DNA of 64,000 nt from Candidatus Saccharimonadota bacterium (lineage in GTDB: Bacteria > Patescibacteriota > Saccharimonadia > Saccharimonadales > Saccharimonadaceae). Below the pieces are notes generated by a model. It was not told where the DNA came from. It did no database searches and saw only the letters and a list, made by a program, of their open reading frames with translations. The stretch covers positions 124,001 to 188,000 of the forward strand of contig JAFYXW010000001.1 in assembly GCA_017557865.1 (NCBI GenBank), read 5' to 3'. Below are positions 1-64,000 of the stretch, one piece after another. Within the stretch, counting starts at the first letter, position 1; each line of letters begins with the position of its first letter. A program made the position numbers and the translations under genes.

Positions 1-1091
1 TTAATTCGATCGGTTTGAACAATGAGCAAATTTCCCTTACTCAAGTTATTTTTACGATTGTAGTCTTGGTTCTTAACATTCCAACCGGTTACATTGCAGA
101 CCGCATTAGCCGCAAATGGGCCAACATTATCGGCGATTTTGTTGCCGGTATAGCTTTGCTTTTCTATGCGACAATCGGTAGTTTTATGGGCGCTGTAATC
201 TGTGAAATCGTCATTGGTGTGGCTAAAGCCCTTAGTGGCGGCGTGGACCAAAGCTTGCTCAAACACTTTTCTGGAAAACTCGCCGAAGCCACCAACGAAT
301 CCGAAAGCAGAATCCTAAAATCCAAAACCGCCAAACTTCAGGTGGCAAGATTTGCCTGCAACATTGTCCTCCTCGCTCTCGGTGGCCCAATTGGCGCCAT
401 TGATCTTCGCCTTGCTATCGCACTTTCTAGTGTAAACCAGTTCGTTGGCGGTATCATCAGCTTTTTCATAGATGATGACAGTGAAAAGTTGGTCCCAACC
501 CACAAAAACCCGATGAAAGACATGGCACGCGTTACCAAAAATGCGCTGAAACTAAAACCGCTTCGCTGGAGGATTTTTGCCTATGCAGTCAGCAAAGAAA
601 TGACACACGGTATTGTCTGGATTGTCACGCCACTCTTTATGCAGGCCGGCGTGCCGCTCTCTGTTGTCTCTCTGGCATGGGCTTTTAATGCTGCATCGGC
701 CATGGTTGGTGCTGAGCTTGCCAGAAGATTTAGTCACAAACTTACTGACGCCCAGACCCTTGCCCTTCCAACAGCTCTGATGGTAGTTAGTATGTTAGTA
801 ATGGGGATAAACCTCAATATTATCACGGTGTGGTTTTATATTTTGATGGGTATTGTTCAGGGGTGGGTTGCTGGCACGGTTAGCCCGATGGTCCAAAGAT
901 ACACTAAGCCAAGCGAGCAAACCTCTGTTTTGTCTCTAGCTATGGTTATTTCCTCGCTTCTCTATATTCCTGTCGTCTGGCTTATCGGCTATGTGGCTGA
1001 TATGCGCCTAGAATATGGCCTTTTTGCTACCATCGCCATCTTTCTACCTCTAAGCATTATCACAATCCTAAAGATAAAAAAGAACGCCTAA
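1..1091 (+). CDS. MFS transporter, 5' end outside window
   Basis: Major facilitator superfamily permease of the cytoplasmic membrane; substrate not deducible. The frame is open to the left edge, with residues NSIG before the TTG at 15, so the gene starts outside the window and the first one or two helices are missing. The MFS loop 2-3 motif is visible as GYIADRISRKW, near residue 25 counted from the TTG. About ten hydrophobic segments follow, with a central charged loop around residues 155-180 separating the two halves. It ends in a Lys-rich tail. A new promoter follows at once, so this is the last gene of its unit. Family assignment is firm, role unknown. Confidence 0.85.
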   Translation, partial: NSIGLNNEQISLTQVIFTIVVLVLNIPTGYIADRISRKWANIIGDFVAGIALLFYATIGSFMGAVICEIVIGVAKALSGGVDQSLLKHFSGKLAEATNESESRILKSKTAKLQVARFACNIVLLALGGPIGAIDLRLAIALSSVNQFVGGIISFFIDDDSEKLVPTHKNPMKDMARVTKNALKLKPLRWRIFAYAVSKEMTHGIVWIVTPLFMQAGVPLSVVSLAWAFNAASAMVGAELARRFSHKLTDAQTLALPTALMVVSMLVMGINLNIITVWFYILMGIVQGWVAGTVSPMVQRYTKPSEQTSVLSLAMVISSLLYIPVVWLIGYVADMRLEYGLFATIAIFLPLSIITILKIKKNA

Positions 1092-1104
1092 CCCCATATA
1101 TCTA

Positions 1105-1133
1105 TTGACTTTTTATTCCGTTTATGCTATAAT
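1105..1133 (+). promoter_or_regulatory. Strong sigma70-type promoter
   Basis: TTGACT at 1105-1110, a 17-nt spacer and TATAAT at 1128-1133, with the extended -10 TG at 1125-1126. The -35 to -10 layout and the following leader are almost the same as at 1925-1953. It drives the two small genes downstream. Confidence 0.85.
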
Positions 1134-1197
1134 TGAAGGTATACATTAACAATTCGTTGTTCAGAAGAGAAAGAAAAGTCACAGGAGGAATAGTTCT

Positions 1198-1572
1198 ATG
1201 AAGAAGAAAAGAATAGTTTTTGTAGCATTGATGGCAACTAGTTTGGCTATTAACATTGCGTTAACCACCTTATTGATTCTGTCGCGCGTAGATTATGAAC
1301 ATTTGAGCACAAAATTTGGGGTAGTTGAAGCAGAAAGAGACGCTTTAAAAGCAGAAGCACGTGATGCTTCTGAAGAAGCAGAGGCCGCCTGGTGGCTTTT
1401 TGGCTACGTGATGGAGAATTTCGTTGATGAGAATAAACTCAGCCCGTCAAACGACATGTCAGACCCGGGATTCTCGGGCCCTGATGGAGGGGAAGTTTAC
1501 GTTGAAAAACAGGTAGACGCGAAAAAATACCCAATGATAGACCCGCCGTCGGATCGTAGGAATGATTATTAA
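1198..1572 (+). CDS. Small single-pass membrane protein, unknown
   Basis: No family recognised. The 124-residue product starts MKKKR and has one hydrophobic segment at about residues 7-30 (signal anchor), then a short charged coiled-coil-like stretch (about 35-65, rich in E, A and K) and a Pro/Asp/Gly-rich tail. Predicted topology is N-in, tail outside. The start is fixed by AGGAGG at 1183-1188, nine bases before the ATG. Transcribed from 1105-1133 together with the next gene, 11 nt downstream. The layout (strong promoter, leader, anchor plus disordered tail) matches the gene at 2010. Probably a lineage-specific envelope protein; function unknown. Confidence 0.75.
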   Translation: MKKKRIVFVALMATSLAINIALTTLLILSRVDYEHLSTKFGVVEAERDALKAEARDASEEAEAAWWLFGYVMENFVDENKLSPSNDMSDPGFSGPDGGEVYVEKQVDAKKYPMIDPPSDRRNDY

Positions 1573-1583
1573 GGAGGAAAACT

Positions 1584-1871
1584 ATGGATAACGGAATTGA
1601 AACAGTAGAAGAAGTAATGAGGGCAAAAAAGAAATTTCTGGAATTGTCAGAGAGTGCATCTCTAGAAGACTTCAAAAAAGAAGCTTCAAAGTATTTTGAC
1701 GAAAAAGAAAAAAAATACGAAGATGCAATCGATTTCGGGTTTGACTACACGGTGATTGTTGTAGCAGGAATAATGCAGAAACGAATCAAAGTGCGTCGTG
1801 AACGCATGGAAACCGCTACCACGCCGAAAGAGGCATACGAAGGTATGTTCTCGCCAGTAGACGAAAATTAA
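1584..1871 (+). CDS. Small helical protein, unknown
   Basis: No family recognised. It has 95 residues, is strongly charged (many E and K) and predicted mostly helical. No membrane segment is evident; a mildly hydrophobic patch, FDYTVIVVAGIM, lies near residue 55. The start is supported by AAGGAGGAAA at 1571-1580, directly after the previous stop, so the two genes form a two-gene unit ended by the terminator at 1883. It may be a cytoplasmic partner of the small membrane protein, but only co-transcription supports this. Confidence 0.7.
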   Translation: MDNGIETVEEVMRAKKKFLELSESASLEDFKKEASKYFDEKEKKYEDAIDFGFDYTVIVVAGIMQKRIKVRRERMETATTPKEAYEGMFSPVDEN

Positions 1872-1882
1872 ATAATGTTTAT

Positions 1883-1913
1883 AAACCCCGGAGCAATCCG
1901 GGGTTTAATTTTT
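1883..1913 (+). terminator. Intrinsic terminator
   Basis: A 9-bp perfect stem (1883-1891 with 1898-1906), a 6-nt loop and then AATTTTT. It closes the two-gene unit from 1198. Confidence 0.85.
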
Positions 1914-1924
1914 AGGGGTAAATA

Positions 1925-1953
1925 TTGACTTTTTAAGGTGTTTATGCTATAAT
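1925..1953 (+). promoter_or_regulatory. Strong promoter, near copy of 1105-1133
   Basis: TTGACT at 1925-1930, a 17-nt spacer, TATAAT at 1948-1953 and extended -10 TG at 1945-1946. The first ~20 transcribed bases also match those after the promoter at 1105. Its position rules out translation starts before about 1960 for the next gene. Confidence 0.85.
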
Positions 1954-2009
1954 TGAGGTATACGTTAACAAACATTCTCCCCGTTGGGGGCAAGAGAAAG
2001 GAGAGAATC

Positions 2010-2762
2010 ATGAAGAAAGCTGAAGTTTTAGTGCCAATTGTCGTCATTGTTGGCGGAATATTTCTCCTCATCGGATTAACTGTTGCATTGCAGGTATTGA
2101 ATCCCGAAACAGTTGAACCGGCAGAGCAGCAGGTAGCCGAGGTGAAGTTACCCGAATCGCCCGTGGTAATACCGGACGAAAAGGTATCTAGCTCGGAAAA
2201 GCCCGCTAAAAATGCTCTCGAGGAAGAAGCCACGGAACAGACCGAAACTGTTTCCGAAAACGCTTCAGACGAGCAGGTTGAAGTCGTTCTTGAAGATACT
2301 TCAAATGAACAGGTTGAAACTGTTTCAGAAGACATTTCAACTGAACAGACTGAAACTGTTTCCGAGGAGTCTTCGAGCACTATCTCTGAAGACGCTTCGG
2401 GCGAGCAAACTGAAGTCACTTCGTCTGATAACAATCAGCACGAAGAAATAATGGACATCGGCGATCCGCCCGAACTGGTAGAACAAGAAATGGTGATGGA
2501 CATCGGCGATCCGCCCGAACTGGTAGAACCAGAAATGGTGATGGATATTGGCGAACCGCCTGGACCAATCGAGCCGGAAACGGAATGGTCTATCGGAGAT
2601 CCGCCTGGACCACTTGAACCTGATATCGGTCCTCCCATCTGGATTCCGGACATTGGACCGGCAATCTATATGGGTGAAAATGGCAATTTAATTACATCTT
2701 CACCGGAAGGCGATATCATCATATCTCGTCCAATAGTCGAAGAGACTGTTGACGAAAAGTAA
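2010..2762 (+). CDS. Membrane-anchored repeat protein, acidic/Pro-rich
   Basis: No family recognised. The 250-residue product starts MKKAEV and has one N-terminal hydrophobic anchor (about residues 7-30). A long acidic low-complexity region follows: four to five copies of a 12-residue unit of the type EQxExVSEDxS, then about four 15-residue units starting MDIGDPPELVE, then a Gly/Pro/Ile-rich tail. The tract is likely disordered and outside the cell. The ATG at 2010 is chosen because AAAGGAG (1997-2003) precedes it and the -10 lies at 1948-1953; the frame opens farther upstream but overlaps the promoter. It resembles repeat-bearing surface proteins; an adhesive role is speculation. Confidence 0.75.
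   Translation: MKKAEVLVPIVVIVGGIFLLIGLTVALQVLNPETVEPAEQQVAEVKLPESPVVIPDEKVSSSEKPAKNALEEEATEQTETVSENASDEQVEVVLEDTSNEQVETVSEDISTEQTETVSEESSSTISEDASGEQTEVTSSDNNQHEEIMDIGDPPELVEQEMVMDIGDPPELVEPEMVMDIGEPPGPIEPETEWSIGDPPGPLEPDIGPPIWIPDIGPAIYMGENGNLITSSPEGDIIISRPIVEETVDEK
2235..2621 (+). repeat. Two in-frame tandem repeat tracts
   Basis: A 36-bp unit (encoding EQ(T/V)E(T/V)VSEDxS variants) recurs between 2235 and about 2420. A 45-bp unit starts at 2451 and repeats nearly identically at 2496 and in diverged form at 2541 and 2586. The 2451 and 2496 copies are almost identical at the DNA level, suggesting recent duplication. Confidence 0.85.
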
Positions 2763-2767
2763 CGTAT

Positions 2768-2803
2768 AAACCCTGGATTTTAAAATCCGGGGTTTGTTTT
2801 TTT
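2768..2803 (+). terminator. Intrinsic terminator
   Basis: A long stem AAACCC-T-GGATTT pairing with AAATCC-G-GGGTTT (one T-G pair, tight loop), followed by a run of seven T. Confidence 0.85.
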
Positions 2804-2836
2804 GTGATAAAATAAAAATATAAAAGGAGGTCTACG

Positions 2837-4300
2837 GTGAAAAAGTGTTTTGATGCCGAAAAATACTTAAAAATTCAGAAAAAGAAGATTAACCAACGAA
2901 TCAAAATGTTCGACAAACTCTATCTAGAGTTTGGTGGTAAACTGATTGACGACCAGCATGCAGCGCGCACTCTTCCTGGGTTCTTGCCAGACCTCAAAAT
3001 TCGCCTCCTCCAAGAGCTTAAAGATAGCGCTGAAGTAATCCTTTGCGTCAACGCCAACGCTATCGAAAAATCCAAAATCCGTGCCGACCACATGATTTCG
3101 TATGACACCGAGGTGATCCGTTTAATCCAATTCCTCCGCTCTAAAGGCATTACGGTGAGTTCCGTAGTTATCACCCTCTTTGACGGCCAGAAAAAAGCGC
3201 AAGATTTTGCCAAAAAACTGGCAGATTACAATGTAAAAGTCTATTTCCATAAGTTCACCAAAGGCTATCCTACCGATGTTGATACTATTGTTTCGGACGA
3301 AGGTTACGGCGCTAATCCATATATTGAGACCACCAAGCCACTCGTAGTGGTTTCGGCCCCAGGCCCTTGCTCCGGTAAACTAGCAACTAGCCTCTCTCAG
3401 CTCTACCACGAGTCTAAGCGTGGCGTTAATGTGGGCTATGCTAAGTTCGAGACCTTCCCTGTTTGGAGTTTACCTCTAAAACACCCAGTCAACATCGCTT
3501 ACGAGGCTGCCACTGCTGACCTCGCCGACAAAAACATGATTGACTACTTCCACCTAGAAAAATACGGCGTTCCAGCCGTCAACTACAACCGCGACCTCGA
3601 AACCTTCCCAGTATTAAAGGAAATTTTGACTCGTATTACCGGCAAAACCATCTACTATTCCCCTACCGACATGGGTGTAAACGTAATCGGCGAGTGCATT
3701 ACAGATGACAAGGCTGTCCAAAAGGCCGCCAAAGACGAAATTATCCGCCGTTACTACCGTGCGCTTACCGACCTCAAAAAAGGTGCCGTCACCGAAGATG
3801 TACCGGAACGTATCAAGCTTCTTATGAACGAACTCGGTATTTCTGAAGACGATCGTTTGGTCGCCGAGTGCGCCGATATGAAACGCGAACAATCTGGCAA
3901 TCTCCCAAGCGCTTGCATTCAAATAGGCAAAAAATACATTGTCGGCCGTAAAACTGGCTACCTTTCCCCAGTTTCTAGCACTATGCTAAACGCCCTTAAA
4001 ATCATCACCAAAATTCCGGACGAAGTCGATTTAATTGCCCCTGCCGTGCTCGAGCCAATCCTAAAAATCAAAAATCAGACCTCGAATTTTAAGGAAAGTT
4101 ATTTGAAACTCGGCGAAGTCCTGATTGCGCTTTCTATCTGTTCTACTACCAATCCAATCGCCAAAAAAGCCCTTGAAAGTCTAGATAAACTCCAGGGCGC
4201 CGAATTTCATGCCACCCACATGATCCCAGATGATGAATTAGTTGTCCTCAGTAACCTCGGTGTCAACGCCACCTGCGGTGTCGAGCTCGACGTAAGCTGA
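2837..4300 (+). CDS. DUF1846 family protein
   Basis: Full-length member of the DUF1846 family (487 residues; relatives are about 490-510). Family landmarks visible are the N-terminal FDAEKYLKIQ, the segment ADHMISYDTEVIRLI, the stretch VVVSAPGPCSGKLATSLSQ near residue 175 and the C-terminal IPDDELVVLSNLGVNATC. Structures are known in the family but the biochemical role is not established. The start is GTG at 2837, six bases after AAGGAGG. A candidate extended -10 (TGATAAAAT) lies at 2805-2813. The 3' end overlaps the convergent gene at 4238 by 63 bp. Single-gene unit, cytosolic. Family call firm, function unknown. Confidence 0.9.
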   Translation: MKKCFDAEKYLKIQKKKINQRIKMFDKLYLEFGGKLIDDQHAARTLPGFLPDLKIRLLQELKDSAEVILCVNANAIEKSKIRADHMISYDTEVIRLIQFLRSKGITVSSVVITLFDGQKKAQDFAKKLADYNVKVYFHKFTKGYPTDVDTIVSDEGYGANPYIETTKPLVVVSAPGPCSGKLATSLSQLYHESKRGVNVGYAKFETFPVWSLPLKHPVNIAYEAATADLADKNMIDYFHLEKYGVPAVNYNRDLETFPVLKEILTRITGKTIYYSPTDMGVNVIGECITDDKAVQKAAKDEIIRRYYRALTDLKKGAVTEDVPERIKLLMNELGISEDDRLVAECADMKREQSGNLPSACIQIGKKYIVGRKTGYLSPVSSTMLNALKIITKIPDEVDLIAPAVLEPILKIKNQTSNFKESYLKLGEVLIALSICSTTNPIAKKALESLDKLQGAEFHATHMIPDDELVVLSNLGVNATCGVELDVS

Positions 4301-4669
4301 AAACGTATAAGTGTCTTCGCCAGAGGTAAGAGTTAGGGTTTTTGCCCCTTGATCAATCGTATAAGTATATTCGTTGTCTAATGTATAGAGCCAATTGGTC
4401 TCGATCTTGAGTGTGTCTTCCTCTAGTGCCCAGATAAAATCGTAGTCATTAACGTGGTTGTTGGTGGTAAGTTTACCTTTGCCAATCTCTGTAAATTCCC
4501 AAATAACACCTTCTTCGTCATCTTTTACCCACTTCCCTACTTCCACCAAAAATTCGCCGTCGCGCATGTCTGGTTTCAAAACGAAACTAAGAATCAGCGT
4601 CACAGCCCCGGCAATCAAAATGATTATACCGATGATAAATACAATTAGCGAAAGTTTCTTCTTATTCAT
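4238..4669 (-). CDS. Small membrane-anchored protein, DUF5640-like
   Basis: 143 residues with a basic start MNKKK, one strong hydrophobic segment (about 6-32) and a beta-rich extracytoplasmic domain in which WEFTEIGKGKL and YTYTIDQGAKTLTL resemble small lipocalin-like DUF5640 proteins; that similarity is tentative. The last ~20 codons lie antisense within the 3' end of the DUF1846 gene. An extended -10, TGTTACAAT (4676-4684), ends six bases before the ATG, so the mRNA would be nearly leaderless. Confidence 0.7.
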   Translation of the reverse strand: MNKKKLSLIVFIIGIIILIAGAVTLILSFVLKPDMRDGEFLVEVGKWVKDDEEGVIWEFTEIGKGKLTTNNHVNDYDFIWALEEDTLKIETNWLYTLDNEYTYTIDQGAKTLTLTSGEDTYTFSAYVELDTAGGVDTEVTEDN

Positions 4670-4691
4670 AAGCTAATTGTAACAAAATTTT

Positions 4692-5054
4692 CTAATTATA
4701 CAAATTGGTTTTGACGAGTCTTAGGTAAGTTTTGGCGGCCGTGCGGAAGTTGTCTAGCTCTTTGCCGTCAAGTTTTTGATAGCCTTGACCGGCGATTTTT
4801 TTGTATACACCAGCTGGGCGCACCTCATAGCGAATTGTTTGGTTTAGAGGTAAACCATTTTGGTCAATCCAGCTCTCGTACCAAATCCATACGTTTTTAC
4901 GATGTTCAAAAAACTCTCTTTGGTGTCCGGCCGGAACCGGCCCAAAAATCGTGCGTCCGTAAGCGCTTTCAGCGTTAACCAGCTCATCGTAGGTGAGTTT
5001 GCTTGGATGACGCTCTGGTACATTCAAAGACGTTAGCAATTTCTTAAGCGACAT
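4692..5054 (-). CDS. Conserved-looking 120-aa protein, unknown
   Basis: No family recognised. 120 residues, soluble, aromatic-rich (WIWYESW), ending in a basic helix. It starts inside the end of the 49-codon gene upstream (22-nt overlap) and has GAGGAG before its ATG, which points to translational coupling. It is the last gene of the typA-tatD unit. The compact Trp/Tyr-rich centre suggests a folded domain. Nothing in the sequence gives a reaction. Confidence 0.7.
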   Translation of the reverse strand: MSLKKLLTSLNVPERHPSKLTYDELVNAESAYGRTIFGPVPAGHQREFFEHRKNVWIWYESWIDQNGLPLNQTIRYEVRPAGVYKKIAGQGYQKLDGKELDNFRTAAKTYLRLVKTNLYN

Positions 5055-5182
5055 TCCTCTAACTCCTCTGCAATTTGATTAAGCTCGATATAGATGTCAG
5101 ACATCTGTTTAGTAGATTCAAAATCATCAGCCTTTACCGGCTCCATGTTTGGTATCTTAAATACGGAATAGTTTTCTTGCAT
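5033..5182 (-). CDS. 49-aa small protein bridging two genes
   Basis: ATG at 5182, stop at 5033-5035. The product starts MQENYSVFKI, is acidic and likely helical (IYIELNQIAEELEE), and ends CRLRNC. It overlaps the end of tatD by 26 nt and the start of the next gene by 22 nt, and fills what would otherwise be a gap of about 100 nt in a tight operon. A GGGAG lies 12-13 nt upstream of the ATG. Overlaps at both ends are what translational coupling predicts; the alternative is a chance frame. Confidence 0.5.
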   Translation of the reverse strand: MQENYSVFKIPNMEPVKADDFESTKQMSDIYIELNQIAEELEECRLRNC

Positions 5183-5984
5183 TCTCTGTCGTCTCCCTCT
5201 CTATAATTTTGAAATCCATGCCTAGTTTTTCGCTTAGCCATTCGGCTATGTTATGTACATAGGCACACTCATTAATTATACCACGAAATGGCGCTGGTGT
5301 CAAGAAGGGAGCGTCAGTTTCAAGGATAATTCTCTCGAGCGGTGGGGTTGGCAAAGTAGAGTAAGTAGCTAGGCCATTTACGCCTACGTAAAAGTTGGTC
5401 TCGTTTAAGATTCGTTTTAAATTCTTTTTGCTATCGGTAAACGAATGCACTACGCCGCGCACTTCCGGGTAGTCTTTGACGATCTCAAAGAAGTCATCAT
5501 ATGCTTCGCGAACGTGAAACGAAACTGGCAAATCATATTCCTTTGCGAGCTCCAGCATCTCACGAAACAGTTTAATCTGTGCCTCTCTGTCGTACCCATC
5601 ATAATGATAATCTAGCCCCACCTCACCTATTGCGACAAGCCCGGAGGGGGTCCTGACCGACATATCCAGCTCGGAGGCGCGTTCGGCCGGCCCGTCGCCA
5701 CGGGCGGCCGCCGCTAATCCTCGGCTTGCCAGCCTCCGGACCCTCCTTCGCTCGGATATATCGGCCACCCCCTCTCCGGCATTCTCGGGATGGATGCCGT
5801 AGGTCCAGTAAACATTTTCATGAGACTCGGCAAAATCACGCGCAGCCAAAGAATCCTCGTGCGATGTGCCAATACAAATAATCTTTTCGATGCCATTTTC
5901 TCGTGCTCGCTTTAGCATTTCTTCTGCCTGCTCGGCAGTAAAAAACTCACGGTCATGCAGGTGGCAATGACTATCAATTAACAC
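5157..5984 (-). CDS. tatD: TatD-family metal-dependent DNase, with in-frame insertion
   Basis: Metal-dependent hydrolase of the TatD family (DNase/exonuclease, TIM barrel). Motifs: N-terminal SHCHLHD (metal ligands), YGIHPE, AIGEVGLDYHYD (Glu ligand), VSFHVREA, GVVHSF and the C-terminal LETDAPFL. 275 residues against about 255-265 for the family. The excess lies between GIHPENA and GLVAIGEVG, where some 45 Arg/Ala-rich residues are encoded by the GC-rich palindromic element at 5637-5783. All catalytic motifs are intact, so activity is probably kept with a surface loop extended. It overlaps the end of typA by 11 nt. Confidence 0.9.
   Translation of the reverse strand: MLIDSHCHLHDREFFTAEQAEEMLKRARENGIEKIICIGTSHEDSLAARDFAESHENVYWTYGIHPENAGEGVADISERRRVRRLASRGLAAAARGDGPAERASELDMSVRTPSGLVAIGEVGLDYHYDGYDREAQIKLFREMLELAKEYDLPVSFHVREAYDDFFEIVKDYPEVRGVVHSFTDSKKNLKRILNETNFYVGVNGLATYSTLPTPPLERIILETDAPFLTPAPFRGIINECAYVHNIAEWLSEKLGMDFKIIERETTENARKLFRI
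5637..5783 (-). mobile_element. In-frame palindromic element, copy 1 (in tatD)
   Basis: GC-rich block (about 70% GC against ~43% around it). The ends form imperfect inverted repeats (CCGGAG-GGGGT at 5641-5651 against ACCCCC-TCTCCGG at 5767-5779, and CATATCC against GGATATA further in). A strong central hairpin lies at 5684-5710 (CGGCCGGCCCGT / loop CGCC / ACGGGCGGCCG). From 5646 it aligns without gaps to the dnaX copy from 47162 at about 65 of 82 positions, in the same codon phase. It adds a peptide containing LAAAARGDGPAERAS. No transposase is encoded; likely mobilised in trans or a relic. Confidence 0.75.
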
Positions 5985-7791
5985 GGTTTTCGCGCTTTCT
6001 TTTAATTGGATCTAGTTGGCGTTTGCGGAGACGTAGGGATTTTGGTGTAACTTCTAGAAGTTCGTCGTCGAGGAGAAAGTCCAAACATTGTTCCAAGGAT
6101 AGTTGTGTATATGGAGTTAGCTGAATTGCACCATCCGATGCGTGTGTACGCATGTTGGTAAGTTGTTTCTCACGACAAATATTGATATCTAGGTCGTCCT
6201 TTTTATTAGAAAGGCCCACAATCATACCCTGATAAACTGGAACCTGTGGTGGAATGTAGAGGATGCCGCGGGCTTGGGCTGCATCAAGTGCATAAGCGGT
6301 AGAAACACCATCCTCAAATGAAACAAGAGCGCCGTTACGTTCTGGTTTGTAGCGACCTTCCACTGGGCGATAGCCAGATGGAATGCTGGACATAATTACA
6401 GTACCTTTGGTAGCAGTAAGCAAATTGTTGCGAAGGCCGATGAGAGCCGCGGTAGAGATTTCATAAACAAACCTGGTGTCGCCAGAAGAAGTAATTTCTT
6501 GGGATTTCATTTCGGCTTTACGAATACCAAGTTCCTGTGAGACTGCGCCTACAAATTCTGGAGCAACTTCAATTGTAAGGTTTTCGATTGGCTCGCACTT
6601 TACGCCGTCAATTTCTTTGTAAACTACTTCAGGGCGACCCGCCTCTAGTTCGTAGCCTTCGCGGCGCATCGTTTCAATCAAAACAGACAAATGTAGCTCG
6701 CCGCGACCAGAAACCTTATAGCCAAGGCCATCTGGTTCAATCTTAAGAGCGATATTGGTTTCTAGCTCACGTTCCAGTCTTTCTGCAATTTGACGTGAAG
6801 TCGTAAATTCGCCTTCACGGCCCTTTAGCGGCGAAGTATTTGGTCCAATATAAATCGAAAGTGTCGGGGCTTCTAGCTCGATGGTTGGCAAAGCTTCTGG
6901 ATTGTCGCCGGTTGCAATAGTGTCGCCGATATTTGCTTCGGCTACGCCCGAAATTGCTACAATATCACCAGCAATTGCCTCTGGCACTTCTTCCTTGCCG
7001 AGCCCTTTGTAAATAAATAGGTTATCAATTTTGCTAGACTTAGAGCTGTCGCCGTGCAATACCTTCACGCTTTGGCCTTTTTTAAGCTTGCCGCGGAAAA
7101 TCTTGCCGATGCAATACTTGCCAAGATAATTGTCAGCAGCTAGAGCTGCCACCAAGAGTTGTGCAGATTCTGCATCTGGGTCTACCGATGGTGCTGGGAT
7201 ATCATTGATAATTGATTCAAAAATTACATGAAGATCGTTGTCTAGGTCGGTGGTTTTTCCGGCGCGACCTTCGCGCGCAATTGCATAATAAACTGGATAA
7301 TTAAGTTGCGACTCGTCGGTGGCAAGTTCCAAAAATAGGCTTTCTACCTCTGACAAAACTTCATCGATTCGTGCAGCTGGTTTATCAATTTTGTTGATGA
7401 TTACTACTGGGCGTAGTTTTAGATCCAAAGCCTTAGAAAGCACAAATTTAGTTTGTGGCATTGGGCCTTCCTGTGCGTCAACAATCAGAAGCACACCATC
7501 CGCCATATTCAGCGTACGCTCCACCTCGCCAGAAAAGTCGGCATGGCCCGGCGTATCAATAATATTAATCTTGTAATCATTGTAATAAACACAGGTTTGC
7601 TTGGCGGTAATAGTAATACCGCGCTCGTGCTCCTGGTCCATCGAATCCATAATCAAGGTTTGGCTCATCTCGGCCTGGTTATCGCGAAAAGTATGGGACT
7701 GCTTAAGAAGCCCATCTACAAGGGTAGTTTTACCGTGGTCAACGTGCGCAATAATGGCCACATTCCGAATTTTATCTTTGTTTAAAGTCAT
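5974..7791 (-). CDS. typA: Translational GTPase TypA/BipA
   Basis: Ribosome-associated GTPase of the EF-G superfamily involved in stress adaptation and large-subunit assembly. 605 residues, normal length. G motifs: GHVDHGKTT (P-loop), the GITI switch, DTPGHADF, NKIDK. EF-G-like domains follow and a basic C-terminal domain ends the protein. The ATG at 7791 sits seven bases after an extended -10 (TGGTATAAT, 7799-7807), so the mRNA is predicted to be leaderless. First gene of a unit with tatD and two small genes. Confidence 0.95.
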   Translation of the reverse strand: MTLNKDKIRNVAIIAHVDHGKTTLVDGLLKQSHTFRDNQAEMSQTLIMDSMDQEHERGITITAKQTCVYYNDYKINIIDTPGHADFSGEVERTLNMADGVLLIVDAQEGPMPQTKFVLSKALDLKLRPVVIINKIDKPAARIDEVLSEVESLFLELATDESQLNYPVYYAIAREGRAGKTTDLDNDLHVIFESIINDIPAPSVDPDAESAQLLVAALAADNYLGKYCIGKIFRGKLKKGQSVKVLHGDSSKSSKIDNLFIYKGLGKEEVPEAIAGDIVAISGVAEANIGDTIATGDNPEALPTIELEAPTLSIYIGPNTSPLKGREGEFTTSRQIAERLERELETNIALKIEPDGLGYKVSGRGELHLSVLIETMRREGYELEAGRPEVVYKEIDGVKCEPIENLTIEVAPEFVGAVSQELGIRKAEMKSQEITSSGDTRFVYEISTAALIGLRNNLLTATKGTVIMSSIPSGYRPVEGRYKPERNGALVSFEDGVSTAYALDAAQARGILYIPPQVPVYQGMIVGLSNKKDDLDINICREKQLTNMRTHASDGAIQLTPYTQLSLEQCLDFLLDDELLEVTPKSLRLRKRQLDPIKRKRENRVN

Positions 7792-7798
7792 AAGAGCT

Positions 7799-7807
7799 AT
7801 TATACCA
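7799..7807 (-). promoter_or_regulatory. Extended -10 promoter of typA
   Basis: TGGTATAAT on the minus strand ending 7 nt before the typA ATG. No good -35 is visible; the expected start point coincides with the ATG. Confidence 0.75.
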
Positions 7808-7810
7808 CTT

Positions 7811-7849
7811 TTTTGAGAAAAAATAAAGGGAGCCTAAGCTAAGACTCCC
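7811..7849 (-). terminator. Intrinsic terminator
   Basis: An 8-bp stem GGGAGTCT / AGGCTCCC with a 6-nt loop, then TTTATTTTTT on the minus strand. It ends the 7864-8691 gene just upstream of the typA promoter. Confidence 0.8.
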
Positions 7850-7863
7850 TAAAAAGGTACCGA

Positions 7864-8691
7864 CTAAGCAACGAATCTTTGAATCAGTCGCTTGTCCGCG
7901 TGTTTGGTGACGAGGATTCCCCGGATAAAATCTTTTTCTTCGCTGTTCATTGCTGAAGCAGGTGCACTTTCGGCGAACTTATTAATATCGATATTGTCCG
8001 CCCCGTGCCAAATCAGCTCGGCTAGCGCCAAAGAATCTTCGCGTCGAGAAGAATATCCGATTTCTTTTAAGAATTTGTCCACGAGCACGTTGGTATGCCC
8101 GCCAAAATCCACGAATGTCTCAATGAAAGCAGCGAACCCGTCGTTTGTGTAATCGAGGATATTTTGCATCGAAACATAGTTTTCGATGAAATTATCTACG
8201 GTGACGTTTTCGGGCAATGCCTTAAAATCTGCCAAGATAAATTCGTGCTCCAAATCTAGATAAGTAGCTAAATACTTGTTGGTATCGATACCAAGTTTTT
8301 TTAACTCTTCTTGATACTTGGTGATTGTTTCTTCAAAGAAAGATGTTGAATCTTCTTTTAAAATCTTTTCGACAAATTCTTTTGCTTTTTCCTTATCTAA
8401 CCCGTGTTTGATTAAAACATTTAAATCTCTAAACATCGCCTTTGGATTATCTGTAGAGATCCACGAATTAAATAATTCAAAGATTGAGTCTCCGTTCGCA
8501 CCATAAGCCAGGAGTTTTTCCGGCACATCTTTAAATTCTCCATCATAGAGATATTCCAGACGCTTTGATAAAACCCTCGCTAAAATGTCTACATTGATAT
8601 CATCGTTCTCGTCGTACCCGGCTAACTTATACAAGTTGACCAAATCGTTTCTTCTCCAATTTCTAATACGAATAACTCTAGGTATAAACAC
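7864..8691 (-). CDS. Helical protein, possibly repeat-type, unknown
   Basis: No family recognised. 275 residues, acidic, no signal or membrane segment. Patches such as LLAYGANGDSIFELF and LIWHGADNIDINKF recall ankyrin-like helix-turn-helix units, and FVDFGGHTNVLVDKFL is similar, so a diverged alpha-solenoid is plausible. The start is GTG at 8691, ten bases after AAAGGAG. A candidate extended -10 TGATAGAAT lies upstream. Single-gene unit with its own terminator. It may relate to the solenoid proteins at 52.8-59.6 kb, but their C-terminal domain is absent here. Confidence 0.65.
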   Translation of the reverse strand: MFIPRVIRIRNWRRNDLVNLYKLAGYDENDDINVDILARVLSKRLEYLYDGEFKDVPEKLLAYGANGDSIFELFNSWISTDNPKAMFRDLNVLIKHGLDKEKAKEFVEKILKEDSTSFFEETITKYQEELKKLGIDTNKYLATYLDLEHEFILADFKALPENVTVDNFIENYVSMQNILDYTNDGFAAFIETFVDFGGHTNVLVDKFLKEIGYSSRREDSLALAELIWHGADNIDINKFAESAPASAMNSEEKDFIRGILVTKHADKRLIQRFVA

Positions 8692-8775
8692 GACAACCCA
8701 CTCCTTTCACTTCGACTTTTAAATAACATTGGGAAAAGACCAACCTAAATATTCTATCACAAAAGCTTAGATTAT

Positions 8776-10437
8776 TCAATTAGCTCTACCGGTGTTAGGT
8801 GTTTTTGGCACAATTCCGCTCCCGTAACCGCTGATATTAATAGTAACAGGATCTCCCCTGATATCGTCGCTAATTGGGACCAATGTAACTATCCCGCCAT
8901 GGTAATCGGTAATCGTGATCTCCCGCTCAGCTGTTACGCCTAATATTGCATCGTCCACCGCTACCAAAACTTTGCTAGCGTCAGTAGAGAAACTAATTTT
9001 TATCTCTGTTTCGGCAAATCTAACGGCGCTCCAATCAGCTAGAGTTGGCTTTAAAATAGCCTCAGTTTCTTCTACTCGCGGCAAGCTGTCGTATCTGGCT
9101 ATAATATAATCCGTCAGCTCTGCCGTGTCGTTAAAACTAGTAATTACCCTGCCGCCGGTTGCCTCGGCTAGCGGCGCGTAGGCTTCGCGATTCTCTGGTT
9201 CGGTAATGATATAAAAATTCACCGGATCGATACTTTTGCTCAGTTTTACTACTTCGTCAAATGTAACTTCGTCACGGTCTGGTGATAAAAATTCTGCGTC
9301 AGTTAGCACTACTACGGATTTTGTTGAGCCATATCTCCATTTTAAAGATTTCATTACATGAAACGACGCCGATAGTAGTGATTCTGGGGTGTCGCCTCCG
9401 CCGTCTGTTTTGATCTTGTCTAGCTCTTCCGCAAAGATTTCTAACGTACAGGTTTCAAAACTACAGTGTTCCACTGGCATATATGGATCGTCTAGATCGC
9501 GATAATCATACAAAGCCACGCGACCGCCTTTATTTAAAGTTTCGGTTGCAAGTCTTAAGGCCTCGGCTCGATAACTGCCAATAGCTCCGCTCATAGAACC
9601 GGTACTGTCGATCAAGATCGCCGTGTCATGTGGCGATGAGATATGATTCTCTAGTCCAAACGTTTTCGTAATCTTATCAAAAATCACTCGGGATGCATCT
9701 TCGTACAAATTATCTGCTACGTAAGCCAAGTGGTCAAAAACACTTAAATGTGAACTGCACATAATATCCATTTTGTTGCACCAAGTGCCAAGTTTGCCGG
9801 CCCAACTTTCAGGTTCGTATGGCACGTAGGCGCCAAGGAGCCCCTTGTATGCTTGGCAGTCCGGAACATACATGCGGTAGTCCGATAAGTTTTGTCCACG
9901 ACATGCCGCCGGCATTATACCCTCGCCTTCCGGCAAGTAAAGTTTGGGGTCGCCAAAAGTTGCTGCAAAAATTACTTTATCCGCATTTAAACTTGCTAAG
10001 CTTTTTGATATCACCATCGCGCCTTGTGAGTATCCGCCTAATACAAATTTCGTATTACTGCAACCGCTAGAGTTTACTGTGTTTTGGAGCTTCCTGGTGC
10101 CATCGTTTACGCTTTTGCCGAACGCATATGCTTCGCCCGCGCCAAAATATGCGCCGAGCATAGTCCCGACATCGTTTACTCCTATCGCTGGGTAGTCTAG
10201 ATTAATAAAATCATAAGTTAGCGCCGTAGTCTTTAATTTGGCCTCGATGGTATTTTTAAAACTGTCGTAATTCCCATCCCCTTCCATTGGCGACCCGGAC
10301 CCGCGCGCAAAGATAATTCTTACGTCCGGGCAGCTTTCGGCCTGGGCTTTTAGTCGCGGCACTACACTAACTGCACCAATTATTAGTGCGACCGCCAAAT
10401 AGTCCACCCTAATTTTTTTAAATTTTTTACCTCGCAT
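8776..10437 (-). CDS. Secreted cutinase-like / von Willebrand A fusion protein
   Basis: 553 residues. Basic N-terminus and hydrophobic signal peptide (about 1-33, likely cut after AQA). Residues ~36-260 form a cutinase-family alpha/beta hydrolase: nucleophile GYSQG (Ser137), then a Cys-bounded segment with Asp224 and His236 as the rest of the triad. Residues ~271-440 are a vWA domain with MIDAS DSTGS (277-281) and VVVLTDAEF. A beta-rich domain follows. The C-terminus ends TPNTG plus three residues: an LPXTG-like sorting motif without its membrane helix and basic tail. Such esterases act on cutin, wax or mycolate-type esters; the vWA domain suggests protein binding. Host-envelope targeting is inference. 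Confidence 0.85.
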   Translation of the reverse strand: MRGKKFKKIRVDYLAVALIIGAVSVVPRLKAQAESCPDVRIIFARGSGSPMEGDGNYDSFKNTIEAKLKTTALTYDFINLDYPAIGVNDVGTMLGAYFGAGEAYAFGKSVNDGTRKLQNTVNSSGCSNTKFVLGGYSQGAMVISKSLASLNADKVIFAATFGDPKLYLPEGEGIMPAACRGQNLSDYRMYVPDCQAYKGLLGAYVPYEPESWAGKLGTWCNKMDIMCSSHLSVFDHLAYVADNLYEDASRVIFDKITKTFGLENHISSPHDTAILIDSTGSMSGAIGSYRAEALRLATETLNKGGRVALYDYRDLDDPYMPVEHCSFETCTLEIFAEELDKIKTDGGGDTPESLLSASFHVMKSLKWRYGSTKSVVVLTDAEFLSPDRDEVTFDEVVKLSKSIDPVNFYIITEPENREAYAPLAEATGGRVITSFNDTAELTDYIIARYDSLPRVEETEAILKPTLADWSAVRFAETEIKISFSTDASKVLVAVDDAILGVTAEREITITDYHGGIVTLVPISDDIRGDPVTINISGYGSGIVPKTPNTGRAN

Positions 10438-10510
10438 TTTTCTCCTTTTTATTTAATGCAAAATTATAGTCACTTTTTGTTTCAAATTACAACCCCCTGT
10501 GCTTGTTCCA

Positions 10511-10519
10511 TGGTATAAT
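10511..10519 (+). promoter_or_regulatory. Extended -10 promoter of dCMP deaminase
   Basis: TGGTATAAT at 10511-10519, without a convincing -35. The transcript has a short leader carrying GGAGG at 10531-10535. Confidence 0.75.
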
Positions 10520-10539
10520 AGAGAGGAATTGGAGGAAAA

Positions 10540-11088
10540 ATGAGTACAACACAAGCACAGTGGGATGATTATTTCCTAAAAATTGCCGAAACGGTTGCGC
10601 TAAAAAGTAAAGACCCGTCAAGCCAAATGGGTTGCGTTATTGTTGATAAAAACAAACGCGTAGTTTCCGTTGGCTTTAATGGTTTAATTCGTGGTGCCGA
10701 CGAGTCAAAAATGACTCTTTCTGAACGCCCGATGAAGTATCGTTTTGTAATTCATTCAGAAATGAACGCTTTGATCTACGCCCGCCAAGATTTGGAAGGC
10801 TGCACAATTTATAATCGCGTCGCTACTTGTGACAACTGTCTAAAACACTGTCTCCAAGCCGGTATCAAACGTTTTGTTTATCGTGAGCTCCGTGTGCACT
10901 CTCATTCTACTGACCCAACAAAATCTATGACCAACGTCGAAACCGACGAAGCTGTGATTCGTTTGCTCGCTTCCATGCCGGAAGTAGAAACTTTGAATCT
11001 TTCGAACGGCAAAACTTACACTCAAGATATTTTGGATTCTTATCCAAAAGATTCAGAAGAATACAATAGATTAGTAAAGTGGATATAG
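10540..11088 (+). CDS. dCMP/cytidine deaminase family protein (ComEB-like)
   Basis: Zinc-dependent deaminase converting dCMP to dUMP, feeding dTMP synthesis. 182 residues. Zinc and catalytic motif HSEMNAL in the first half and Cys pair TCDNC in the second. The usual Pro before the first Cys is replaced by Thr, a mild variation. ATG at 10540 with GGAGG five bases upstream. It lies opposite ung, tmk and tdk, so this stretch groups deoxypyrimidine salvage and uracil repair. No thymidylate synthase is present in this window. Confidence 0.88.
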   Translation: MSTTQAQWDDYFLKIAETVALKSKDPSSQMGCVIVDKNKRVVSVGFNGLIRGADESKMTLSERPMKYRFVIHSEMNALIYARQDLEGCTIYNRVATCDNCLKHCLQAGIKRFVYRELRVHSHSTDPTKSMTNVETDEAVIRLLASMPEVETLNLSNGKTYTQDILDSYPKDSEEYNRLVKWI

Positions 11089-11158
11089 CAAATTTTTGGG
11101 AGAGCGCTCCGGGCCGCTAAGGCCAAGTCTTTACTCTCCCAAAAATTACTATATCCAC
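11079..11158. repeat. 25-bp inverted repeat between convergent genes
   Basis: Left arm 11079-11104, right arm 11134-11158. They pair along GTGGATATAG and ATTTTTGGGAGAG with only a one-base difference around the junction. The left arm includes the last codons of the deaminase. The 29-nt spacer contains a small GGCC-GCTAA-GGCC hairpin. T-runs lie on the 5' sides of the stem, not after it, so it is not a typical intrinsic terminator on either strand. It could be an mRNA-end stabiliser or a small palindromic insertion. Confidence 0.7.
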
Positions 11159-11160
11159 GT

Positions 11161-11808
11161 TTACCAATCGATTGGTTTCTTGTTGTTTTTGATTAAGTAG
11201 CCATTAGTTTTTGAAAAGTGTTTGCATCCGAAAAATCCGGAGTATGCGGATAAAGGTGATGGGTGCGGGGCTTCCAAGACAAGATGTTTGGTTGTGTCGA
11301 TTAACGCTTTTTTATTCCTTGCGTCCCTGCCCCAAAGCAAAAATACCAAATGCTCGCAGTTTTCATTTAAGTATTTAATTACTTCCGTCGTAAAGATTTC
11401 CCATCCTTTTCCGCGGTGCGAGCCGGCCTTGTGAGCCTCTACGGTCAAGACAGTGTTAAGCAGCAGCACGCCTTGATCTTGCCAATTCTTAAGATTTCCG
11501 GTCGGGTTATTGTGATGTCCTATATCATCGTCGATTTCTTTGTATATATTTATTAATGATGGTGGCACTGGCTGGCTATTTGGGACCGAAAAAGCAAGGC
11601 CCTCGGCTGCGCCTGGCGTATGATATGGATCTTGGCCAAGTATTACGACCTTCACATCATTAAGGTCCGTCGTGAATGCGCGAAACACTAATTCCTTTTT
11701 TGGAAAGACGGTTTTTTGTTCATACTCTGCATGTAAAAATTCTGATAGTTCTTTGAAATAAGGCTTATTAAACTCTGCCTCTAAAAAACTTTTCCAGCTC
11801 GGGTGCAT
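11161..11808 (-). CDS. ung: Uracil-DNA glycosylase (family 1)
   Basis: Removes uracil from DNA to start base-excision repair. 215 residues, typical length. Motifs: GQDPYH (catalytic Asp water-activating loop), FSVP, LLNTVLTVE, LLWGRDA and HPSPLSAYSGF (catalytic His loop). The ATG lies one base after the tmk stop, which implies coupled translation. Last gene of tdk-tmk-ung, sensible next to dUMP-generating dCMP deaminase. Confidence 0.95.
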   Translation of the reverse strand: MHPSWKSFLEAEFNKPYFKELSEFLHAEYEQKTVFPKKELVFRAFTTDLNDVKVVILGQDPYHTPGAAEGLAFSVPNSQPVPPSLINIYKEIDDDIGHHNNPTGNLKNWQDQGVLLLNTVLTVEAHKAGSHRGKGWEIFTTEVIKYLNENCEHLVFLLWGRDARNKKALIDTTKHLVLEAPHPSPLSAYSGFFGCKHFSKTNGYLIKNNKKPIDW

Positions 11809-11809
11809 A

Positions 11810-12430
11810 TTATAATTCTTTTTTGATTAATTCAAATACTTCGTCAATTGTGCCAGAAGCATCGATTGTCGGGATCTTGTATTCTTTCGCAACCTTTATG
11901 TAGGCGGCATTGATTTTACGTTGAAATTCATTGCCTTTAGACTTCCAGACCTCTTGTTTGCGGTCCCATTTTTTATCGGTTTGCGTGCCAAGACGCTTGG
12001 CCTGCTCTTCTTCGCTGAGTGTCAGCAAAAACGTTTTGTCCGGCTTAAAATAATAATCCGGCATAGTGTCTTTATGGATTTTGGTGATAAACGAACGACT
12101 AACTCCGGCTCCGTATCCTTCATAAACCAAAGTCGAAAGCCAACTGCGTGCGGTAATTACGATGTCGCCATTTTTTAGCGCCGGCTCTGCAAGACGACGC
12201 CATTGCTCGTAACGATTAACTAGATAAAGCATTACGCGAGTCTTGTTACCAATATCTTGCTTGGAGCCATAATTAAGTCTAGCGATTTCGGAAATAAATT
12301 CATCTTCACTGCCGGTACCAGATTCGGAATAGGCTACTACTTTTTTGCCTTGGGCTTCAAAGTATTCTTTTAGCTTTTTTGCTTGAGTGTCTTTGCCGGT
12401 ACCATCTTGGCCCTCAACTACTATGAACAT
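11810..12430 (-). CDS. tmk: Thymidylate kinase
   Basis: Phosphorylates dTMP to dTDP. 206 residues with P-loop EGQDGTGKDT at the N-terminus and a substrate-binding region containing ARSWLSTLVYEGYG, where the canonical DR is AR. The lid region carries RLGTQTDKKWDR. The P-loop has Asp in place of the usual Ser/Thr after GK. It overlaps tdk by 10 nt. A related nucleoside monophosphate kinase role cannot be excluded, but the tdk neighbour supports dTMP. Confidence 0.82.
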   Translation of the reverse strand: MFIVVEGQDGTGKDTQAKKLKEYFEAQGKKVVAYSESGTGSEDEFISEIARLNYGSKQDIGNKTRVMLYLVNRYEQWRRLAEPALKNGDIVITARSWLSTLVYEGYGAGVSRSFITKIHKDTMPDYYFKPDKTFLLTLSEEEQAKRLGTQTDKKWDRKQEVWKSKGNEFQRKINAAYIKVAKEYKIPTIDASGTIDEVFELIKKEL

Positions 12431-13017
12431 TTTTTCTCCTCCATTAATTTTTCATAACAAGCCGGACAAATTGCGCGGTACTCTACGTCGGTCTTGCCGT
12501 CATCAATAATAATATCAGGTCCATCAGTCGCTAACTCGCCGTTTACTAGCCGAATATTTAATGTGGCTTTTTTGCCGCAAGTACAAATCGTCTTTAGCTC
12601 TTCAATTTCATGAGCAATTTGCAAAAGCCTTGTGGCGCCTTCAAAACCTTTGTCGTCTTGACGGAAGTTAAGCCTAAGCCCATACGCCATTACTGGGATA
12701 TTTAAACGAATTGTAACTTTCATCAATTGGTCTACTTGAGTTTTGGTCAAGAACTGAGCTTCGTCCACCAATACGCATGCCACATCACTATAGTTTTTTA
12801 AAATCTCCTTGTATAGATCCGTGTCATGGCCAAAACAAAAATTTGTTTTGCGTTCTGGCCCAATTCTAGTTAATAGTTTGGTGCCGTTTTTTGTATCGGC
12901 AGCTGGTTTTATCACGCAGACTTTATGCCCGCGTTCTTCATAATTAAATGCAACCTGAAGTAGCTGCATTGTTTTTCCGCACCCCATTGCCCCATATCTA
13001 AAATATAGTTTTGCCAT
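12421..13017 (-). CDS. tdk: Thymidine kinase
   Basis: Type II thymidine kinase: thymidine plus ATP to dTMP. 198 residues. P-loop YGAMGCGKT, Walker B-like VLVDEAQFL, lasso-like domain with zinc ligands CTC (normally CxxC) and CPAC near the C-terminus. It begins the tdk-tmk-ung unit, RBS GAGG upstream of the ATG at 13017. With tmk it allows use of imported thymidine, which suits a host-dependent cell. Confidence 0.93.
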   Translation of the reverse strand: MAKLYFRYGAMGCGKTMQLLQVAFNYEERGHKVCVIKPAADTKNGTKLLTRIGPERKTNFCFGHDTDLYKEILKNYSDVACVLVDEAQFLTKTQVDQLMKVTIRLNIPVMAYGLRLNFRQDDKGFEGATRLLQIAHEIEELKTICTCGKKATLNIRLVNGELATDGPDIIIDDGKTDVEYRAICPACYEKLMEEKKCS

Positions 13018-13045
13018 AAAACCTCTTTTTTAAATTATAACACGG

Positions 13046-14821
13046 TTAATTCTCTGCGAACTGCGAATTATATAGTTCCGCATAGAATCCGTTTGCCTTT
13101 AATAGATCTTCGTGATTGCCGCGTTCTACAATCTTGCCGTCTTTCATTACTAGAATCAAATCCGAATTCCTAATTGTAGAAAGACGATGCGCAATTACGA
13201 ACGAAGTGCGTTTTTTGGTTAATGTTTCGAATGAATCCTGAATCAACTGTTCCGTGCGCGTATCTACATTAGACGTTGCCTCATCTAGAATCATCATCGG
13301 CGGGTTCGCTACCATTGCGCGGGCAATTGTTACTAGCTGCTTTTCGCCTGCCGAGATGTTATCGCTATCTTCCGAAATCTCGGACTTGTAGGCTTTTGGC
13401 AAAGCTTCAATGATGTGATTTACGTTGCTTAGTTTCGCGGCCTTGACGATTTCGTCCATAGTCGCATCTTGCTTACCGTAACGGAGGTTTTCTGCTACCG
13501 TGCCAGAAAAGAGCCAGGTGTCCTGTAACACCATACCAAACAGCTTTCTCACATCCGCCCGCTTCATTTCGCGAGTTGGCACACCATCGATTGTGATATA
13601 ACCAGAGTCTGGCTCATAAAAACGCATTAACAAATTGATGATAGTAGTTTTGCCAGCACCAGTTGGACCGACGATTGCTACTTTCATGCCAGGCTCCACT
13701 TTGACTGAAAAGTCGCGGATGATTGGACGTTTCTTGTCATAACTAAAGCACACATCGTGAAACTCTACCGCGCCCTTCACGCTTTCAAGTTCAACGGCTG
13801 GTTCTGGGTCCGGGGCTTCTTCTAGCTCTTCCAAAAATTCAAAAATCCTTTCTGCCGAAGCCAGCAAAGCCTGAATCGTGGAAACGGTCGATGCGATTTC
13901 GGTGATTGGGCGGTTAAAACGTGATACATATTGTACGAATGCTTGAATGCTGCCAATTGTCATTTGTCCATTTATTACTAGCATGCCGCCCATAATACAA
14001 ACAGCTACATAACCTAGGTTCGTGAAAATGTGGGTTACTGGCATGGAAATAGAAGACAAGAACTGCGACTTCAAAGTGATCTTTGTTAATTTATTGTTTA
14101 TTGCACCAAATTCGGCTAGCGCAGTATCTTCGTAAGAGTTAATTTTAATGACATTTTGTCCAGCATAGTCTTCTTCTACGCGTGCGTTCAAAGAACCTAG
14201 TATAGTTTGTCTTTCTAGGAAAAACTTTTGTGCGTAAACCGTGATCTTGCCTACCACTAGTACTGATAGCGGCACTACGATAAACGACACCAAGGACAGT
14301 GGTACCGAAATTGTGAGCATAATAATGATAATGCCAAGCAGAATCGTGACGCTAAGGGAAATGTCGGCAATTTCTTGCGATAAAGATGTAACCAAAATAT
14401 CAATATCGTTAGTCATACGTGATAGTACGTCACCATACTTATGCGTATCAAAATATGAAATTGGTAGCTTATTGATTTTATCGATAATTCGTTCACGTAA
14501 ACTCGCCGTGTATTTCGCGGAAACTACCGCCAAAATGAACGCTTGTCCATAGTTTAATGCCGCCGAGGTGACAAATAGACCTACAATCAACCAAGTCTTG
14601 CCAAGGATAATATCCATATCAATTTCTGGATAAGTTTCGATTGCCGCATTGGTCATATCGCCTAGGATCTTTGGGATAAAAATGCCAAGTAGGGCCGAGC
14701 CGACCGAAAGTAGCACTGCTATCAAAATTGCGAACCAGTATTTACGGATAGATTTGATAAATTTACGGAAAGTTTGACGGCCATGCTTGGCTTTGCCTCT
14801 ACCATGAATATCGTTATGCAT
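13046..14821 (-). CDS. ABC exporter half-transporter, catalytic-site subunit
   Basis: 591 residues: N-terminal six-helix exporter domain (about 25-320), then an ABC ATPase. Walker A GPTGAGKTT, Q-loop VLQDTW, Walker B ILDEATS with catalytic Glu, switch His in IAHRLST. The signature is degenerate (ISAGE for LSGGQ). It overlaps the partner gene by 8 nt. In a heterodimer its Walker sites pair with the partner's intact signature, giving one working ATP site. Substrate unknown (lipid, peptide or drug). Confidence 0.92.
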   Translation of the reverse strand: MHNDIHGRGKAKHGRQTFRKFIKSIRKYWFAILIAVLLSVGSALLGIFIPKILGDMTNAAIETYPEIDMDIILGKTWLIVGLFVTSAALNYGQAFILAVVSAKYTASLRERIIDKINKLPISYFDTHKYGDVLSRMTNDIDILVTSLSQEIADISLSVTILLGIIIIMLTISVPLSLVSFIVVPLSVLVVGKITVYAQKFFLERQTILGSLNARVEEDYAGQNVIKINSYEDTALAEFGAINNKLTKITLKSQFLSSISMPVTHIFTNLGYVAVCIMGGMLVINGQMTIGSIQAFVQYVSRFNRPITEIASTVSTIQALLASAERIFEFLEELEEAPDPEPAVELESVKGAVEFHDVCFSYDKKRPIIRDFSVKVEPGMKVAIVGPTGAGKTTIINLLMRFYEPDSGYITIDGVPTREMKRADVRKLFGMVLQDTWLFSGTVAENLRYGKQDATMDEIVKAAKLSNVNHIIEALPKAYKSEISEDSDNISAGEKQLVTIARAMVANPPMMILDEATSNVDTRTEQLIQDSFETLTKKRTSFVIAHRLSTIRNSDLILVMKDGKIVERGNHEDLLKANGFYAELYNSQFAEN

Positions 14822-16565
14822 GGGCCTCCTTTAATTCGCGCGTGAACTCCTTGTCGGATAATTGTGACTGCACAATGCTTCTGTAAACCGCACAGTTTTT
14901 TAATAGATCGAAGTGCTTGCCCTTCCCCACGATTTTGCCGTCGTCTAAAACTACAATTTGATCTGCATTTTTAATTGTGCTGATGCGTTGCGCAACAATT
15001 AAAACAACAGCATCATTTACGACCGGCTTTAATGCTTCGCGGAGCTTAACGTCTGTCTTCATATCGAGCGCCGAGAAAGAATCGTCAAAAATGTAAATGT
15101 CTGGGTTCTTGCAAATTGCCCGCGCAATTGAAAGACGCTGTTTTTGCCCACCCGAAACATTGGACCCGCCTTGTGCAATGTGTGAATTATAGCCATTTGG
15201 CATTTTCTCGACAAAGCTACTGGCTTGAGCGATTTTTGCAGCCTCTTTTACTTGTGTATCGGTTGCGGATTGTGCACCAAAACGAATATTTGATGCTACG
15301 GTACCAGAAAACAAAATCCCATGTTGCGGCACTAAACCGATTCGTTTCATTAAGTCATCTTTTTCGTAATCATGCGTGTTAATGCCGTTTACTAAAACCT
15401 CGCCACTAGTCGGCTCATAAAATCTCGGCACTAAATTAATCAAAGTAGATTTACCGGAACCAGTCGAGCCAATAAACGCCGTTGTTTCTCCGGCCTTCGC
15501 CACAAAAGAAATATTTTCCAAAACTTTCTCACCCGCGTTAGTATAATAAAAATCAACATTTTTAAATTCTACTGACGGGACTTTGTCTGGCACTCCGATA
15601 GTCTTTTCTTTCCAATGTACCTTCGGTTCGGAATTAAGGACTTCGTTAATTCTCCCCGCCGACACATTTGCACGTGGTAACATTACGAACAAAATCGAAA
15701 GCATCAAAAACGACATCATCACAAAAGTTACATACTGTGCAAACGCCGTCATGCTACCAAGGTACGAATAGTCTTTGGTGAGTAAAGTAATCCCTACGAA
15801 TGTACAAAGTAAAGTCAAACCATTTAAAACTATATTAATAATCGGATTTTGCAATTCCAAAATCCGGTCAATAAAAATCAAGAGCTTTGTGAGTTTGTCA
15901 TTAGTTTGTTTAAATTTCTTTTCTTCAGTTTTTTCTTTATTGAAGGCACGTACAACTTTTAATCCGGTTAGATTTTCGCGAGTTATCAAAGTAATACGGT
16001 CGACTAAAGTTTGGAAAATCTTAAATTTTGGAATTACCAGTGACATAATCAAAATTACGGAACCAAGTACTGCAACTATACCAAGCGCAATGATCCAGCT
16101 CATGTCCGGAGCGGTTTGAATTGCCATAATTAGGGAGATTATACAAAAGAGTGGCGCATGCAACATCAAAGACAACATCATTACTACGGTTTGTTGTACC
16201 TGGTTAGTGTCGTTAGTAGTACGGTTAATGAGTGACGCCGTGCTAAAGTGTTCCAAATCCGAAGTGTTCAAAATCATGATTTTTTCGAAAATCTTTGCGC
16301 GCACGTCACGAATAAAATATGCCCCGATTCTAGCGGACAAATATCCGGAAGCCAAAGAACATACTGCCGAAAAAACTGTGAGCGCAGCCATCTCTAAGCC
16401 AATTTGCCAAATATGGTCGGTGTCGCCAGTTACAATTCCTTGGTTGATGATATCCGCCATCAAAGACGGCAATTGCAAAGTTGTATAAACTTGCGCACCA
16501 ACCAAAAAGACCAAGATAATTACCTGCCACCAATATGGCTTTAGAAAACGAAGTAGTTTAAGCAT
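14814..16565 (-). CDS. ABC exporter half-transporter, degenerate-site subunit
   Basis: 583 residues: six transmembrane helices then ABC ATPase. Walker A GSTGSGKST, intact signature VSGGQ, but Walker B ends FDDS (Asp for catalytic Glu) and the switch His is Gln (VAQRIST). These are the hallmarks of the degenerate half of heterodimeric exporters such as the TM287/288 or BmrCD type. It overlaps the next gene upstream by 8 nt, forming a four-gene envelope operon. Confidence 0.92.
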   Translation of the reverse strand: MLKLLRFLKPYWWQVIILVFLVGAQVYTTLQLPSLMADIINQGIVTGDTDHIWQIGLEMAALTVFSAVCSLASGYLSARIGAYFIRDVRAKIFEKIMILNTSDLEHFSTASLINRTTNDTNQVQQTVVMMLSLMLHAPLFCIISLIMAIQTAPDMSWIIALGIVAVLGSVILIMSLVIPKFKIFQTLVDRITLITRENLTGLKVVRAFNKEKTEEKKFKQTNDKLTKLLIFIDRILELQNPIINIVLNGLTLLCTFVGITLLTKDYSYLGSMTAFAQYVTFVMMSFLMLSILFVMLPRANVSAGRINEVLNSEPKVHWKEKTIGVPDKVPSVEFKNVDFYYTNAGEKVLENISFVAKAGETTAFIGSTGSGKSTLINLVPRFYEPTSGEVLVNGINTHDYEKDDLMKRIGLVPQHGILFSGTVASNIRFGAQSATDTQVKEAAKIAQASSFVEKMPNGYNSHIAQGGSNVSGGQKQRLSIARAICKNPDIYIFDDSFSALDMKTDVKLREALKPVVNDAVVLIVAQRISTIKNADQIVVLDDGKIVGKGKHFDLLKNCAVYRSIVQSQLSDKEFTRELKEAHA

Positions 16566-17622
16566 TACGGCCCCGGCGTTTTTCCAGTTGAGTTAAGAAG
16601 TAAACAAAAAGCCCCATAATAATATATACGTAATACGAGAAGAAACGCCACACTAACATCGCCCAAAAGACGTAGCCGGTTGAAAGCGCCGAGAACACTA
16701 CGTAAAATGTGCCTTCAGCGGCACCCGAGTTGCCAGGAGTTGGCACAAAGTAAACCGCTGCCATCACGGCGATAGTGAGTGCGATTGACGAAAAGAAGTT
16801 TACGTCACCACCAAACGCCGTAAGTACAAAGAATGGAATCATCGCGACTAACAAGTTGAACGCCAAGGACATCAGAATGGTTTTAGCAAAAAGACCACGA
16901 GCCTTTAAAATCATTTTGATAGATTGTGCATATTCACGCACGGCCTTTTCGGCACGTTTCACTGTATCATCACGATCTTTTACGATTTTTAGACGTGCCA
17001 AGACTCGTACGATGATAGTAATGATTTTAGCGGTAAGTTTTGGGAAGAAAGTAGCAATCCCGACCATTATCGGCCAAAATGCATAGAAGATTAAACCGAG
17101 CCACGCCAAAGTTAAGAGTGCTGCGTTCTCATTGGCAAGATTCCCAAATAAAAAGCAGACAATTGCGATTAGAATAAAAGCAATCTGAATTGAAATCATC
17201 CCAAACATTGACACTGCCGTAGCTGCACCAGTAGTGAGCTTTTCGCTCTTTCGCATATTGTAAATCTGGAATGGCTGTCCACCTACTGCAGCCGGAGTAA
17301 TATTATCATAATAACGTCCCAAAATCACAGTACGTCTTGCCAGTTTCCATTCTTCTTTCCGATGTTTAAAAATACCAGGCTTAGCCATGCCGTGGATCAT
17401 CAAACGATATTTCCAAACTTCTACAAAAAGCGCAACAACAAAACACAGTGTCGCTGGAATCAGCATCCACCAATTCATGTGTACTTCGGTTATTTCTGTA
17501 GCGTTTTTGGAATTCCCAAACTCGTTGATTGCAGTCATCGCGATAACCGCAGCATTAATAGCTACGAAAATCAAAAACATGATAATCTTACGCAATCGTT
17601 TTTTCTTTGGGGCGTTACTCAT
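16558..17622 (-). CDS. Flippase-like/LPG synthase TM-domain protein
   Basis: 354 residues, about eight hydrophobic segments. The family landmark ITPAAVGGQPFQIYNM near residue 110 and a downstream TPGNSGAAEG segment identify the lysylphosphatidylglycerol synthetase transmembrane family (also AglD-like, UPF0104). The soluble aminoacyl-transferase domain of MprF is absent, so it probably moves or handles a lipid-linked substrate. It overlaps the AI-2E protein by 4 nt (ATGA) and the ABC gene by 8 nt. Integral membrane protein, substrate unknown. Confidence 0.85.
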   Translation of the reverse strand: MSNAPKKKRLRKIIMFLIFVAINAAVIAMTAINEFGNSKNATEITEVHMNWWMLIPATLCFVVALFVEVWKYRLMIHGMAKPGIFKHRKEEWKLARRTVILGRYYDNITPAAVGGQPFQIYNMRKSEKLTTGAATAVSMFGMISIQIAFILIAIVCFLFGNLANENAALLTLAWLGLIFYAFWPIMVGIATFFPKLTAKIITIIVRVLARLKIVKDRDDTVKRAEKAVREYAQSIKMILKARGLFAKTILMSLAFNLLVAMIPFFVLTAFGGDVNFFSSIALTIAVMAAVYFVPTPGNSGAAEGTFYVVFSALSTGYVFWAMLVWRFFSYYVYIIMGLFVYFLTQLEKRRGRNA

Positions 17623-18719
17623 TTATTCGCTGCTCTAATATTTGGATATTCATCAATTAATACACGGATACAGCCAGCAATTGGAATGGCAATGATAGCT
17701 CCAATGAGCCCAAACATATACATACCGATTACAACTGCACAAAGAATCACTACGGCTGGTAAGTTGAGCGCGTCTCCTTGAATCTTTGGCGAAATTACAT
17801 TGTTCTCAATTTGTGCATAGATTATGTAAACTATCGCAAAAATCACAGCTGCAATTGGACTAGATACTGCCAAAATAAGTGTCACGATCGTACCGCCGAT
17901 AAATTGGCCAAACATCGGAATCATATAGAAGATCATTGTCGTCATACCCATCGGGATTGCCAGCGTCGGCGAGAACTTAAAAATTAGAGAAAGAAGACAT
18001 ACAATTAATCCCGAAGCCAAACCGTCTATAATTGCTACAATCACCTGACGAGAAACATAGGTAGAAACTACATCTGCCATTTTTGCGACAACGCGTTTAG
18101 CGACTTGCACTGGTTTCTTATTCTCGTCACCATCACTGATACTATTCCATAAAGTATTAGATAAGCTCGGTCCTTCTAGCAAGAACAAAAGTGTCAAAAC
18201 GATTACGAGTACAATCTTCATAATAATATCTGCAATGTTGCTCACATTGTCGAGCAAATTAGCCCCAAACGCACCAAATATACTATTGGAGAAATTATTG
18301 AATGCATTGGTAATTTCGCTTTGGAGATTTTCGATGCCAATAGATTTGCCAAAGTTATTGATCCCTTCCCAACCACCATCTTGGAAGGTTTGTGGGAATT
18401 GTTGAATAAACTTTGAAGTTTCGTTTACTACTACTGGCCCAATCGTGGCGAGAATCCCGCCAATAATCAAAACTACAATCAGGTATGCCAAAACCGCCGA
18501 AACAGTTTGATGTTTTTTCTCGGTACCAAAATGTTTGCTAAAGAAATTATTTACTTTGCGGACTAGTGGTTTTAAGGCTAGCGCTAGAAAAATTGATATA
18601 CCAATGATTACGAGACCAGTGAGGGCTTGGTACAAAAAGAAAATCACTGCACAAATACCCACCGGTACCAACCAAAACTTTACGAACGTCCTAAGATCCG
18701 TTTCAATAGTTTTAGACAT
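17619..18719 (-). CDS. AI-2E family transporter (permease)
   Basis: 366 residues, about eight helices. The conserved C-terminal region (FYMIPMFGQFIGG, IVYIIYAQIENNVISPKIQGDALNLPAVV) marks the AI-2E/PerM/YtvI family. Substrates vary and cannot be predicted. AAAGGAGG precedes the ATG. Its -10 (TGGTACAAT) overlaps the region of the divergent queH promoter. First gene of the operon with the lipid-handling protein and the ABC exporter. Confidence 0.88.
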   Translation of the reverse strand: MSKTIETDLRTFVKFWLVPVGICAVIFFLYQALTGLVIIGISIFLALALKPLVRKVNNFFSKHFGTEKKHQTVSAVLAYLIVVLIIGGILATIGPVVVNETSKFIQQFPQTFQDGGWEGINNFGKSIGIENLQSEITNAFNNFSNSIFGAFGANLLDNVSNIADIIMKIVLVIVLTLLFLLEGPSLSNTLWNSISDGDENKKPVQVAKRVVAKMADVVSTYVSRQVIVAIIDGLASGLIVCLLSLIFKFSPTLAIPMGMTTMIFYMIPMFGQFIGGTIVTLILAVSSPIAAVIFAIVYIIYAQIENNVISPKIQGDALNLPAVVILCAVVIGMYMFGLIGAIIAIPIAGCIRVLIDEYPNIRAANK

Positions 18720-18751
18720 AAACCTCCTTTATAGATTTATTGTACCATAAA

Positions 18752-18760
18752 TGGTATAAT
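18752..18760 (+). promoter_or_regulatory. Extended -10 promoter of queH
   Basis: TGGTATAAT at 18752-18760. The expected transcription start falls at about 18767-18768, the second ATG, so the mRNA would be leaderless. It faces the divergent promoter of the AI-2E gene within about 25 bp. Confidence 0.75.
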
Positions 18761-18767
18761 AATGCTA

Positions 18768-19331
18768 ATGAAATTATTGATGCATACGTGTTGTGCGCCT
18801 TGCAGCGTTTACTGTATTGACGCGTTAAGAAAAGAAGGCATTGAGCCGACAGTTTTTTGGTACAACCCAAACATTCACCCATATACAGAATACAAGGCTC
18901 GCCGGGATTGCCTCAAAGAATACGCTAAAAAAGTTGGCGCGGAAGCGATTTTTAAAGAAGAATACGGGCTTGATGAATTCTGCAAAAACGTCGCAAACGA
19001 CATCGAGAATCGCTGCGTTAATTATTGCTATCCAAAACGTCTCACCGAAACTGTAAGATATGCTAAGGAACACGGCTTTGATGCGTTTACCACTACGCTC
19101 CTTGTTTCGCCGTATCAAAAGCACGAAGAGTTAAAAGCCGTCTGTGAATTGCTCGCTAAAGAGTTCGGCATCGAATTTGTTTATCGGGATTTCCGCGTTG
19201 GTTTTCGCGAGGGCCAAGATAAGGCCAGAGAAGCTGGTCTTTATATGCAAAAATACTGTGGCTGCGTTTTTTCTGAAGAGGATCGTTACCGCAAACAGAT
19301 TGAAAAAGACGCAAAAAATGTTATAATATAA
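18768..19331 (+). CDS. queH: Epoxyqueuosine reductase QueH
   Basis: Last step of queuosine synthesis: epoxyqueuosine to queuosine in tRNA. 187 residues. QueH/DUF208 features: MHTCCAPC at the N-terminus (adjacent Cys ligands), NYCYPKRL in the middle and KYCGCVFSEEDR near the end, Cys residues expected to bind iron-sulfur and iron. The ATG at 18768 is preferred over 18762 because the -10 ends at 18760. First of three queuosine genes. Confidence 0.9.
   Translation: MKLLMHTCCAPCSVYCIDALRKEGIEPTVFWYNPNIHPYTEYKARRDCLKEYAKKVGAEAIFKEEYGLDEFCKNVANDIENRCVNYCYPKRLTETVRYAKEHGFDAFTTTLLVSPYQKHEELKAVCELLAKEFGIEFVYRDFRVGFREGQDKAREAGLYMQKYCGCVFSEEDRYRKQIEKDAKNVII
19319..19327 (+). promoter_or_regulatory. Extended -10 promoter of queA inside queH 3' end
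   Basis: TGTTATAAT at 19319-19327 overlaps the last codons of queH and ends 8 nt before the queA ATG, so queA can be made from its own nearly leaderless mRNA. Confidence 0.65.
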
Positions 19332-19335
19332 TAAT

Positions 19336-21426
<2,091 letters not shown>

Positions 21427-21428
<2 letters not shown>

Positions 21429-21463
21429 AAAATACCACCATATATTATATGGTGGTATTTTTC
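21427..21463. terminator. Bidirectional terminator tgt/rpoC
   Basis: Stem AATACCACCAT (21431-21441) with ATGGTGGTATT (21449-21459), A-run before and T-run after, so it can stop transcription from both convergent genes. Confidence 0.85.
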
Positions 21464-21473
21464 CCTAGTCGAT

Positions 21474-24400
21474 TTAGAGATTCTCTAAATCTTCTTCGGT
21501 AGGGATTTTGCTTTCAGGTGTTTCAAAATCCTCTAATGGTGCTACACCAGTACCTACAGGAATCTTGCGACCGATGATCACGTTTTCCTTCAAGCCCTTC
21601 AAATGGTCTACACGACCATTGATGGCGGCATTGATAAGCACACGAGTAGTATCCTGGAAGGATGCTGCGGATAGGAACGAATCCGAGAAGATAGATACTT
21701 TGGTAATACCAAGCAACAAATTGGTGTAAGTTGCTGGTTTTTTGCCTTCAAGCTCTAGCCTCTTGTTTTCAGTGGTTACTGCAGCTTTGGATACGATATC
21801 ACCAGATACGAACTCGGAATCACCAGGCTCGTTGATTTGTACTCTAGAGAACATTTGGCGAACCAAGATCTCGAGGTGCTTTGGTGAAATTTCGTGTCCT
21901 TGTGCAGAGTACACAGAGAGAACATCGTTCATGATATAGCGCTCGGTTTCCTCGATACCCTTGTATTTCATCAAATCTTGGAGATTCAAAGAACCGGTAG
22001 TGAGGCGGTCACCTGCCTTGACGCTGTCACCAGACTTGACTACGAGTTCAGCGTCGCCTGGGATTTCTACCCGTGCGGATGAACCAGTAGAAGCAACTAC
22101 GATAATAGCGCCTTTTACTAGCTCGATGATACCAGCGAATGGTGCCTTGATGGCTGGATCGTCACCGCTCTTCTTTACGAGGGTAGCGTTAGCCTTTACG
22201 GTTTCACCATCTTTTACGGCTGGTTTACGATCACCGATTTCGATGCGTTCAATCTTACCAGCTTGTGGGTTGATTTGTGCCACATAGTGGTTGCCATCTT
22301 CCCAAACTTCTACTACACCATCTACTGGAGCAACGAATGCCTGACCTTTTGGTGAACGGGCTTCGAGAAGCTCTTCTACACGAGGAAGACCACGAGCGAT
22401 TGCACCAGAACCTGCCACACCAGAACCGTGTTTGGTATCAAGTGTTAGCTGGGTGCCTGGCTCACCAAGAGATTGTGCGGCGATTACGCCGACTGGCTCA
22501 TTGGCAGCTACGAGCTCACGGGTAGACATATCTACACCATAAGCCTTGCGTGGTACACCTTCTACTGCAGTAGTAGAAAGTACAGATTGAATCTTGATTC
22601 CAGCAATGTTTTCATCGTTATTAATTTGCTCAGCAATTTCTTTGGTGATGAGTTGATCCGCTTCTAGATAACCTGGAACAGCTTCGGCAGTATAACGACC
22701 AGCGATACGGGCGATAAAGTCGATACCACTTTGCTCGGTTTCGCTCTTGTATACCATGAAGCCTGGGTCTTCAGCTTCTTCATCGGTTGTAAATACATCT
22801 TGAGATACATCTACGAGACGGCGAGTGAGGTAACCAGAGTCAGCAGTACGAAGAGCGGTAGACACCTGACCTTGACGTGCACCACGAGTGGCGATGAAGG
22901 ATTCGAGGGTGTTTAGACCTTTCTTGTAAGACGACTTTACAGGAAGCTCAATTTCGTTGTTGTTGATATCCACCATGATACCAATTTCTGCGGAAGCGAG
23001 CTTAATGTTAGAAATGTTACCACGAGCACCGGAGTTCACCATTACTGCGATATCGGTGTCCATCTCTGCAAGCTTGCCCTGCAAGAATTCAGAGATTCTT
23101 TTATCGATATCACGCCAGTTGGCAATAGTAAGTTTGTAGCGCTCTTCTTCGGTAACGAGACCATCGTTGAATTGCTCCTGGATAAGAGCAGTTTTAGCGT
23201 CGCCTTCAGCGATAAAGTCATCAATCTCATCGTAAGTAGGATAATCATCCTTAGCAGTAGAGATAGATGCAATTGTTTCATACTCGAAGGCGAGGTCTTT
23301 TAGATCATCGGCGGTCTTTACCATTACTTCGGAGCCGTAAAGGTCAAAGATGTTTGCCATCACCTTAGAAAGGTGTTTCTTGGTTTGGACGGAGTTATCA
23401 TATGGATAATCCTTTGGCAAAATCTCGTTAAAGATTACGCGGCCGAGGGTGGTATCGCGAATCTCTTTCTTTGCGAATACGCGAATTGGAGTTTGAAGCG
23501 CGATGATACCTTGGTCATAAGCCATTTCTGCTTCATAAACAGAAGAGAAAGCTTTTGGTTCGCCGGTATCGGTGCCTGGTTTATCGTAAGTTAGATAGTA
23601 AGCACCAAGTACCACGTCCTGGTAAATAGCGAGTACTGGAGAACCGTCGGCTGGCTTCAAAAGGTTCTTAGAAGCAGACATAAGTTCTCTTGCCTCAGCT
23701 TGTGCAGCGTCAGAAAGTGGTAGATGAACTGCCATTTGGTCACCATCGTAGTCAGCGTTAAAGCCGGATGCTACGAGTGGGTGAAGTTTAATAGCTTTAC
23801 CATCGATAAGGCGTGGTTGGAAAGCTTGTACAGACAAACGGTGAAGTGATGGTGCACGGTTTAAGAGCACATACTTACCCTTAATTACTTCGTCCAAAGC
23901 ATCCCAAACTACAGTTTCTTTAGCCTCAATTAGACGTGAAGCGGCGCGGATGTTGTTAGCGTGTTCATTAGAAATGAGCCAAGAAATTACGAATGGCTTA
24001 AATAGTTCTAGCGCCATTTGTTTTGGCAAACCACATTCGTTAAGCTTTAGCTCTGGGCCTACTACGATCACGGAGCGACCAGAGTAGTCAACACGTTTAC
24101 CAAGAAGGTTCTGGCGGAAGCGACCTTGCTTACCTTTTAGAAGGTCAGACAAAGATTTAAGCTTGCGGCGACCATTGGTAGAGTTTGCACCGTGAGAGCC
24201 GTGAGCAGCAGAGTTATCGATTAATGCATCGACAGCCTCTTGGAGCATACGCATTTCGTTGCGGCAGATAACTTCTGGAGCATTGAGGTCAAGAAGTTTT
24301 TTGAGGCGGTTGTTACGGTTGATTACACGGCGGTAAAGATCGTTAAGGTCGGATGTTGCGAAACGACCACCAGGAAGTGCAATCATTGGGCGTAGGTCTG

Positions 24401-25307
24401 GTGGGATTACTGGAATTACAGTAAGTACCAAATCTACTGGCTTGATGCCGGCAGCTTGCATGCCTTCAAGAGTCTTAAGACGTTTTTGAATCTTCTTCTC
24501 TCTTTGGCCTTTTGCTTCGGCTTCTTCTTTGTGAAGATCTTCGATCAACTTATCGAGGTCGATTTCATCAAGCATTTTCTTGATAGCGGTAGCACCCATC
24601 TCTACAGTGATGAGGTCTTCGTATTCTTCTGGAAGATTACGATAATCAACTTCGGTAATAACACCGCCAATCTTGAAGCTTTCAAGCAAAGATTTGCGAG
24701 ATTGATAATCGGATTCAAGCTCTTCTAGTTCCTTGGTTTGGGCTTCGGCTAGAGCTTTAACGTCAGCACCTTCGGCTTTAGCTTCTTTTTCGTAACGAAT
24801 ACGAATAGCTTCACGAGCTGCAGTGGTTTGATTATCTAGCTCTTCGATCTTCTTAGCAATTTCTACTTCTTTTGCATCAGTAATGAGGTAAGTTGCAAAG
24901 TAAACAACTTTCTCGATGTTCTTAACAGTGATGTCAAGAAGAAGCGAAAGAGCGGAAGGGATGCCACGCATAAACCAAATGTGTGCTACAGGTGCAGCAA
25001 GAGCAATGTGGCCCATACGTTCACGACGAGTGATAGACTTGGTAACAAGGTTACCTTCCTTATCTACGGCAGCTTCGCGAGAGCGAACGCCTTTAAATTT
25101 AGAATCATGTGGATTGATATCTTTGGTTGGACCGAAGATACGTTCACAGAAGAGACCGTCACGCTCTGGTTTTTGAGTACGATAGTTAATCGTCTCTGGC
25201 TTGGTGACTTCACCATAGCTCCAGTTCAGGATGTCGTCGCGACTTGCTACGAGCAAGCGAATCGAATCGAAATCCGAGGCGCTGATAAAATTGTCCATCC
25301 ACGCCAT
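21474..25307 (-). CDS. rpoC: RNA polymerase beta' subunit, lacking both zinc sites
   Basis: Catalytic subunit of RNA polymerase, 1277 residues. Active-site NADYDGDQMAVHLPLS, NRAPSLHRLSVQAF, GEPGTQLT and RGLPRVEELLEAR are present. After ERDGLFCERIFGP the usual four-Cys N-terminal zinc ribbon is replaced by a Cys-free stretch (DINPHDSKFKGVRSREA). In the second site, the normal C...GVCxxCYG reads TTAVEGVPRKAYG. So both structural zincs are lost. The ATG at 25307 follows rpoB's stop by one base and GAGGAG by 7 nt; longer frames overlap rpoB. Ends at a bidirectional terminator. Confidence 0.97.
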   Translation of the reverse strand: MAWMDNFISASDFDSIRLLVASRDDILNWSYGEVTKPETINYRTQKPERDGLFCERIFGPTKDINPHDSKFKGVRSREAAVDKEGNLVTKSITRRERMGHIALAAPVAHIWFMRGIPSALSLLLDITVKNIEKVVYFATYLITDAKEVEIAKKIEELDNQTTAAREAIRIRYEKEAKAEGADVKALAEAQTKELEELESDYQSRKSLLESFKIGGVITEVDYRNLPEEYEDLITVEMGATAIKKMLDEIDLDKLIEDLHKEEAEAKGQREKKIQKRLKTLEGMQAAGIKPVDLVLTVIPVIPPDLRPMIALPGGRFATSDLNDLYRRVINRNNRLKKLLDLNAPEVICRNEMRMLQEAVDALIDNSAAHGSHGANSTNGRRKLKSLSDLLKGKQGRFRQNLLGKRVDYSGRSVIVVGPELKLNECGLPKQMALELFKPFVISWLISNEHANNIRAASRLIEAKETVVWDALDEVIKGKYVLLNRAPSLHRLSVQAFQPRLIDGKAIKLHPLVASGFNADYDGDQMAVHLPLSDAAQAEARELMSASKNLLKPADGSPVLAIYQDVVLGAYYLTYDKPGTDTGEPKAFSSVYEAEMAYDQGIIALQTPIRVFAKKEIRDTTLGRVIFNEILPKDYPYDNSVQTKKHLSKVMANIFDLYGSEVMVKTADDLKDLAFEYETIASISTAKDDYPTYDEIDDFIAEGDAKTALIQEQFNDGLVTEEERYKLTIANWRDIDKRISEFLQGKLAEMDTDIAVMVNSGARGNISNIKLASAEIGIMVDINNNEIELPVKSSYKKGLNTLESFIATRGARQGQVSTALRTADSGYLTRRLVDVSQDVFTTDEEAEDPGFMVYKSETEQSGIDFIARIAGRYTAEAVPGYLEADQLITKEIAEQINNDENIAGIKIQSVLSTTAVEGVPRKAYGVDMSTRELVAANEPVGVIAAQSLGEPGTQLTLDTKHGSGVAGSGAIARGLPRVEELLEARSPKGQAFVAPVDGVVEVWEDGNHYVAQINPQAGKIERIEIGDRKPAVKDGETVKANATLVKKSGDDPAIKAPFAGIIELVKGAIIVVASTGSSARVEIPGDAELVVKSGDSVKAGDRLTTGSLNLQDLMKYKGIEETERYIMNDVLSVYSAQGHEISPKHLEILVRQMFSRVQINEPGDSEFVSGDIVSKAAVTTENKRLELEGKKPATYTNLLLGITKVSIFSDSFLSAASFQDTTRVLINAAINGRVDHLKGLKENVIIGRKIPVGTGVAPLEDFETPESKIPTEEDLENL

Positions 25308-25308
25308 A

Positions 25309-28300
25309 TTAGAACTCCTCTCCGAGGTCGATTGTACCATCATCTTCATCGCCCTCTGTTATCTCGATACCTTCTTCGGCCATCATTGCTTCTGCCTCCT
25401 CGTCATCGAGGTCCAGAATCTGTGGCTCGGTATCTTTTTTATGTTGATCGTAGATGGATTGATCATCTTTTGATTTTTCAATTTCACGAGATGTCTTTTC
25501 AATGACATCGCCAGCATCGGCTGATTCGCCGTGGTCGAGGAGGTCTACCTTTAGACCAAGACCTTGAAGCTCTTTTACAAGCACGTTGAAACCTTCTGGA
25601 AGTTTTGGACCTTCAATTGGTTCGTGTTTGATGATTGCTTCATATGCTTTAGCACGTCCGTAAACATCATCAGACTTAATAGTGAGCATTTCTTGAAGAG
25701 TAGTAGCAGCACCATAAGCTTCGAGTGCCCATACCTCCATTTCCCCGAAACGCTGACCACCGTTTTGAGCTTTACCGCCGAGTGGCTGTTGGGTAACCAT
25801 AGTGTATGGACCAGTAGAACGAGCGTGAATCTTGTCTTCCACCATGTGGTGAAGTTTGAGCATGTGCATTACACCTACAGATGTGCGTTCTTCGAATGGT
25901 TCACCGGTGAGACCATCATAAAGTTGGATACGACCATCACGGGCATAACCAGCTTTTTCGAGCTCGTCGCTGATTTTTTCGTCAGGTACACCGTTAAAGG
26001 ATGGAGTTGCAACCTTGTAACCAAGGGCTCTAGCTGCCATACCAAGGTGAGTCTCAAATAACTGACCGAGGTTCATACGTGAAGGCACGCCCATTGGTGA
26101 AAGTACGATGTCGATTGGCGTACCGTCAGCCATAAATGGCATATCTTCAACTGGAAGTACGCGGGAAACCACACCTTTGTTACCGTGGCGACCAGCAAGC
26201 TTATCGCCTACGCCGATCTTGCGCATTTCAGCAACAAAGATTTTGATTTGCATGATTACGCCAGCTTTGAGTTCGTGACCTTGCTCACGGGTGTAAACGC
26301 GTACATCAACTACCTTACCGGTGGAAGAGCCGTTCATACGTACTGAAGTATCGCGTACGTCTTTGGCTTTCTCACCGAAGATTGCGCGAAGAAGTCTTTC
26401 CTCGGAGCTGAGCTCTTGCTCGCCCTTTGGTGTAATTTTACCTACGAGGATGTCGCCATTTTTAACTTCGGCACCAATCGTAACGATACCGTCTTCGCCA
26501 AGGTGGCGGAGAGAGTGCTCAGAAACGTTTGGAATATCACGAGTAACTTGCTCTGGGCCAAGTTTGGTTTCGCGAACTTCTACATCGAAATCTTTAATGT
26601 TGATAGATGTGAGCGTATCATCTTCTACCAAACGGTTAGAAATAACGATAGCGTCATCCATGTTGTAGCCACGCCATGGCATGAAGGCTACAAGAAGATC
26701 ACGACCAAGTGCGAGCTCGCCGTCATTGACGGAAGCACCTTCAATAAGAATGTCGCCTTTCTTTACCTTTTCGCCACGAGCTACTTTACAACGTTGGTTG
26801 TAACAACGATCGTCGTTAGTCTTTTCAAAGTGTTGCAATTTGTATTCTTTGTCGCCACCTTTGTCGTAGGTTACGATGACAGATTCGCCATCAGCTTTCT
26901 TTACGACACCGGCGCCAGAAGCCATTACAACTTGTGAAGTGTTCTTAGCGACTTCACGCTCGATACCGGTACCAACGGTAGGGTTGTCAGAGCGAAGAAG
27001 TGGCACTGCTTGTTTCTGCATGGCGCAGGCCATGAGAGAGCGGTCAACACGGTTTTTCTCTACGAATGGGATAAGGCTTGCAGATACACCAAGAATTTCC
27101 TTATGTGCTGCATCGATGTGGGTTACGTGCTTGGCTTCTACCTGAGCAGGAGCACCATGGACACGAGCAGATACCCAATCTTCTACAAACTTACCGTCTT
27201 TGTTTAGTTTGACGGATGCATCGGCGATTACGCAGTCGTTTTCGGTATCAGCATCCATATAAACTACTTCGTCAGTGACTTTACCATTTTTTACCACACG
27301 GTAAGGCGCTTCGATAAAGCCATACTCATTGATACGAGCATAGGTTGCGAAGTTAAGAACGAGACCTACGTTACCACCTTCTGGTGTCTCTACAGTACAG
27401 ATACGACCGTAGTGAGTAGGGTGAGCATCACGGACGTCAAATCCGGCGCGTTCACGAGTAAGACCACCAGGCCCCATCGAGCTTAGACGGCGCTTGTGTG
27501 CAAGCTCTGAGAATGGGTTTACTTCGTCCATAAGCTGTGAAAGCTGAGAAGTGGAGAAGAATTCCTTCACTGCAGCTACAACTGGGCGAGAGTTTAGAAG
27601 CTGAGATGGCGTTACATCTTCTGGGTTTGCCATCGACATGCGGTCTAGGATGTTGCGCTGCAAGCGAAGCATACCAAGACGGAATTGTCTTTGAACAAGT
27701 TCACCAACTAGTTTGACGCGACGGTTTGAAAGAGAGTCGATGTCATCTGCTGGCTCTTGAGTGTTGTTCAAGCGAATGATTTCAGCTACGATTGCAATCA
27801 CATCATCCATTTGGAGGGTGCGGTGAGCTGGATCGTTTGGCGTATCAAACCCGAGTCTACGGTTTAGTTTGAAACGACCAACATTAGAATAGTCATAACG
27901 CTTTGGATCGAAGAACATTTTCTCAATCATGGACTTTGCGTTATCTACTGTAGCGAGATCGCCTGGGCGAATACGACGGTAAACTTCGAGCAAAGCTTCA
28001 CCCTGAGAAGAAGTGGTATCTTTTTCAAAGGTTGCTTCAATATATTTTTTGTCACCAGTATCAACTTTCTCGAATTTCTTCTCGATATCGGTCTTGGACA
28101 AACCAAGTGCACGAAGGAAAGTCGTAACTGGAATTTTGCGACGGCGATCAATTTTTACGCTGATTGCGCCACTAGCGGCAGTCTCGAACTCTAGCCAAGC
28201 ACCACGGCCTGGGATTACCTTTGCGCCGTAATAGCGTTTGACGCCCGCTTCTTCTGCAGTAAAGAATACGCCAGCGGAGCGGATAAGTTGTGAGACGATC

Positions 28301-28689
28301 ACACGCTCGGTACCATTAATGATGAAAGTTGCTCTTTCGGTCATCCATGGATAGTCACCAAAGTAAATGTCTTGTTCTTTTTTGGTGCCAGTAACTTTGT
28401 TTTCTAGCTCTACCAAAACATGAAGAGGAGCCTCGTAAGTGGCAAGATTGTATTTTGCCTGAGCCTCTGTTTCCTTTGGTTCTTTAAAGTAATAATCTTT
28501 AAAACGGAGTGATAGTTTTTGACCGGTATAATCGTCGATCGGATTTAGCTCAGCAAAAACTTCCCTCAGTCCGTTTTTGACAAAGTCATCCCAAGAATCT
28601 TTCTGATGTGCAGTAAGATCCGGAATTGGGAGGGCTTGGTCACCTTCGGTGAAAAACACGCGTTCACCGGACTTTTTGGTTGTAGCCAT
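25309..28689 (-). CDS. rpoB: RNA polymerase beta subunit
   Basis: 1126 residues. Rifampicin region [37 protein letters not shown] keeps the Asp, His and Ser at the three major resistance positions, so sensitivity is predicted. Also [28 protein letters not shown] equivalent ([14 protein letters not shown]), and C-terminal [18 protein letters not shown]. The C-terminus is extended by an acidic tail of about 60 residues. RBS AAGGGG upstream. Unlike most bacteria it is not preceded by rplL. Confidence 0.98.
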
Positions 28690-28990
28690 TCTACCCCTTA
28701 TATTTTAGTGTTATTAGTATCTTAGCGCCGAAGAATACTGCCCAGCTTTCCCCTACAAATTGCCAGTTTATAGAGGTATAGCAAAAACTAGGCACACTAC
28801 TTCTTGATACCAATTATACCGCAAAATAATCAAATTACAATAGGAAAAACACCAAAAAACGCGTTTTCAACGGAAAAACGCGCTTTTTAGACATAGATAA
28901 AACTCTCAACTTTTTATGTGTATAAGCGAACTCGCAGTTAGTTAGCTTAAATACAATTATACACGAGCGTGATCAAAAGTCAAGGATTTT
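28690..28990 (-). promoter_or_regulatory. rpoBC leader with two promoters and a terminator between
   Basis: Minus strand, upstream to downstream: TTGACT (28983-28978), 16 nt, TATAAT (28961-28956); a short transcript containing an ATG-started 19-codon frame MSKKRVFPLK...; a hairpin CGCGTTTT/AAAACGCG followed by six T (28850-28888); then a second -10 TATAAT (28818-28813) with a weak -35, and about 117 nt of leader to the rpoB ATG. Either a small RNA ends at the hairpin or it attenuates read-through into rpoBC. Confidence 0.55.
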
Positions 28991-29413
28991 TTATATATCG
29001 AGGTCGTCGAGATCTGCAAGCTCTGCACGAGTCTTTTCTGCTAGTTCAGAAGATTCTTTGTCTTCTTCATCCTCTATTTCGTCAATTTCTTCGTCAGATT
29101 CTACCGCAGGAGTATCTTCTTTTTTCTCCGCTGGCTTCTTTGCGCGTGGTGCTTCGCTGCCGTCTTCGTCGGTGTTAACGATTTTTAGATTGTAACGAGC
29201 ATCTTGTTTGGTGCCAAGAGCTCTAAGTAGCATACGGATAGATTGTGCAGTGATGCCACGTTTGCCAATCACGCGACCGACATCTTCTGGGTCTACAGTT
29301 AATGACAAAAGTACACCTTTTTCATCGATTTTGCGTTCCACCGAAACTTTTTCCGGATTATTGACTAGGGTTTTTACGATGTATTCTACAAATTGCTGGT
29401 CAATGGTAGCCAT
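28991..29413 (-). CDS. khpA: KH-domain RNA-binding protein KhpA with acidic tail
   Basis: Residues 1-80 form the small KH domain of the KhpA/YlqC type, with the GxxG loop in GRVIGKRGITAQSIR. Relatives are about 75-80 residues; here a further ~60 residues of Glu/Asp/Lys-rich, probably disordered sequence are added. It follows rpsP, the common gene order, but with its own promoter (TGTTATAAT, 29443-29451) after a terminator. Likely binds RNA or ribosomes. Confidence 0.88.
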   Translation of the reverse strand: MATIDQQFVEYIVKTLVNNPEKVSVERKIDEKGVLLSLTVDPEDVGRVIGKRGITAQSIRMLLRALGTKQDARYNLKIVNTDEDGSEAPRAKKPAEKKEDTPAVESDEEIDEIEDEEDKESSELAEKTRAELADLDDLDI

Positions 29414-29450
29414 AATTTTTCCTTTTTAAAGTTTATATAACCATTATAAC

Positions 29451-29482
29451 AAAAAATAGTCCTTTTGAAGGACTATTTTTTA
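29451..29482. terminator. Terminator between rpsP and khpA
   Basis: Stem AATAGTCCTT / AAGGACTATT (29455-29464 with 29468-29477), with A-rich and T-rich flanks on both strands. On the minus strand it ends rpsP, partly uncoupling khpA. Confidence 0.8.
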
Positions 29483-29484
29483 TT

Positions 29485-29904
29485 TTATTCAGCTGGAGTT
29501 TCTTCGGCTGGAGCTTCTTCGGCTGGAGCTTCTGCTGGAGTTTCCTCTGCAGGTGCTTCTGCTGGAGCTTCCTCAGCTGGAGCTTCTTCCTTTGGTTGGT
29601 TCTTGCGAAGCTTGTCGGCGTGCTTTGCCGCTACATTTTTAGCAGCTGGTTCTTTGTACCACTTAGGTAGTTTAACGCCATTCTTCTTTAGGACGAAAGC
29701 TACACGGCTGGATGGCTGTGCGCCATTTTTAAGATATTTCTCCACAGCCTCTTTGTCCAAAGTAAGAGCCTTGGTTGCTGGGTTGTAGTTGCCGACCTCG
29801 GCTACAACACGACCCGAAAGAGGGTGGCGCTGCGCTTCTTGGACGACTATCCGGTACGTTGGATAATGTGACCGGCCATTACGTTGCATGCGAATCGCTA
29901 GCAT
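29485..29904 (-). CDS. rpsP: Ribosomal protein S16 with Ala/Glu repeat tail
   Basis: Small-subunit protein S16: N-terminal MLAIRMQRNGRSHYPTYRIVV is replaced here by the recognisable start MLAIRMQRNGR and YRIVVQEAQR, then VEKYLKNGAQPS. The core is ~85 residues. A tail of about 45 residues consists of AEEAPAEAP-type repeats encoded by a repeated 'gctggagcttc' DNA motif (29490-29590). The tail is probably disordered. Promoter TGATATAAT at 29934-29942, RBS AAGGAG. Confidence 0.93.
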   Translation of the reverse strand: MLAIRMQRNGRSHYPTYRIVVQEAQRHPLSGRVVAEVGNYNPATKALTLDKEAVEKYLKNGAQPSSRVAFVLKKNGVKLPKWYKEPAAKNVAAKHADKLRKNQPKEEAPAEEAPAEAPAEETPAEAPAEEAPAEETPAE

Positions 29905-29950
29905 TTTTTCTCCTTAAATTATTATTTCGCACCATTATATCATAAATTAA

Positions 29951-29982
29951 AGCAAAAGAAAAGAGCCCTATTTAGAGCTCTT
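29951..29982 (-). terminator. Intrinsic terminator overlapping gene end
   Basis: Stem AAGAGCTCT / AGGGCTCTT (29974-29982 with 29961-29969) followed on the minus strand by TTCTTTTG. It includes the last codons of the 29968-30468 gene. Confidence 0.7.
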
Positions 29983-30468
29983 TCTAATTTTCCTTGTTAA
30001 GCCCTTTAATGTTTCGGGCTTTTTGTTGTTTTCGAGCCTATTCTGGCATTTATTTCTAATGCTCTCATAGTCTCGAGATTCTTTGAGATTGTGATATAGC
30101 CAGTCGCGGCTGACTGGCGCTACCTTGTATTTGGCGCAGATAGGCTCGAAGGTCATCACGGCCAGATTGACGTGTTCAGAGAGTTCATTCTCTCTGGATT
30201 TCAAATTGCCAAGACTGCCACCGAAACTCTCGTCAATTACGTGAGCGACTTTGTGCTTTGTCTCTTCATGTGTCGCATTGATGTAGAGTTTCTTTTTGCC
30301 CATATACTCTGACCAGTCATTAATGACGGTAAGAGCAGCTTTCCAATAGTCTGAGTAATCTTCCGTAGGCTCTTTGGTGCTTTTAGCGGTTTCCTGGTAA
30401 GAGCTTCCGACCCATGTTCTAGGATCGTCGTTCTCTTCGATAAAATACCCTTCTTCGAAATTCAACAT
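29968..30468 (-). CDS. Unknown 166-aa protein
   Basis: No family recognised. Soluble, charged, predicted helical, with a Trp/Tyr-rich middle (DYWKAALTVINDW) and a very basic C-terminus (LTRKIRKSSK). It overlaps the upstream partner by 7 nt, so the two are co-translated. The pair sits behind a strong TTGACT-type promoter, unlike the housekeeping genes around it. Basic tail could bind nucleic acid; that is a guess. Confidence 0.65.
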   Translation of the reverse strand: MLNFEEGYFIEENDDPRTWVGSSYQETAKSTKEPTEDYSDYWKAALTVINDWSEYMGKKKLYINATHEETKHKVAHVIDESFGGSLGNLKSRENELSEHVNLAVMTFEPICAKYKVAPVSRDWLYHNLKESRDYESIRNKCQNRLENNKKPETLKGLTRKIRKSSK

Positions 30469-30893
30469 TCATCCCCACCTCCTTTTGAATTGAGAATTGT
30501 TTGATACTTTGAATCAAGGTCCATTGGAGAATAAACTCTGCGGGAAGCAGACTTATCTTTCATTTTGTTTCTCGTAAGGTAATATTTGTACACCTTACGC
30601 CTCTCCTTTGATTCAGTAAGTTCTTTGATCAGTGTAGCTTTTCGTCCTACGCGGAGCTCGAGCTTCTTTGTGTAGCTAGCCATCTCAAAGGCGTATTCGT
30701 AAGCCGCTTCCGTTGCCCTGTCGACTAAATACGAATGAAAGAGACTGATACTCTTTTCTCGTTTTAATATCTGCTGACTGTAGGCGATGACGCCACAGGC
30801 GTCTATTAACCCGATAAAAGCCTCTACGTATTTTTCGGCATTTTTTTCGTGTTCCAATCGAATCTCTTCGCTCGTTTTAATTTTCGCTGACAT
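30462..30893 (-). CDS. Unknown 143-aa helical protein
   Basis: No family recognised. Helical and basic; two amphipathic helices, with a run YAFEMASYTKKLELRVGRKATLIKELTESKERRKVYKYY broken by charged residues. The ATG at 30893 is chosen because AAAGGGGTGG lies just upstream; a GTG nine bases earlier overlaps that site. Promoter at 30942-30970. It forms a two-gene unit with the next gene, both probably lineage-specific. Confidence 0.65.
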   Translation of the reverse strand: MSAKIKTSEEIRLEHEKNAEKYVEAFIGLIDACGVIAYSQQILKREKSISLFHSYLVDRATEAAYEYAFEMASYTKKLELRVGRKATLIKELTESKERRKVYKYYLTRNKMKDKSASRRVYSPMDLDSKYQTILNSKGGGDEC

Positions 30894-30941
30894 TTTTACC
30901 ACCCCTTTCTCTATAGATGTCAGAAAACTATGTATCTTTTA

Positions 30942-30970
30942 ATTATAGCACACTTGCATCAAAAAGTCAA
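30942..30970 (-). promoter_or_regulatory. Strong promoter for the two-gene unit
   Basis: Minus strand TTGACT (30970-30965), 17-nt spacer, TATAAT (30947-30942) with extended TG. Same class as 1105 and 1925. Confidence 0.8.
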
Positions 30971-30996
30971 GTTATTACCCCTGTTAGTAGCCGAAA

Positions 30997-31692
30997 TTAT
31001 TTGTTTTTGTAGCTTTTAATGCCTTCTCTAGCGGCGTTGGTTTGAGCTTCTTGCTTGGAGTGGCCGGTGCCGGTACCAATCAATTTGTCGTTTACGAAAA
31101 TGCCTACCGTAAAGGTTTTGTCGTGATCTGGGCCCTCTTCGTGGAGTGTCTTGTAGACAGGCGTCACGCCGTCTTCCTTTTGGGCGAGTTCCTGTACGTA
31201 TGATTTTGCGTCGCGCCAAGTCCCCTCTTCTAGGATTGCGTCAATTTTTACCAAAATATGCTTAGAGATAAAGTCTTTAGCGGCGTCGTAACCCTGGTCT
31301 AGATAAATTGCGCCAATCACCGCCTCAAAACAGTCAGCCAAAATTACATCGTGAGCTCTATCTGAACCGTGTTTTTCACCACGAGAAAGGCGAACTAAAG
31401 GCTCGTAGCCAAGTTCTTTGCCAGCGTCGCCAATACTCTCGGTGCGAACTAGAGCTGCTCTTAGAGCTGTCATAATTCCCTCAGGTTCGTCGTAATTTCG
31501 ATACAAAAAATCTGAAGAAACTAATTCGAGCACTGCATCGCCAAGGAATTCCAACCTTTCGTTATGTTCATTGGCAGATTTGTGCTCATTTACGTAGCTA
31601 CGATGTGTTAATGCCGTTACCAAGAGATTGATATCGTTAAATTCAAATCCAAGTTTTTCCTTTGCAAATTCCTGATATGGTGTCGTGTCCAT
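30997..31692 (-). CDS. rnc: Ribonuclease III
   Basis: Double-strand-specific endoribonuclease for rRNA and mRNA processing. 231 residues. Catalytic signature ERLEFLGDAVLEL near residue 45, second acidic cluster DCFEAVIGAIYLD, then a double-stranded RNA-binding domain (YVQELAQ... SKQEAQTNAAREGIK). Normal length. Its ATG follows the NUDIX gene by 12 nt; clustered with nusB and rpmF, RNA and ribosome functions. Confidence 0.96.
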   Translation of the reverse strand: MDTTPYQEFAKEKLGFEFNDINLLVTALTHRSYVNEHKSANEHNERLEFLGDAVLELVSSDFLYRNYDEPEGIMTALRAALVRTESIGDAGKELGYEPLVRLSRGEKHGSDRAHDVILADCFEAVIGAIYLDQGYDAAKDFISKHILVKIDAILEEGTWRDAKSYVQELAQKEDGVTPVYKTLHEEGPDHDKTFTVGIFVNDKLIGTGTGHSKQEAQTNAAREGIKSYKNK

Positions 31693-31704
31693 TTTGCCTC
31701 CTAT

Positions 31705-32271
31705 TTAAAATTCGCCAGCGCGAATCTTTTTCTTTGCAATTAACATTAATTTTTCTATATCTTCATATTCTATTGCTTCAAGCGCATCCGCAAACGAGAA
31801 CCACTTAATTCCCTTCATCCATTTCTCGCCAGTTGGCATTTCGCGTTCATCCAAAGCTTGTACTAGATAGATTTGTGTAGTCATCAGCACTAATTTGTCG
31901 GCGCGGCGGTATTTAAAATGAATCTTGCCGAGCCATGTTAGCACGCTAAAATTCCTAAGGCCAGTTTCCTCTTCGATCTCGCGGCGTGCCGTCATTTTGG
32001 CGGTTTCGCCCGGTTCGATATGGCCTTTTGGAATAGTCCAACGCTCTTTGGAGTCCTGGATAAGCAGGATCTCGATATCTTTTTTATCGTGAGTCAAGCG
32101 AAAAATAATCCCACCAGAAGTCGGCTCACGCACAATCTCTTGAATCGCGGTTTTCTTGCGAAACACCGCTGAAGTGATCTTTTTAAGCGGAGATTCCTTA
32201 ATTCTTTCCGTCGGTAGCGCTTCCGGCACCTTCAGCGTTCTCTTCGCTGTCGGCTCCCCCACTCTTGACAT
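31705..32271 (-). CDS. NUDIX hydrolase
   Basis: Hydrolyses a nucleoside diphosphate linked to another group. The NUDIX box is [23 protein letters not shown], preceded by WTIPKG, as in diadenosine-polyphosphate or MutT-like members. The start is uncertain: ATG at 32271 has AAGGA close by, but the frame is open to 32406, and every plausible start lies inside nusB. The N-terminal ~50 residues are basic and low complexity, read from the +1 frame of nusB's tail. Confidence 0.8.
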
Positions 32272-32755
32272 CGTCCTTCTTGGATGCGTCACCGGTCTGA
32301 TGTTTTGGTTCATTTTCTTCTTCTTTAATTCCGAGTTCGCGATAAGCGGTGCCAAGTACGCCGTTGATAAACTTCGACGAATTATCTGATCCGAACGCTT
32401 TCGCAAGCTCTACAGCTTCGTTTATAGCCACTTTCGGTGGGATTTTATCCCGACATTCCGAAAGCTCGTATAGCCCCATCCTCAGGACGTTACGATCGAT
32501 TGCCGCAATTGAACTAATTGGCCACTCTGGTGCCATTGGCTGCAAAGCTTTGTCTAGAGTTTCAAAATTCTCAGACACTTTGTGTGCTAAATTATAGACG
32601 AACTCGGTGTCGCCGAGCGCCTTTTCGTATGGTTCAATGTTTTTGGCAATAATCACGTCTAGCTCGACTTCTGGGTCTGATGCGAGGGTCCTAAGCTCGT
32701 ACTCATACAAGCTTTGCAAGACAATAACTCTACCTAAATGTCGATTACTAGCCAT
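32198..32755 (-). CDS. nusB: Transcription antitermination factor NusB, with tail
   Basis: RNA-binding antitermination factor for rRNA transcription. NusB core of ~140 residues: [14 protein letters not shown] at the start, [20 protein letters not shown], and [27 protein letters not shown] near the end; about 45 acidic low-complexity residues follow. That tail overlaps the NUDIX frame. It starts 3 nt after rpmF's stop. Confidence 0.92.
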
Positions 32756-32758
32756 AAT

Positions 32759-32929
32759 TTAAGCTTCTTTTTTCTTAATAGTTTTTACTTTAAGGTTTGG
32801 GGTCTTCTTTTTAGTTTCGAAGGCCTTAACTGGTGATGTTTTGTTAACAGTGCGGGCAAGCGCCAAGCGGATATGACTGCGGCGAAGGCCGGTCTTTCTT
32901 GGGCTGCTTTGTTTTTTAGGTTCAGGCAT
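32759..32929 (-). CDS. rpmF: Ribosomal protein L32 without zinc ribbon
   Basis: 56 residues, starting MPEPKKQSSPRKTGLRRSHI. The basic N-terminus with PK(K/R)...RR(S/A)H is the L32 hallmark. In zinc-type L32 the C-terminal half carries CPxCG and CxxCG; here it has no Cys and is simply Lys/Thr-rich. RBS AAAGGAG before the ATG at 32929, stop at 32759-32761. It leads the unit rpmF-nusB-NUDIX-rnc. L32 identity is likely but rests on a short N-terminal pattern. Confidence 0.78.
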   Translation of the reverse strand: MPEPKKQSSPRKTGLRRSHIRLALARTVNKTSPVKAFETKKKTPNLKVKTIKKKEA

Positions 32930-32974
32930 TTTGCTCCTTTAATAATATCTAATTTGGTCTATAATACCACTAAA

Positions 32975-33175
32975 TTATAAGTTTTTCAAGGCTTTCTTAA
33001 TGGCCGGGCGATCAAAACCGATAATGCGTTCGCCATTAATCTCTGTTACTGGCACGGTGGCGATATCTGCCTCTTTGGTCGCGTCGAGCTCTTGGTACTC
33101 TACGCCAAGCTCATCTAGCCAATCCATTAATGCGTGGCAATAAATGCAAGTTGAGGTGGTATAAACTTTTATCAT
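32975..33175 (-). CDS. Glutaredoxin-like protein
   Basis: 66 residues, thioredoxin fold of the NrdH/glutaredoxin type: active site TSTCIYCHAL, cis-Pro TVPVTEING, then RPAIKKAL. Reduces disulfides, possibly for ribonucleotide reductase, which is not in this window. It overlaps the upstream methylase by 4 nt, so it belongs to the leuS operon. Confidence 0.88.
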   Translation of the reverse strand: MIKVYTTSTCIYCHALMDWLDELGVEYQELDATKEADIATVPVTEINGERIIGFDRPAIKKALKNL

Positions 33176-33678
33176 AAACTCATTATACCATACATCGCAA
33201 TACCGGCAGCAACAGAGACATTAAAGCTCTCCTTTTGTCCGCGCATTGGAATTTCTACAAACAGGTCGATTATATCATACAGTGAATTATCAATGCCATT
33301 TACTTCTTCACCTAATACCAGAACAATTTTATCTGTAATTTTATTTTTTAGCTCAGAGCCGTTTAGTTTAAAAATGCGGTCGGTTTCAATATTATTTTCT
33401 AGTCCGACTACTTGCCAACCTTGGGACTTTAGCTCAAAAAGCTTGTTTTTTATATCATCGCATGCATAAATATCTAGCATTTCTTCTGCACCAAGCGCAG
33501 TTTTGTGAATTTCGCGGTCTAATTTATCGCGTAGATGTGGCAATAAATTGGCGTCGTGTACCCTAGGCGTGTAACCAGATAAGATTACTTTTTCTGCGCC
33601 AAAACCCTCCGCCGAACGCAAAATTGCGCCCACGTTATAACACGAACGAATGTTATCTAGGACGAGGATCAGTTTCAT
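33172..33678 (-). CDS. TrmH/SpoU-family RNA methyltransferase
   Basis: SAM-dependent 2'-O-methylase with a trefoil knot. 168 residues, the short form without an N-terminal RNA-binding domain. Motifs: N-terminal NIRSCYNVGAILRSAEGFG, then VLGEEVNGID and IPMRGQKESFNVSVAAGIAMY. Target (tRNA wobble 34 or rRNA) cannot be told. It starts one base after leuS ends. Confidence 0.9.
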   Translation of the reverse strand: MKLILVLDNIRSCYNVGAILRSAEGFGAEKVILSGYTPRVHDANLLPHLRDKLDREIHKTALGAEEMLDIYACDDIKNKLFELKSQGWQVVGLENNIETDRIFKLNGSELKNKITDKIVLVLGEEVNGIDNSLYDIIDLFVEIPMRGQKESFNVSVAAGIAMYGIMSL

Positions 33679-33679
33679 T

Positions 33680-35932
33680 TTAGACTACGATATTTAAGAT
33701 TTTGGCTTTTGGTACGAAGATGGTCTTTTTCACGCCATTCTCGGTAAACTTCTTGATTTTGTCGTCCGCTAGAGCCATGTCGATAACTTTTTGCTCATCT
33801 TCTAGATCATCTTTGTCTACAGTGAGTTTAGCGCGAAGCTTGCCATTAACTTGAACTACCACTTCTACGGTATCACTAGTAAGGTATTTTTCGTCCCATT
33901 TTGGCCATTCGTCATCTGCGTCTAGTTTCTCGAGCATTTCAGAAGCTAGGTGTGGCGCAAATGGCTTGAGTAACTTAGAAAGCACGACTAAGTCTTCTTT
34001 TCCTGCACCAACTTTGTAGAGCTCGTTTACAAACTCCATCAGTGCCGCTACCGCCGTGTTGAAATTTTGGTGATAGATATCGTCTGTTACTTTCTTGATA
34101 GTTTTATTGCGAATTACGACGTTGTCTGCATCTTTTATGTCGCCAAGTAGGTTGTAGCAGCGGTTAAGGAAACGGTAAACGCCACCAACCGAGCGCGGAT
34201 CCCAGGCCGCATCGAGCTCTACTGGGCCAATAAACATTTCATAGGTGCGAAGTGTATCGGCGCCATAACCGTCATTGATTACGTCTAGAGGGTCGATTAC
34301 ATTACCCTTGGATTTGCTCATCTTTTTGCCGTCTGGGGCATTGATGTAACCATGATAGATTAATTTCTTCACTGGTTCACGGAATGGCAAGAAACCTTCG
34401 TCGGCAAAGAACTTACACCAGAAACGAATGTAAAGTAAGTGCGCTACGGCATGGTCGGCACCTACGTAAACATCAGTTGGTGCCCAATATTTGATTGCAT
34501 CTTGGTCCCAGGCTGCCTTGTCGTCGTGCGGCGATGCGTAACGCCAAAGATACCAGCTCGAGCAGGCGTAGCCATCCAAGGTATCGGTTTCCCTCGTCAT
34601 TTCTTCACCATCGATCGTGACTTTAAGCCAATCTTTAGCCTTGGCGAGTGCCGAACGGCCAGTATGATCTGGCTTGTAGTCCTCTACTTCAGGGATAATT
34701 ACTGGGAGTTGATCTTCTGGAATTGCGTGCGGATTGCCATCCTTGTCATAAGCAATTGGAATTGGGCAGCCCCAGTAACGCTGACGTGAAATTAGCCAGT
34801 CGCGCATCTTGTAGGTAGTCTTTGGTGTGCCAAATTTGCCGAATTCACAAAGCTCGGCTTCCACAATTGGTAAATCGAATTTTTCAGCAAACTCACGGTC
34901 ACGATCATCGTAAGCTGGTACCGCCATGATTGCACCTGTACCGTAGCCAGCAAGCACATAATCTGCCACATACACTGGGATTTTTTCTTTGGTAGCAGGA
35001 TTAATCGCATAGGCACCGGTAAATACGCCAGTCTTTTCTTTGTTTTCCTGACGTTCGATTTCAGATTTTTTGAGCGCTGCGTCCTTATAGGCTAGCACCG
35101 CTTCACGCGTGTCGTCGTTCACCAGGTTAGTTAAGCCTGGGTATTCTGGTGCTACCACTAGGAAAGTCGCCCCATAAATCGTGTCTGGACGCGTGGTAAA
35201 GACGGTAATTTTTGGCGCGCCTCCTTCGACCTCAAAATCTACTTCGGCACCAGTACTTTTACCGATCCAGTTTTTCTGCATGGTCTTAATCTTGTCCGGC
35301 CAATCGAGAGCGTCGATTTCGTCTAGCAATTCATCGGCATATTCAGTGATCTTAAAGAACCACTGTTTCATTTTTTTCTTCTCGACTTCGTGGCCGCAGC
35401 GCCAACACTTGCCGTTTTCTACTTGCTCGTTTGCAAGCACGGTTTGGTCTTCTGGACACCACCATTGATAGGACTCTTTTTGATAAGCTAAGCCTTTTTT
35501 AAATAGTTGCAAGAAGCACCACTGAGTCCACTTGTAGTATTCCGGAGAAGAAGTATTGATCTCGCGGCTCCAATCAATCGCATAACCTAGTCTCTTGGCT
35601 TGCTTGCGGAAATTATCAATATTAGTTTTGGTGATATCTTGTGGTGCGGTACCGGTCTTGATAGCATAGTTTTCGGCTGGGAGACCAAAAGTATCATATC
35701 CAAACGGGCGCATTACGTTAAAGCCTTGTTGACGATAGAACCTCGTAAGTACATCAACAATGGTAAAATTACGCACATGCCCAACATGGAGCCCCGCCCC
35801 AGACGGATACGGGAACATTTCTGCCAAGTACATTTTACGCTCGCCAGGTTTCTCGGTAACCTTAAAAGCCTCGGTTTCTTCCCAAATTTTTTGCCATTTT
35901 TCTTCTATTTTTAGAGGTTCATATCTTTCCAT
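33680..35932 (-). CDS. leuS: Leucyl-tRNA synthetase
   Basis: Class I synthetase, 750 residues, shorter than usual (about 800-870). MFPYPSGAGLHVGHVRNF (HIGH region), zinc-domain Cys retained (WWCPEDQ...CWRCG), editing domain TTRPDTIYGATF and AVPAYDDRDREFA, RDWLISRQRYWG, KMSKS. The segment between the editing domain and RDWLISRQ is compacted. ATG at 35932 lies seven bases after TGGTATAAT (35940-35948), so the mRNA is leaderless; frames starting upstream overlap the promoter. Confidence 0.96.
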   Translation of the reverse strand: MERYEPLKIEEKWQKIWEETEAFKVTEKPGERKMYLAEMFPYPSGAGLHVGHVRNFTIVDVLTRFYRQQGFNVMRPFGYDTFGLPAENYAIKTGTAPQDITKTNIDNFRKQAKRLGYAIDWSREINTSSPEYYKWTQWCFLQLFKKGLAYQKESYQWWCPEDQTVLANEQVENGKCWRCGHEVEKKKMKQWFFKITEYADELLDEIDALDWPDKIKTMQKNWIGKSTGAEVDFEVEGGAPKITVFTTRPDTIYGATFLVVAPEYPGLTNLVNDDTREAVLAYKDAALKKSEIERQENKEKTGVFTGAYAINPATKEKIPVYVADYVLAGYGTGAIMAVPAYDDRDREFAEKFDLPIVEAELCEFGKFGTPKTTYKMRDWLISRQRYWGCPIPIAYDKDGNPHAIPEDQLPVIIPEVEDYKPDHTGRSALAKAKDWLKVTIDGEEMTRETDTLDGYACSSWYLWRYASPHDDKAAWDQDAIKYWAPTDVYVGADHAVAHLLYIRFWCKFFADEGFLPFREPVKKLIYHGYINAPDGKKMSKSKGNVIDPLDVINDGYGADTLRTYEMFIGPVELDAAWDPRSVGGVYRFLNRCYNLLGDIKDADNVVIRNKTIKKVTDDIYHQNFNTAVAALMEFVNELYKVGAGKEDLVVLSKLLKPFAPHLASEMLEKLDADDEWPKWDEKYLTSDTVEVVVQVNGKLRAKLTVDKDDLEDEQKVIDMALADDKIKKFTENGVKKTIFVPKAKILNIVV

Positions 35933-35939
35933 GGGATTT

Positions 35940-35948
35940 ATTATACCA
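35940..35948 (-). promoter_or_regulatory. Extended -10 promoter of leuS
   Basis: TGGTATAAT on the minus strand ending 7 nt before the leuS ATG, directly after the T-run of the upstream terminator. Confidence 0.75.
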
Positions 35949-35950
35949 TA

Positions 35951-35981
35951 AAAAAGCCCACTTGTCTCCAAGCGGGCTTTT
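35951..35981 (-). terminator. Intrinsic terminator
   Basis: A 12-bp stem AAAGCCCGCTTG / CAAGTGGGCTTT with loop GAGA, then TTTTTAT on the minus strand; closes the 35990-36475 gene. Confidence 0.88.
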
Positions 35982-35989
35982 GACTGGGA

Positions 35990-36475
35990 CTAATCATCGC
36001 CGAAGGCGTAATATACTACATATTTGGTTTCTCTTTTTGTTCCTTTATCGTAGAAACATTTCCAAACTTTCTTTTCCGTAGTTCTTACGTCTCGGATTTC
36101 TAGGAAAGGTTCTTCGGCATATTCTATAATATAATTATCTAAGAACATACCCTCTTCCTGGCCTAAGTTGTTATAAAAAGTGACAAATACGCCATTGGCG
36201 CATTGCCTGTATTGTATTATGTCATAGTCTTCTTGATTGACAATGGTTTCGGCGACCTCTACTCTTTTTGATTCATCAGCGAATCTTGCAACGAAAATGA
36301 ACGACGAAACAAATCCTGCTATAGCAATAATTGCCAGCAGCATTCTTACAATTGTTCCACGGGTTATTCTGTTGCCTTCTTCATCAAAATAGGCATATTG
36401 GCGCAGAACAAAATATAACAAATAAATAAGGCACGCCAGCGCAACTGCTGCAGCTAAAACGACGGCATTAATCAT
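35990..36475 (-). CDS. Membrane protein, unknown
   Basis: No family recognised. 161 residues, two hydrophobic segments (about 4-25 and 43-65) with a charged loop, then a soluble beta-rich domain (YDIIQYRQCANGVFVTFYNN). Preceded by GAGAGG near the ATG. Monocistronic: TTGACA-17-TATAAT promoter at 36539-36567 and its own terminator. The leader contains the TTAACAATT-type motif (36513-36524) seen before other lineage-specific genes. Confidence 0.7.
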   Translation of the reverse strand: MINAVVLAAAVALACLIYLLYFVLRQYAYFDEEGNRITRGTIVRMLLAIIAIAGFVSSFIFVARFADESKRVEVAETIVNQEDYDIIQYRQCANGVFVTFYNNLGQEEGMFLDNYIIEYAEEPFLEIRDVRTTEKKVWKCFYDKGTKRETKYVVYYAFGDD

Positions 36476-36538
36476 TTTTCCTACCTCTCTTTCTTCTAGT
36501 CCGAAATCAAAAAATTGTTAAAGTAGCCCCATTTCTTT

Positions 36539-36567
36539 ATTATACTACTAATTCTTATTTTTGTCAA
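36539..36567 (-). promoter_or_regulatory. Consensus promoter of 35990-36475
   Basis: Minus strand TTGACA (36567-36562), 17 nt, TATAAT (36544-36539). Full consensus hexamers. Confidence 0.85.
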
Positions 36568-36580
36568 GAGTGAGGCCAGA

Positions 36581-37921
36581 TTAGGCCAGATATTCCCAGA
36601 TAGCGCCGTCAAGAGTGTCGCGTACGGTAATCCCCATGGCAGTTAGCTCACCACGGATACGATCTGACTTCTCGAAATCTTTAATCGCTCTAGCATAAGC
36701 CCGCTCTTCGATTAGTTCCGTGGTCTTTTTATCGATATTTGGCGAATCGGCAACCAAATTTAGGCCAAATAGTTCATCTATCTTCTTCCAATCATCAAGC
36801 GACAACTCCGAATTATCAATAATTGCAAATGCTTCGGCCGAATTCAAATTGTTGTTTACGGCCTCAAGAATCTTGTCGAACGCACCGGTGGAACTAATTT
36901 CCTTCTGGTAGCAAAGCGCAATGCGGTTGCGCCAATTTAAACGGCGTGTCCTAGCTGCTTCTAGGCTATCAAAAGTAAAGTTTCTTGTACCCTGATAGTG
37001 GCCTTGCAGAATCCAGAGCTTAAAGTCCATAGGATCAAAACCGCGTTCAGCTAGCTCGGCAATCGTGTAGGTATTGCCAAGAGATTTTGAAACCCGCTCG
37101 CCGTCAATCGTAATAAAATTACAGTGCAACCAGTATTTGGCCAGTTCGCGGCCAGAAATCGCATAAGTTTGTGCGATCTCATTGGTGTGGTGCACCGGAA
37201 TGTGGTCGATGCCACCAGTGTGAATGTCGATCGGCTCGCCGAGCTCTTTGTCTATAATGGTAGAACACTCTAGGTGCCAACCTGGGTAGCCTGGTCGGCC
37301 CAAATAATCCCAGCGCATCTCGTGTTTTTCGCCTGGTTGGATAAACTTCCAAACCGCGAAATCCGCCGCATTTCGTTTTTCGTCCGAAAACTCTACTCTG
37401 GCACCAGCCTTCAAACCTTCTAGGTCTAGATTGGCAAAATCGGCATAGCCAGCGAATTTGGAAGTATCATAGTATACCCCGTCAGTAGTTTCATAAGTAA
37501 AGCCATTTTTGGTCATAGCATCAACAGCGGCTTTGTCCTCTTCGACGTAATCTGTGGCTCTAGCTAGCACCTCTGGCTCAACTAGGTTAAGCAGATGAAA
37601 ATCTTTCATATAGGCGTCGATGTACATCTCGGCTACCTCAAAGGCCGATTTGCCCTCGCGGCGGGCGCCTTTTTCGAGTTTATCTTCGCCGCTATCACCG
37701 TCTGAAGTTAAATGCCCAACATCAGTAAAGTTTAGCACGCGCTTAACTTTGTAACCGTCCATTTTTAGTGCGCGGACCAGGAGATCCCAATAAATATACG
37801 AAGCAAAATTACCAATATGTGCGTAGTTGTAAACCGTCGGTCCACAAGTGTATATCTTTACTGCATCGCCAAGCGGTTTAAAATCTTCAACTTTATGGCT
37901 CAAAGTATTATACAGTTTCAT
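36581..37921 (-). CDS. cysS: Cysteinyl-tRNA synthetase
   Basis: Class I synthetase charging tRNA-Cys. 446 residues. Zinc-binding Cys in YTCGPTVYN, HIGN motif, WHLECS and HHTNE (remaining zinc ligands, all present), and VSKSLGN in place of KMSKS. It overlaps the alpha/beta-hydrolase gene upstream by 14 nt, in an operon with a DHH phosphoesterase. Confidence 0.96.
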   Translation of the reverse strand: MKLYNTLSHKVEDFKPLGDAVKIYTCGPTVYNYAHIGNFASYIYWDLLVRALKMDGYKVKRVLNFTDVGHLTSDGDSGEDKLEKGARREGKSAFEVAEMYIDAYMKDFHLLNLVEPEVLARATDYVEEDKAAVDAMTKNGFTYETTDGVYYDTSKFAGYADFANLDLEGLKAGARVEFSDEKRNAADFAVWKFIQPGEKHEMRWDYLGRPGYPGWHLECSTIIDKELGEPIDIHTGGIDHIPVHHTNEIAQTYAISGRELAKYWLHCNFITIDGERVSKSLGNTYTIAELAERGFDPMDFKLWILQGHYQGTRNFTFDSLEAARTRRLNWRNRIALCYQKEISSTGAFDKILEAVNNNLNSAEAFAIIDNSELSLDDWKKIDELFGLNLVADSPNIDKKTTELIEERAYARAIKDFEKSDRIRGELTAMGITVRDTLDGAIWEYLA

Positions 37922-38678
37922 TTAATACCTCCTCTAATATTGGCACTAGCTTATGATATTTATCGCGCGACATCTGGTGTGCTCCAATTGTCTTGATAGC
38001 GGTGATACGTTTGGTATTGCTCTTTGCGATTGCCAAAATATTGCGCGCAGAAACAAATTGGTCTTGATCGCCATACAATATACAAGTGTCGGTGGTGATT
38101 TTTTCGGCAACCTTGTAATTTTTGTCGGTCAAAACTACTTTTTCCATCGATTTCTTAAACTGTTTGCCATCGGTAGAGCCTTTGTGTCTGGCGCCCACGA
38201 CTTTTTCGAAAAGCTTTACGCCTTCTTTGAAAGCCGGATGGTTTAAATCTGCTTCAGTGTAAAATGGCGGCGAAGCCAAAACTAATTTCTTAACGGATTT
38301 TTTAAAAGTATCAGCAAAATTTAGTGCAATCAAAGAACCCATCGAATGCCCTACTATTACGAGCGGGGTTTTAAGACATAGCTTAGTAATAGAGTTATTT
38401 AGGGCCTCGAGCTGTTCTTTTAAAGAGTATTCAAGCTTGTCCGAAGCATAAGATTTACCAGCACCAAGTAGGTCAAAAGTTACAAACCTAATATCACGCA
38501 TCGACGGCGTGCCGCTCAAATACTTGATAGTATTTTTGAACGCATCAGAAGAAGAAGCAATTCCATGTAGCATCACCACGGTTAGGCGGGGCCTTTTGCT
38601 TGGACAAAAATCACGCGTTTTTGTAAGCTCCAAAGGTTTGCTAAATAAACCAAACTTGACGCTGTTTTTAAGATTCAT
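37908..38678 (-). CDS. Alpha/beta-fold hydrolase
   Basis: 256 residues, cytosolic. Oxyanion segment LHGIASSSD, nucleophile elbow GHSMGS (Ser near 113), acid region CILYGDQDQFV and catalytic His in IGAHQMS. Relatives include carboxylesterases and lipases; substrate unknown. It overlaps the DHH gene by 11 nt and cysS by 14 nt. Confidence 0.85.
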   Translation of the reverse strand: MNLKNSVKFGLFSKPLELTKTRDFCPSKRPRLTVVMLHGIASSSDAFKNTIKYLSGTPSMRDIRFVTFDLLGAGKSYASDKLEYSLKEQLEALNNSITKLCLKTPLVIVGHSMGSLIALNFADTFKKSVKKLVLASPPFYTEADLNHPAFKEGVKLFEKVVGARHKGSTDGKQFKKSMEKVVLTDKNYKVAEKITTDTCILYGDQDQFVSARNILAIAKSNTKRITAIKTIGAHQMSRDKYHKLVPILEEVLNETV

Positions 38679-39660
38679 CCTTCGCCTCCTGAATTAGCCC
38701 AGGTACAATCTTGACAAGGTCTGCCAAAACTTCTTCGTAAGTGGTGTCATAAGTTCTAAAACCGGCCGCATATGGATGCCCGCCACCTCCAAAATACCCA
38801 GCAATTTTTTCGGCAATTGGCGCCTCGGAACCACAGCGGATTTTACCGGTGACTTTGCCATCCGGATAGGTTTTTACTGCTACTGCAACTTTTACGCCTT
38901 CTACTAGGCGAAGCTCTTCCAAAATTAGCACGTTCGGGTTGTATTCGTCGGAATACTCGCGGATGTCATCCCATGGGATGTGTACGGTCGCTAGCTCCCC
39001 ATCCAAAGAATATTCGATGCGTTTAATTAGATCTGCCTTATAATCTAGAATCCTGGCCGACTTTTTCATGAACTCGCGGCGACGGTCTTCTAGTTCAGCT
39101 ACATTTGCACCGAGTCTAGTTAAATCGGCGGCAATTTCAAAAGTATCGGCCGTTACAGAATTACTGGTTAGTCCCAGGGTATCCGACAGGATTCCTTGGA
39201 AAATTGCTTCAGCGGCGTCTTTTCCAATCTCAATCTTTAGTTCGCGTGCAATTTTGTAAATTACCTCACTTGCGGCTGGGCAAACTTCGATAACCGATTC
39301 GTGCGGAAAACTTAAATCGTCTTCGGTTTCGTGATGATCAATTACTAAAACTGGCGCATTATATAATCTATTGCGAATCGCAGTGTCATCAAGTAATTTA
39401 GAGAGCAAAACTTCTGCCGCAGTATCTACGATGATATATCCGTCTGCTCTAAAATCGAATTCATTAGTTACTCTAGACCAATCCGCAAAATAATGTAGAT
39501 ATTTTGGAATATCTACTGGACAATACAAACTTACCTCTTTGTCATTCAACAAATAATCTAGTGCAATTGCCGAGCCGAGTGAGTCGCCGTCTGGGTTCTC
39601 AGCTTGAACAATACAGATAGATTTTTTGTCTTTCAAAAATTCAGCAAATTTATTATACAT
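38668..39660 (-). CDS. DHH-family phosphoesterase (NrnA-like)
   Basis: 330 residues. DHH domain: AENPDGDSLGSAIAL, VIDHHETEDD, and DHHA1 region near the end with GRCGSEAPIAEKIAGYFGGGGHPYAAGF-type GGGHP motif. Candidate nano-RNase or cyclic-dinucleotide phosphodiesterase. The ATG at 39660 is seven bases after the -10 TGATATAAT (39668-39676), so leaderless; a longer frame starts in the opposing gene's promoter. Confidence 0.88.
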   Translation of the reverse strand: MYNKFAEFLKDKKSICIVQAENPDGDSLGSAIALDYLLNDKEVSLYCPVDIPKYLHYFADWSRVTNEFDFRADGYIIVDTAAEVLLSKLLDDTAIRNRLYNAPVLVIDHHETEDDLSFPHESVIEVCPAASEVIYKIARELKIEIGKDAAEAIFQGILSDTLGLTSNSVTADTFEIAADLTRLGANVAELEDRRREFMKKSARILDYKADLIKRIEYSLDGELATVHIPWDDIREYSDEYNPNVLILEELRLVEGVKVAVAVKTYPDGKVTGKIRCGSEAPIAEKIAGYFGGGGHPYAAGFRTYDTTYEEVLADLVKIVPGLIQEAKDES

Positions 39661-39667
39661 ATATATT

Positions 39668-39687
39668 ATTATATCACGTGTTATAAT
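39668..39687. promoter_or_regulatory. Overlapping divergent extended -10 promoters
   Basis: Minus strand TGATATAAT (hexamer 39673-39668) for the DHH gene and plus strand TGTTATAAT (39679-39687) for the YqeG-like gene. Hexamers are 8 bp apart and each is 7 nt from its ATG; they probably compete for polymerase. Confidence 0.75.
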
Positions 39688-39694
39688 GGTAGGT

Positions 39695-40126
39695 ATGAGC
39701 ATTTTTCACGCAGACAAAAAGTTTGAAAGATTCGAAGATGTTAGCCCAGAGTTTTTAAAATCTCAAGGTATAAAATTACTTTTGTGCGACCTAGATAATA
39801 CCTTGCGACTCCACTCTGAAAAAGAGCCAGCCGACGAGCTTGCCGACTGGATCGAGGATTGCAAAAAGGCTGGCATCCAAATCGTTATAGTTTCTAATAA
39901 CGGCCGCAAAAAAATGATGCAAAAATTCTGCGAGCCTATCGGCGTAGATTGTGTTTGGTGGGCAGGTAAACCTATTTCCAAAAAGCTGACCGAGGCACGC
40001 GAAGAGCGCGGCTTTAAGCCAGAAGAAACTGCCATGCTTGGCGACAAAATCACTACCGACGTTTGGGCAGCCAAATTTGCCGGAATTAGAGTTTATAAAG
40101 TAGAACATAGGAAATATGTAGTATGA
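39695..40126 (+). CDS. YqeG/GEP4-type HAD phosphatase, likely PGP phosphatase
   Basis: 143 residues. HAD motif I DLDNTL near residue 29, motif II VSNNG, motif III Lys in GKPISKK, motif IV GDKITTD. This short class (YqeG/GEP4) dephosphorylates phosphatidylglycerophosphate in yeast and is thought to do so in bacteria. The gene overlaps pgsA by 4 nt (ATGA), which supports that role. Start at 39695 set by the -10 at 39682-39687. Confidence 0.8.
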   Translation: MSIFHADKKFERFEDVSPEFLKSQGIKLLLCDLDNTLRLHSEKEPADELADWIEDCKKAGIQIVIVSNNGRKKMMQKFCEPIGVDCVWWAGKPISKKLTEAREERGFKPEETAMLGDKITTDVWAAKFAGIRVYKVEHRKYVV

Positions 40127-40677
40127 CAAAGAAAAACACCATCACTGGACCAACCATCCTTACAATTTTTCGGATGCTTCTAGTTATCCCTTTCATGATT
40201 TGTTGTATGGTTGAAGGCACCGCACCAAAGATTTTAGCGCTTGCCTTTTTCTCGATAGCCGCCATTACGGACGAAATCGACGGCCGTTGGGCTCGCAAAA
40301 AACACCTTGTCACCGACATGGGTGCGTTTCTTGACCCGCTTGCAGACAAAATGCTAGTAGATTTAGCTTTTCTCGCGCTCGTCTACATGAATGTTATTCC
40401 AGTTTGGATGTTTGCCGTAATTATCGTGCGCGACCTTGCCGTAGATGGCATGCGTATGATGGCTGCCCGCGAAGGCATCACTATCTCGGCCTCTATTTGG
40501 GGCAAAACCAAAACCACGTTTCAGATGATTACTTTAATTTCTATTCTCGCCAACACCATTATAAATAATAATGTTCTTGGCATTGTTAATACCATACTAT
40601 TATATATAGTAATAATTCTTACCGTTTTCTCCGGTTTAGATTATCTAATCAAAGGCTGGCAAAAAGTTATTAAATAA
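40123..40677 (+). CDS. pgsA: CDP-diacylglycerol-glycerol-3-phosphate phosphatidyltransferase
   Basis: Makes phosphatidylglycerophosphate. 184 residues, five or six helices. The CDP-alcohol phosphotransferase signature is complete: DGRWAR, eight residues, G, three, D, three, D (GAFLDPLAD). Followed by convergent cdsA, whose product CDP-diacylglycerol is its substrate. PgsA identity is favoured over other CDP-alcohol transferases by the phosphatase partner. Confidence 0.9.
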   Translation: MTKKNTITGPTILTIFRMLLVIPFMICCMVEGTAPKILALAFFSIAAITDEIDGRWARKKHLVTDMGAFLDPLADKMLVDLAFLALVYMNVIPVWMFAVIIVRDLAVDGMRMMAAREGITISASIWGKTKTTFQMITLISILANTIINNNVLGIVNTILLYIVIILTVFSGLDYLIKGWQKVIK

Positions 40678-41356
40678 ATAACGAAATAATTAAAAGCACC
40701 GTAGTGGTGAAAGCAGTGGAATCGATTCTATCAAGGAATCCGCCGTGGCCTTCGGTGCCGCCAACCACGAGCTCAACTTTTTCAAAGAATTTGTTTTTGA
40801 TGAGGATTTCGTTAGAATCCTTTACGCCAAACTTACGTTTTAAATAGCTTTCAAATAGATCACCCATTACGGCGAGCGGGCCACACAAAAGATAAAGCCA
40901 CTCGTAAGCGAAAGCGTTGCGCGCGGACATCATAATGGCGACAAGACCGACGGAAGTTGCCAAGCCAAGGCAGGTGCCTTCCCAGGTTTTGTTTTTGGAG
41001 ATATGCGGAAACGGACGAGACTTCTTGAAAATCTTACCGCCGAGGATTTTGCCGAAGGCGTAAGCAAAGATATCATAGCCACAAACGCCAAGAATAATAT
41101 ACCAAAAGTGTGCTGGATCGATTTTTGCGACAAAGAACGTACCGCAAACCAAAAAGGCTATTTCGATTGCCGCAAGCATAATAGTCAAAAAGGTAGTTTT
41201 CCTCTTAAAGAAGCTAAATAATTCGATGGCAGACACGAAAGCGAATAACCCAAAAATTACCTTAAACGGAATTGCATCAAAAGTGTATAAAGCCACAAGC
41301 GCTACAAAGAACATCCCAAAGCCAACAATAAGACGCATGCGTAAATTTTTGTCCAT
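40670..41356 (-). CDS. cdsA: Phosphatidate cytidylyltransferase
   Basis: Makes CDP-diacylglycerol from phosphatidate and CTP. 228 residues, multi-pass. The CdsA signature is visible: SKNKTWEG, then GDLFESYLKRKFGVKDS and GHGGFLDRIDS. ATG at 41356 is six bases after TGCTATAAT (hexamer 41368-41363): leaderless; the longer frame crosses its own promoter. Convergent overlap of 8 nt with pgsA. Confidence 0.93.
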   Translation of the reverse strand: MDKNLRMRLIVGFGMFFVALVALYTFDAIPFKVIFGLFAFVSAIELFSFFKRKTTFLTIMLAAIEIAFLVCGTFFVAKIDPAHFWYIILGVCGYDIFAYAFGKILGGKIFKKSRPFPHISKNKTWEGTCLGLATSVGLVAIMMSARNAFAYEWLYLLCGPLAVMGDLFESYLKRKFGVKDSNEILIKNKFFEKVELVVGGTEGHGGFLDRIDSTAFTTTVLLIISLFI

Positions 41357-41362
41357 AACCCA

Positions 41363-41390
41363 ATTATAGCACACGAATTTGTGATATAAT
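41363..41390. promoter_or_regulatory. Divergent extended -10 promoters cdsA / acyl-CoA synthetase
   Basis: Minus TGCTATAAT (41371-41363) and plus TGATATAAT (41382-41390). Both lie 6-9 nt from their start codons; no -35 needed. Confidence 0.75.
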
Positions 41391-41399
41391 AACAATATT

Positions 41400-43130
41400 A
41401 TGCTTGAAATCATGTACAACAAAATCAAAAACACTCTTCGCAAGATCGATATGAAAATCGAACGTGCAAAATATGGCTATATCGATAAACTCCCGAAGAA
41501 TATAGAATACTTTAACGGTGGTATGTATGATGCTATCTATGATGCGTCTTGCAAATGGCCACACAACATCGCACTCGAATATTTCGACACGCAAATCACT
41601 TATAAAGAAATGGTGAAAAAGATTAACCGCGTAGCAGCTGCGCTTAAAGCCATTGGCGCCGAAAAAGGCGACAATATTTCTATTTGTATGCCAAATACGC
41701 CAGAGTCTGTTTATGCATTTTACGCTGTTAATGAAATCGGCGCAGTTGCAAACATGATTCATCCACTTTCTTCCGAAAAAGAAATCGAAGAATTTGTGAA
41801 CGGTGCTCACTCCAAGATTATCCTTTGCGTGGATATTTCTTATCCAAAAGTAGAAGCTATTATTAAGAACACTGAGCTAGAACGCGTAGTGGTGGTTTCC
41901 CCTCTTCGTTCAATGGATTTTATCGTCCGCGCGATTTATAAAGTCACTAAGGGTCGCAAAAATCACATCAAGAAAACCCAGCAAGTTATTACCTGGGACC
42001 GCTTCTTGTTTAAGGCGGATAAATATATTGGTAACCCACACGCTCGTGTGGATTCGGAAGACACTGCCGTAATATTATATTCTGGAGGCACTACCGGCAA
42101 ACCAAAAGGCGTTCTTCTTACTAACCTCAACTTCAATGCTCTTGCCCTTGGCGCAAAATATCTTGTGCCGGATCTAATTCGCACTGAGCATTCGTTCCTA
42201 ACTTTCTTACCAAACTTCCACGCCTTTGGTCTTGGTTGTTGTATTCACATGCCACTTTATACTGGCGCCCGCGTAGTACTCATCCCTCAGTTTAATGCTA
42301 AAAAGCTCAAAAACTACATCAAAAAATACAAGATCAATATTCTTGTGGGTGTACCAGCTGTATTTGAATATTTGCTAAAAATCAAGTTTAAGAAAAATGA
42401 TCTTAAGTGTGTGAAGTTTGCAGTTTCTGGCGGCGACATGATTAGTATGTCATCCAAGGAGCGCGTAAATGATTTTCTTAAAGCTCACGGGTCCAAAGCC
42501 GTACTTGAGAATGGTTACGGCTGTACCGAGGCCACAGGCGGCTTTATCTTCTCGCCAGTAAGTGTAGCAGACGAACCAGATGGCATTGGCTACCCAATCC
42601 CAGACAATGATGTGATTATCCTAGATCTCGAAACCATGAAAGAGGCTAAACTTGGCGACGATGGTGAAATCCTAGTTTCTGGCCTTTCGGTGATGCAGGG
42701 TTACTTAAATGATCCAGAAGAAACCGAAAAAGCCTTTGTTACTGTTGGCAAGAAAAAATATCTACGCACCGGTGATATTGGCTATATCGATAAAAAAGGC
42801 GTGGTTCATTTTCGCACCCGCCTCAAACGTTTGATTATTACTAACGGCTACAATGTCTATCCACAGAATGTCGAAGACGTCACCCTAAAATGCGAAAAGG
42901 TTGCGGCTTGTGCTGCGGTCGGTCGTGACGACAAAATCCGCGGACAAAAAGTCGTGGTATTTATCGTACCAAAAGAAGGCGTGTCTGAACGCGCAATCAA
43001 AAAAGAACTCGAAGGTATCTATAAAAAATATCTCGCTAAATACGAGAAGCCACGTGAACTTCGCTTTGTCACAGAACTCCCGAAGACAAAATTAAACAAA
43101 GTTGATTTCAAAAAACTAGAAGAACTATAA
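41400..43130 (+). CDS. AMP-forming acyl-CoA synthetase
   Basis: Activates a fatty acid (or other carboxylate) as acyl-AMP then acyl-CoA. 576 residues. Motifs: YSGGTTGKPKGV (P-loop), YGCTEATGG, RTGDIGY, KRLIITNGYNVYP, and catalytic Lys region PKTKLNKVDF. The start is ATG at 41400, nine bases after the -10; a second ATG at 41412 is possible. Placed among lipid genes, it fits activation of host-derived fatty acids; long-chain specificity is inference. Confidence 0.9.
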   Translation: MLEIMYNKIKNTLRKIDMKIERAKYGYIDKLPKNIEYFNGGMYDAIYDASCKWPHNIALEYFDTQITYKEMVKKINRVAAALKAIGAEKGDNISICMPNTPESVYAFYAVNEIGAVANMIHPLSSEKEIEEFVNGAHSKIILCVDISYPKVEAIIKNTELERVVVVSPLRSMDFIVRAIYKVTKGRKNHIKKTQQVITWDRFLFKADKYIGNPHARVDSEDTAVILYSGGTTGKPKGVLLTNLNFNALALGAKYLVPDLIRTEHSFLTFLPNFHAFGLGCCIHMPLYTGARVVLIPQFNAKKLKNYIKKYKINILVGVPAVFEYLLKIKFKKNDLKCVKFAVSGGDMISMSSKERVNDFLKAHGSKAVLENGYGCTEATGGFIFSPVSVADEPDGIGYPIPDNDVIILDLETMKEAKLGDDGEILVSGLSVMQGYLNDPEETEKAFVTVGKKKYLRTGDIGYIDKKGVVHFRTRLKRLIITNGYNVYPQNVEDVTLKCEKVAACAAVGRDDKIRGQKVVVFIVPKEGVSERAIKKELEGIYKKYLAKYEKPRELRFVTELPKTKLNKVDFKKLEEL

Positions 43131-43730
43131 TTCTGTTCTATTTTCTAGAGCAGCGTTTAATGTGATTTGGTCCGCATAAGATAGGTCTACGCCAAGTGGT
43201 AGGCCTCGGGCCAATCTAGTGAGTTTAAGTTTTGGAGATTTTTCGTGGAGCATTTTTTCAAGAAGTAGCGCAGTAGACTCGCCTTCGACGGAAGGGTTTG
43301 TAGCAATAATTACTTCTTCTACATTATCTTTGTCAATTCGATCAATTAGCTCTTTGATGTGTAGTTGGTCCGGAGTAATGCCATCAATTGGCGAAACTGC
43401 ACCACCTAGCACATGATAGGTACCTTTGTAACTATGCGTTTGCTCAATTGCGTAAATATCAAGTGGTTCTTCCACTACTAACACTGTGGTTTTGTCGCGT
43501 GTCTCGTCGGTATAAAACGGCGACAATTCTTCGTCAGCTCCGATCAGAGCGAACGTTACTGGACAAGATTTTACACCGTCATGAAGCTCTGTTAAAGCCG
43601 TGGCAATTCCCTCTGCGATCTTTGGACTGGATTTAAAAAGATAATACGCATAGCGTTCTGCCGTGCGCGGACCCACGCCAGGAAGCATTCCTAGCGCTTC
43701 AATCGCATTGGTTAGGGCCTTTGGCAGCAT
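43125..43730 (-). CDS. recR: Recombination protein RecR, zinc finger lost
   Basis: Recombinational repair mediator with RecFO. 201 residues. Helix-hairpin-helix MLPGVGPRTAERYAYYL and TOPRIM VVEEPLDIYAIE...LGGAVSPIDG are intact. Between them, where a four-Cys zinc finger is usual, the sequence is SCPVTFALIGADEEL...: one Cys remains. Starts 2 nt after ybaB, a common order; convergent 6-nt overlap with the acyl-CoA synthetase. Confidence 0.94.
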   Translation of the reverse strand: MLPKALTNAIEALGMLPGVGPRTAERYAYYLFKSSPKIAEGIATALTELHDGVKSCPVTFALIGADEELSPFYTDETRDKTTVLVVEEPLDIYAIEQTHSYKGTYHVLGGAVSPIDGITPDQLHIKELIDRIDKDNVEEVIIATNPSVEGESTALLLEKMLHEKSPKLKLTRLARGLPLGVDLSYADQITLNAALENRTEL

Positions 43731-43732
43731 TT

Positions 43733-44029
43733 TTACATTCCAAAGTTGCCAAGACCGCCCATCAAAGGTTTCATCTTGTCAGTAGCAATTTCTTGAGCTT
43801 TAGCAAAGCCGTCGCGCATACAGTTTTCAATCCAACGCTCAAGTTCGTGGATGTCATTTAGATCGACTTTCTCTGGGTCGATGGTTACTTTTTTAACTTT
43901 AAGTTCGCCATTGATTTGTACGACTACAGCGCCGTCACCGGCTTCTACTTCTACGATTTCGTTCTTGAGTTCTTTTTGTGCTTTACGAAGTTGGTTTAAT
44001 AGCTTCATTTGGTCCATTGTCTGACCCAT
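43733..44029 (-). CDS. ybaB: Nucleoid-associated protein YbaB/EbfC
   Basis: 98 residues. YbaB family: QLRKAQKELKNEIVEVEAGDGAVVVQINGELKVKKVTIDPE gives the helix then beta sheet, broken here at 20 residues as QLRKAQKELKN and VVVQINGELKVKKV. Small DNA-binding dimer. RBS AAGGAG. Lies between the GT39-like gene and recR; dnaX is about 3 kb upstream, a loosened version of dnaX-ybaB-recR. Confidence 0.92.
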   Translation of the reverse strand: MGQTMDQMKLLNQLRKAQKELKNEIVEVEAGDGAVVVQINGELKVKKVTIDPEKVDLNDIHELERWIENCMRDGFAKAQEIATDKMKPLMGGLGNFGM

Positions 44030-44030
44030 A

Positions 44031-45467
44031 TTATTCTCCTTTTTCTGTATATAGATATATTATATCAGAATTTTCTCGCATCGGGGATGTAATAATACGA
44101 GAAAGCTGATAATCCTCTGGGGCTTCAATTTCGCCCATAATGGCGAGTTTAGGAACGTTTGCGACTTCACAATTCTCTACTACCTTTAGTTCCGTAGAAC
44201 GTTCCAAGATTTTATAGAAACGGAAGTTTTCTTGTACGCACAAAGTTTCGTCGCTTAGGTTCTCGCGAATTACGGTAAGGTTGTAGCTAAATTCATCTGC
44301 AATGCTTGGATTATAACGATAACCATATACATACTGGGCAATGCTTGGCAGAAGTATAGTTGCAAATAATAAACAAAGTGGGAAGAGGGCTGCGACGCGA
44401 GCGTATGGATTTTCTGGGAAAAGCCCGTACCATTTTTCTAGGATGTATTTTAGGCCATGCGCTACAAGAATTGAAAGTGGCAAGATGAAGAAGATTACTA
44501 CTGAAGGGTTAAAACCAGTAATAACCAAAGTAAATACGAGTAGGAGCGAGGCAATTGAGTTGCGTGAAGCAAAGAATCCTCTAGTAGTAGAAAATAGGCC
44601 AATTAGAGCGATGGCAAATACAGGCAAACTCATGAGCGGTGAAAGGAATACGCTCTCCCCGGTGCTTCGCCACGAAAAGACAGGCGCTAGACCTTTTACA
44701 ATATTGCTAAAGAAATCTCCAATTGTAAAGCCGCTAGCAAATAGAAGCTCCATGATAGTGTCTGGGTGGTTGATGATATTGATACCGAGCGCCACAATTC
44801 CAGCTAATATCACGATGCTTACAATAGCAAGTGGTAATTTTGGGAGACTCTTTAATACGAACCTTAGGTGTGGTTGCATAAAGACAAAGAAAACGCAAAA
44901 AACGGCAAAGTACAGCATATAAGGCGTGAAGATTGATAAAAGTAGCGCTATTGCAAACAAAAATGAATAAGTCGGCTTTGGCCGTTTCTCGCCCTGGATT
45001 TTTGAGCCGAGCCATAAAAGCAAAGTTGGCCAAAAAACAATCATAATTAGCGGTGTTCCGCTGCCTGCCAAAAAAAGAAATGGTGTCGATAATACCACCA
45101 AACATGATGCGAGAAGCGACACATTATTTTTAAACCAACGGTTTAGAAGTAGGATCAAGAGAAAACCAAGCAACAACCCTACCAAAATACTTGGCAACTT
45201 AATAGTATATGGAGTTAAGCCAAATAAAACGATCGAAAGTTTTTGTACTAGTCTATATGGTAAATCTACCAGGTCGCCATTTAGTGGCGCATCGACACTA
45301 AGATGATAAGAACTGTCAGCGGATTGAATCTCGGCATCAGACAGGCCATATTGCGAAATTATTGGTAAAGCAAAAAGTAGTCCCACGAATGCTAAACCAA
45401 GCAGTACATAACCGATTATAAAACGGTATTTGTATAAAAAAAGTTTAGAAATTATAATTTTCTTCAC
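44031..45467 (-). CDS. GT39-like membrane glycosyltransferase
   Basis: 478 residues, about ten helices. An early extracytoplasmic loop with an acidic motif (GLSDAEIQSADSS) and the layout resemble GT-C enzymes of the PMT/ArnT class, which use lipid-linked sugars; the match is moderate. Start is GTG at 45467, six bases after TGCTATAAT, so leaderless. Ends one base before the ybaB ATG. Confidence 0.65.
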   Translation of the reverse strand: MKKIIISKLFLYKYRFIIGYVLLGLAFVGLLFALPIISQYGLSDAEIQSADSSYHLSVDAPLNGDLVDLPYRLVQKLSIVLFGLTPYTIKLPSILVGLLLGFLLILLLNRWFKNNVSLLASCLVVLSTPFLFLAGSGTPLIMIVFWPTLLLWLGSKIQGEKRPKPTYSFLFAIALLLSIFTPYMLYFAVFCVFFVFMQPHLRFVLKSLPKLPLAIVSIVILAGIVALGINIINHPDTIMELLFASGFTIGDFFSNIVKGLAPVFSWRSTGESVFLSPLMSLPVFAIALIGLFSTTRGFFASRNSIASLLLVFTLVITGFNPSVVIFFILPLSILVAHGLKYILEKWYGLFPENPYARVAALFPLCLLFATILLPSIAQYVYGYRYNPSIADEFSYNLTVIRENLSDETLCVQENFRFYKILERSTELKVVENCEVANVPKLAIMGEIEAPEDYQLSRIITSPMRENSDIIYLYTEKGE

Positions 45468-45483
45468 ATAAGTATTATAGCAT

Positions 45484-46851
45484 TTATTCGCGTGTTTTGT
45501 CCAGCGACATAAAGCGTAGTAATTCTGGGTGGAAGTATAGTTCTATCTTGCCGATGGCGCCATGGCGGTGCTTTGCAATCAAAAGTTCAGTGATGTGGGT
45601 CTCTTCGTAATTATCATCGTTTTGCTTGTAATAATCTGGACGATGCAAGAACATTACAAGGTCGGCGTCTTGCTCGATAGAACCAGATTCACGAAGGTCG
45701 GACAAAACCGGTCTAGGATCGTCGCGGCCAGTAACGCTACGAGAAAGCTGAGCAAGAGCAATTACTGGAATCTCTAGTTCCCTCGCCAAAATCTTAAGTC
45801 CACGCGAAATCTCGGTAACTTCCTGTACACGATTACCCTTGTAGCGGTCTGAACCTTGGAGCAATTGCAAATAGTCTACTATCACAACGCCAATATCATG
45901 GTCGTGCATTGCGCGGCGAGCTTTGTTTCTGAGTTCCATAATATTCATTGAGCTAGTATCGTCAATGTAAATTGGCAACTCATCCATTTCGCCCATGGCA
46001 TCGCCTACGCGCGCAAACTCATCGTCGGAGAGATTGCCAGTGCGAATATTCCAGTTATTTACACCAGACACGTCAGAAATCATACGGTCAACGATTTCGT
46101 TGGCGGCCATTTCCATTGAAAAGAACAGAACGCCTTTTTTGTTGATGCTAGCAATATTGTAGGCCAAATTTTGCGCAAATGTAGTTTTACCCATAGCCGG
46201 GCGAGCTCCCACGATGATAAGATCACCTTTTTGAAACCCAGCGGTTTTATTATCGATATCACGAAAACCGGTTTTAAGGCCACGCAGAGCACCTTTGTTT
46301 TTGTGAAGTTCTTCAATCCTATCAAATGCATCCGCTAGCAAATCATCCATTGCCACGTAATCACTCTTTACGATTTTGTCGGATACCTCAAAAAGTTCTT
46401 TCTCGGCTGCACCAACTAGGTCATCTACGTTCTCACCTTCTTCATAGGCCTTGTTGACGATTTCACTACCGGCATGAATTAGTCTGCGTCTCACCGAGGC
46501 TTTTGCTATGATATCGGCATAAGCTTTGGCGTGTGATGGCGTGGAAACAAAATTGGAAAGCTCGGCAAGATATGGAGCTCCACCAATTTCTTTTAGTTTT
46601 TTTGAAGTTTTTAGTTCAGAAGTCAAAGTAAGTAAATCAATTGGACGATGTTGGTCGTATAGACTCATCATCGCGTCAAAGATGGTTTGGTGGTTTTTGT
46701 CGTAAAAATCTTTTGCGCGTACGATAGTGATAATTTCCGGAAAAATGTTTTCCGAAATAATAAGCGCACCGAGCAAAGACTTCTCGGCGGTAATGTCCTG
46801 CGGGACTACACGTCCACCGGACTTATCAGAACGGGTTTCCTCCTCCATCAT
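45484..46851 (-). CDS. dnaB: Replicative DNA helicase DnaB
   Basis: 455 residues. N-terminal domain with QDITAEKSLLGALI, RecA-like core: Walker A GARPAMGKTTFA, FSMEM, DYLQLLQG (Walker B), LSQLSR-type AQLSRSV and ESGSIEQDADLVMFLHR. No intein. It overlaps dnaX by 26 nt, so helicase and clamp-loader subunit are co-translated. Confidence 0.97.
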   Translation of the reverse strand: MMEEETRSDKSGGRVVPQDITAEKSLLGALIISENIFPEIITIVRAKDFYDKNHQTIFDAMMSLYDQHRPIDLLTLTSELKTSKKLKEIGGAPYLAELSNFVSTPSHAKAYADIIAKASVRRRLIHAGSEIVNKAYEEGENVDDLVGAAEKELFEVSDKIVKSDYVAMDDLLADAFDRIEELHKNKGALRGLKTGFRDIDNKTAGFQKGDLIIVGARPAMGKTTFAQNLAYNIASINKKGVLFFSMEMAANEIVDRMISDVSGVNNWNIRTGNLSDDEFARVGDAMGEMDELPIYIDDTSSMNIMELRNKARRAMHDHDIGVVIVDYLQLLQGSDRYKGNRVQEVTEISRGLKILARELEIPVIALAQLSRSVTGRDDPRPVLSDLRESGSIEQDADLVMFLHRPDYYKQNDDNYEETHITELLIAKHRHGAIGKIELYFHPELLRFMSLDKTRE

Positions 46852-48244
46852 TGATTACCTCTCCACCCATTATATCAGAAATTTTAGCTAAAGTTTCGTT
46901 TTTCGTCGCGTTTTTAGGCTTTTCACCTACATCGTGAATTGTGATTTTGACACCACCCGCCGCATCGATTAGGATTTGTTTATTATTGTCGCGTGATAGA
47001 ATTGTTTTAACAATATTTTTACTTGGATAAATATGCAATTCATTGTCTTTGAATTCATACGTAGTTTTTGAAAGCTGCATATAAACTGCATCATTCAGAT
47101 TTTTAACCTTCTCGGCAAAATCGTTCCAGTTGAAAGCTTTGGCTGGCTCCGATGCCTGAGCGGGGGTCCTGTCGCTTATATCCGCCTTGGGGCCGCGTCC
47201 GGCCGGCCCATCGCCATGGGCGGCCGGCGCTAATTCTTCGCTTCGCTCACGCGTCCCAAGGGGCGAACGCGCTGCCGCGCTCCGAAATGCCCCTTCGTCG
47301 GATTTAAGCGCCACCCCCACTCTCTCAGGCATTAGAGCCACCAAAAGTTTTGCATCTGCAAATGGTGCTTTAATTTCTGGAAGTTTAGATAACAATTTTA
47401 ATAGTTCTGGTTTTGGACTCTCAACGATAATACGTATGATTTCTTCGGCAATCGTTTCAGGTTTAACGCCAGACGACAATAAATCTTTTAATGTATCAGA
47501 AACACCATTAAGGTCAGCATTAATATAATTATTAATTAAATTATTAATCTTTTCATCTTCAGGCAACCCAAAAGCAGAGACAACGATGTCTTTAGTAATT
47601 TCTTTGTCAGACAACGTGGAGACTTGGTCAAGAAGAGACAATGAATCGCGAAAAGACCCACCGCCACGTTTTGCTACGATTTTGAGTGCGTCATCAGAAA
47701 TCTTAATCTTTTCTTTTTCACACACAGACTTAAGAAAAGAAAACATAGTATTAAGATCTGCAAGTTTAAAAGTATAAGTTTGCGCACGTGATGTGATTGT
47801 CACTGGTACTTTGTATGCATCGGTCGTAGCCATAATAAAAATTACATGTTTTGGTGGCTCCTCCAAAGTTTTAAGAAGTGCATTGAACGCTTCTTTCGTG
47901 AGCATATGTACTTCATCGATAATATAGATCTTGTATTTGCCTGATGTTGGTGCAATTGCGGCTTTTTCACGCAGTTCACGGATATTATCGATGCCACGGT
48001 TGGATGCGCCATCGATTTCGATGATGTCTACGTAATCGTCTTCTAGTTGGTATTCGAAATTATTTACCTCGTGTGCAAAAATCCTTGCTACCGACGTTTT
48101 GCCGCAGCCACGTGGCCCAACAAAAAGGTAAGCGTGGTTAATTTTTCCTTGTTCGAGAGATTTTTTTAAGACATCCGTAACCTGGGCTTGCCCCACCACT
48201 TCAGCCAAAGTCTTAGGTCGATATTTTCGGTATAATGCCTTCAT
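46826..48244 (-). CDS. dnaX: DNA polymerase III tau/gamma, zinc module lost, element inserted
   Basis: Clamp-loader ATPase, 472 residues. Walker A GPRGCGKTSVARIFA, Walker B region IIDEVHMLTKEAFNALLKTLEEPP, sensor 1 TTDAYKVP, sensor 2 GGGSFRDSLS. After ARIFAHEVNN the usual four-Cys zinc module is absent (NNFEYQLEDDYVDIIEID). Between domain III and a C-terminal globular part, ~60 residues come from the palindromic element at 47152-47332, in a region expected to be a linker. Overlaps its upstream neighbour by one base. Confidence 0.96.
   Translation of the reverse strand: MKALYRKYRPKTLAEVVGQAQVTDVLKKSLEQGKINHAYLFVGPRGCGKTSVARIFAHEVNNFEYQLEDDYVDIIEIDGASNRGIDNIRELREKAAIAPTSGKYKIYIIDEVHMLTKEAFNALLKTLEEPPKHVIFIMATTDAYKVPVTITSRAQTYTFKLADLNTMFSFLKSVCEKEKIKISDDALKIVAKRGGGSFRDSLSLLDQVSTLSDKEITKDIVVSAFGLPEDEKINNLINNYINADLNGVSDTLKDLLSSGVKPETIAEEIIRIIVESPKPELLKLLSKLPEIKAPFADAKLLVALMPERVGVALKSDEGAFRSAAARSPLGTRERSEELAPAAHGDGPAGRGPKADISDRTPAQASEPAKAFNWNDFAEKVKNLNDAVYMQLSKTTYEFKDNELHIYPSKNIVKTILSRDNNKQILIDAAGGVKITIHDVGEKPKNATKNETLAKISDIMGGEVINDGGGNPF
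47152..47332 (-). mobile_element. In-frame palindromic element, copy 2 (in dnaX)
   Basis: GC-rich block of 181 bp. Ends are inverted repeats: ATGCCTGAG + GGGGGT (47152-47167) against ACCCCC + CTCAGGCAT (to 47332), with GCTTATATCCG / CGGATTTAAGC inside. Central hairpin GCCCAT-CGCC-ATGGGC. Same orientation and same codon phase as copy 1; shared peptide core LAPAAHGDGPAGRG against LAAAARGDGPAERA. The extra ~34 bp relative to copy 1 lie right of the hairpin. Confidence 0.75.
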
Positions 48245-48762
48245 TATAAGGCGGCCTCAACGGCTGCCCAGGTCGCGTCATCATTATTTGCTGGAATAGT
48301 TACAGAAACTTGCGAACCATTTTTTAGATGGAAATAAGTTACTGACGCATATAAAATCTGATATTCTTTGCTACCAACTTCTACATAGTATTTGTCGTCA
48401 CGTTGAACAAGTGTGCCGATTACGGTCTTACGTTCTACTGGGCCAATTTGCTTGTAAAGGAATTTGCCATCATCGGTAATTGTAAGTTTCATGATGTCGC
48501 CTTCAACTAACTTAGACTTAGAAGCATAGTTAGCTGGTACTGGATAGTTCTTGCCATCCGGACCAATCATGATCTGGCCGTCAAAAATGCCTTCGATAAT
48601 TTTGCCTTCTGGGCTGGAAATTACGGAATCGCTTGGCGCGGAAATTGTCTCGCCGTCGCCGAGAATAGAAACTAGTAATTCTTTTGCTGCTGATAAATTC
48701 GTCTCAGCTTCGGAGATTAAACTGCGCAATCTTTTTATTTGTTTTTCTGGTATTTCAGACAT
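48244..48762 (-). CDS. Unknown protein co-transcribed with dnaX-dnaB
   Basis: No family recognised. 172 residues: an N-terminal coiled-coil-like helix (to ~35), a linker, then a beta-rich domain with KNYPVPANYASKSKLVEGD and GTLVQRDDKYYVEVGSKEY, possibly two small barrels. The stop overlaps dnaX's ATG by one base (TAATG). Upstream: TTGACA at about 48822 and TATAAT about 15 nt on. Position suggests a replication or ribosome link, unproven. Confidence 0.7.
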   Translation of the reverse strand: MSEIPEKQIKRLRSLISEAETNLSAAKELLVSILGDGETISAPSDSVISSPEGKIIEGIFDGQIMIGPDGKNYPVPANYASKSKLVEGDIMKLTITDDGKFLYKQIGPVERKTVIGTLVQRDDKYYVEVGSKEYQILYASVTYFHLKNGSQVSVTIPANNDDATWAAVEAAL

Positions 48763-48905
48763 CACCTCGCATCCTGTCTAAATATAGTATTAATATTATA
48801 TTATATCTGACATGCACCAATGTCAAGATTTTTTCACAAAAGTTTTCCACCTAAAAAACATCGGTCAGGCCAAAAACGTTGTAATTTTTACAATAAACAT
48901 TAACA

Positions 48906-49958
48906 CTATCCGGCTTTGTATAAGCCAGTATGACGCGCTCCGTCATAAACCATAGTTGGGATACCTTTAACGCGAAGCTCATTTTCTACAATGTCACGAT
49001 TCTCTTGCATTTTGTCGGTAATCTCTGGGTATTCTACAACTTTACGCACTTCCGAAATTGCCCCTTTATCAAGCCCGTCGGCTTTAAGCCAGGCCTCTAA
49101 CTGTTTTACGGCTGTTTCATGGTCGAAGTCTTCATTGAATAAGTTTTGGTAAGAAATGCCGTTCTCATTTTTTTCGGTAAAGATGTGGTCGAGTAGTTTT
49201 ATCGCATAGCCGCTATACAGTTGCTCCACTGCAAACATATACTTTACGATAATCTCAGAATTTTTAAACTTGTAATTGTTGTCAGAATCTTGAATTGCAA
49301 ATGGCACTAGGCGCACATTGTAATTATCAAAGAATCCAGATGACTTTTGGTTGCGATAAGAAATCATACAAACCGAGCAGCCTGGGTCAAAAATGTCGAG
49401 TGCGATCGGTTTTTCCTCGGCGCCGTTAGTATCTAAATCAATATAATTAAAATCGTAATCCTCTGCCTTATAGGTGCGGAATTTGTCTGGAATCGCCTCA
49501 AAGATTTCGCCCCACTCGGTAAACCATCTGCCGGTTGCTTCAATTGGGTTTTGTGGTTCGCTTTCGTCGATTGAACAAACTTCTGCGCCAAGCGAACAGG
49601 CCGAAGGTTTTGTTACGTTGCAGCTACCCAACGCCCAAAGCGCAAGTAAAGATTTGATAGCCGTAAGGAGAGCCCACACGGCAATGATTACGATTAAGAC
49701 TGAAATGATTTCAATGATTACTGACAATGGCTTTACCCATTTTGGATGTTTTACGATTATACGACTTAGTAATGTATTTTTTACATCATCCTTAAAACCG
49801 GTTTCGCATTTTTGTAAGCGTACCTTTTTCCATAAACAGCCCCAGGCCTTTTTAAACATTTTGAGATAAGCTTTGCCTACCTTTGGTTTAAAGATAGAAA
49901 TAATGGCAACAAAGATGCCAATTAGAGCTAGTATTATAAAAGCAGCTATACACACCAT
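48906..49958 (-). CDS. Membrane DsbA-like thioredoxin-fold protein
   Basis: 350 residues: N-terminal hydrophobic segments (about 3-22 and 80-105) and a large extracytoplasmic thioredoxin-fold domain with active site CSVC (IFDPGCSVCMISY) and cis-Pro loop KGIPTMVYDG. Further Cys pairs (SCNVTKPSACSLGAEVC) follow the second helix. Likely makes or exchanges disulfides in exported proteins, such as the Cys-rich cutinase fusion. Single-gene unit. Confidence 0.82.
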   Translation of the reverse strand: MVCIAAFIILALIGIFVAIISIFKPKVGKAYLKMFKKAWGCLWKKVRLQKCETGFKDDVKNTLLSRIIVKHPKWVKPLSVIIEIISVLIVIIAVWALLTAIKSLLALWALGSCNVTKPSACSLGAEVCSIDESEPQNPIEATGRWFTEWGEIFEAIPDKFRTYKAEDYDFNYIDLDTNGAEEKPIALDIFDPGCSVCMISYRNQKSSGFFDNYNVRLVPFAIQDSDNNYKFKNSEIIVKYMFAVEQLYSGYAIKLLDHIFTEKNENGISYQNLFNEDFDHETAVKQLEAWLKADGLDKGAISEVRKVVEYPEITDKMQENRDIVENELRVKGIPTMVYDGARHTGLYKAG

Positions 49959-50002
49959 AATATATATAATATTAGCATAATTTTGATAAAAATATAATTT
50001 TT

Positions 50003-50031
50003 TTGACTATTTTAAGAGAGAGTGATATACT
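50003..50031 (+). promoter_or_regulatory. Promoter of HAD-like gene
   Basis: TTGACT at 50003-50008, 17 nt, TATACT at 50026-50031 with TGA before it. Same class as 1105 and 1925. Confidence 0.8.
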
Positions 50032-50063
50032 ACAATCAGTCTGATAGAAAGGGGGGACGTAAG

Positions 50064-50738
50064 ATGGTGGTATTTACTGACCTATCGGAGGTCCTTATAC
50101 ACGGTATTTATGGCATGGAAGACATTGTGGCTAGAGACCACGGTGCAGAAGTTAGCAAGAGATTTTGGGAACGTCACGATGAGGTAAATGACAAGATTCT
50201 GGAGCTCTTTCGCGATAATTGCAAAGAGGATGATTATTGGCAGGCAATTCTTGAAGATGGAAGTTTGCCGTTCTCCCTTAATTACATCAAGCATGTACTT
50301 TCGGAGAACATCCAGCGGGTTATCCCTGGTACTTTAGATGTATACAAAAGCATCACATCTCATCCCAGAAGCGTCAGTATCAATGGCGTACCTAGTGGCG
50401 ACAGGCTTTCCGGTCGTCCCGACATTTACATCGTTTCGGACCATATCAAAGAAAGATTGGGTCAGTTAAAAAGAGCCCATCCCGACCTCTTTGATGCGGT
50501 TACCGGCGCCTATTGGTCGTGTGACATTGGCAAAATCAAAGGTGATCCTGACTTCTTCCCTACAGTCCTGAGTGTGTCTAACTTGCCGGCAGAAAAGATT
50601 GTTTTCGTTGATGACATCGAAAGAAACGTCGATTCTGCCAGAAAAAGCGGTATCTACAGTATTCTGTTTAAGGATGCCGACCAGCTGAAACTTGATTTTG
50701 AAAAAATCGGGTTCCGGTTTGACAGTAGGGATCTTTAG
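50064..50738 (+). CDS. HAD-superfamily hydrolase-like protein
   Basis: 224 residues. Motif I is VFTDLSEVL: nucleophile Asp present, the usual second Asp replaced by Ser, as in several subfamily IA proteins that are not classic phosphatases. IVSDH (motif II), GKIKGDPD (motif III Lys) and VFVDDIERNV (motif IV) follow. A loop after motif I cap, SVSINGVPSGDRLSG, may be an insertion. ATG at 50064 behind AAAGGGGGG. Confidence 0.82.
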   Translation: MVVFTDLSEVLIHGIYGMEDIVARDHGAEVSKRFWERHDEVNDKILELFRDNCKEDDYWQAILEDGSLPFSLNYIKHVLSENIQRVIPGTLDVYKSITSHPRSVSINGVPSGDRLSGRPDIYIVSDHIKERLGQLKRAHPDLFDAVTGAYWSCDIGKIKGDPDFFPTVLSVSNLPAEKIVFVDDIERNVDSARKSGIYSILFKDADQLKLDFEKIGFRFDSRDL

Positions 50739-50768
50739 CGATTTCGCTGGGGATCTTTATTGCGATTA

Positions 50769-50797
50769 TCCCTCGTCTGTATAGACGGGGGATTTAT
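50769..50797 (+). terminator. Terminator of HAD gene
   Basis: 9-bp stem CCCTCGTCT / AGACGGGGG (one T-G pair), loop GTAT, weak tail ATTTATT. Confidence 0.7.
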
Positions 50798-50800
50798 TGT

Positions 50801-50809
50801 GTGATATAA
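50801..50809 (+). promoter_or_regulatory. Extended -10 promoter of ncRNA candidate
   Basis: TGATATAAT at 50801-50809; TAGACG 17 nt upstream could act as a weak -35. Expected transcript start is about 50816. Confidence 0.65.
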
Positions 50810-50814
50810 TTAGC

Positions 50815-51114
50815 ACTGAATCGGTTAGTACGATTGTTATCATATGGCGAGGCTGCTCACCCCTTTGCGCTTCTTAATAGGCGCAAGTATGACACACGAA
50901 GGGACGCCTTGCGGTCGTGAGCAAGGGGCCCCGCAGGTGCCGTGCCATAAGGTAGTGAGTGTGCCGTTGAACCTCCTTTCTTTACAAATTTATCGGAGGC
51001 TAGCACTTTAAAAGTTTTCCGAGCGATCATTGGGCGCGCTTAACACGTGCGCCCGAAAAATCGTGTACTTTCTAAAAACATTTTATCCCGTCTATTATGA
51101 CGGGATTGTTTTTT
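50815..51114 (+). ncRNA. Structured non-coding RNA candidate, family unknown
   Basis: About 300 nt with no credible frame and raised GC. Seen in order: closing stem AGTAC-GAT (50826-50833) with ATC-GTACT (51059-51068); TATGGC (50842-50847) with GCCATA (50943-50948); TGCTCAC (50853-50859) with GTGAGCA (50916-50922); hairpin TTGCGC/GCGCAA (50864-50885); CCTCC/GGAGG (50971-50998); GGGCGCGC/GTGCGCCC with loop TTAACAC (51031-51053). Own promoter and terminator. RNase P (GAGGAAAGTCC), tmRNA (T-arm, CCA end) and SRP hallmarks were not found. Confidence 0.65.
51084..51114. terminator. Strong terminator of ncRNA, bidirectional
   Basis: 8-bp stem ATCCCGTC / GACGGGAT, loop TATTAT, then TTGTTTTTTT on the plus strand; the minus strand also has a T-run shortly after, for the convergent aminotransferase gene. 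Confidence 0.85.
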
Positions 51115-52277
51115 TATTGCAAAACTTTACTTAGAACTTTTTTGATCTTTTCGATATCTTCGGGGCGGTTATGAATACCAAGTGAAAATCTAATTAGCGG
51201 TGGTAAGCCAAGAACGTGATCTAGATAATAATGCACACAGAAATAACCAGTACGCGCCATGATGTTCTCGCGAGAGAGTGCCTCGCCGAGAAGATGTGAG
51301 TCTAAGCCTTCTACATAAAAAGTCATGGTCGGGTTTGGCTCTTTATTAATCATGTGCACACGTGGCGAACTAACCAGAAAATCGTATAATTCTTTGGTAT
51401 TGTCTTCTAAATTTTTCCAGTCTTTTTTTGGTAGTTTTTCGAGCCAATCTAGTGCAGCGTTAAGCCCAATAATTTCGCCCCATGCCTGAAGCCCCGATTC
51501 AAAACGAGTATAGCGGTGTTCTTTGCCTTCGGCGGAAAGCGTGTACGATTCTTTTTCTACATCATCTACCATGCCACCGCCCAGGAATCGCTCGTCCAAG
51601 TGCTTAATTAGATCGTCGCGCCAAACAATTACACCAAGCGATGGCGCATACATTTTGTGCGCCGAGAAACAAATTGCGTCAACTTCTACACCACGAATAA
51701 TATCGGCAGAATGAGACATCGCCTGTGCGGCATCGATAATAATAATGCCACCAGCCTTGTGCACAACCTTGGTAAGCTCGGCAATATTTAAAAGTTTGCG
51801 TCCGTCAAAGTTGGACGCACAGTTTACTACCACGACGGCCTTTGTAAAATCGTAATCAGCGATGTTAATTGAGCCGTCATCATTACGCTTCATTAGTTCA
51901 CGTGGCAATCCGGTGCGCTCTGAAAAAGCAATCGTAGCAAGAAATGGAGAGTTATGCTCAATTTCCGAAGTCATCACTTTCTTGAAGTCGCCACCTTTTA
52001 ACTGGTTTAAAATCAAGTTGATACCATAAGTGGTGTTAAGAGTAAAAGAAGTAGTATATTTGCGCGGTGATAGTTTTACGAACTTCAAAACCTTTTCGCG
52101 GGTTTCCTCAACTTTTTCGTCTGTGATGCGACCCCATTTGTATTTAACACGCTCGCCGCAGGAATTATGTTCGGTATAATATTTGTTTAATGCCTCGATT
52201 ACTGGGCGCGGGCGCAAGCTTTGACAAGCTCCGTCTAGATATACTTCCCCCTCACCTAAATAGTCAAAATCGTTCAT
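51114..52277 (-). CDS. Class V aminotransferase, SufS/Csd-like cysteine desulfurase
   Basis: 387 residues, PLP enzyme. Substrate region SEIEHNSP, IIDAAQAMSH, PLP Lys in SAHKMYAPSLG, and ARTGYFCVHYY whose Cys matches the SufS persulfide Cys. Would supply sulfur for tRNA thiolation or Fe-S clusters (QueH needs one). No sufBCD nearby. The ATG lies seven bases after TGCTATAAT (52285-52293): leaderless. Confidence 0.87.
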   Translation of the reverse strand: MNDFDYLGEGEVYLDGACQSLRPRPVIEALNKYYTEHNSCGERVKYKWGRITDEKVEETREKVLKFVKLSPRKYTTSFTLNTTYGINLILNQLKGGDFKKVMTSEIEHNSPFLATIAFSERTGLPRELMKRNDDGSINIADYDFTKAVVVVNCASNFDGRKLLNIAELTKVVHKAGGIIIIDAAQAMSHSADIIRGVEVDAICFSAHKMYAPSLGVIVWRDDLIKHLDERFLGGGMVDDVEKESYTLSAEGKEHRYTRFESGLQAWGEIIGLNAALDWLEKLPKKDWKNLEDNTKELYDFLVSSPRVHMINKEPNPTMTFYVEGLDSHLLGEALSRENIMARTGYFCVHYYLDHVLGLPPLIRFSLGIHNRPEDIEKIKKVLSKVLQ

Positions 52278-52296
52278 AAAAAATATTATAGCATGG

Positions 52297-52325
52297 AAAA
52301 ACCAGCTCTAGAAGAGCTGGTTTTT
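52297..52325. terminator. Bidirectional hairpin terminator
   Basis: Stem AAAACCAGCTCT with AGAGCTGGTTTTT; ends the solenoid operon on the minus strand, immediately before the aminotransferase promoter. Confidence 0.85.
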
Positions 52326-52327
52326 GG

Positions 52328-52759
52328 TTAAGACAGATAATCTTTTTCTGTCTGGTAGTACTCAGGTGGGAGCCCCACACCTGCACATAGTTCGTCGATT
52401 CGGTTTTTAATAATTTCGATTAGTTCTGTTGGCAGAGTGCCATAAACTTTGGTAATCCCCTTCTTCATATGAAAAAGAGTAATTGTTTCAATAATCCCCA
52501 GAGCAATAGCTAGCGTCGAAATGAAAGAAGTCATCCCTAACAAAAGGTAAATGACAACAAGAATTGCTCCTTTCGTCACAAAAAGGCTGTTCAAAATTAT
52601 TAGAATAATCTCGACAGCAAGTGAAGAAAAACCCCACGTAAATAAAGTAGCAATTTCCTTTTTTAAAAATAAGTATTTAAGCAAAGTTAGCTGCCGAATG
52701 TCTAGAGTTTCGTTTGCAGACATTGCCATTGAGACCTTTTTGTTGTTAATGCGTTGCAT
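52328..52759 (-). CDS. Two-helix membrane protein, unknown
   Basis: No family recognised. 143 residues, with hydrophobic segments at about 38-60 and 65-92, soluble ends, and a C-terminal helix (TELIEIIKNRIDEL). AGGAGG-like site upstream. It follows the 560-residue solenoid protein by 14 nt on the same transcript, so it may be its membrane partner; that is inference from position only. Confidence 0.65.
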   Translation of the reverse strand: MQRINNKKVSMAMSANETLDIRQLTLLKYLFLKKEIATLFTWGFSSLAVEIILIILNSLFVTKGAILVVIYLLLGMTSFISTLAIALGIIETITLFHMKKGITKVYGTLPTELIEIIKNRIDELCAGVGLPPEYYQTEKDYLS

Positions 52760-52773
52760 TCTACCCTCCTTTT

Positions 52774-54456
52774 TTAACCAAGAGGCGCATATAGTGCCAT
52801 CTCCGGTGTGAAATAAAAGTGAATGAATTCTTCTTCGCTGTTGTACATAATTGTGTTATACGGCTGAATTATGTCTCCAACTTTAATTTTTACATACTTA
52901 TCTCCGTTTCTGATATAATAACTCTTTACGCCATAGTTTGAGCCAATAAAACCGACCACTTTGAAACTAAGAACGGTTTTGCAATTAGTCATGCAGGTAG
53001 TTGCCAAGGGGCGGATAAATCCTATGTCACGAATTCCACTTGCTTCAAGCAGCAATTCATTAGCTTCCAAAAAGTCTTTAAGCGCCGGGCATAAATGGTC
53101 TTCGTCGGTGCAAATCTCTACTTTTGCTACACCGTCGCCGCCAAGGCATTTTATGTAGTAAGTTCCCTTCGGATCAATACCAATCGGATCAAAAACTCCA
53201 TGCCCTTGAGCCAGGAAGCTTTGGATGAAGTCAGCATCAAGATGCTTGTCTATGGCTTTTCGAATTGCATTTTCTACAGCCTGACAGAACGAGACATCTG
53301 CTTTTTCTTTTTCCTCGAACATCTCCAAAACTACACTTGCGTAATCGCCTTGACGCTTGATTGCCATTAAAACTGTATTAAACAGTTCCTCGTCGTTGGC
53401 GGCCATTACTTCATGGAAGAAGGTTTCTCTAGAAGATTCGTCATCTTCTTTACCGTCATCTTCTTCATCGTCGTATTCATCATCGTCATCTTCTTCGATG
53501 TAGGATTCTTTGACCAAGAATTCGTGCGGATAGATCTCGTATTTTTCGCAAATATCGCTAAACACTGCAGGGTCTATAAACGAAAAGGCTTTAAAAAGCA
53601 AAGCATAGTCCGAGCCAAAAATACCGTTCGTTTCGAAATGGACTTTGATGGCCATGAGCCTTCTGTAGACACTGGTAGTGTCTGAGGTGAGCTCGTTTTT
53701 TATCCAATCGCAAAAATCATCTGCATCATAGCAGTCGTCGCCATGGAGAATCCAGCCTAAAAGCAACAAGGCATTTTTATCATTGATAAACTTGCCATCT
53801 AACGCATCGTCGACCAAAGAGTCGGGGTGGTATGCGCCCTCGTCATACCTATCAGATGAGAATACCAATGCAAAAACTTCTTCCACCGTAAGCGAATTTA
53901 GATTATCTGCAATTATACCAAGGTTAATGTCGTGTGATTTTAAAAGCCGTCTGGGATGAGTCATTTTTACAGCATAAGAAACCAAATAGTCCCTTATTTC
54001 ATCGCACAAGTAAAACTGGTGTCCTAAAACAGACATGATTTTTTCCATCAACTTGCTTTCATCATCTAGGTCGTCCAAAAGCTTTTCTAGAACCCAAACA
54101 TCATCTTTGTCAAGGTCCTGCATCATCGATCTGATACTACCTTGCGAGCTGAGCTCGTGGTCAAGCTCTTGAAGAAGAGAATGCGGTTCAGGTAAAGAGA
54201 AAATCTTATTCGGATCACTGACGAGCTTTAAAATAGGATAGTTGTAATTAATCGTTTGCGCAAACAACGATTTCGCGATTTTATTTCTTATAGTTTTTCC
54301 AAACTTTGTATCGGGACATTCCAAAACCGCTGAATAATACAAATTAACGGGAATGGATGTTCTTCCATAATTTAAGCCAGAAAAGAGTGAATAAATCGAC
54401 ATCACATCATGTTCTTTGATTGCCATTTCTAACGCATTATTAAACACATTTCTCAT
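52774..54456 (-). CDS. Alpha-solenoid protein with shared C-terminal domain (paralog A)
   Basis: No named family. 560 residues: N-terminal ~330 predicted helical repeats (DDVWVLEKLLDDL, LTVEEVFALVF, RRLMAIKVHFE), an acidic linker of almost only Asp/Glu (~residues 322-345), more helices, and a ~125-residue beta-rich C-terminal domain starting YYIKCLGGDGVAKVEI and ending FYFTPEMAL. Motifs line up one by one with the next gene upstream and the C-terminal domain with 58120-59577. RBS GGAGG before ATG. Cytosolic. Confidence 0.75.
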   Translation of the reverse strand: MRNVFNNALEMAIKEHDVMSIYSLFSGLNYGRTSIPVNLYYSAVLECPDTKFGKTIRNKIAKSLFAQTINYNYPILKLVSDPNKIFSLPEPHSLLQELDHELSSQGSIRSMMQDLDKDDVWVLEKLLDDLDDESKLMEKIMSVLGHQFYLCDEIRDYLVSYAVKMTHPRRLLKSHDINLGIIADNLNSLTVEEVFALVFSSDRYDEGAYHPDSLVDDALDGKFINDKNALLLLGWILHGDDCYDADDFCDWIKNELTSDTTSVYRRLMAIKVHFETNGIFGSDYALLFKAFSFIDPAVFSDICEKYEIYPHEFLVKESYIEEDDDDEYDDEEDDGKEDDESSRETFFHEVMAANDEELFNTVLMAIKRQGDYASVVLEMFEEKEKADVSFCQAVENAIRKAIDKHLDADFIQSFLAQGHGVFDPIGIDPKGTYYIKCLGGDGVAKVEICTDEDHLCPALKDFLEANELLLEASGIRDIGFIRPLATTCMTNCKTVLSFKVVGFIGSNYGVKSYYIRNGDKYVKIKVGDIIQPYNTIMYNSEEEFIHFYFTPEMALYAPLG

Positions 54457-54471
54457 ACGTGTACCTCCAAT

Positions 54472-54523
54472 AAAAAAATAAATTGTTAACGTTCCATTAA
54501 AAACCTTATCATTAATAATTATA
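54472..54523 (-). promoter_or_regulatory. Promoter and leader, shared with paralog B
   Basis: TGTTATAAT (hexamer 54523-54518). The transcript begins near TGATAAGGTT and includes ACGTTAACAATT and a T-run; the 15-mer at 54472-54486 and the 10-mer at 54502-54511 are identical to those before paralog B. Confidence 0.7.
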
Positions 54524-54533
54524 ACATATTTTT

Positions 54534-54567
54534 AGGAAAAATAAAAGGCTCGCCAGTGCGAGCCTTT
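54534..54567 (-). terminator. Intrinsic terminator
   Basis: 10-bp stem AAAGGCTCGC / GCGAGCCTTT, loop ACTG, then TATTTTTC on the minus strand; ends paralog B. Confidence 0.88.
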
Positions 54568-54589
54568 AAAAAAGGTGATAAGAATTAGG

Positions 54590-56176
54590 TTATTTGAATA
54601 ACGCGCGGCGCGCGTCTTTAAGCGTGAAATAAAAATTCAAAGTATAGTCCTTGTTTTCCTGGTAAGCAGTTCGGTCGACATTGATTCTAGTCCCAACCTC
54701 GAGCCCTACAAGTTCGCCGTTGTTCCCGAATATGCTAAAGGAATTCGTGCCAAACACATTGCCTTCAAAACGCACCACTTCAAACATTAATTTATCCTTA
54801 ATGCGTATCTTGTAACAAGACATATCTTTAACGTATCTGGGGTTATAAAAGAACGCATCTTTAAACCCACTTCCGACTATGCTGTATTCCGGGTTGCCTC
54901 CCCCCACTATTTTTACGACTGCTACTGCGGTGCCGCCAATACATTTAACGAAATATTCGCGGCCAATTTCAAGCGGAATATCTGGCAAATCATCGCCATC
55001 TTTTCCAGAATCAACCAACGCGTTAATAAAGAACTGACTAACCGGCTCGTGTTTCTTAACATTTTGGATGGTAGAAGAGAATGCTTCAGAAGCAGATATA
55101 TCTGGATCAGCAATTTTGTCAAGTAGAGCTTTAGTAACGCTCTTCTGATAATCGTTTCCGGAATAGAGGCTAACAAGTATTACTGGCAGATAATCCCAAA
55201 TTGGATAATCATATGAGAAAACGTCAGCCAGGAAGCAATTCGTAATTTCATCACCCGGTTTGGGATAGATGTTATACTTTCGTAACATTTTGGCGTTTTC
55301 TCCATTCGGGCTCAGCGATCTACCTGCGAAGCTCTGAAATACGTAGGGTAGCGTAGTAAAGACGTAACATCCCGCCAAAGTTTTGATTGCCATTAAGCGT
55401 TCAAAAGGTGATCTTCGTTTCGTGGCTTCATCTCTGACCCACATAACCATACCGTCGTTATCTAGTACATCAGAGCCTAGTTCAAAATAATAGCGAAGTA
55501 AAATCATTCTTTCCTTCATATTCAATTTTTCGATATTCTTCTTACCCTTAGGTACTCTGTAGCCAATATAGCTAACATCTTCCGGGCAGAAGAGTAGCCC
55601 AAAGACCTCCTCATCACTTAGCTCCGGGGCTAATTCACTGATTTCCTGCAGATTAAGCTCGGAATCTTCTAAGGCCCCGACACTTTCTTCGTTTGCTACA
55701 GCAAAGCGAATCAAATATTTTAAGACCTCTTTGTCCAGGCAATCACGAAGACAATGTTTCAAGATACACCCGGTAAGACAAGGCCCAGCAAAATAGAGGA
55801 TACGCTCTAGCATGTAGATATCAGACTCTTCCAAGTATTCTACGTAACTAATAACATAGCTACGACTTGACGTGTTAAATCCATCGTCAACGAATTTAAA
55901 AAATTCTTTTAGCCTCTGCAGCTTTGCATCTGAAATAATTTTTGGATCTTCTAACTCTTTTAAGAATGGATATGCTCCACACTCCGTGGGCAAAAATATT
56001 GCCCGAGCTATAGCTGCTCGCATGCTGGGGAGATATTCTTCGTCACAATATATCAATGCATCATAATAGGTGTGGAAAGAAATGTATCCGCCAACTTTAA
56101 ACGACGACAGAATAGCGACAGCGCTATCGTATTGGTCAAGTGAAACCGCGTCTTCAAAAAATGCTGATAAACTCAT
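54590..56176 (-). CDS. Alpha-solenoid protein with shared C-terminal domain (paralog B)
   Basis: No named family. 528 residues. Matches paralog A in order: ESDIYMLERIL, LSDEEVFGLLF, FERLMAIKTLAG, KYNIYPKPGD, and C-terminal domain YFVKCIGGTAVAVVKI ... VGTRI ... NFYFTLKDA. Lacks the acidic linker. ATG at 56176 follows AGGAGG; the longer frame runs into the leader. Monocistronic with its own terminator. Confidence 0.75.
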   Translation of the reverse strand: MSLSAFFEDAVSLDQYDSAVAILSSFKVGGYISFHTYYDALIYCDEEYLPSMRAAIARAIFLPTECGAYPFLKELEDPKIISDAKLQRLKEFFKFVDDGFNTSSRSYVISYVEYLEESDIYMLERILYFAGPCLTGCILKHCLRDCLDKEVLKYLIRFAVANEESVGALEDSELNLQEISELAPELSDEEVFGLLFCPEDVSYIGYRVPKGKKNIEKLNMKERMILLRYYFELGSDVLDNDGMVMWVRDEATKRRSPFERLMAIKTLAGCYVFTTLPYVFQSFAGRSLSPNGENAKMLRKYNIYPKPGDEITNCFLADVFSYDYPIWDYLPVILVSLYSGNDYQKSVTKALLDKIADPDISASEAFSSTIQNVKKHEPVSQFFINALVDSGKDGDDLPDIPLEIGREYFVKCIGGTAVAVVKIVGGGNPEYSIVGSGFKDAFFYNPRYVKDMSCYKIRIKDKLMFEVVRFEGNVFGTNSFSIFGNNGELVGLEVGTRINVDRTAYQENKDYTLNFYFTLKDARRALFK

Positions 56177-56191
56177 AACAAACCTCCTGAG

Positions 56192-56253
56192 AAAAAAATA
56201 AATTGTGAATGTCCAATAATAATAACCTAATAACCTTATCACTATATATTATA
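56192..56253 (-). promoter_or_regulatory. Promoter and leader of paralog B
   Basis: TATAAT at 56253-56248 preceded by TGT; leader carries AACCTTATCA (plus strand 56232-56241) and the 15-mer 56192-56206 identical to the leader of paralog A. Confidence 0.7.
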
Positions 56254-56279
56254 ACATAATTTGCATTATTTTAAAAGTG

Positions 56280-56419
56280 TGGTATAATGGATGTAGTTAC
56301 CAAAGACAGTGGCGACCTATATAGGTTTAATCATGCCACCGAGGCAAATTCTTGTTTAGTTTGGTGACGCTATTTAACAATTAGCGATCATTTTATTAAA
56401 ATAACCAAAGGAACTTTTT
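56280..56419 (+). promoter_or_regulatory. rplJ promoter and L10 leader
   Basis: TGGTATAAT at 56280-56288, start expected near 56295. The leader folds as expected for the L10(L12)4 autoregulatory site: GTTACCAAA (56296-56304) with TTTGGTGAC (56360-56368), and GTGGC (56309-56313) with GCCAC (56335-56339), flanked by AAGACA and CGAGGC kink-turn-like strands. Confidence 0.8.
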
Positions 56420-56917
56420 ATGGCAATTTCAAAAGATAAAAAGACTACATTGGTTGCTGATCTTACCGAACTTCTTAAAGATTCAAAAATGGTGGTCTAT
56501 GCTAAATACCAAGGCCTTACCGTTGCTGAGCTTCAAGAACTTCGTAAACTTGCTCGCGAATCAGGTATTAAGATCAAGGTTGTAAAGAACCGTCTCGTTA
56601 AAGTTGCGATGAAAGAAATCGCAGCCTACAAAGATACCGATAATTCCGCCCTCGTTGGCCAACTTCTTTATGCTGTTGGCTCTGACGAAGATTTCGATGC
56701 TGCTAAGGTTTTGACCAAGTTTGCCAAAACTCACAACAAAATCGAGCTCGTAGGTGGTTTTAACGGCGAAGGCACTACTCTTTCCAAAGAAGAAGTTGCT
56801 ACCCTCGGTTCTCTCCCAACCAAGAACGAACTTATCGCGCAAGTTGTGGATACCCTTCTATCTGGTATCAATGGTATTGTTTCCGGTCTCGAAAACAAAC
56901 CTGAAGCAACCGCTTAA
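56420..56917 (+). CDS. rplJ: Ribosomal protein L10
   Basis: Stalk base protein that binds 23S rRNA and L12 dimers. 165 residues. MVVYAKYQGLTVAELQELR and KVVKNRLVKVAM identify L10; C-terminal helix IAQVVDTLLSGINGIVSGL binds L12. RBS AAAGGAAC. Regulated by its leader; followed by rplL after 26 nt. Confidence 0.96.
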   Translation: MAISKDKKTTLVADLTELLKDSKMVVYAKYQGLTVAELQELRKLARESGIKIKVVKNRLVKVAMKEIAAYKDTDNSALVGQLLYAVGSDEDFDAAKVLTKFAKTHNKIELVGGFNGEGTTLSKEEVATLGSLPTKNELIAQVVDTLLSGINGIVSGLENKPEATA

Positions 56918-56943
56918 TATTACCCTAAGAAAGGATTAAACAA

Positions 56944-57318
56944 ATGGCTACTGATATTAAAAAGTTGGCTGAAGAACTCGTAAACCTTACCGTTCTTGAA
57001 GTTAACGAACTTAAAACCGTATTAAAAGACGAATATGGCATCGAGCCAGTTGCAGCTGTTGCTGTAGCTGCTGCTGGTGCTGATGGCGCTGCTGCTGACG
57101 AAGGCAAATCCGAATACGACGTTGTCTTGAAAGATGCTGGCGCACAAAAGATTGCAGTCATCAAGGCTGTAAAGGAAGCTACTGGCTTGGGTCTTGGCGA
57201 AGCTAAGGCTATCGTAGACGGTGCTCCTGCTACTGTTAAAGAAAAAGTTGCCAAGGCAGATGCCGAGGCTATGAAGAAAGCTCTCGAAGAAGCCGGTGCT
57301 ACTGTAGAGCTTGCTTAA
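56944..57318 (+). CDS. rplL: Ribosomal protein L7/L12
   Basis: Stalk protein that recruits translation factors. 124 residues: N-terminal dimer domain, Ala/Gly hinge, C-terminal domain with [21 protein letters not shown] and [24 protein letters not shown]. Ends the two-gene operon; rpoBC, normally next, lies 28 kb away on the other strand. Confidence 0.97.
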
Positions 57319-57350
57319 TATCTATCGCGAGATCGCTAATTGTTGACCAA

Positions 57351-57381
57351 TAAAAAAGACTCACTTTTGTGAGTCTTTTTT
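57351..57381. terminator. Bidirectional terminator
   Basis: 13-bp stem AAAAAAGACTCAC / GTGAGTCTTTTTT with loop TTTT; serves rplJL and the convergent gene. Confidence 0.92.
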
Positions 57382-57402
57382 GGTGTAATGTTCTAGTTGT
57401 TT

Positions 57403-57993
57403 TTAGCTATTTGCTGCGGCTTTTGCCGCCTCCTCAGCATTCTTCTGTGCGCAGTATGCTACTACTGCGTCCCAGTCGATAGTTTCATAATCGACGCTTT
57501 CGGGATCGTTCAATGCTTCGATTTTCTCGACGACTTTCGCCGGCTCCTCTTTCTTAACGATTTCCGGCTTCTTCTTCCATTTCTTCACTTTTCTTACCTC
57601 TTTCCTTGGATCACCCGGTAACCTACTGTTGCCAATGTTTTCTTCAATGGTTCTTATCAAACCTGGGAAAAATTCCTCGTAGGTATATAGTTTCTTTCTT
57701 ACTTGCATCGTTTCGATACCGATTAATACGTAGCAAATTAAAAACAATGTTAAAACTACGAGCAATGTTCCCACCAGGATTGTTATAAACAACTCTGGCG
57801 TTATTGTACCATTTTTCGGAAAACTGTTAAAGGCCGAGCAAAACACCGTGATTGCTAGCCCAAGCGATAATTCCGCTGCCGCTAAGTGTCCGAGCTCTTC
57901 GAACTTAAATAACGAACTGCCGTTTTCTAGTAAGAAAATATAAGCATTTTTGCCTTTGCCATAGGCTTCGCCCCAAGTCTTCGGTATTTTCAT
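57403..57993 (-). CDS. Two-helix membrane protein with basic/acidic tail, unknown
   Basis: No family recognised. 196 residues, hydrophobic segments about 38-58 and 68-95, then a cytoplasmic-looking tail very rich in Lys (VRKVKKWKKKPEIVKKEE) and ending in Glu/Ala-rich sequence. GCGAGG upstream of ATG. Own promoter (58060-58088) whose transcript starts near GATAAGGTGG, like the solenoid paralogs' GATAAGGTT. Confidence 0.68.
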   Translation of the reverse strand: MKIPKTWGEAYGKGKNAYIFLLENGSSLFKFEELGHLAAAELSLGLAITVFCSAFNSFPKNGTITPELFITILVGTLLVVLTLFLICYVLIGIETMQVRKKLYTYEEFFPGLIRTIEENIGNSRLPGDPRKEVRKVKKWKKKPEIVKKEEPAKVVEKIEALNDPESVDYETIDWDAVVAYCAQKNAEEAAKAAANS

Positions 57994-58059
57994 AACCTCG
58001 CCCCCTCTCTCTTAATCTTCTTTGTGGGTGGCACACAACAAAAACCACCTTATCTTCTT

Positions 58060-58088
58060 ATTATACCACACTTTCGCAAAAATGTCAA
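58060..58088 (-). promoter_or_regulatory. Consensus promoter of 57403-57993
   Basis: Minus strand TTGACA (58088-58083), 17 nt, TGGTATAAT (hexamer 58065-58060). The -35 touches the hairpin of the upstream terminator. Confidence 0.85.
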
Positions 58089-58114
58089 AACCGCCCCTGT
58101 AAAGGCGCGGTTTT
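58075..58114 (-). terminator. Terminator of HEAT-repeat gene
   Basis: Stem AAAACCGC / GCGGTTTT (58107-58114 with 58087-58094) plus inner GC pairs, followed by TTTTGACATTTTT; overlaps the next promoter. Confidence 0.7.
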
Positions 58115-58119
58115 AAGAC

Positions 58120-59577
58120 TTATTTTCCGTGTTTTGCTTTTAATACTTCTTCTCTGGTACAGTAAAACTGTATCCAGCAATCATCTTTGGCTTTTATGGT
58201 TTCCCCTATTTCAAAGACTTGACCGACATCCCATTCCGGGATACAGATTTTTTCGCCATAGAGGTCGCCAAGAATAGAAATTACTTCCGCTGCGTCAGTT
58301 TTACATACTACGCCCGGCATGCCCTTAACTTGAGCATAGGCCGGAATCGTAAGCACTGCCACTACGGACCCAAGACAGTTTGCATAAACTTTCTCGGGTG
58401 GTTCAAAAGTCCTAGCGGGTTTTTGAATCATTTTTTCCCGAATCGTTGGGTCTTCATCAACGAGAATCTTGTGAATAATCTTTTTCTCACCTTCTTCGTC
58501 GTTGAATTCGTTCTTGTTCTGTTTGCTTTTAAAAATACTAGCAGCAATTTCGCGAACTAGAACATTTTCAGATGAAAGTAGACCCTCATAAACGTCCAGA
58601 TTATTAATGTGTTTCAAGACAAAAATTGCAGTACTAGATACATCTGGATCAAGCAACCAGCTTTCTAGCATTTCTGCTGTGACTTGGTAACGAGCAGGAG
58701 CGCAAGCTGCGCTACGGATTGCGGCGTTACGCACTTTTGGCGACGGATCGTTAAAACAAGATTGGATTACCGAAAACGGCACAACCTGGTTGTCGAAGGC
58801 GGCACGCATTGCTACGTACCTGACGATTTCTTCTTCGCTATTGGTCAACCGCTTGATTACATTGGCGGGTTGATGATTTTTGAGGAATGCATTTTCTACT
58901 TCTTTGCGGGTGCGCTTATTTAAAAGCCCTTCCCTCAAAACTTCTTCCGGAATTGAAGGTAACCAGTAGGCGCAAGACTCCAAAAGGATATCACGCGATT
59001 CTCTGTTCTTTACATTCTCCAAAAGATAAGAGACGGCAAGCCTAGGTAAATGCTCCTTCAGGGCTTTTTGAGCCACTTCTCTTAGCATATTATCACTAGA
59101 GTTTAATCCAAAAGCGAGATCCTCCATGTTGATGTCATGCCTCATAATTTTGGCTGAACAGACCGCGATTTTCACATCTTCATTGTCCGAGTTAGACAAT
59201 TCTTTGATAGTTTCATCGTGTCTGTTCTTCATCTGGCTGTATAATTTAGCCGTAGCGAAACGAACTTCCGGGCACCAATCGGAAAAACCCTTTTTAAGAA
59301 GTTTGTCGCCTACGTCGTCAACGCCAATTAAGCATTCAACACGTTCAATTCTTACAATATCGTCTTCTGCGTAATCCAAATCGTTTCTGTCGCCACCAAA
59401 TACTTCGGCAAATGTTTCTTTTGCGGCCTTTCTGACCTCTTCATTGTCGTCGTCTAAGACTGACTCGACTAAATCCAAGGTTGTTTCCTCATGAGTTGCG
59501 AGCGCTTTAGCGGCCGCAAGCCTGATTTTTGCGTCAGATGAATCGAGCATTCGCTCGATTGTTCCAATAGGTATCAT
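58120..59577 (-). CDS. HEAT-repeat protein with shared C-terminal domain (paralog C)
   Basis: 485 residues. Regular HEAT repeats to about residue 395 (SSDAKIRLAAAKALATHEE, DDDNEEVRKAAKETFAEVF, DPSPKVRNAAIRSAA). The C-terminal ~90 residues (VYANCLGSVVAVLTI ... VFEIGETI ... WIQFYCTREEVLKA) correspond to the C-terminal domain of paralogs A and B. Scaffold or binding protein, cytosolic. GGAGG before ATG; probably co-transcribed with the 55-residue membrane protein upstream. Confidence 0.82.
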   Translation of the reverse strand: MIPIGTIERMLDSSDAKIRLAAAKALATHEETTLDLVESVLDDDNEEVRKAAKETFAEVFGGDRNDLDYAEDDIVRIERVECLIGVDDVGDKLLKKGFSDWCPEVRFATAKLYSQMKNRHDETIKELSNSDNEDVKIAVCSAKIMRHDINMEDLAFGLNSSDNMLREVAQKALKEHLPRLAVSYLLENVKNRESRDILLESCAYWLPSIPEEVLREGLLNKRTRKEVENAFLKNHQPANVIKRLTNSEEEIVRYVAMRAAFDNQVVPFSVIQSCFNDPSPKVRNAAIRSAACAPARYQVTAEMLESWLLDPDVSSTAIFVLKHINNLDVYEGLLSSENVLVREIAASIFKSKQNKNEFNDEEGEKKIIHKILVDEDPTIREKMIQKPARTFEPPEKVYANCLGSVVAVLTIPAYAQVKGMPGVVCKTDAAEVISILGDLYGEKICIPEWDVGQVFEIGETIKAKDDCWIQFYCTREEVLKAKHGK

Positions 59578-59625
59578 ATTACCTCCATTCCAGCAAACAC
59601 GGCAAATTTTTAAAGTTCGGCAATT

Positions 59626-59793
59626 TTATAGGAACATTGGTCTACCATCATTATTAGATTTCGTGACTAATCGTCTAACTTTCTCTCTTTTTCTAATGAT
59701 TCGCTCTATAAAGAGCACCAATGCTATTACCCCAAGGGTAAAACCATATACCACTGCACAAATTTCCAGAATCAAGAGTATCACTTTTTTCAT
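59626..59793 (-). CDS. 55-aa single-pass membrane protein
   Basis: ATG at 59793, stop at 59626-59628. Product begins MKKVILLILEICAVVYGF, one helix of ~25 hydrophobic residues, then ERIIRKREKVRRL and a short polar tail: N-out or N-in anchor with a basic cytoplasmic flank. AAAGGGG lies ~8 nt upstream. It fills the 277-nt gap between promoter 59830-59858 and paralog C and could tether that protein to the membrane. Confidence 0.7.
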   Translation of the reverse strand: MKKVILLILEICAVVYGFTLGVIALVLFIERIIRKREKVRRLVTKSNNDGRPMFL

Positions 59794-59829
59794 ATTTTAC
59801 ACCCCTTTCCCCTGATTACTGTACTATAT

Positions 59830-59858
59830 ATTATAGTACCAAATAGGGGAAATGTCAA
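59830..59858 (-). promoter_or_regulatory. Consensus promoter of small TM protein and paralog C
   Basis: Minus strand TTGACA (59858-59853), 17 nt, TATAAT (59835-59830). Lies across the end of the next gene upstream. Confidence 0.88.
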
Positions 59859-60403
59859 TGCACGTGCTTAGTTGTGGAGAATTGAGTGATGATGCCTATC
59901 GCAGCTAGCGCAATCAAAATCAAGAAGTAATATGGGTTTAAATCTATAGCAGTGACAAGGCCGATAAGAGCAATCGTTAGAAGATATGCGCCCATTGCGG
60001 AAGTTGCCACGATGTAAGCAGGTTTCATTAAAGCAGTAGCTACGCCAGCTAAAATTACACCAATTACTAGGCCGACTAGAAGCGTGGTCACGTCTGTACC
60101 AAAATACTTTGTGGTAATCATCATAGTGACACCAAGCGTAATACCGGCAACACAGAGTTTTTCTAGGGTAAAACCGAGACAGCCCATTAAAACACCGCCA
60201 GCAAGTGGCAGAAGGTTTTGATAAATCGCATCATTTGCGATCTGTGGCACTGCGTTATTGATAATACCAAGGAGATAAGTCTCCATGATGTAATACCCGA
60301 TAATAAACCAAGCAATAAAAAATGTGATTTTTTTGATGCGATAACCAGCGAGGAGCAACAAGAGCCCTATAATTATCGCGAAAATAAGCTCATACGTTTC
60401 CAT
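59855..60403 (-). CDS. Polytopic membrane protein, unknown
   Basis: 182 residues, about seven tightly spaced helices with Gly pairs; layout resembles DUF4203/TMEM198-like proteins, tentative. It ends TTKHVH. TATAAT (60417-60412) lies eight bases before the ATG, so nearly leaderless. Located just after rplA. Confidence 0.7.
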   Translation of the reverse strand: METYELIFAIIIGLLLLLAGYRIKKITFFIAWFIIGYYIMETYLLGIINNAVPQIANDAIYQNLLPLAGGVLMGCLGFTLEKLCVAGITLGVTMMITTKYFGTDVTTLLVGLVIGVILAGVATALMKPAYIVATSAMGAYLLTIALIGLVTAIDLNPYYFLILIALAAIGIITQFSTTKHVH

Positions 60404-60430
60404 ATGAGCTTATTATAACGCTAGTGTTAA

Positions 60431-61339
60431 CTAGTTGTAAAGATTTTCGATGGCAATTGATGGACCCATAGTCGTGGTTACGAACACGCTCTTTACATAG
60501 GTGCCCTTTAGAGATGCAGGTTTTTGAGCTTTCAAAGAATCAAAGAAAGCGTTTGCGTTCTCTACGAGCTTATCAGCACCGAAGGATACTTTACCAACAC
60601 CAATGTGAACGATAGATTGCTTGTCTACGCGGTATTCTACCTTACCAGCCTTAGCTTCTTTTACGGCCTTTTCTACGTCCATAGTAACAGTACCAGCCTT
60701 TGGATTTGGCATGAGGCCCTTAGGACCAAGTAGACGGGCATATTTACCAAGCTTTGGCATATAAGCAGGGGTAGAAATAAGGATATCAAAATCGATTACG
60801 CCTTTATCTAGTTGCTTTACAAATTCTTCGTCTTCAGCGATGTCGGCGCCAGCAGCTTTTGCGCTCTTGCAAACATCAAGTGGAGCAAATACAGCTACGC
60901 GTACGGTTTTACCATTACCATTCGGAAGAACCAAAGTGGTACGGATGTTTTGATCAGCTTGGCGTGGGTCTACACCAAGACGAGCATGAATCTCTACGCT
61001 AGCATCAAATTTAGCTGGGTTAGTCTTTAAAGCTAGTTCAATAGCTTCTTTTAGACCGTAAACTTTGCCTTTTTCAACAAGTTTAGCAGCTTCTTGATAT
61101 TTTTTACCACGGCGTTCAATGCGTGGGCGAGTAACAGGCTTTTCACCTTTTGGCTTTACAGTAGCCTCGGCAGCCTTGCGCTCTTCCTTACGGGCTTGGC
61201 GCTCTTCTTCTGCCTTTACCTCTTCAACATGTTTTTTGGACTTTTTGCCAGATTTTGCAAAAGTCTCTTCTTGTGGTTCTTCTACAGGAGTTTCAACAAC
61301 TTCTGCTTCAGTAGTAGTTTTGACCTCTTCTTCGGCCAT
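60431..61339 (-). CDS. rplA: Ribosomal protein L1 with charged N-terminal extension
   Basis: 302 residues, about 70 longer than usual. The extension (to ~75) is Glu/Lys-rich, likely disordered. Core: [53 protein letters not shown], and C-terminal [19 protein letters not shown] before ATG. The leader (61340-61395) has a hairpin GAGC-ACCC-GCTC that might be an L1 autoregulatory site. Transcribed away from rplK. Confidence 0.95.
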
Positions 61340-61401
61340 AATTTCCTTTCTGTGGTATTAGCGAGCGGGTGCTCTCCCAACCTAAAAATATTAATAGCGT
61401 T

Positions 61402-61446
61402 ATTATAGCACAAATTCTTTACAATTACCAGAGTTTTTGGTATAAT
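61402..61446. promoter_or_regulatory. Divergent promoters rplA / rplK
   Basis: Minus strand TGCTATAAT (hexamer 61407-61402) for rplA and plus strand TGGTATAAT (61438-61446) for rplK. Confidence 0.8.
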
Positions 61447-61499
61447 TTTTTTGTTACGCAAAATGCTTCTAAAATATAATTTAATTTCAAGGATATTTT

Positions 61500-61928
61500 A
61501 TGGCAGAAAAAAAGGTTATCGGAAATCTTAAACTCCGTATCCCAGGTGGCAAGGCCACCGCAGGCCCTCCGGTAGGTTCTACCCTCGGTCAATGGGGTCT
61601 AAACATGATGGATTTTATCAATCCATTCAATGAGAAAACTAAAGATTTCATGGGCAAGAACGTAATCGTTCACATCAAAGTTTACGAAGATCGTACCTTT
61701 GATTGGACCTGTCTTGGCCAACCTGTAGATGATCTCATCCGCGAAGCCATCAAGCTAGACAAAGGTTCTGGTAAGCCAAACACTCAAAAAGTTGGCAAAA
61801 TCACCCGCGCTCAGCTTGAAGAAATCGCTAACAAAAAGATGGATCAACTCAATGCTATCGACCTAGAAGGCGCAGTAAAGGTAGTTGCCGGTACTGCTCG
61901 CTCCATGGGCGTAGAAGTAGTAGACTAA
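61500..61928 (+). CDS. rplK: Ribosomal protein L11
   Basis: Binds the GTPase centre of 23S rRNA. 142 residues, normal. LRIPGGKATAGPPVGSTLGQWG and the C-terminal GTARSMGVEV identify L11. Here the motif reads KLRIPGGKATAGPPVG with Gly-Gly for the usual AG. Monocistronic, with promoter 61438-61446 and terminator; its normal partner rplA points the other way. Confidence 0.97.
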   Translation: MAEKKVIGNLKLRIPGGKATAGPPVGSTLGQWGLNMMDFINPFNEKTKDFMGKNVIVHIKVYEDRTFDWTCLGQPVDDLIREAIKLDKGSGKPNTQKVGKITRAQLEEIANKKMDQLNAIDLEGAVKVVAGTARSMGVEVVD

Positions 61929-61930
61929 TA

Positions 61931-61964
61931 AAAAACAGCCTCCACCCGGGGCTGTTTTTGTTTT
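61931..61964. terminator. Terminator rplK/nusG
   Basis: Stem AAAAACAGCC (61931-61940) / GGCTGTTTTT (61950-61959), then GTTTT; A-run on the other side makes it bidirectional. Confidence 0.9.
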
Positions 61965-61971
61965 AGATAAA

Positions 61972-62520
61972 TTAGTTTAGCTGTTTTACCTGAAGAGCAT
62001 CAAGTTCGACTGGGGTTTCGCGACCAAACATCGATACCATAACTTTGAGCTTGCCTTTGGCAGCATCAATCTCAGAAACAGTACCATCAAAGCCTTTGAA
62101 TGGGCCATCGGTAATAGAAACAACTTCGCCGATTTCGTATTTGACGGAGAATTTTGGATCTTCCACGCCCATACGTTTTTTGATTTTGGTAATTTCCTTT
62201 TCAGAAACTGGAGTTGGTTGTGTACCGGTGCCGATAAAGCCGGTTACGCCTGGTGTATTACGGATAATATACCAAGTTTCATCGGAAAGTTTCATGTCTA
62301 CTAGCACGTAGCCTTGCAAAATCTTGCGATCTACAACTTTGCGCTTACCATTTTTAATTTCAATTTGCTTTTCTTTTGGCACGATGGCTTCAAAGATTTT
62401 GTCTGCCATGTCCACAGTGCCAGTACGTTGATTAATACTATCCGCTACCTTGTCTTCGTAGCCGCTATAAGTAGAAATAGCATACCATGCGCGGGTATCA
62501 TCATAACGGTTTACTGCCAT
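61972..62520 (-). CDS. nusG: Transcription factor NusG
   Basis: Elongation and termination factor bridging RNA polymerase and ribosome. 182 residues. NGN domain AWYAISTYSGYEDKVADSI, GYVLVDMKL, TPGVTGFIG; KOW domain GEVVSITDGPFKGFDGTV. Starts 9 nt after secE, the classic secE-nusG pair. Confidence 0.96.
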   Translation of the reverse strand: MAVNRYDDTRAWYAISTYSGYEDKVADSINQRTGTVDMADKIFEAIVPKEKQIEIKNGKRKVVDRKILQGYVLVDMKLSDETWYIIRNTPGVTGFIGTGTQPTPVSEKEITKIKKRMGVEDPKFSVKYEIGEVVSITDGPFKGFDGTVSEIDAAKGKLKVMVSMFGRETPVELDALQVKQLN

Positions 62521-62529
62521 TTTTTCTCC

Positions 62530-62904
62530 TTATTTAATGATTAAGCTAGAGAGCCATGTAAACAACAGGTCCAGTAGCGAGATTAATATTATAAATATTG
62601 CTGTATAAACCAAGACGGCAAGCACCATTTTCCAGGTAGCCTTGCGATTTGGCCAGCGAACTTGACGGATTTCACGCCAAGAATCGCGAAGATAATTAAA
62701 TAGCGCTACAAATGGGCGAAAAAGGATAAAACCTTTCTTTTGTTTTTCTTTTTCGGATTTGATCGCTTTTTTCTCGGCGATTTTTTTGGTTTTTTCTGAT
62801 TTTTTGTCTTTGATGACAACTTTTTTCCGAGTAATCGGCGCTGCCTCTTCTTCTTTTCTTGAAGAATCGCTTGCTTTGATACGAGTGATTTTCGTTTTTG
62901 CCAT
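62530..62904 (-). CDS. secE: Preprotein translocase SecE
   Basis: 124 residues: a ~70-residue Lys-rich N-terminal extension, then the SecE core with amphipathic helix NYLRDSWREIRQVRWPNRKATWK and one transmembrane helix at the C-terminus (core signature WPNRKAT). Shorter SecE proteins have ~60 residues. RBS AGGAG. Upstream of nusG. Confidence 0.93.
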   Translation of the reverse strand: MAKTKITRIKASDSSRKEEEAAPITRKKVVIKDKKSEKTKKIAEKKAIKSEKEKQKKGFILFRPFVALFNYLRDSWREIRQVRWPNRKATWKMVLAVLVYTAIFIILISLLDLLFTWLSSLIIK

Positions 62905-62914
62905 TTTACTCCTT

Positions 62915-62942
62915 GTATTAAAAAAAGTCTGATACCAGACTT
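62915..62942 (-). terminator. Terminator of glucan phosphorylase
   Basis: Stem AAGTCTG / CAGACTT, loop GTAT, then TTTTT on the minus strand. Confidence 0.8.
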
Positions 62943-62954
62943 GTCAATAGTATA

Positions 62955-64000
62955 CTACGCTTTAAACAAAAATGCAAGATAATCTTTTAGCATTCTTGGC
63001 CCAGAAATAACCGGAAGATATGCGGCAAGTTGTTTTCGGACCACGTATTCTAGGTCAAAATCATTATCATAAATATCTAATGCCTCTTCCATACGATCAT
63101 ACAAAGCTTCGATTTCCTCAGATTCATCGGTGCCATTTACATTTAGATAACTGTCGGCGCTAGCGTCTGCTACGCCGCCGTCGTGGGTAGAAATCAAAAG
63201 ATTAAGGTTTGCAATATCTTTCATCCAAGACGTACCGCAAGCTTCCAACCCCACGATTGGCACGTTTACTGCCACGTTTGCACCCGCAGATAGTCCAAAA
63301 GCGAGTTTTTCATCATAGTCAGCAATATAATGTACGTGAGTTCGTAGATAATCGTCATTTCCTACAGCTTCCAAAAGCTTTTTTAACTTGCCTGCCATAT
63401 TGTGGTCTCCGGTATGTACCCGGCCGGCCAAAATATAGTGCGCACCGCGTTTTTCTAGGATGCTCTTTAATCTCTTCGGGTCCGAAAACGGTAACTCTGG
63501 CCGCTTATAATCCACAAATCTACGCTTAAAGTCAAAGATAAAATCGTCGTCAGAAAAATGTAATATTTGTCCATTTTGGTCTGGGCGGGTAGAGAGAACC
63601 TGGTTTAATATCTCGCGCCCGAGTTTTTTGAATTCTTTGATTTTAAGAGCGTTCAAAATCTCGAGTTTTTCGATATAATCATCTGTTGGCAAGCCAAACT
63701 TGTCTAAAATTTCAGAGCGTTTATAAAACTCCAAAATTTCTGGCACAACCCACTTTTCTAAGTCAATACCGTTAGTTACGGCCTTAAATTTAACCTTGTT
63801 TCCGGCAATATCGCGGTAATTTGCCACCCTGGCGTGAAGCTTAGACACGCCGCTTCGAAGTTCGGCGATCTCAATCGTAACCGAAGATAGTTTAATATGG
63901 TGGTTTACGAACTTGTCAGCAAGCCACTTACGCACGGCTGGGGATTTTAGGTTTGGGAAAACAAAGCGTTCAAACTGATCATAACTAAATTCTGCCTCAG
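62955..64000 (-). CDS. Alpha-glucan phosphorylase, N-terminal part outside window
   Basis: GT35 phosphorylase releasing glucose-1-phosphate from glycogen or maltodextrin. The frame is open to the right edge; residues upstream of a GTG at 63935 (FSYDQFERFVFPNLKSPAVRKW) continue the protein, so that GTG is not the start. Motifs: TNGIDLEKWV, RRFVDYKRPEL, AGRVHTGDHNMAGKL, IADYDEKLA, and the PLP-Lys region EACGTSWMKDIANLN. Ends at a terminator. Implies stored or host-derived glucan use. Confidence 0.85.
   Translation of the reverse strand, partial: EAEFSYDQFERFVFPNLKSPAVRKWLADKFVNHHIKLSSVTIEIAELRSGVSKLHARVANYRDIAGNKVKFKAVTNGIDLEKWVVPEILEFYKRSEILDKFGLPTDDYIEKLEILNALKIKEFKKLGREILNQVLSTRPDQNGQILHFSDDDFIFDFKRRFVDYKRPELPFSDPKRLKSILEKRGAHYILAGRVHTGDHNMAGKLKKLLEAVGNDDYLRTHVHYIADYDEKLAFGLSAGANVAVNVPIVGLEACGTSWMKDIANLNLLISTHDGGVADASADSYLNVNGTDESEEIEALYDRMEEALDIYDNDFDLEYVVRKQLAAYLPVISGPRMLKDYLAFLFKA

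Follow-up and report, generated by a model that had tools for sequence, protein, structure and literature searches.

What is encoded in the 375-base spacer that separates a HAD-type gene from a class-V aminotransferase gene in the window (the whole stretch of 64,000 nucleotides analyzed here)? Our sequence-only reading had proposed a structured RNA of no assigned family that carries its own promoter and terminator, and the comparative evidence described below supports this proposal. Positions 50817-51108 of the forward strand very probably contain a gene for a folded RNA of ~290 bases. We are confident that it represents a real, new, lineage-restricted structured RNA family with two orthologues, one of them in the related genome G208, and one paralogue, also in G208.

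Organization and predicted fold of the locus

The spacer lies between the HAD-type gene (50064-50738, +) and the aminotransferase gene (51114-52277, -) and contains, in this order, a terminator-like hairpin of the HAD gene (50768-50793), an extended -10 element, a GC-rich stretch with a branched fold and a strong terminator. The main elements are as follows.

48906-49958 (-): conserved neighbour protein p6, directly following the aminotransferase gene in many relatives without the insertion
50064-50738 (+): fast-evolving gene for a HAD-IA type hydrolase, directly upstream of the RNA, which it likely preceded at this site
50802-50810 (+): extended -10 element TGATATAAT; an identical 9-mer precedes the G208 homologue; predicted transcription start at ~50817
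50817-51108 (+): RNA gene, predicted transcript, with ends placed on the basis of promoter, terminator, G208 homologue and pair retention
51085-51114 (+): intrinsic terminator, a hairpin (51085-51106) followed by TGTTTTTTTA
51114-52277 (-): convergent class-V aminotransferase (Aminotran_5), conserved in the genus; stop codon at 51114

Several signals that the sequence-only reading had claimed were found at this locus. The TATAAT of the extended -10 (50805-50810) has a TG one base upstream, and the -35 is poor (TAGACG, 50782-50787); the 9-mer was the sole long block identical between the window and G208 in the spacer upstream of the RNA. The strong terminator is present and probably serves the convergent aminotransferase gene too, and the GC content is raised (0.506 in the RNA region, 0.427 in the window). 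Two ORFs of 55 and 57 aa overlap the RNA, but its alignment with the G208 homologue contains indels that are not multiples of three, so no frame is kept, as the claimed absence of a coding frame implies. A cis-regulatory leader or riboswitch was rejected, the next gene being convergent (stop at 51114) with the terminator in between. Elsewhere in the window, the only Rfam match over threshold was the ribosomal protein L10 leader (RF00557, 56282-56402), a known cis-regulatory RNA. Positions 52328-56242 contain three adjacent minus-strand genes (143, 560 and 550 aa) that have no Pfam match; the 560 aa and 550 aa genes look related in architecture.

The predicted fold consists of the following parts, listed with two sequence stretches discussed below.

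50827-50831 (+): 5' strand of the closing helix P1 (AGUAC), pairing with 51065-51069; from the fold and the G208 comparison
50851-50965 (+): large branched 5' domain (P2, P3, P4/P5), missing from the second G208 RNA
50851-50864 with 50950-50965 (+): P2, outer helix within the 5' domain
50865-50886 (+): P3, hairpin within the 5' domain
50887-50945 (+): P4/P5, arm within the 5' domain
50935-50954 (+): 20-base conserved block AGGTGCCGTGCCATAAGGTA, identical in G208
50971-50981 (+): ACCTCCTTTCT, including CTCCTTTCT (50973-50981), a conserved stretch with complementarity to the genome's Shine-Dalgarno sequences
50993-51022 (+): H1 hairpin UCGGAGGCU...AGUUUUCCGA of the conserved 3' core, in all three RNAs
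51023-51064 (+): H2 (51023-51027/51060-51064) and H3 (51032-51039/51047-51054), the remainder of the conserved 3' core
51065-51069 (+): 3' strand of P1 (GUACU), pairing with 50827-50831; from the fold and the G208 comparison

The closing helix expected to join both ends is thus present as AGUAC/GUACU, although it is short (only 5 bp); in G208 one of its pairs is changed on both sides (G-C to U-A) and another on one side. The at least five internal helices that had been claimed correspond to P2, P3, P4/P5, H1, H2 and H3. The fold energy of the whole 300 bases gave z = -5.1. Without the terminator, z was only -2.1, and the reverse strand gave -3.35, so the case for an RNA does not come from energy, by which the structural argument is weaker than it seems. 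The evidence is the comparison with the G208 homologue, and on the strength of its conserved blocks, kept pairs and compensatory changes the claimed structure holds.

Homologue and paralogue in genome G208

We built a covariance model from the window sequence alone with its own fold and searched the 174 genomes of the genus. One true homologue was found (G208:C6:23101-23341, E = 2.1e-32). It belongs to a Candidatus Saccharibacteria MAG (GenBank contig CAMZIV010000006.1, uncultured Candidatus Saccharibacteria) and has the same synteny as in the window: HAD gene, RNA and class-V aminotransferase gene. The two RNAs are 74% identical overall, and the identity is concentrated in six blocks of 9-21 identical bases, while the spacers share short promoter-like blocks only. 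The conserved blocks in G208 are CGAAGGGAC, AGGUGCCGUGCCAUAAGGUA, CUCCUUUCU, UAUCGGAGGCUAGCA, UUUAAAAGUUUUCCGAGCGAU and AAAUCGUGU.

Pairing is also retained. In the alignment fitted to the model, which favours structure, 68 of the 76 pairs of the window-derived fold are intact in G208, with 54.5 expected (0/20,000 simulations). A structure-free alignment kept 65 of 78 pairs (58.3 expected, P = 0.0145). The consensus of the two sequences has 64 pairs, of which 17 are variable, 0 broken and 5 changed on both sides; since these two sequences also served to choose the consensus, the counts are a description more than a test. Covariation is thin, with 5 compensatory pairs and only two orthologues and one paralogue. 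Block conservation, pair retention and compensatory changes support the predicted RNA fold, and the search for homologues, with its one syntenic match and pair retention above expectation, came out in favor of the proposed RNA.

G208 contains a second RNA after the first one (~L089:1780-1900, about 120 nt). Its own promoter-like site, TTGCAT-17-TATAAT, could be read directly in the sequence, and its fold energy corresponds to a z of about -5. This RNA is without the large 5' domain but has the 3' core in common with the others (H1, H2 and H3), ending in CGUGU; its H1 is UCGGUGGCUCAGCCAACCGA, which shows one compensatory and two one-sided changes compared to the others. A core model was built from all three RNA sequences, so its matches include its own members, and among the 174 genomes the confident matches were these three source RNAs only (E = 1.4e-13 for the second G208 RNA). 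Weak core-model matches in two further genomes (G041 and G209, E 0.05-0.1 per genome) were treated as chance; the G041 locus had only GC-rich terminator-like hairpins. Because 164 of 500 column shuffles of the three core sequences reach the observed covariation value, covariation in the core is not established by the shuffles alone. In the two orthologues, a 37-base stretch of the core is nearly identical, including unpaired loop bases. Being common to all three RNAs, the 3' core is likeliest to be the functional heart of the molecule.

Occurrence, history of the site and identity of the RNA

The full model had no match in 172 of the 174 genus genomes. Searches of 393 genomes of the order and 380 of the phylum yielded no additional true match. 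A full-model match in one of the 393 genomes (G474, E = 4.6e-4) was rejected as the end of a coding frame, apparently for peptidyl-tRNA hydrolase, plus a hairpin. A DNA-level search of 100 relatives returned, besides the sequence itself, short chance matches only, and phage and plasmid records contained no similar DNA by distant blastn. Patterns of the 5' domain had no match in viral contigs; one viral contig that matched the H1 hairpin pattern (L096) was dismissed as chance, being GC-rich coding-like DNA with no full-model match. The same H1 pattern, run against 84,980 species genomes, matched G208 solely. Owing to their strict filters, the larger genome searches can overlook distant relatives.

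The history of the site could be followed through its neighbours. The aminotransferase gene abuts p6 directly in many relatives. In G141 and G204, the HAD gene occupies the same aminotransferase-p6 gap without the RNA, and about 80-95 bases lie between the HAD and aminotransferase stops. The aminotransferase protein of the window is 94% identical to that of G208 and 91% to that of G141, which places G141 outside the window-G208 pair. HAD genes are present in 22 of the 174 genomes, the RNA only in the window genome and G208. Since G141 has the HAD gene at this very site with ~90 bases replacing the RNA, a recent gain within a single clade is probable. The simplest history, judged from these sequences, would be that the HAD gene came first and the RNA later, in the ancestor of the window species and G208; loss of the RNA in G141 is a possible alternative.

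Additional observations were made on these neighbours. Besides ACCTCC, the RNA-less spacer of G141 (L104 2154-2250) contains a terminator and a -10-like TACAAT. It could therefore give rise to a very small transcript carrying an anti-Shine-Dalgarno core, which might represent a precursor state. HAD genes differ between species far more than their neighbours do, and their loci (L099-L120) are patchy and at different sites, at least twice adjoining an alaS-like gene; none was found in viral contigs. HAD leaders (window 50022-50063; L089, L104, L112 and L033) share a short element around AGTCTGATAA just past the promoter, also at different sites, though the proteins are only about 36-59% identical. 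This element may regulate a mobile gene or mark its boundary.

Could the locus be something other than a new RNA gene? It is quite improbable that it holds no RNA gene at all and instead consists of remnant DNA, encodes a small protein or is transcribed by read-through from the HAD gene. Such an interpretation would fit the unremarkable z of -2.1 without the terminator, the short ORFs (55-57 aa) and an HAD terminator poor in T residues, but it is contradicted by the extended -10, identity blocks, kept pairing and terminator present in two species, and by indels that break all frames. Even less probable, and largely refuted, is the idea that the RNA and the HAD gene form a single functional cassette of a mobile or defence-like kind. 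Both are inserted between genes that adjoin in many relatives, and between the two species both have diverged further than the aminotransferase (protein identity of 59% for HAD and 94% for the aminotransferase). However, only G208 among the 21 other HAD-bearing genus genomes has the RNA nearby, in G141 and G204 this exact site has the HAD gene but lacks the RNA, and phage and plasmid records lack similar DNA; the absence of the RNA from the remaining HAD-bearing genomes argues that the two are not one travelling unit.

A divergent housekeeping RNA (6S, SRP RNA, RNase P RNA or tmRNA) would account for length and stable fold only, and we consider it extremely improbable, as restriction to 2 of 174 genomes is not what a housekeeping RNA would show. 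Rfam 15 gave nothing above the gathering cut-off at the RNA locus and nothing credible at E<=10, sub-threshold matches being mostly to the terminator hairpin; together with the comparative evidence, this fits the option, raised in the sequence-only reading, that the RNA is new. That reading had correctly noted the lack of RNase P and tmRNA hallmarks: the genes for RNase P RNA (RF00010, G000:C8:13306-13649) and tmRNA (RF00023, G000:C8:9677-10031) are located elsewhere in the genome, with no match at the RNA locus. SRP RNA models were absent among the Rfam matches up to E 10 at this locus. The alternative option of a 6S-like RNA was not supported: 6S RNA (RF00013) is likewise standalone, with a closing helix and broadly similar length, but the window RNA had no 6S match at E<=10, is branched rather than a rod with a central bubble and was found in two species only. 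It resembles orphan bacterial ncRNAs (e.g. candidate structured RNAs, PMC2864571) in being structured, found through comparison and not assigned a function, and differs in being known from two genomes only. An origin as a copy of the 16S rRNA 3' end was also considered: no 16S rRNA was found in the genomes tested, and the RNA presumably resembles 16S rRNA only in the anti-Shine-Dalgarno stretch and in a short string, AAGGUAG.

Anti-Shine-Dalgarno stretch and possible mode of action

The RNA has its own promoter and terminator and no same-strand gene downstream, from which we infer that it acts in trans. Its likeliest identity is that of a regulatory RNA acting in trans, with the conserved 3' junction core as its basis. 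A candidate contact site is CUCCUUUCU, part of the 11-mer ACCUCCUUUCU, which occurs once in the window (0.03 expected) and whose complement is matched by the Shine-Dalgarno sequences of the window (AGGAGG/AAAGGAG). In both species, the CUUUCU part is predicted to be mostly unpaired and the CUCC part mostly paired, with GGAG at 50995-50998, or a local GAG in G208, as predicted partners in cis. The CUCC:GGAG helix excludes H1, which is better supported, so a conformational switch is conceivable; CUCCUUUCU may also be kept solely for the cis helix with GGAG. Pairing of the RNA with the HAD leader was predicted at -17.3 kcal/mol, rank 2 among 44 starts tested, a fit that is not special because many strong Shine-Dalgarno sites reach -16 to -19; in G208 it was weaker (-14.2) and involved different pairing. 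By these predictions, the stretch would bind many leaders, and the HAD leader is not unique.

Masking of a Shine-Dalgarno sequence by a C-rich unpaired sRNA stretch is established for RsaA (PMC3961350), which makes it a plausible mode of action for the window RNA and does not imply membership. Like RsaA and other C-rich RNAs of Staphylococcus aureus (PMC3961350), the window RNA has a conserved pyrimidine-rich stretch complementary to Shine-Dalgarno sequences; in contrast to them, it has no Rfam match, a much larger branched fold, a conserved 3' junction core and candidate targets only. AbcR1-type anti-Shine-Dalgarno sRNAs of Alphaproteobacteria (PMC6234868) are alike in the proposed antisense action at ribosome-binding sites, but the window RNA lacks an Rfam match, occurs in a different phylum and has a putative mechanism.

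Our preferred explanation starts from what was observed, i.e., conservation in the same position, strictly identical blocks, retained pairs and a promoter-like site for each RNA. A standalone RNA gene of ~290 nt would be a recent arrival, newly arisen or acquired, in a single clade of a Saccharibacteria genus. Its 3' half would fold into the conserved junction core (P1, H1, H2/H3), which may provide stability or protein binding, and CUCCUUUCU would alternate between a state held in cis by GGAG and a free state. When free, it could pair with Shine-Dalgarno sequences of mRNAs, the HAD mRNA being among the best fits, and such pairing would lower translation of the target mRNAs. We hold this anti-Shine-Dalgarno mechanism only tentatively, and rank it only slightly above another possible reading, in which the conserved 3' core is the working part (a protein-binding scaffold, decoy or ribozyme-like element), the CUCC stretch no more than a part of the linker and the 5' domain accessory. 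The latter is consistent with a core common to three RNAs, including the 37-base near-identical stretch, and with a second G208 RNA that has the core without the large domain; against it, no known ribozyme family was matched, and there is no recognisable cleavage site or known protein partner. The second G208 RNA has its CCUUUCU buried within a closing helix of its own, so that the anti-Shine-Dalgarno stretch and the shared core may serve separate functions. A bolder proposal appears unlikely: the RNA would be a new class whose modular core is catalytic or mimics the ribosome, with a recent origin at one datable site in a candidate-phylum bacterium of reduced genome size and with a shorter paralogue in the sister species.

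The host group consists of bacteria with genomes of about 700 kb, and small RNAs of Saccharibacteria, the window RNA included, did not surface in our literature searches. As a rule, large structured RNAs with transcription units of their own are old and found widely, whereas the window RNA is confined to 2 of 174 genomes of its genus. Its two-species range, an RNA-less site in a close relative and an adjacent paralogue in G208 would allow the emergence and first changes of a complex RNA to be studied directly.
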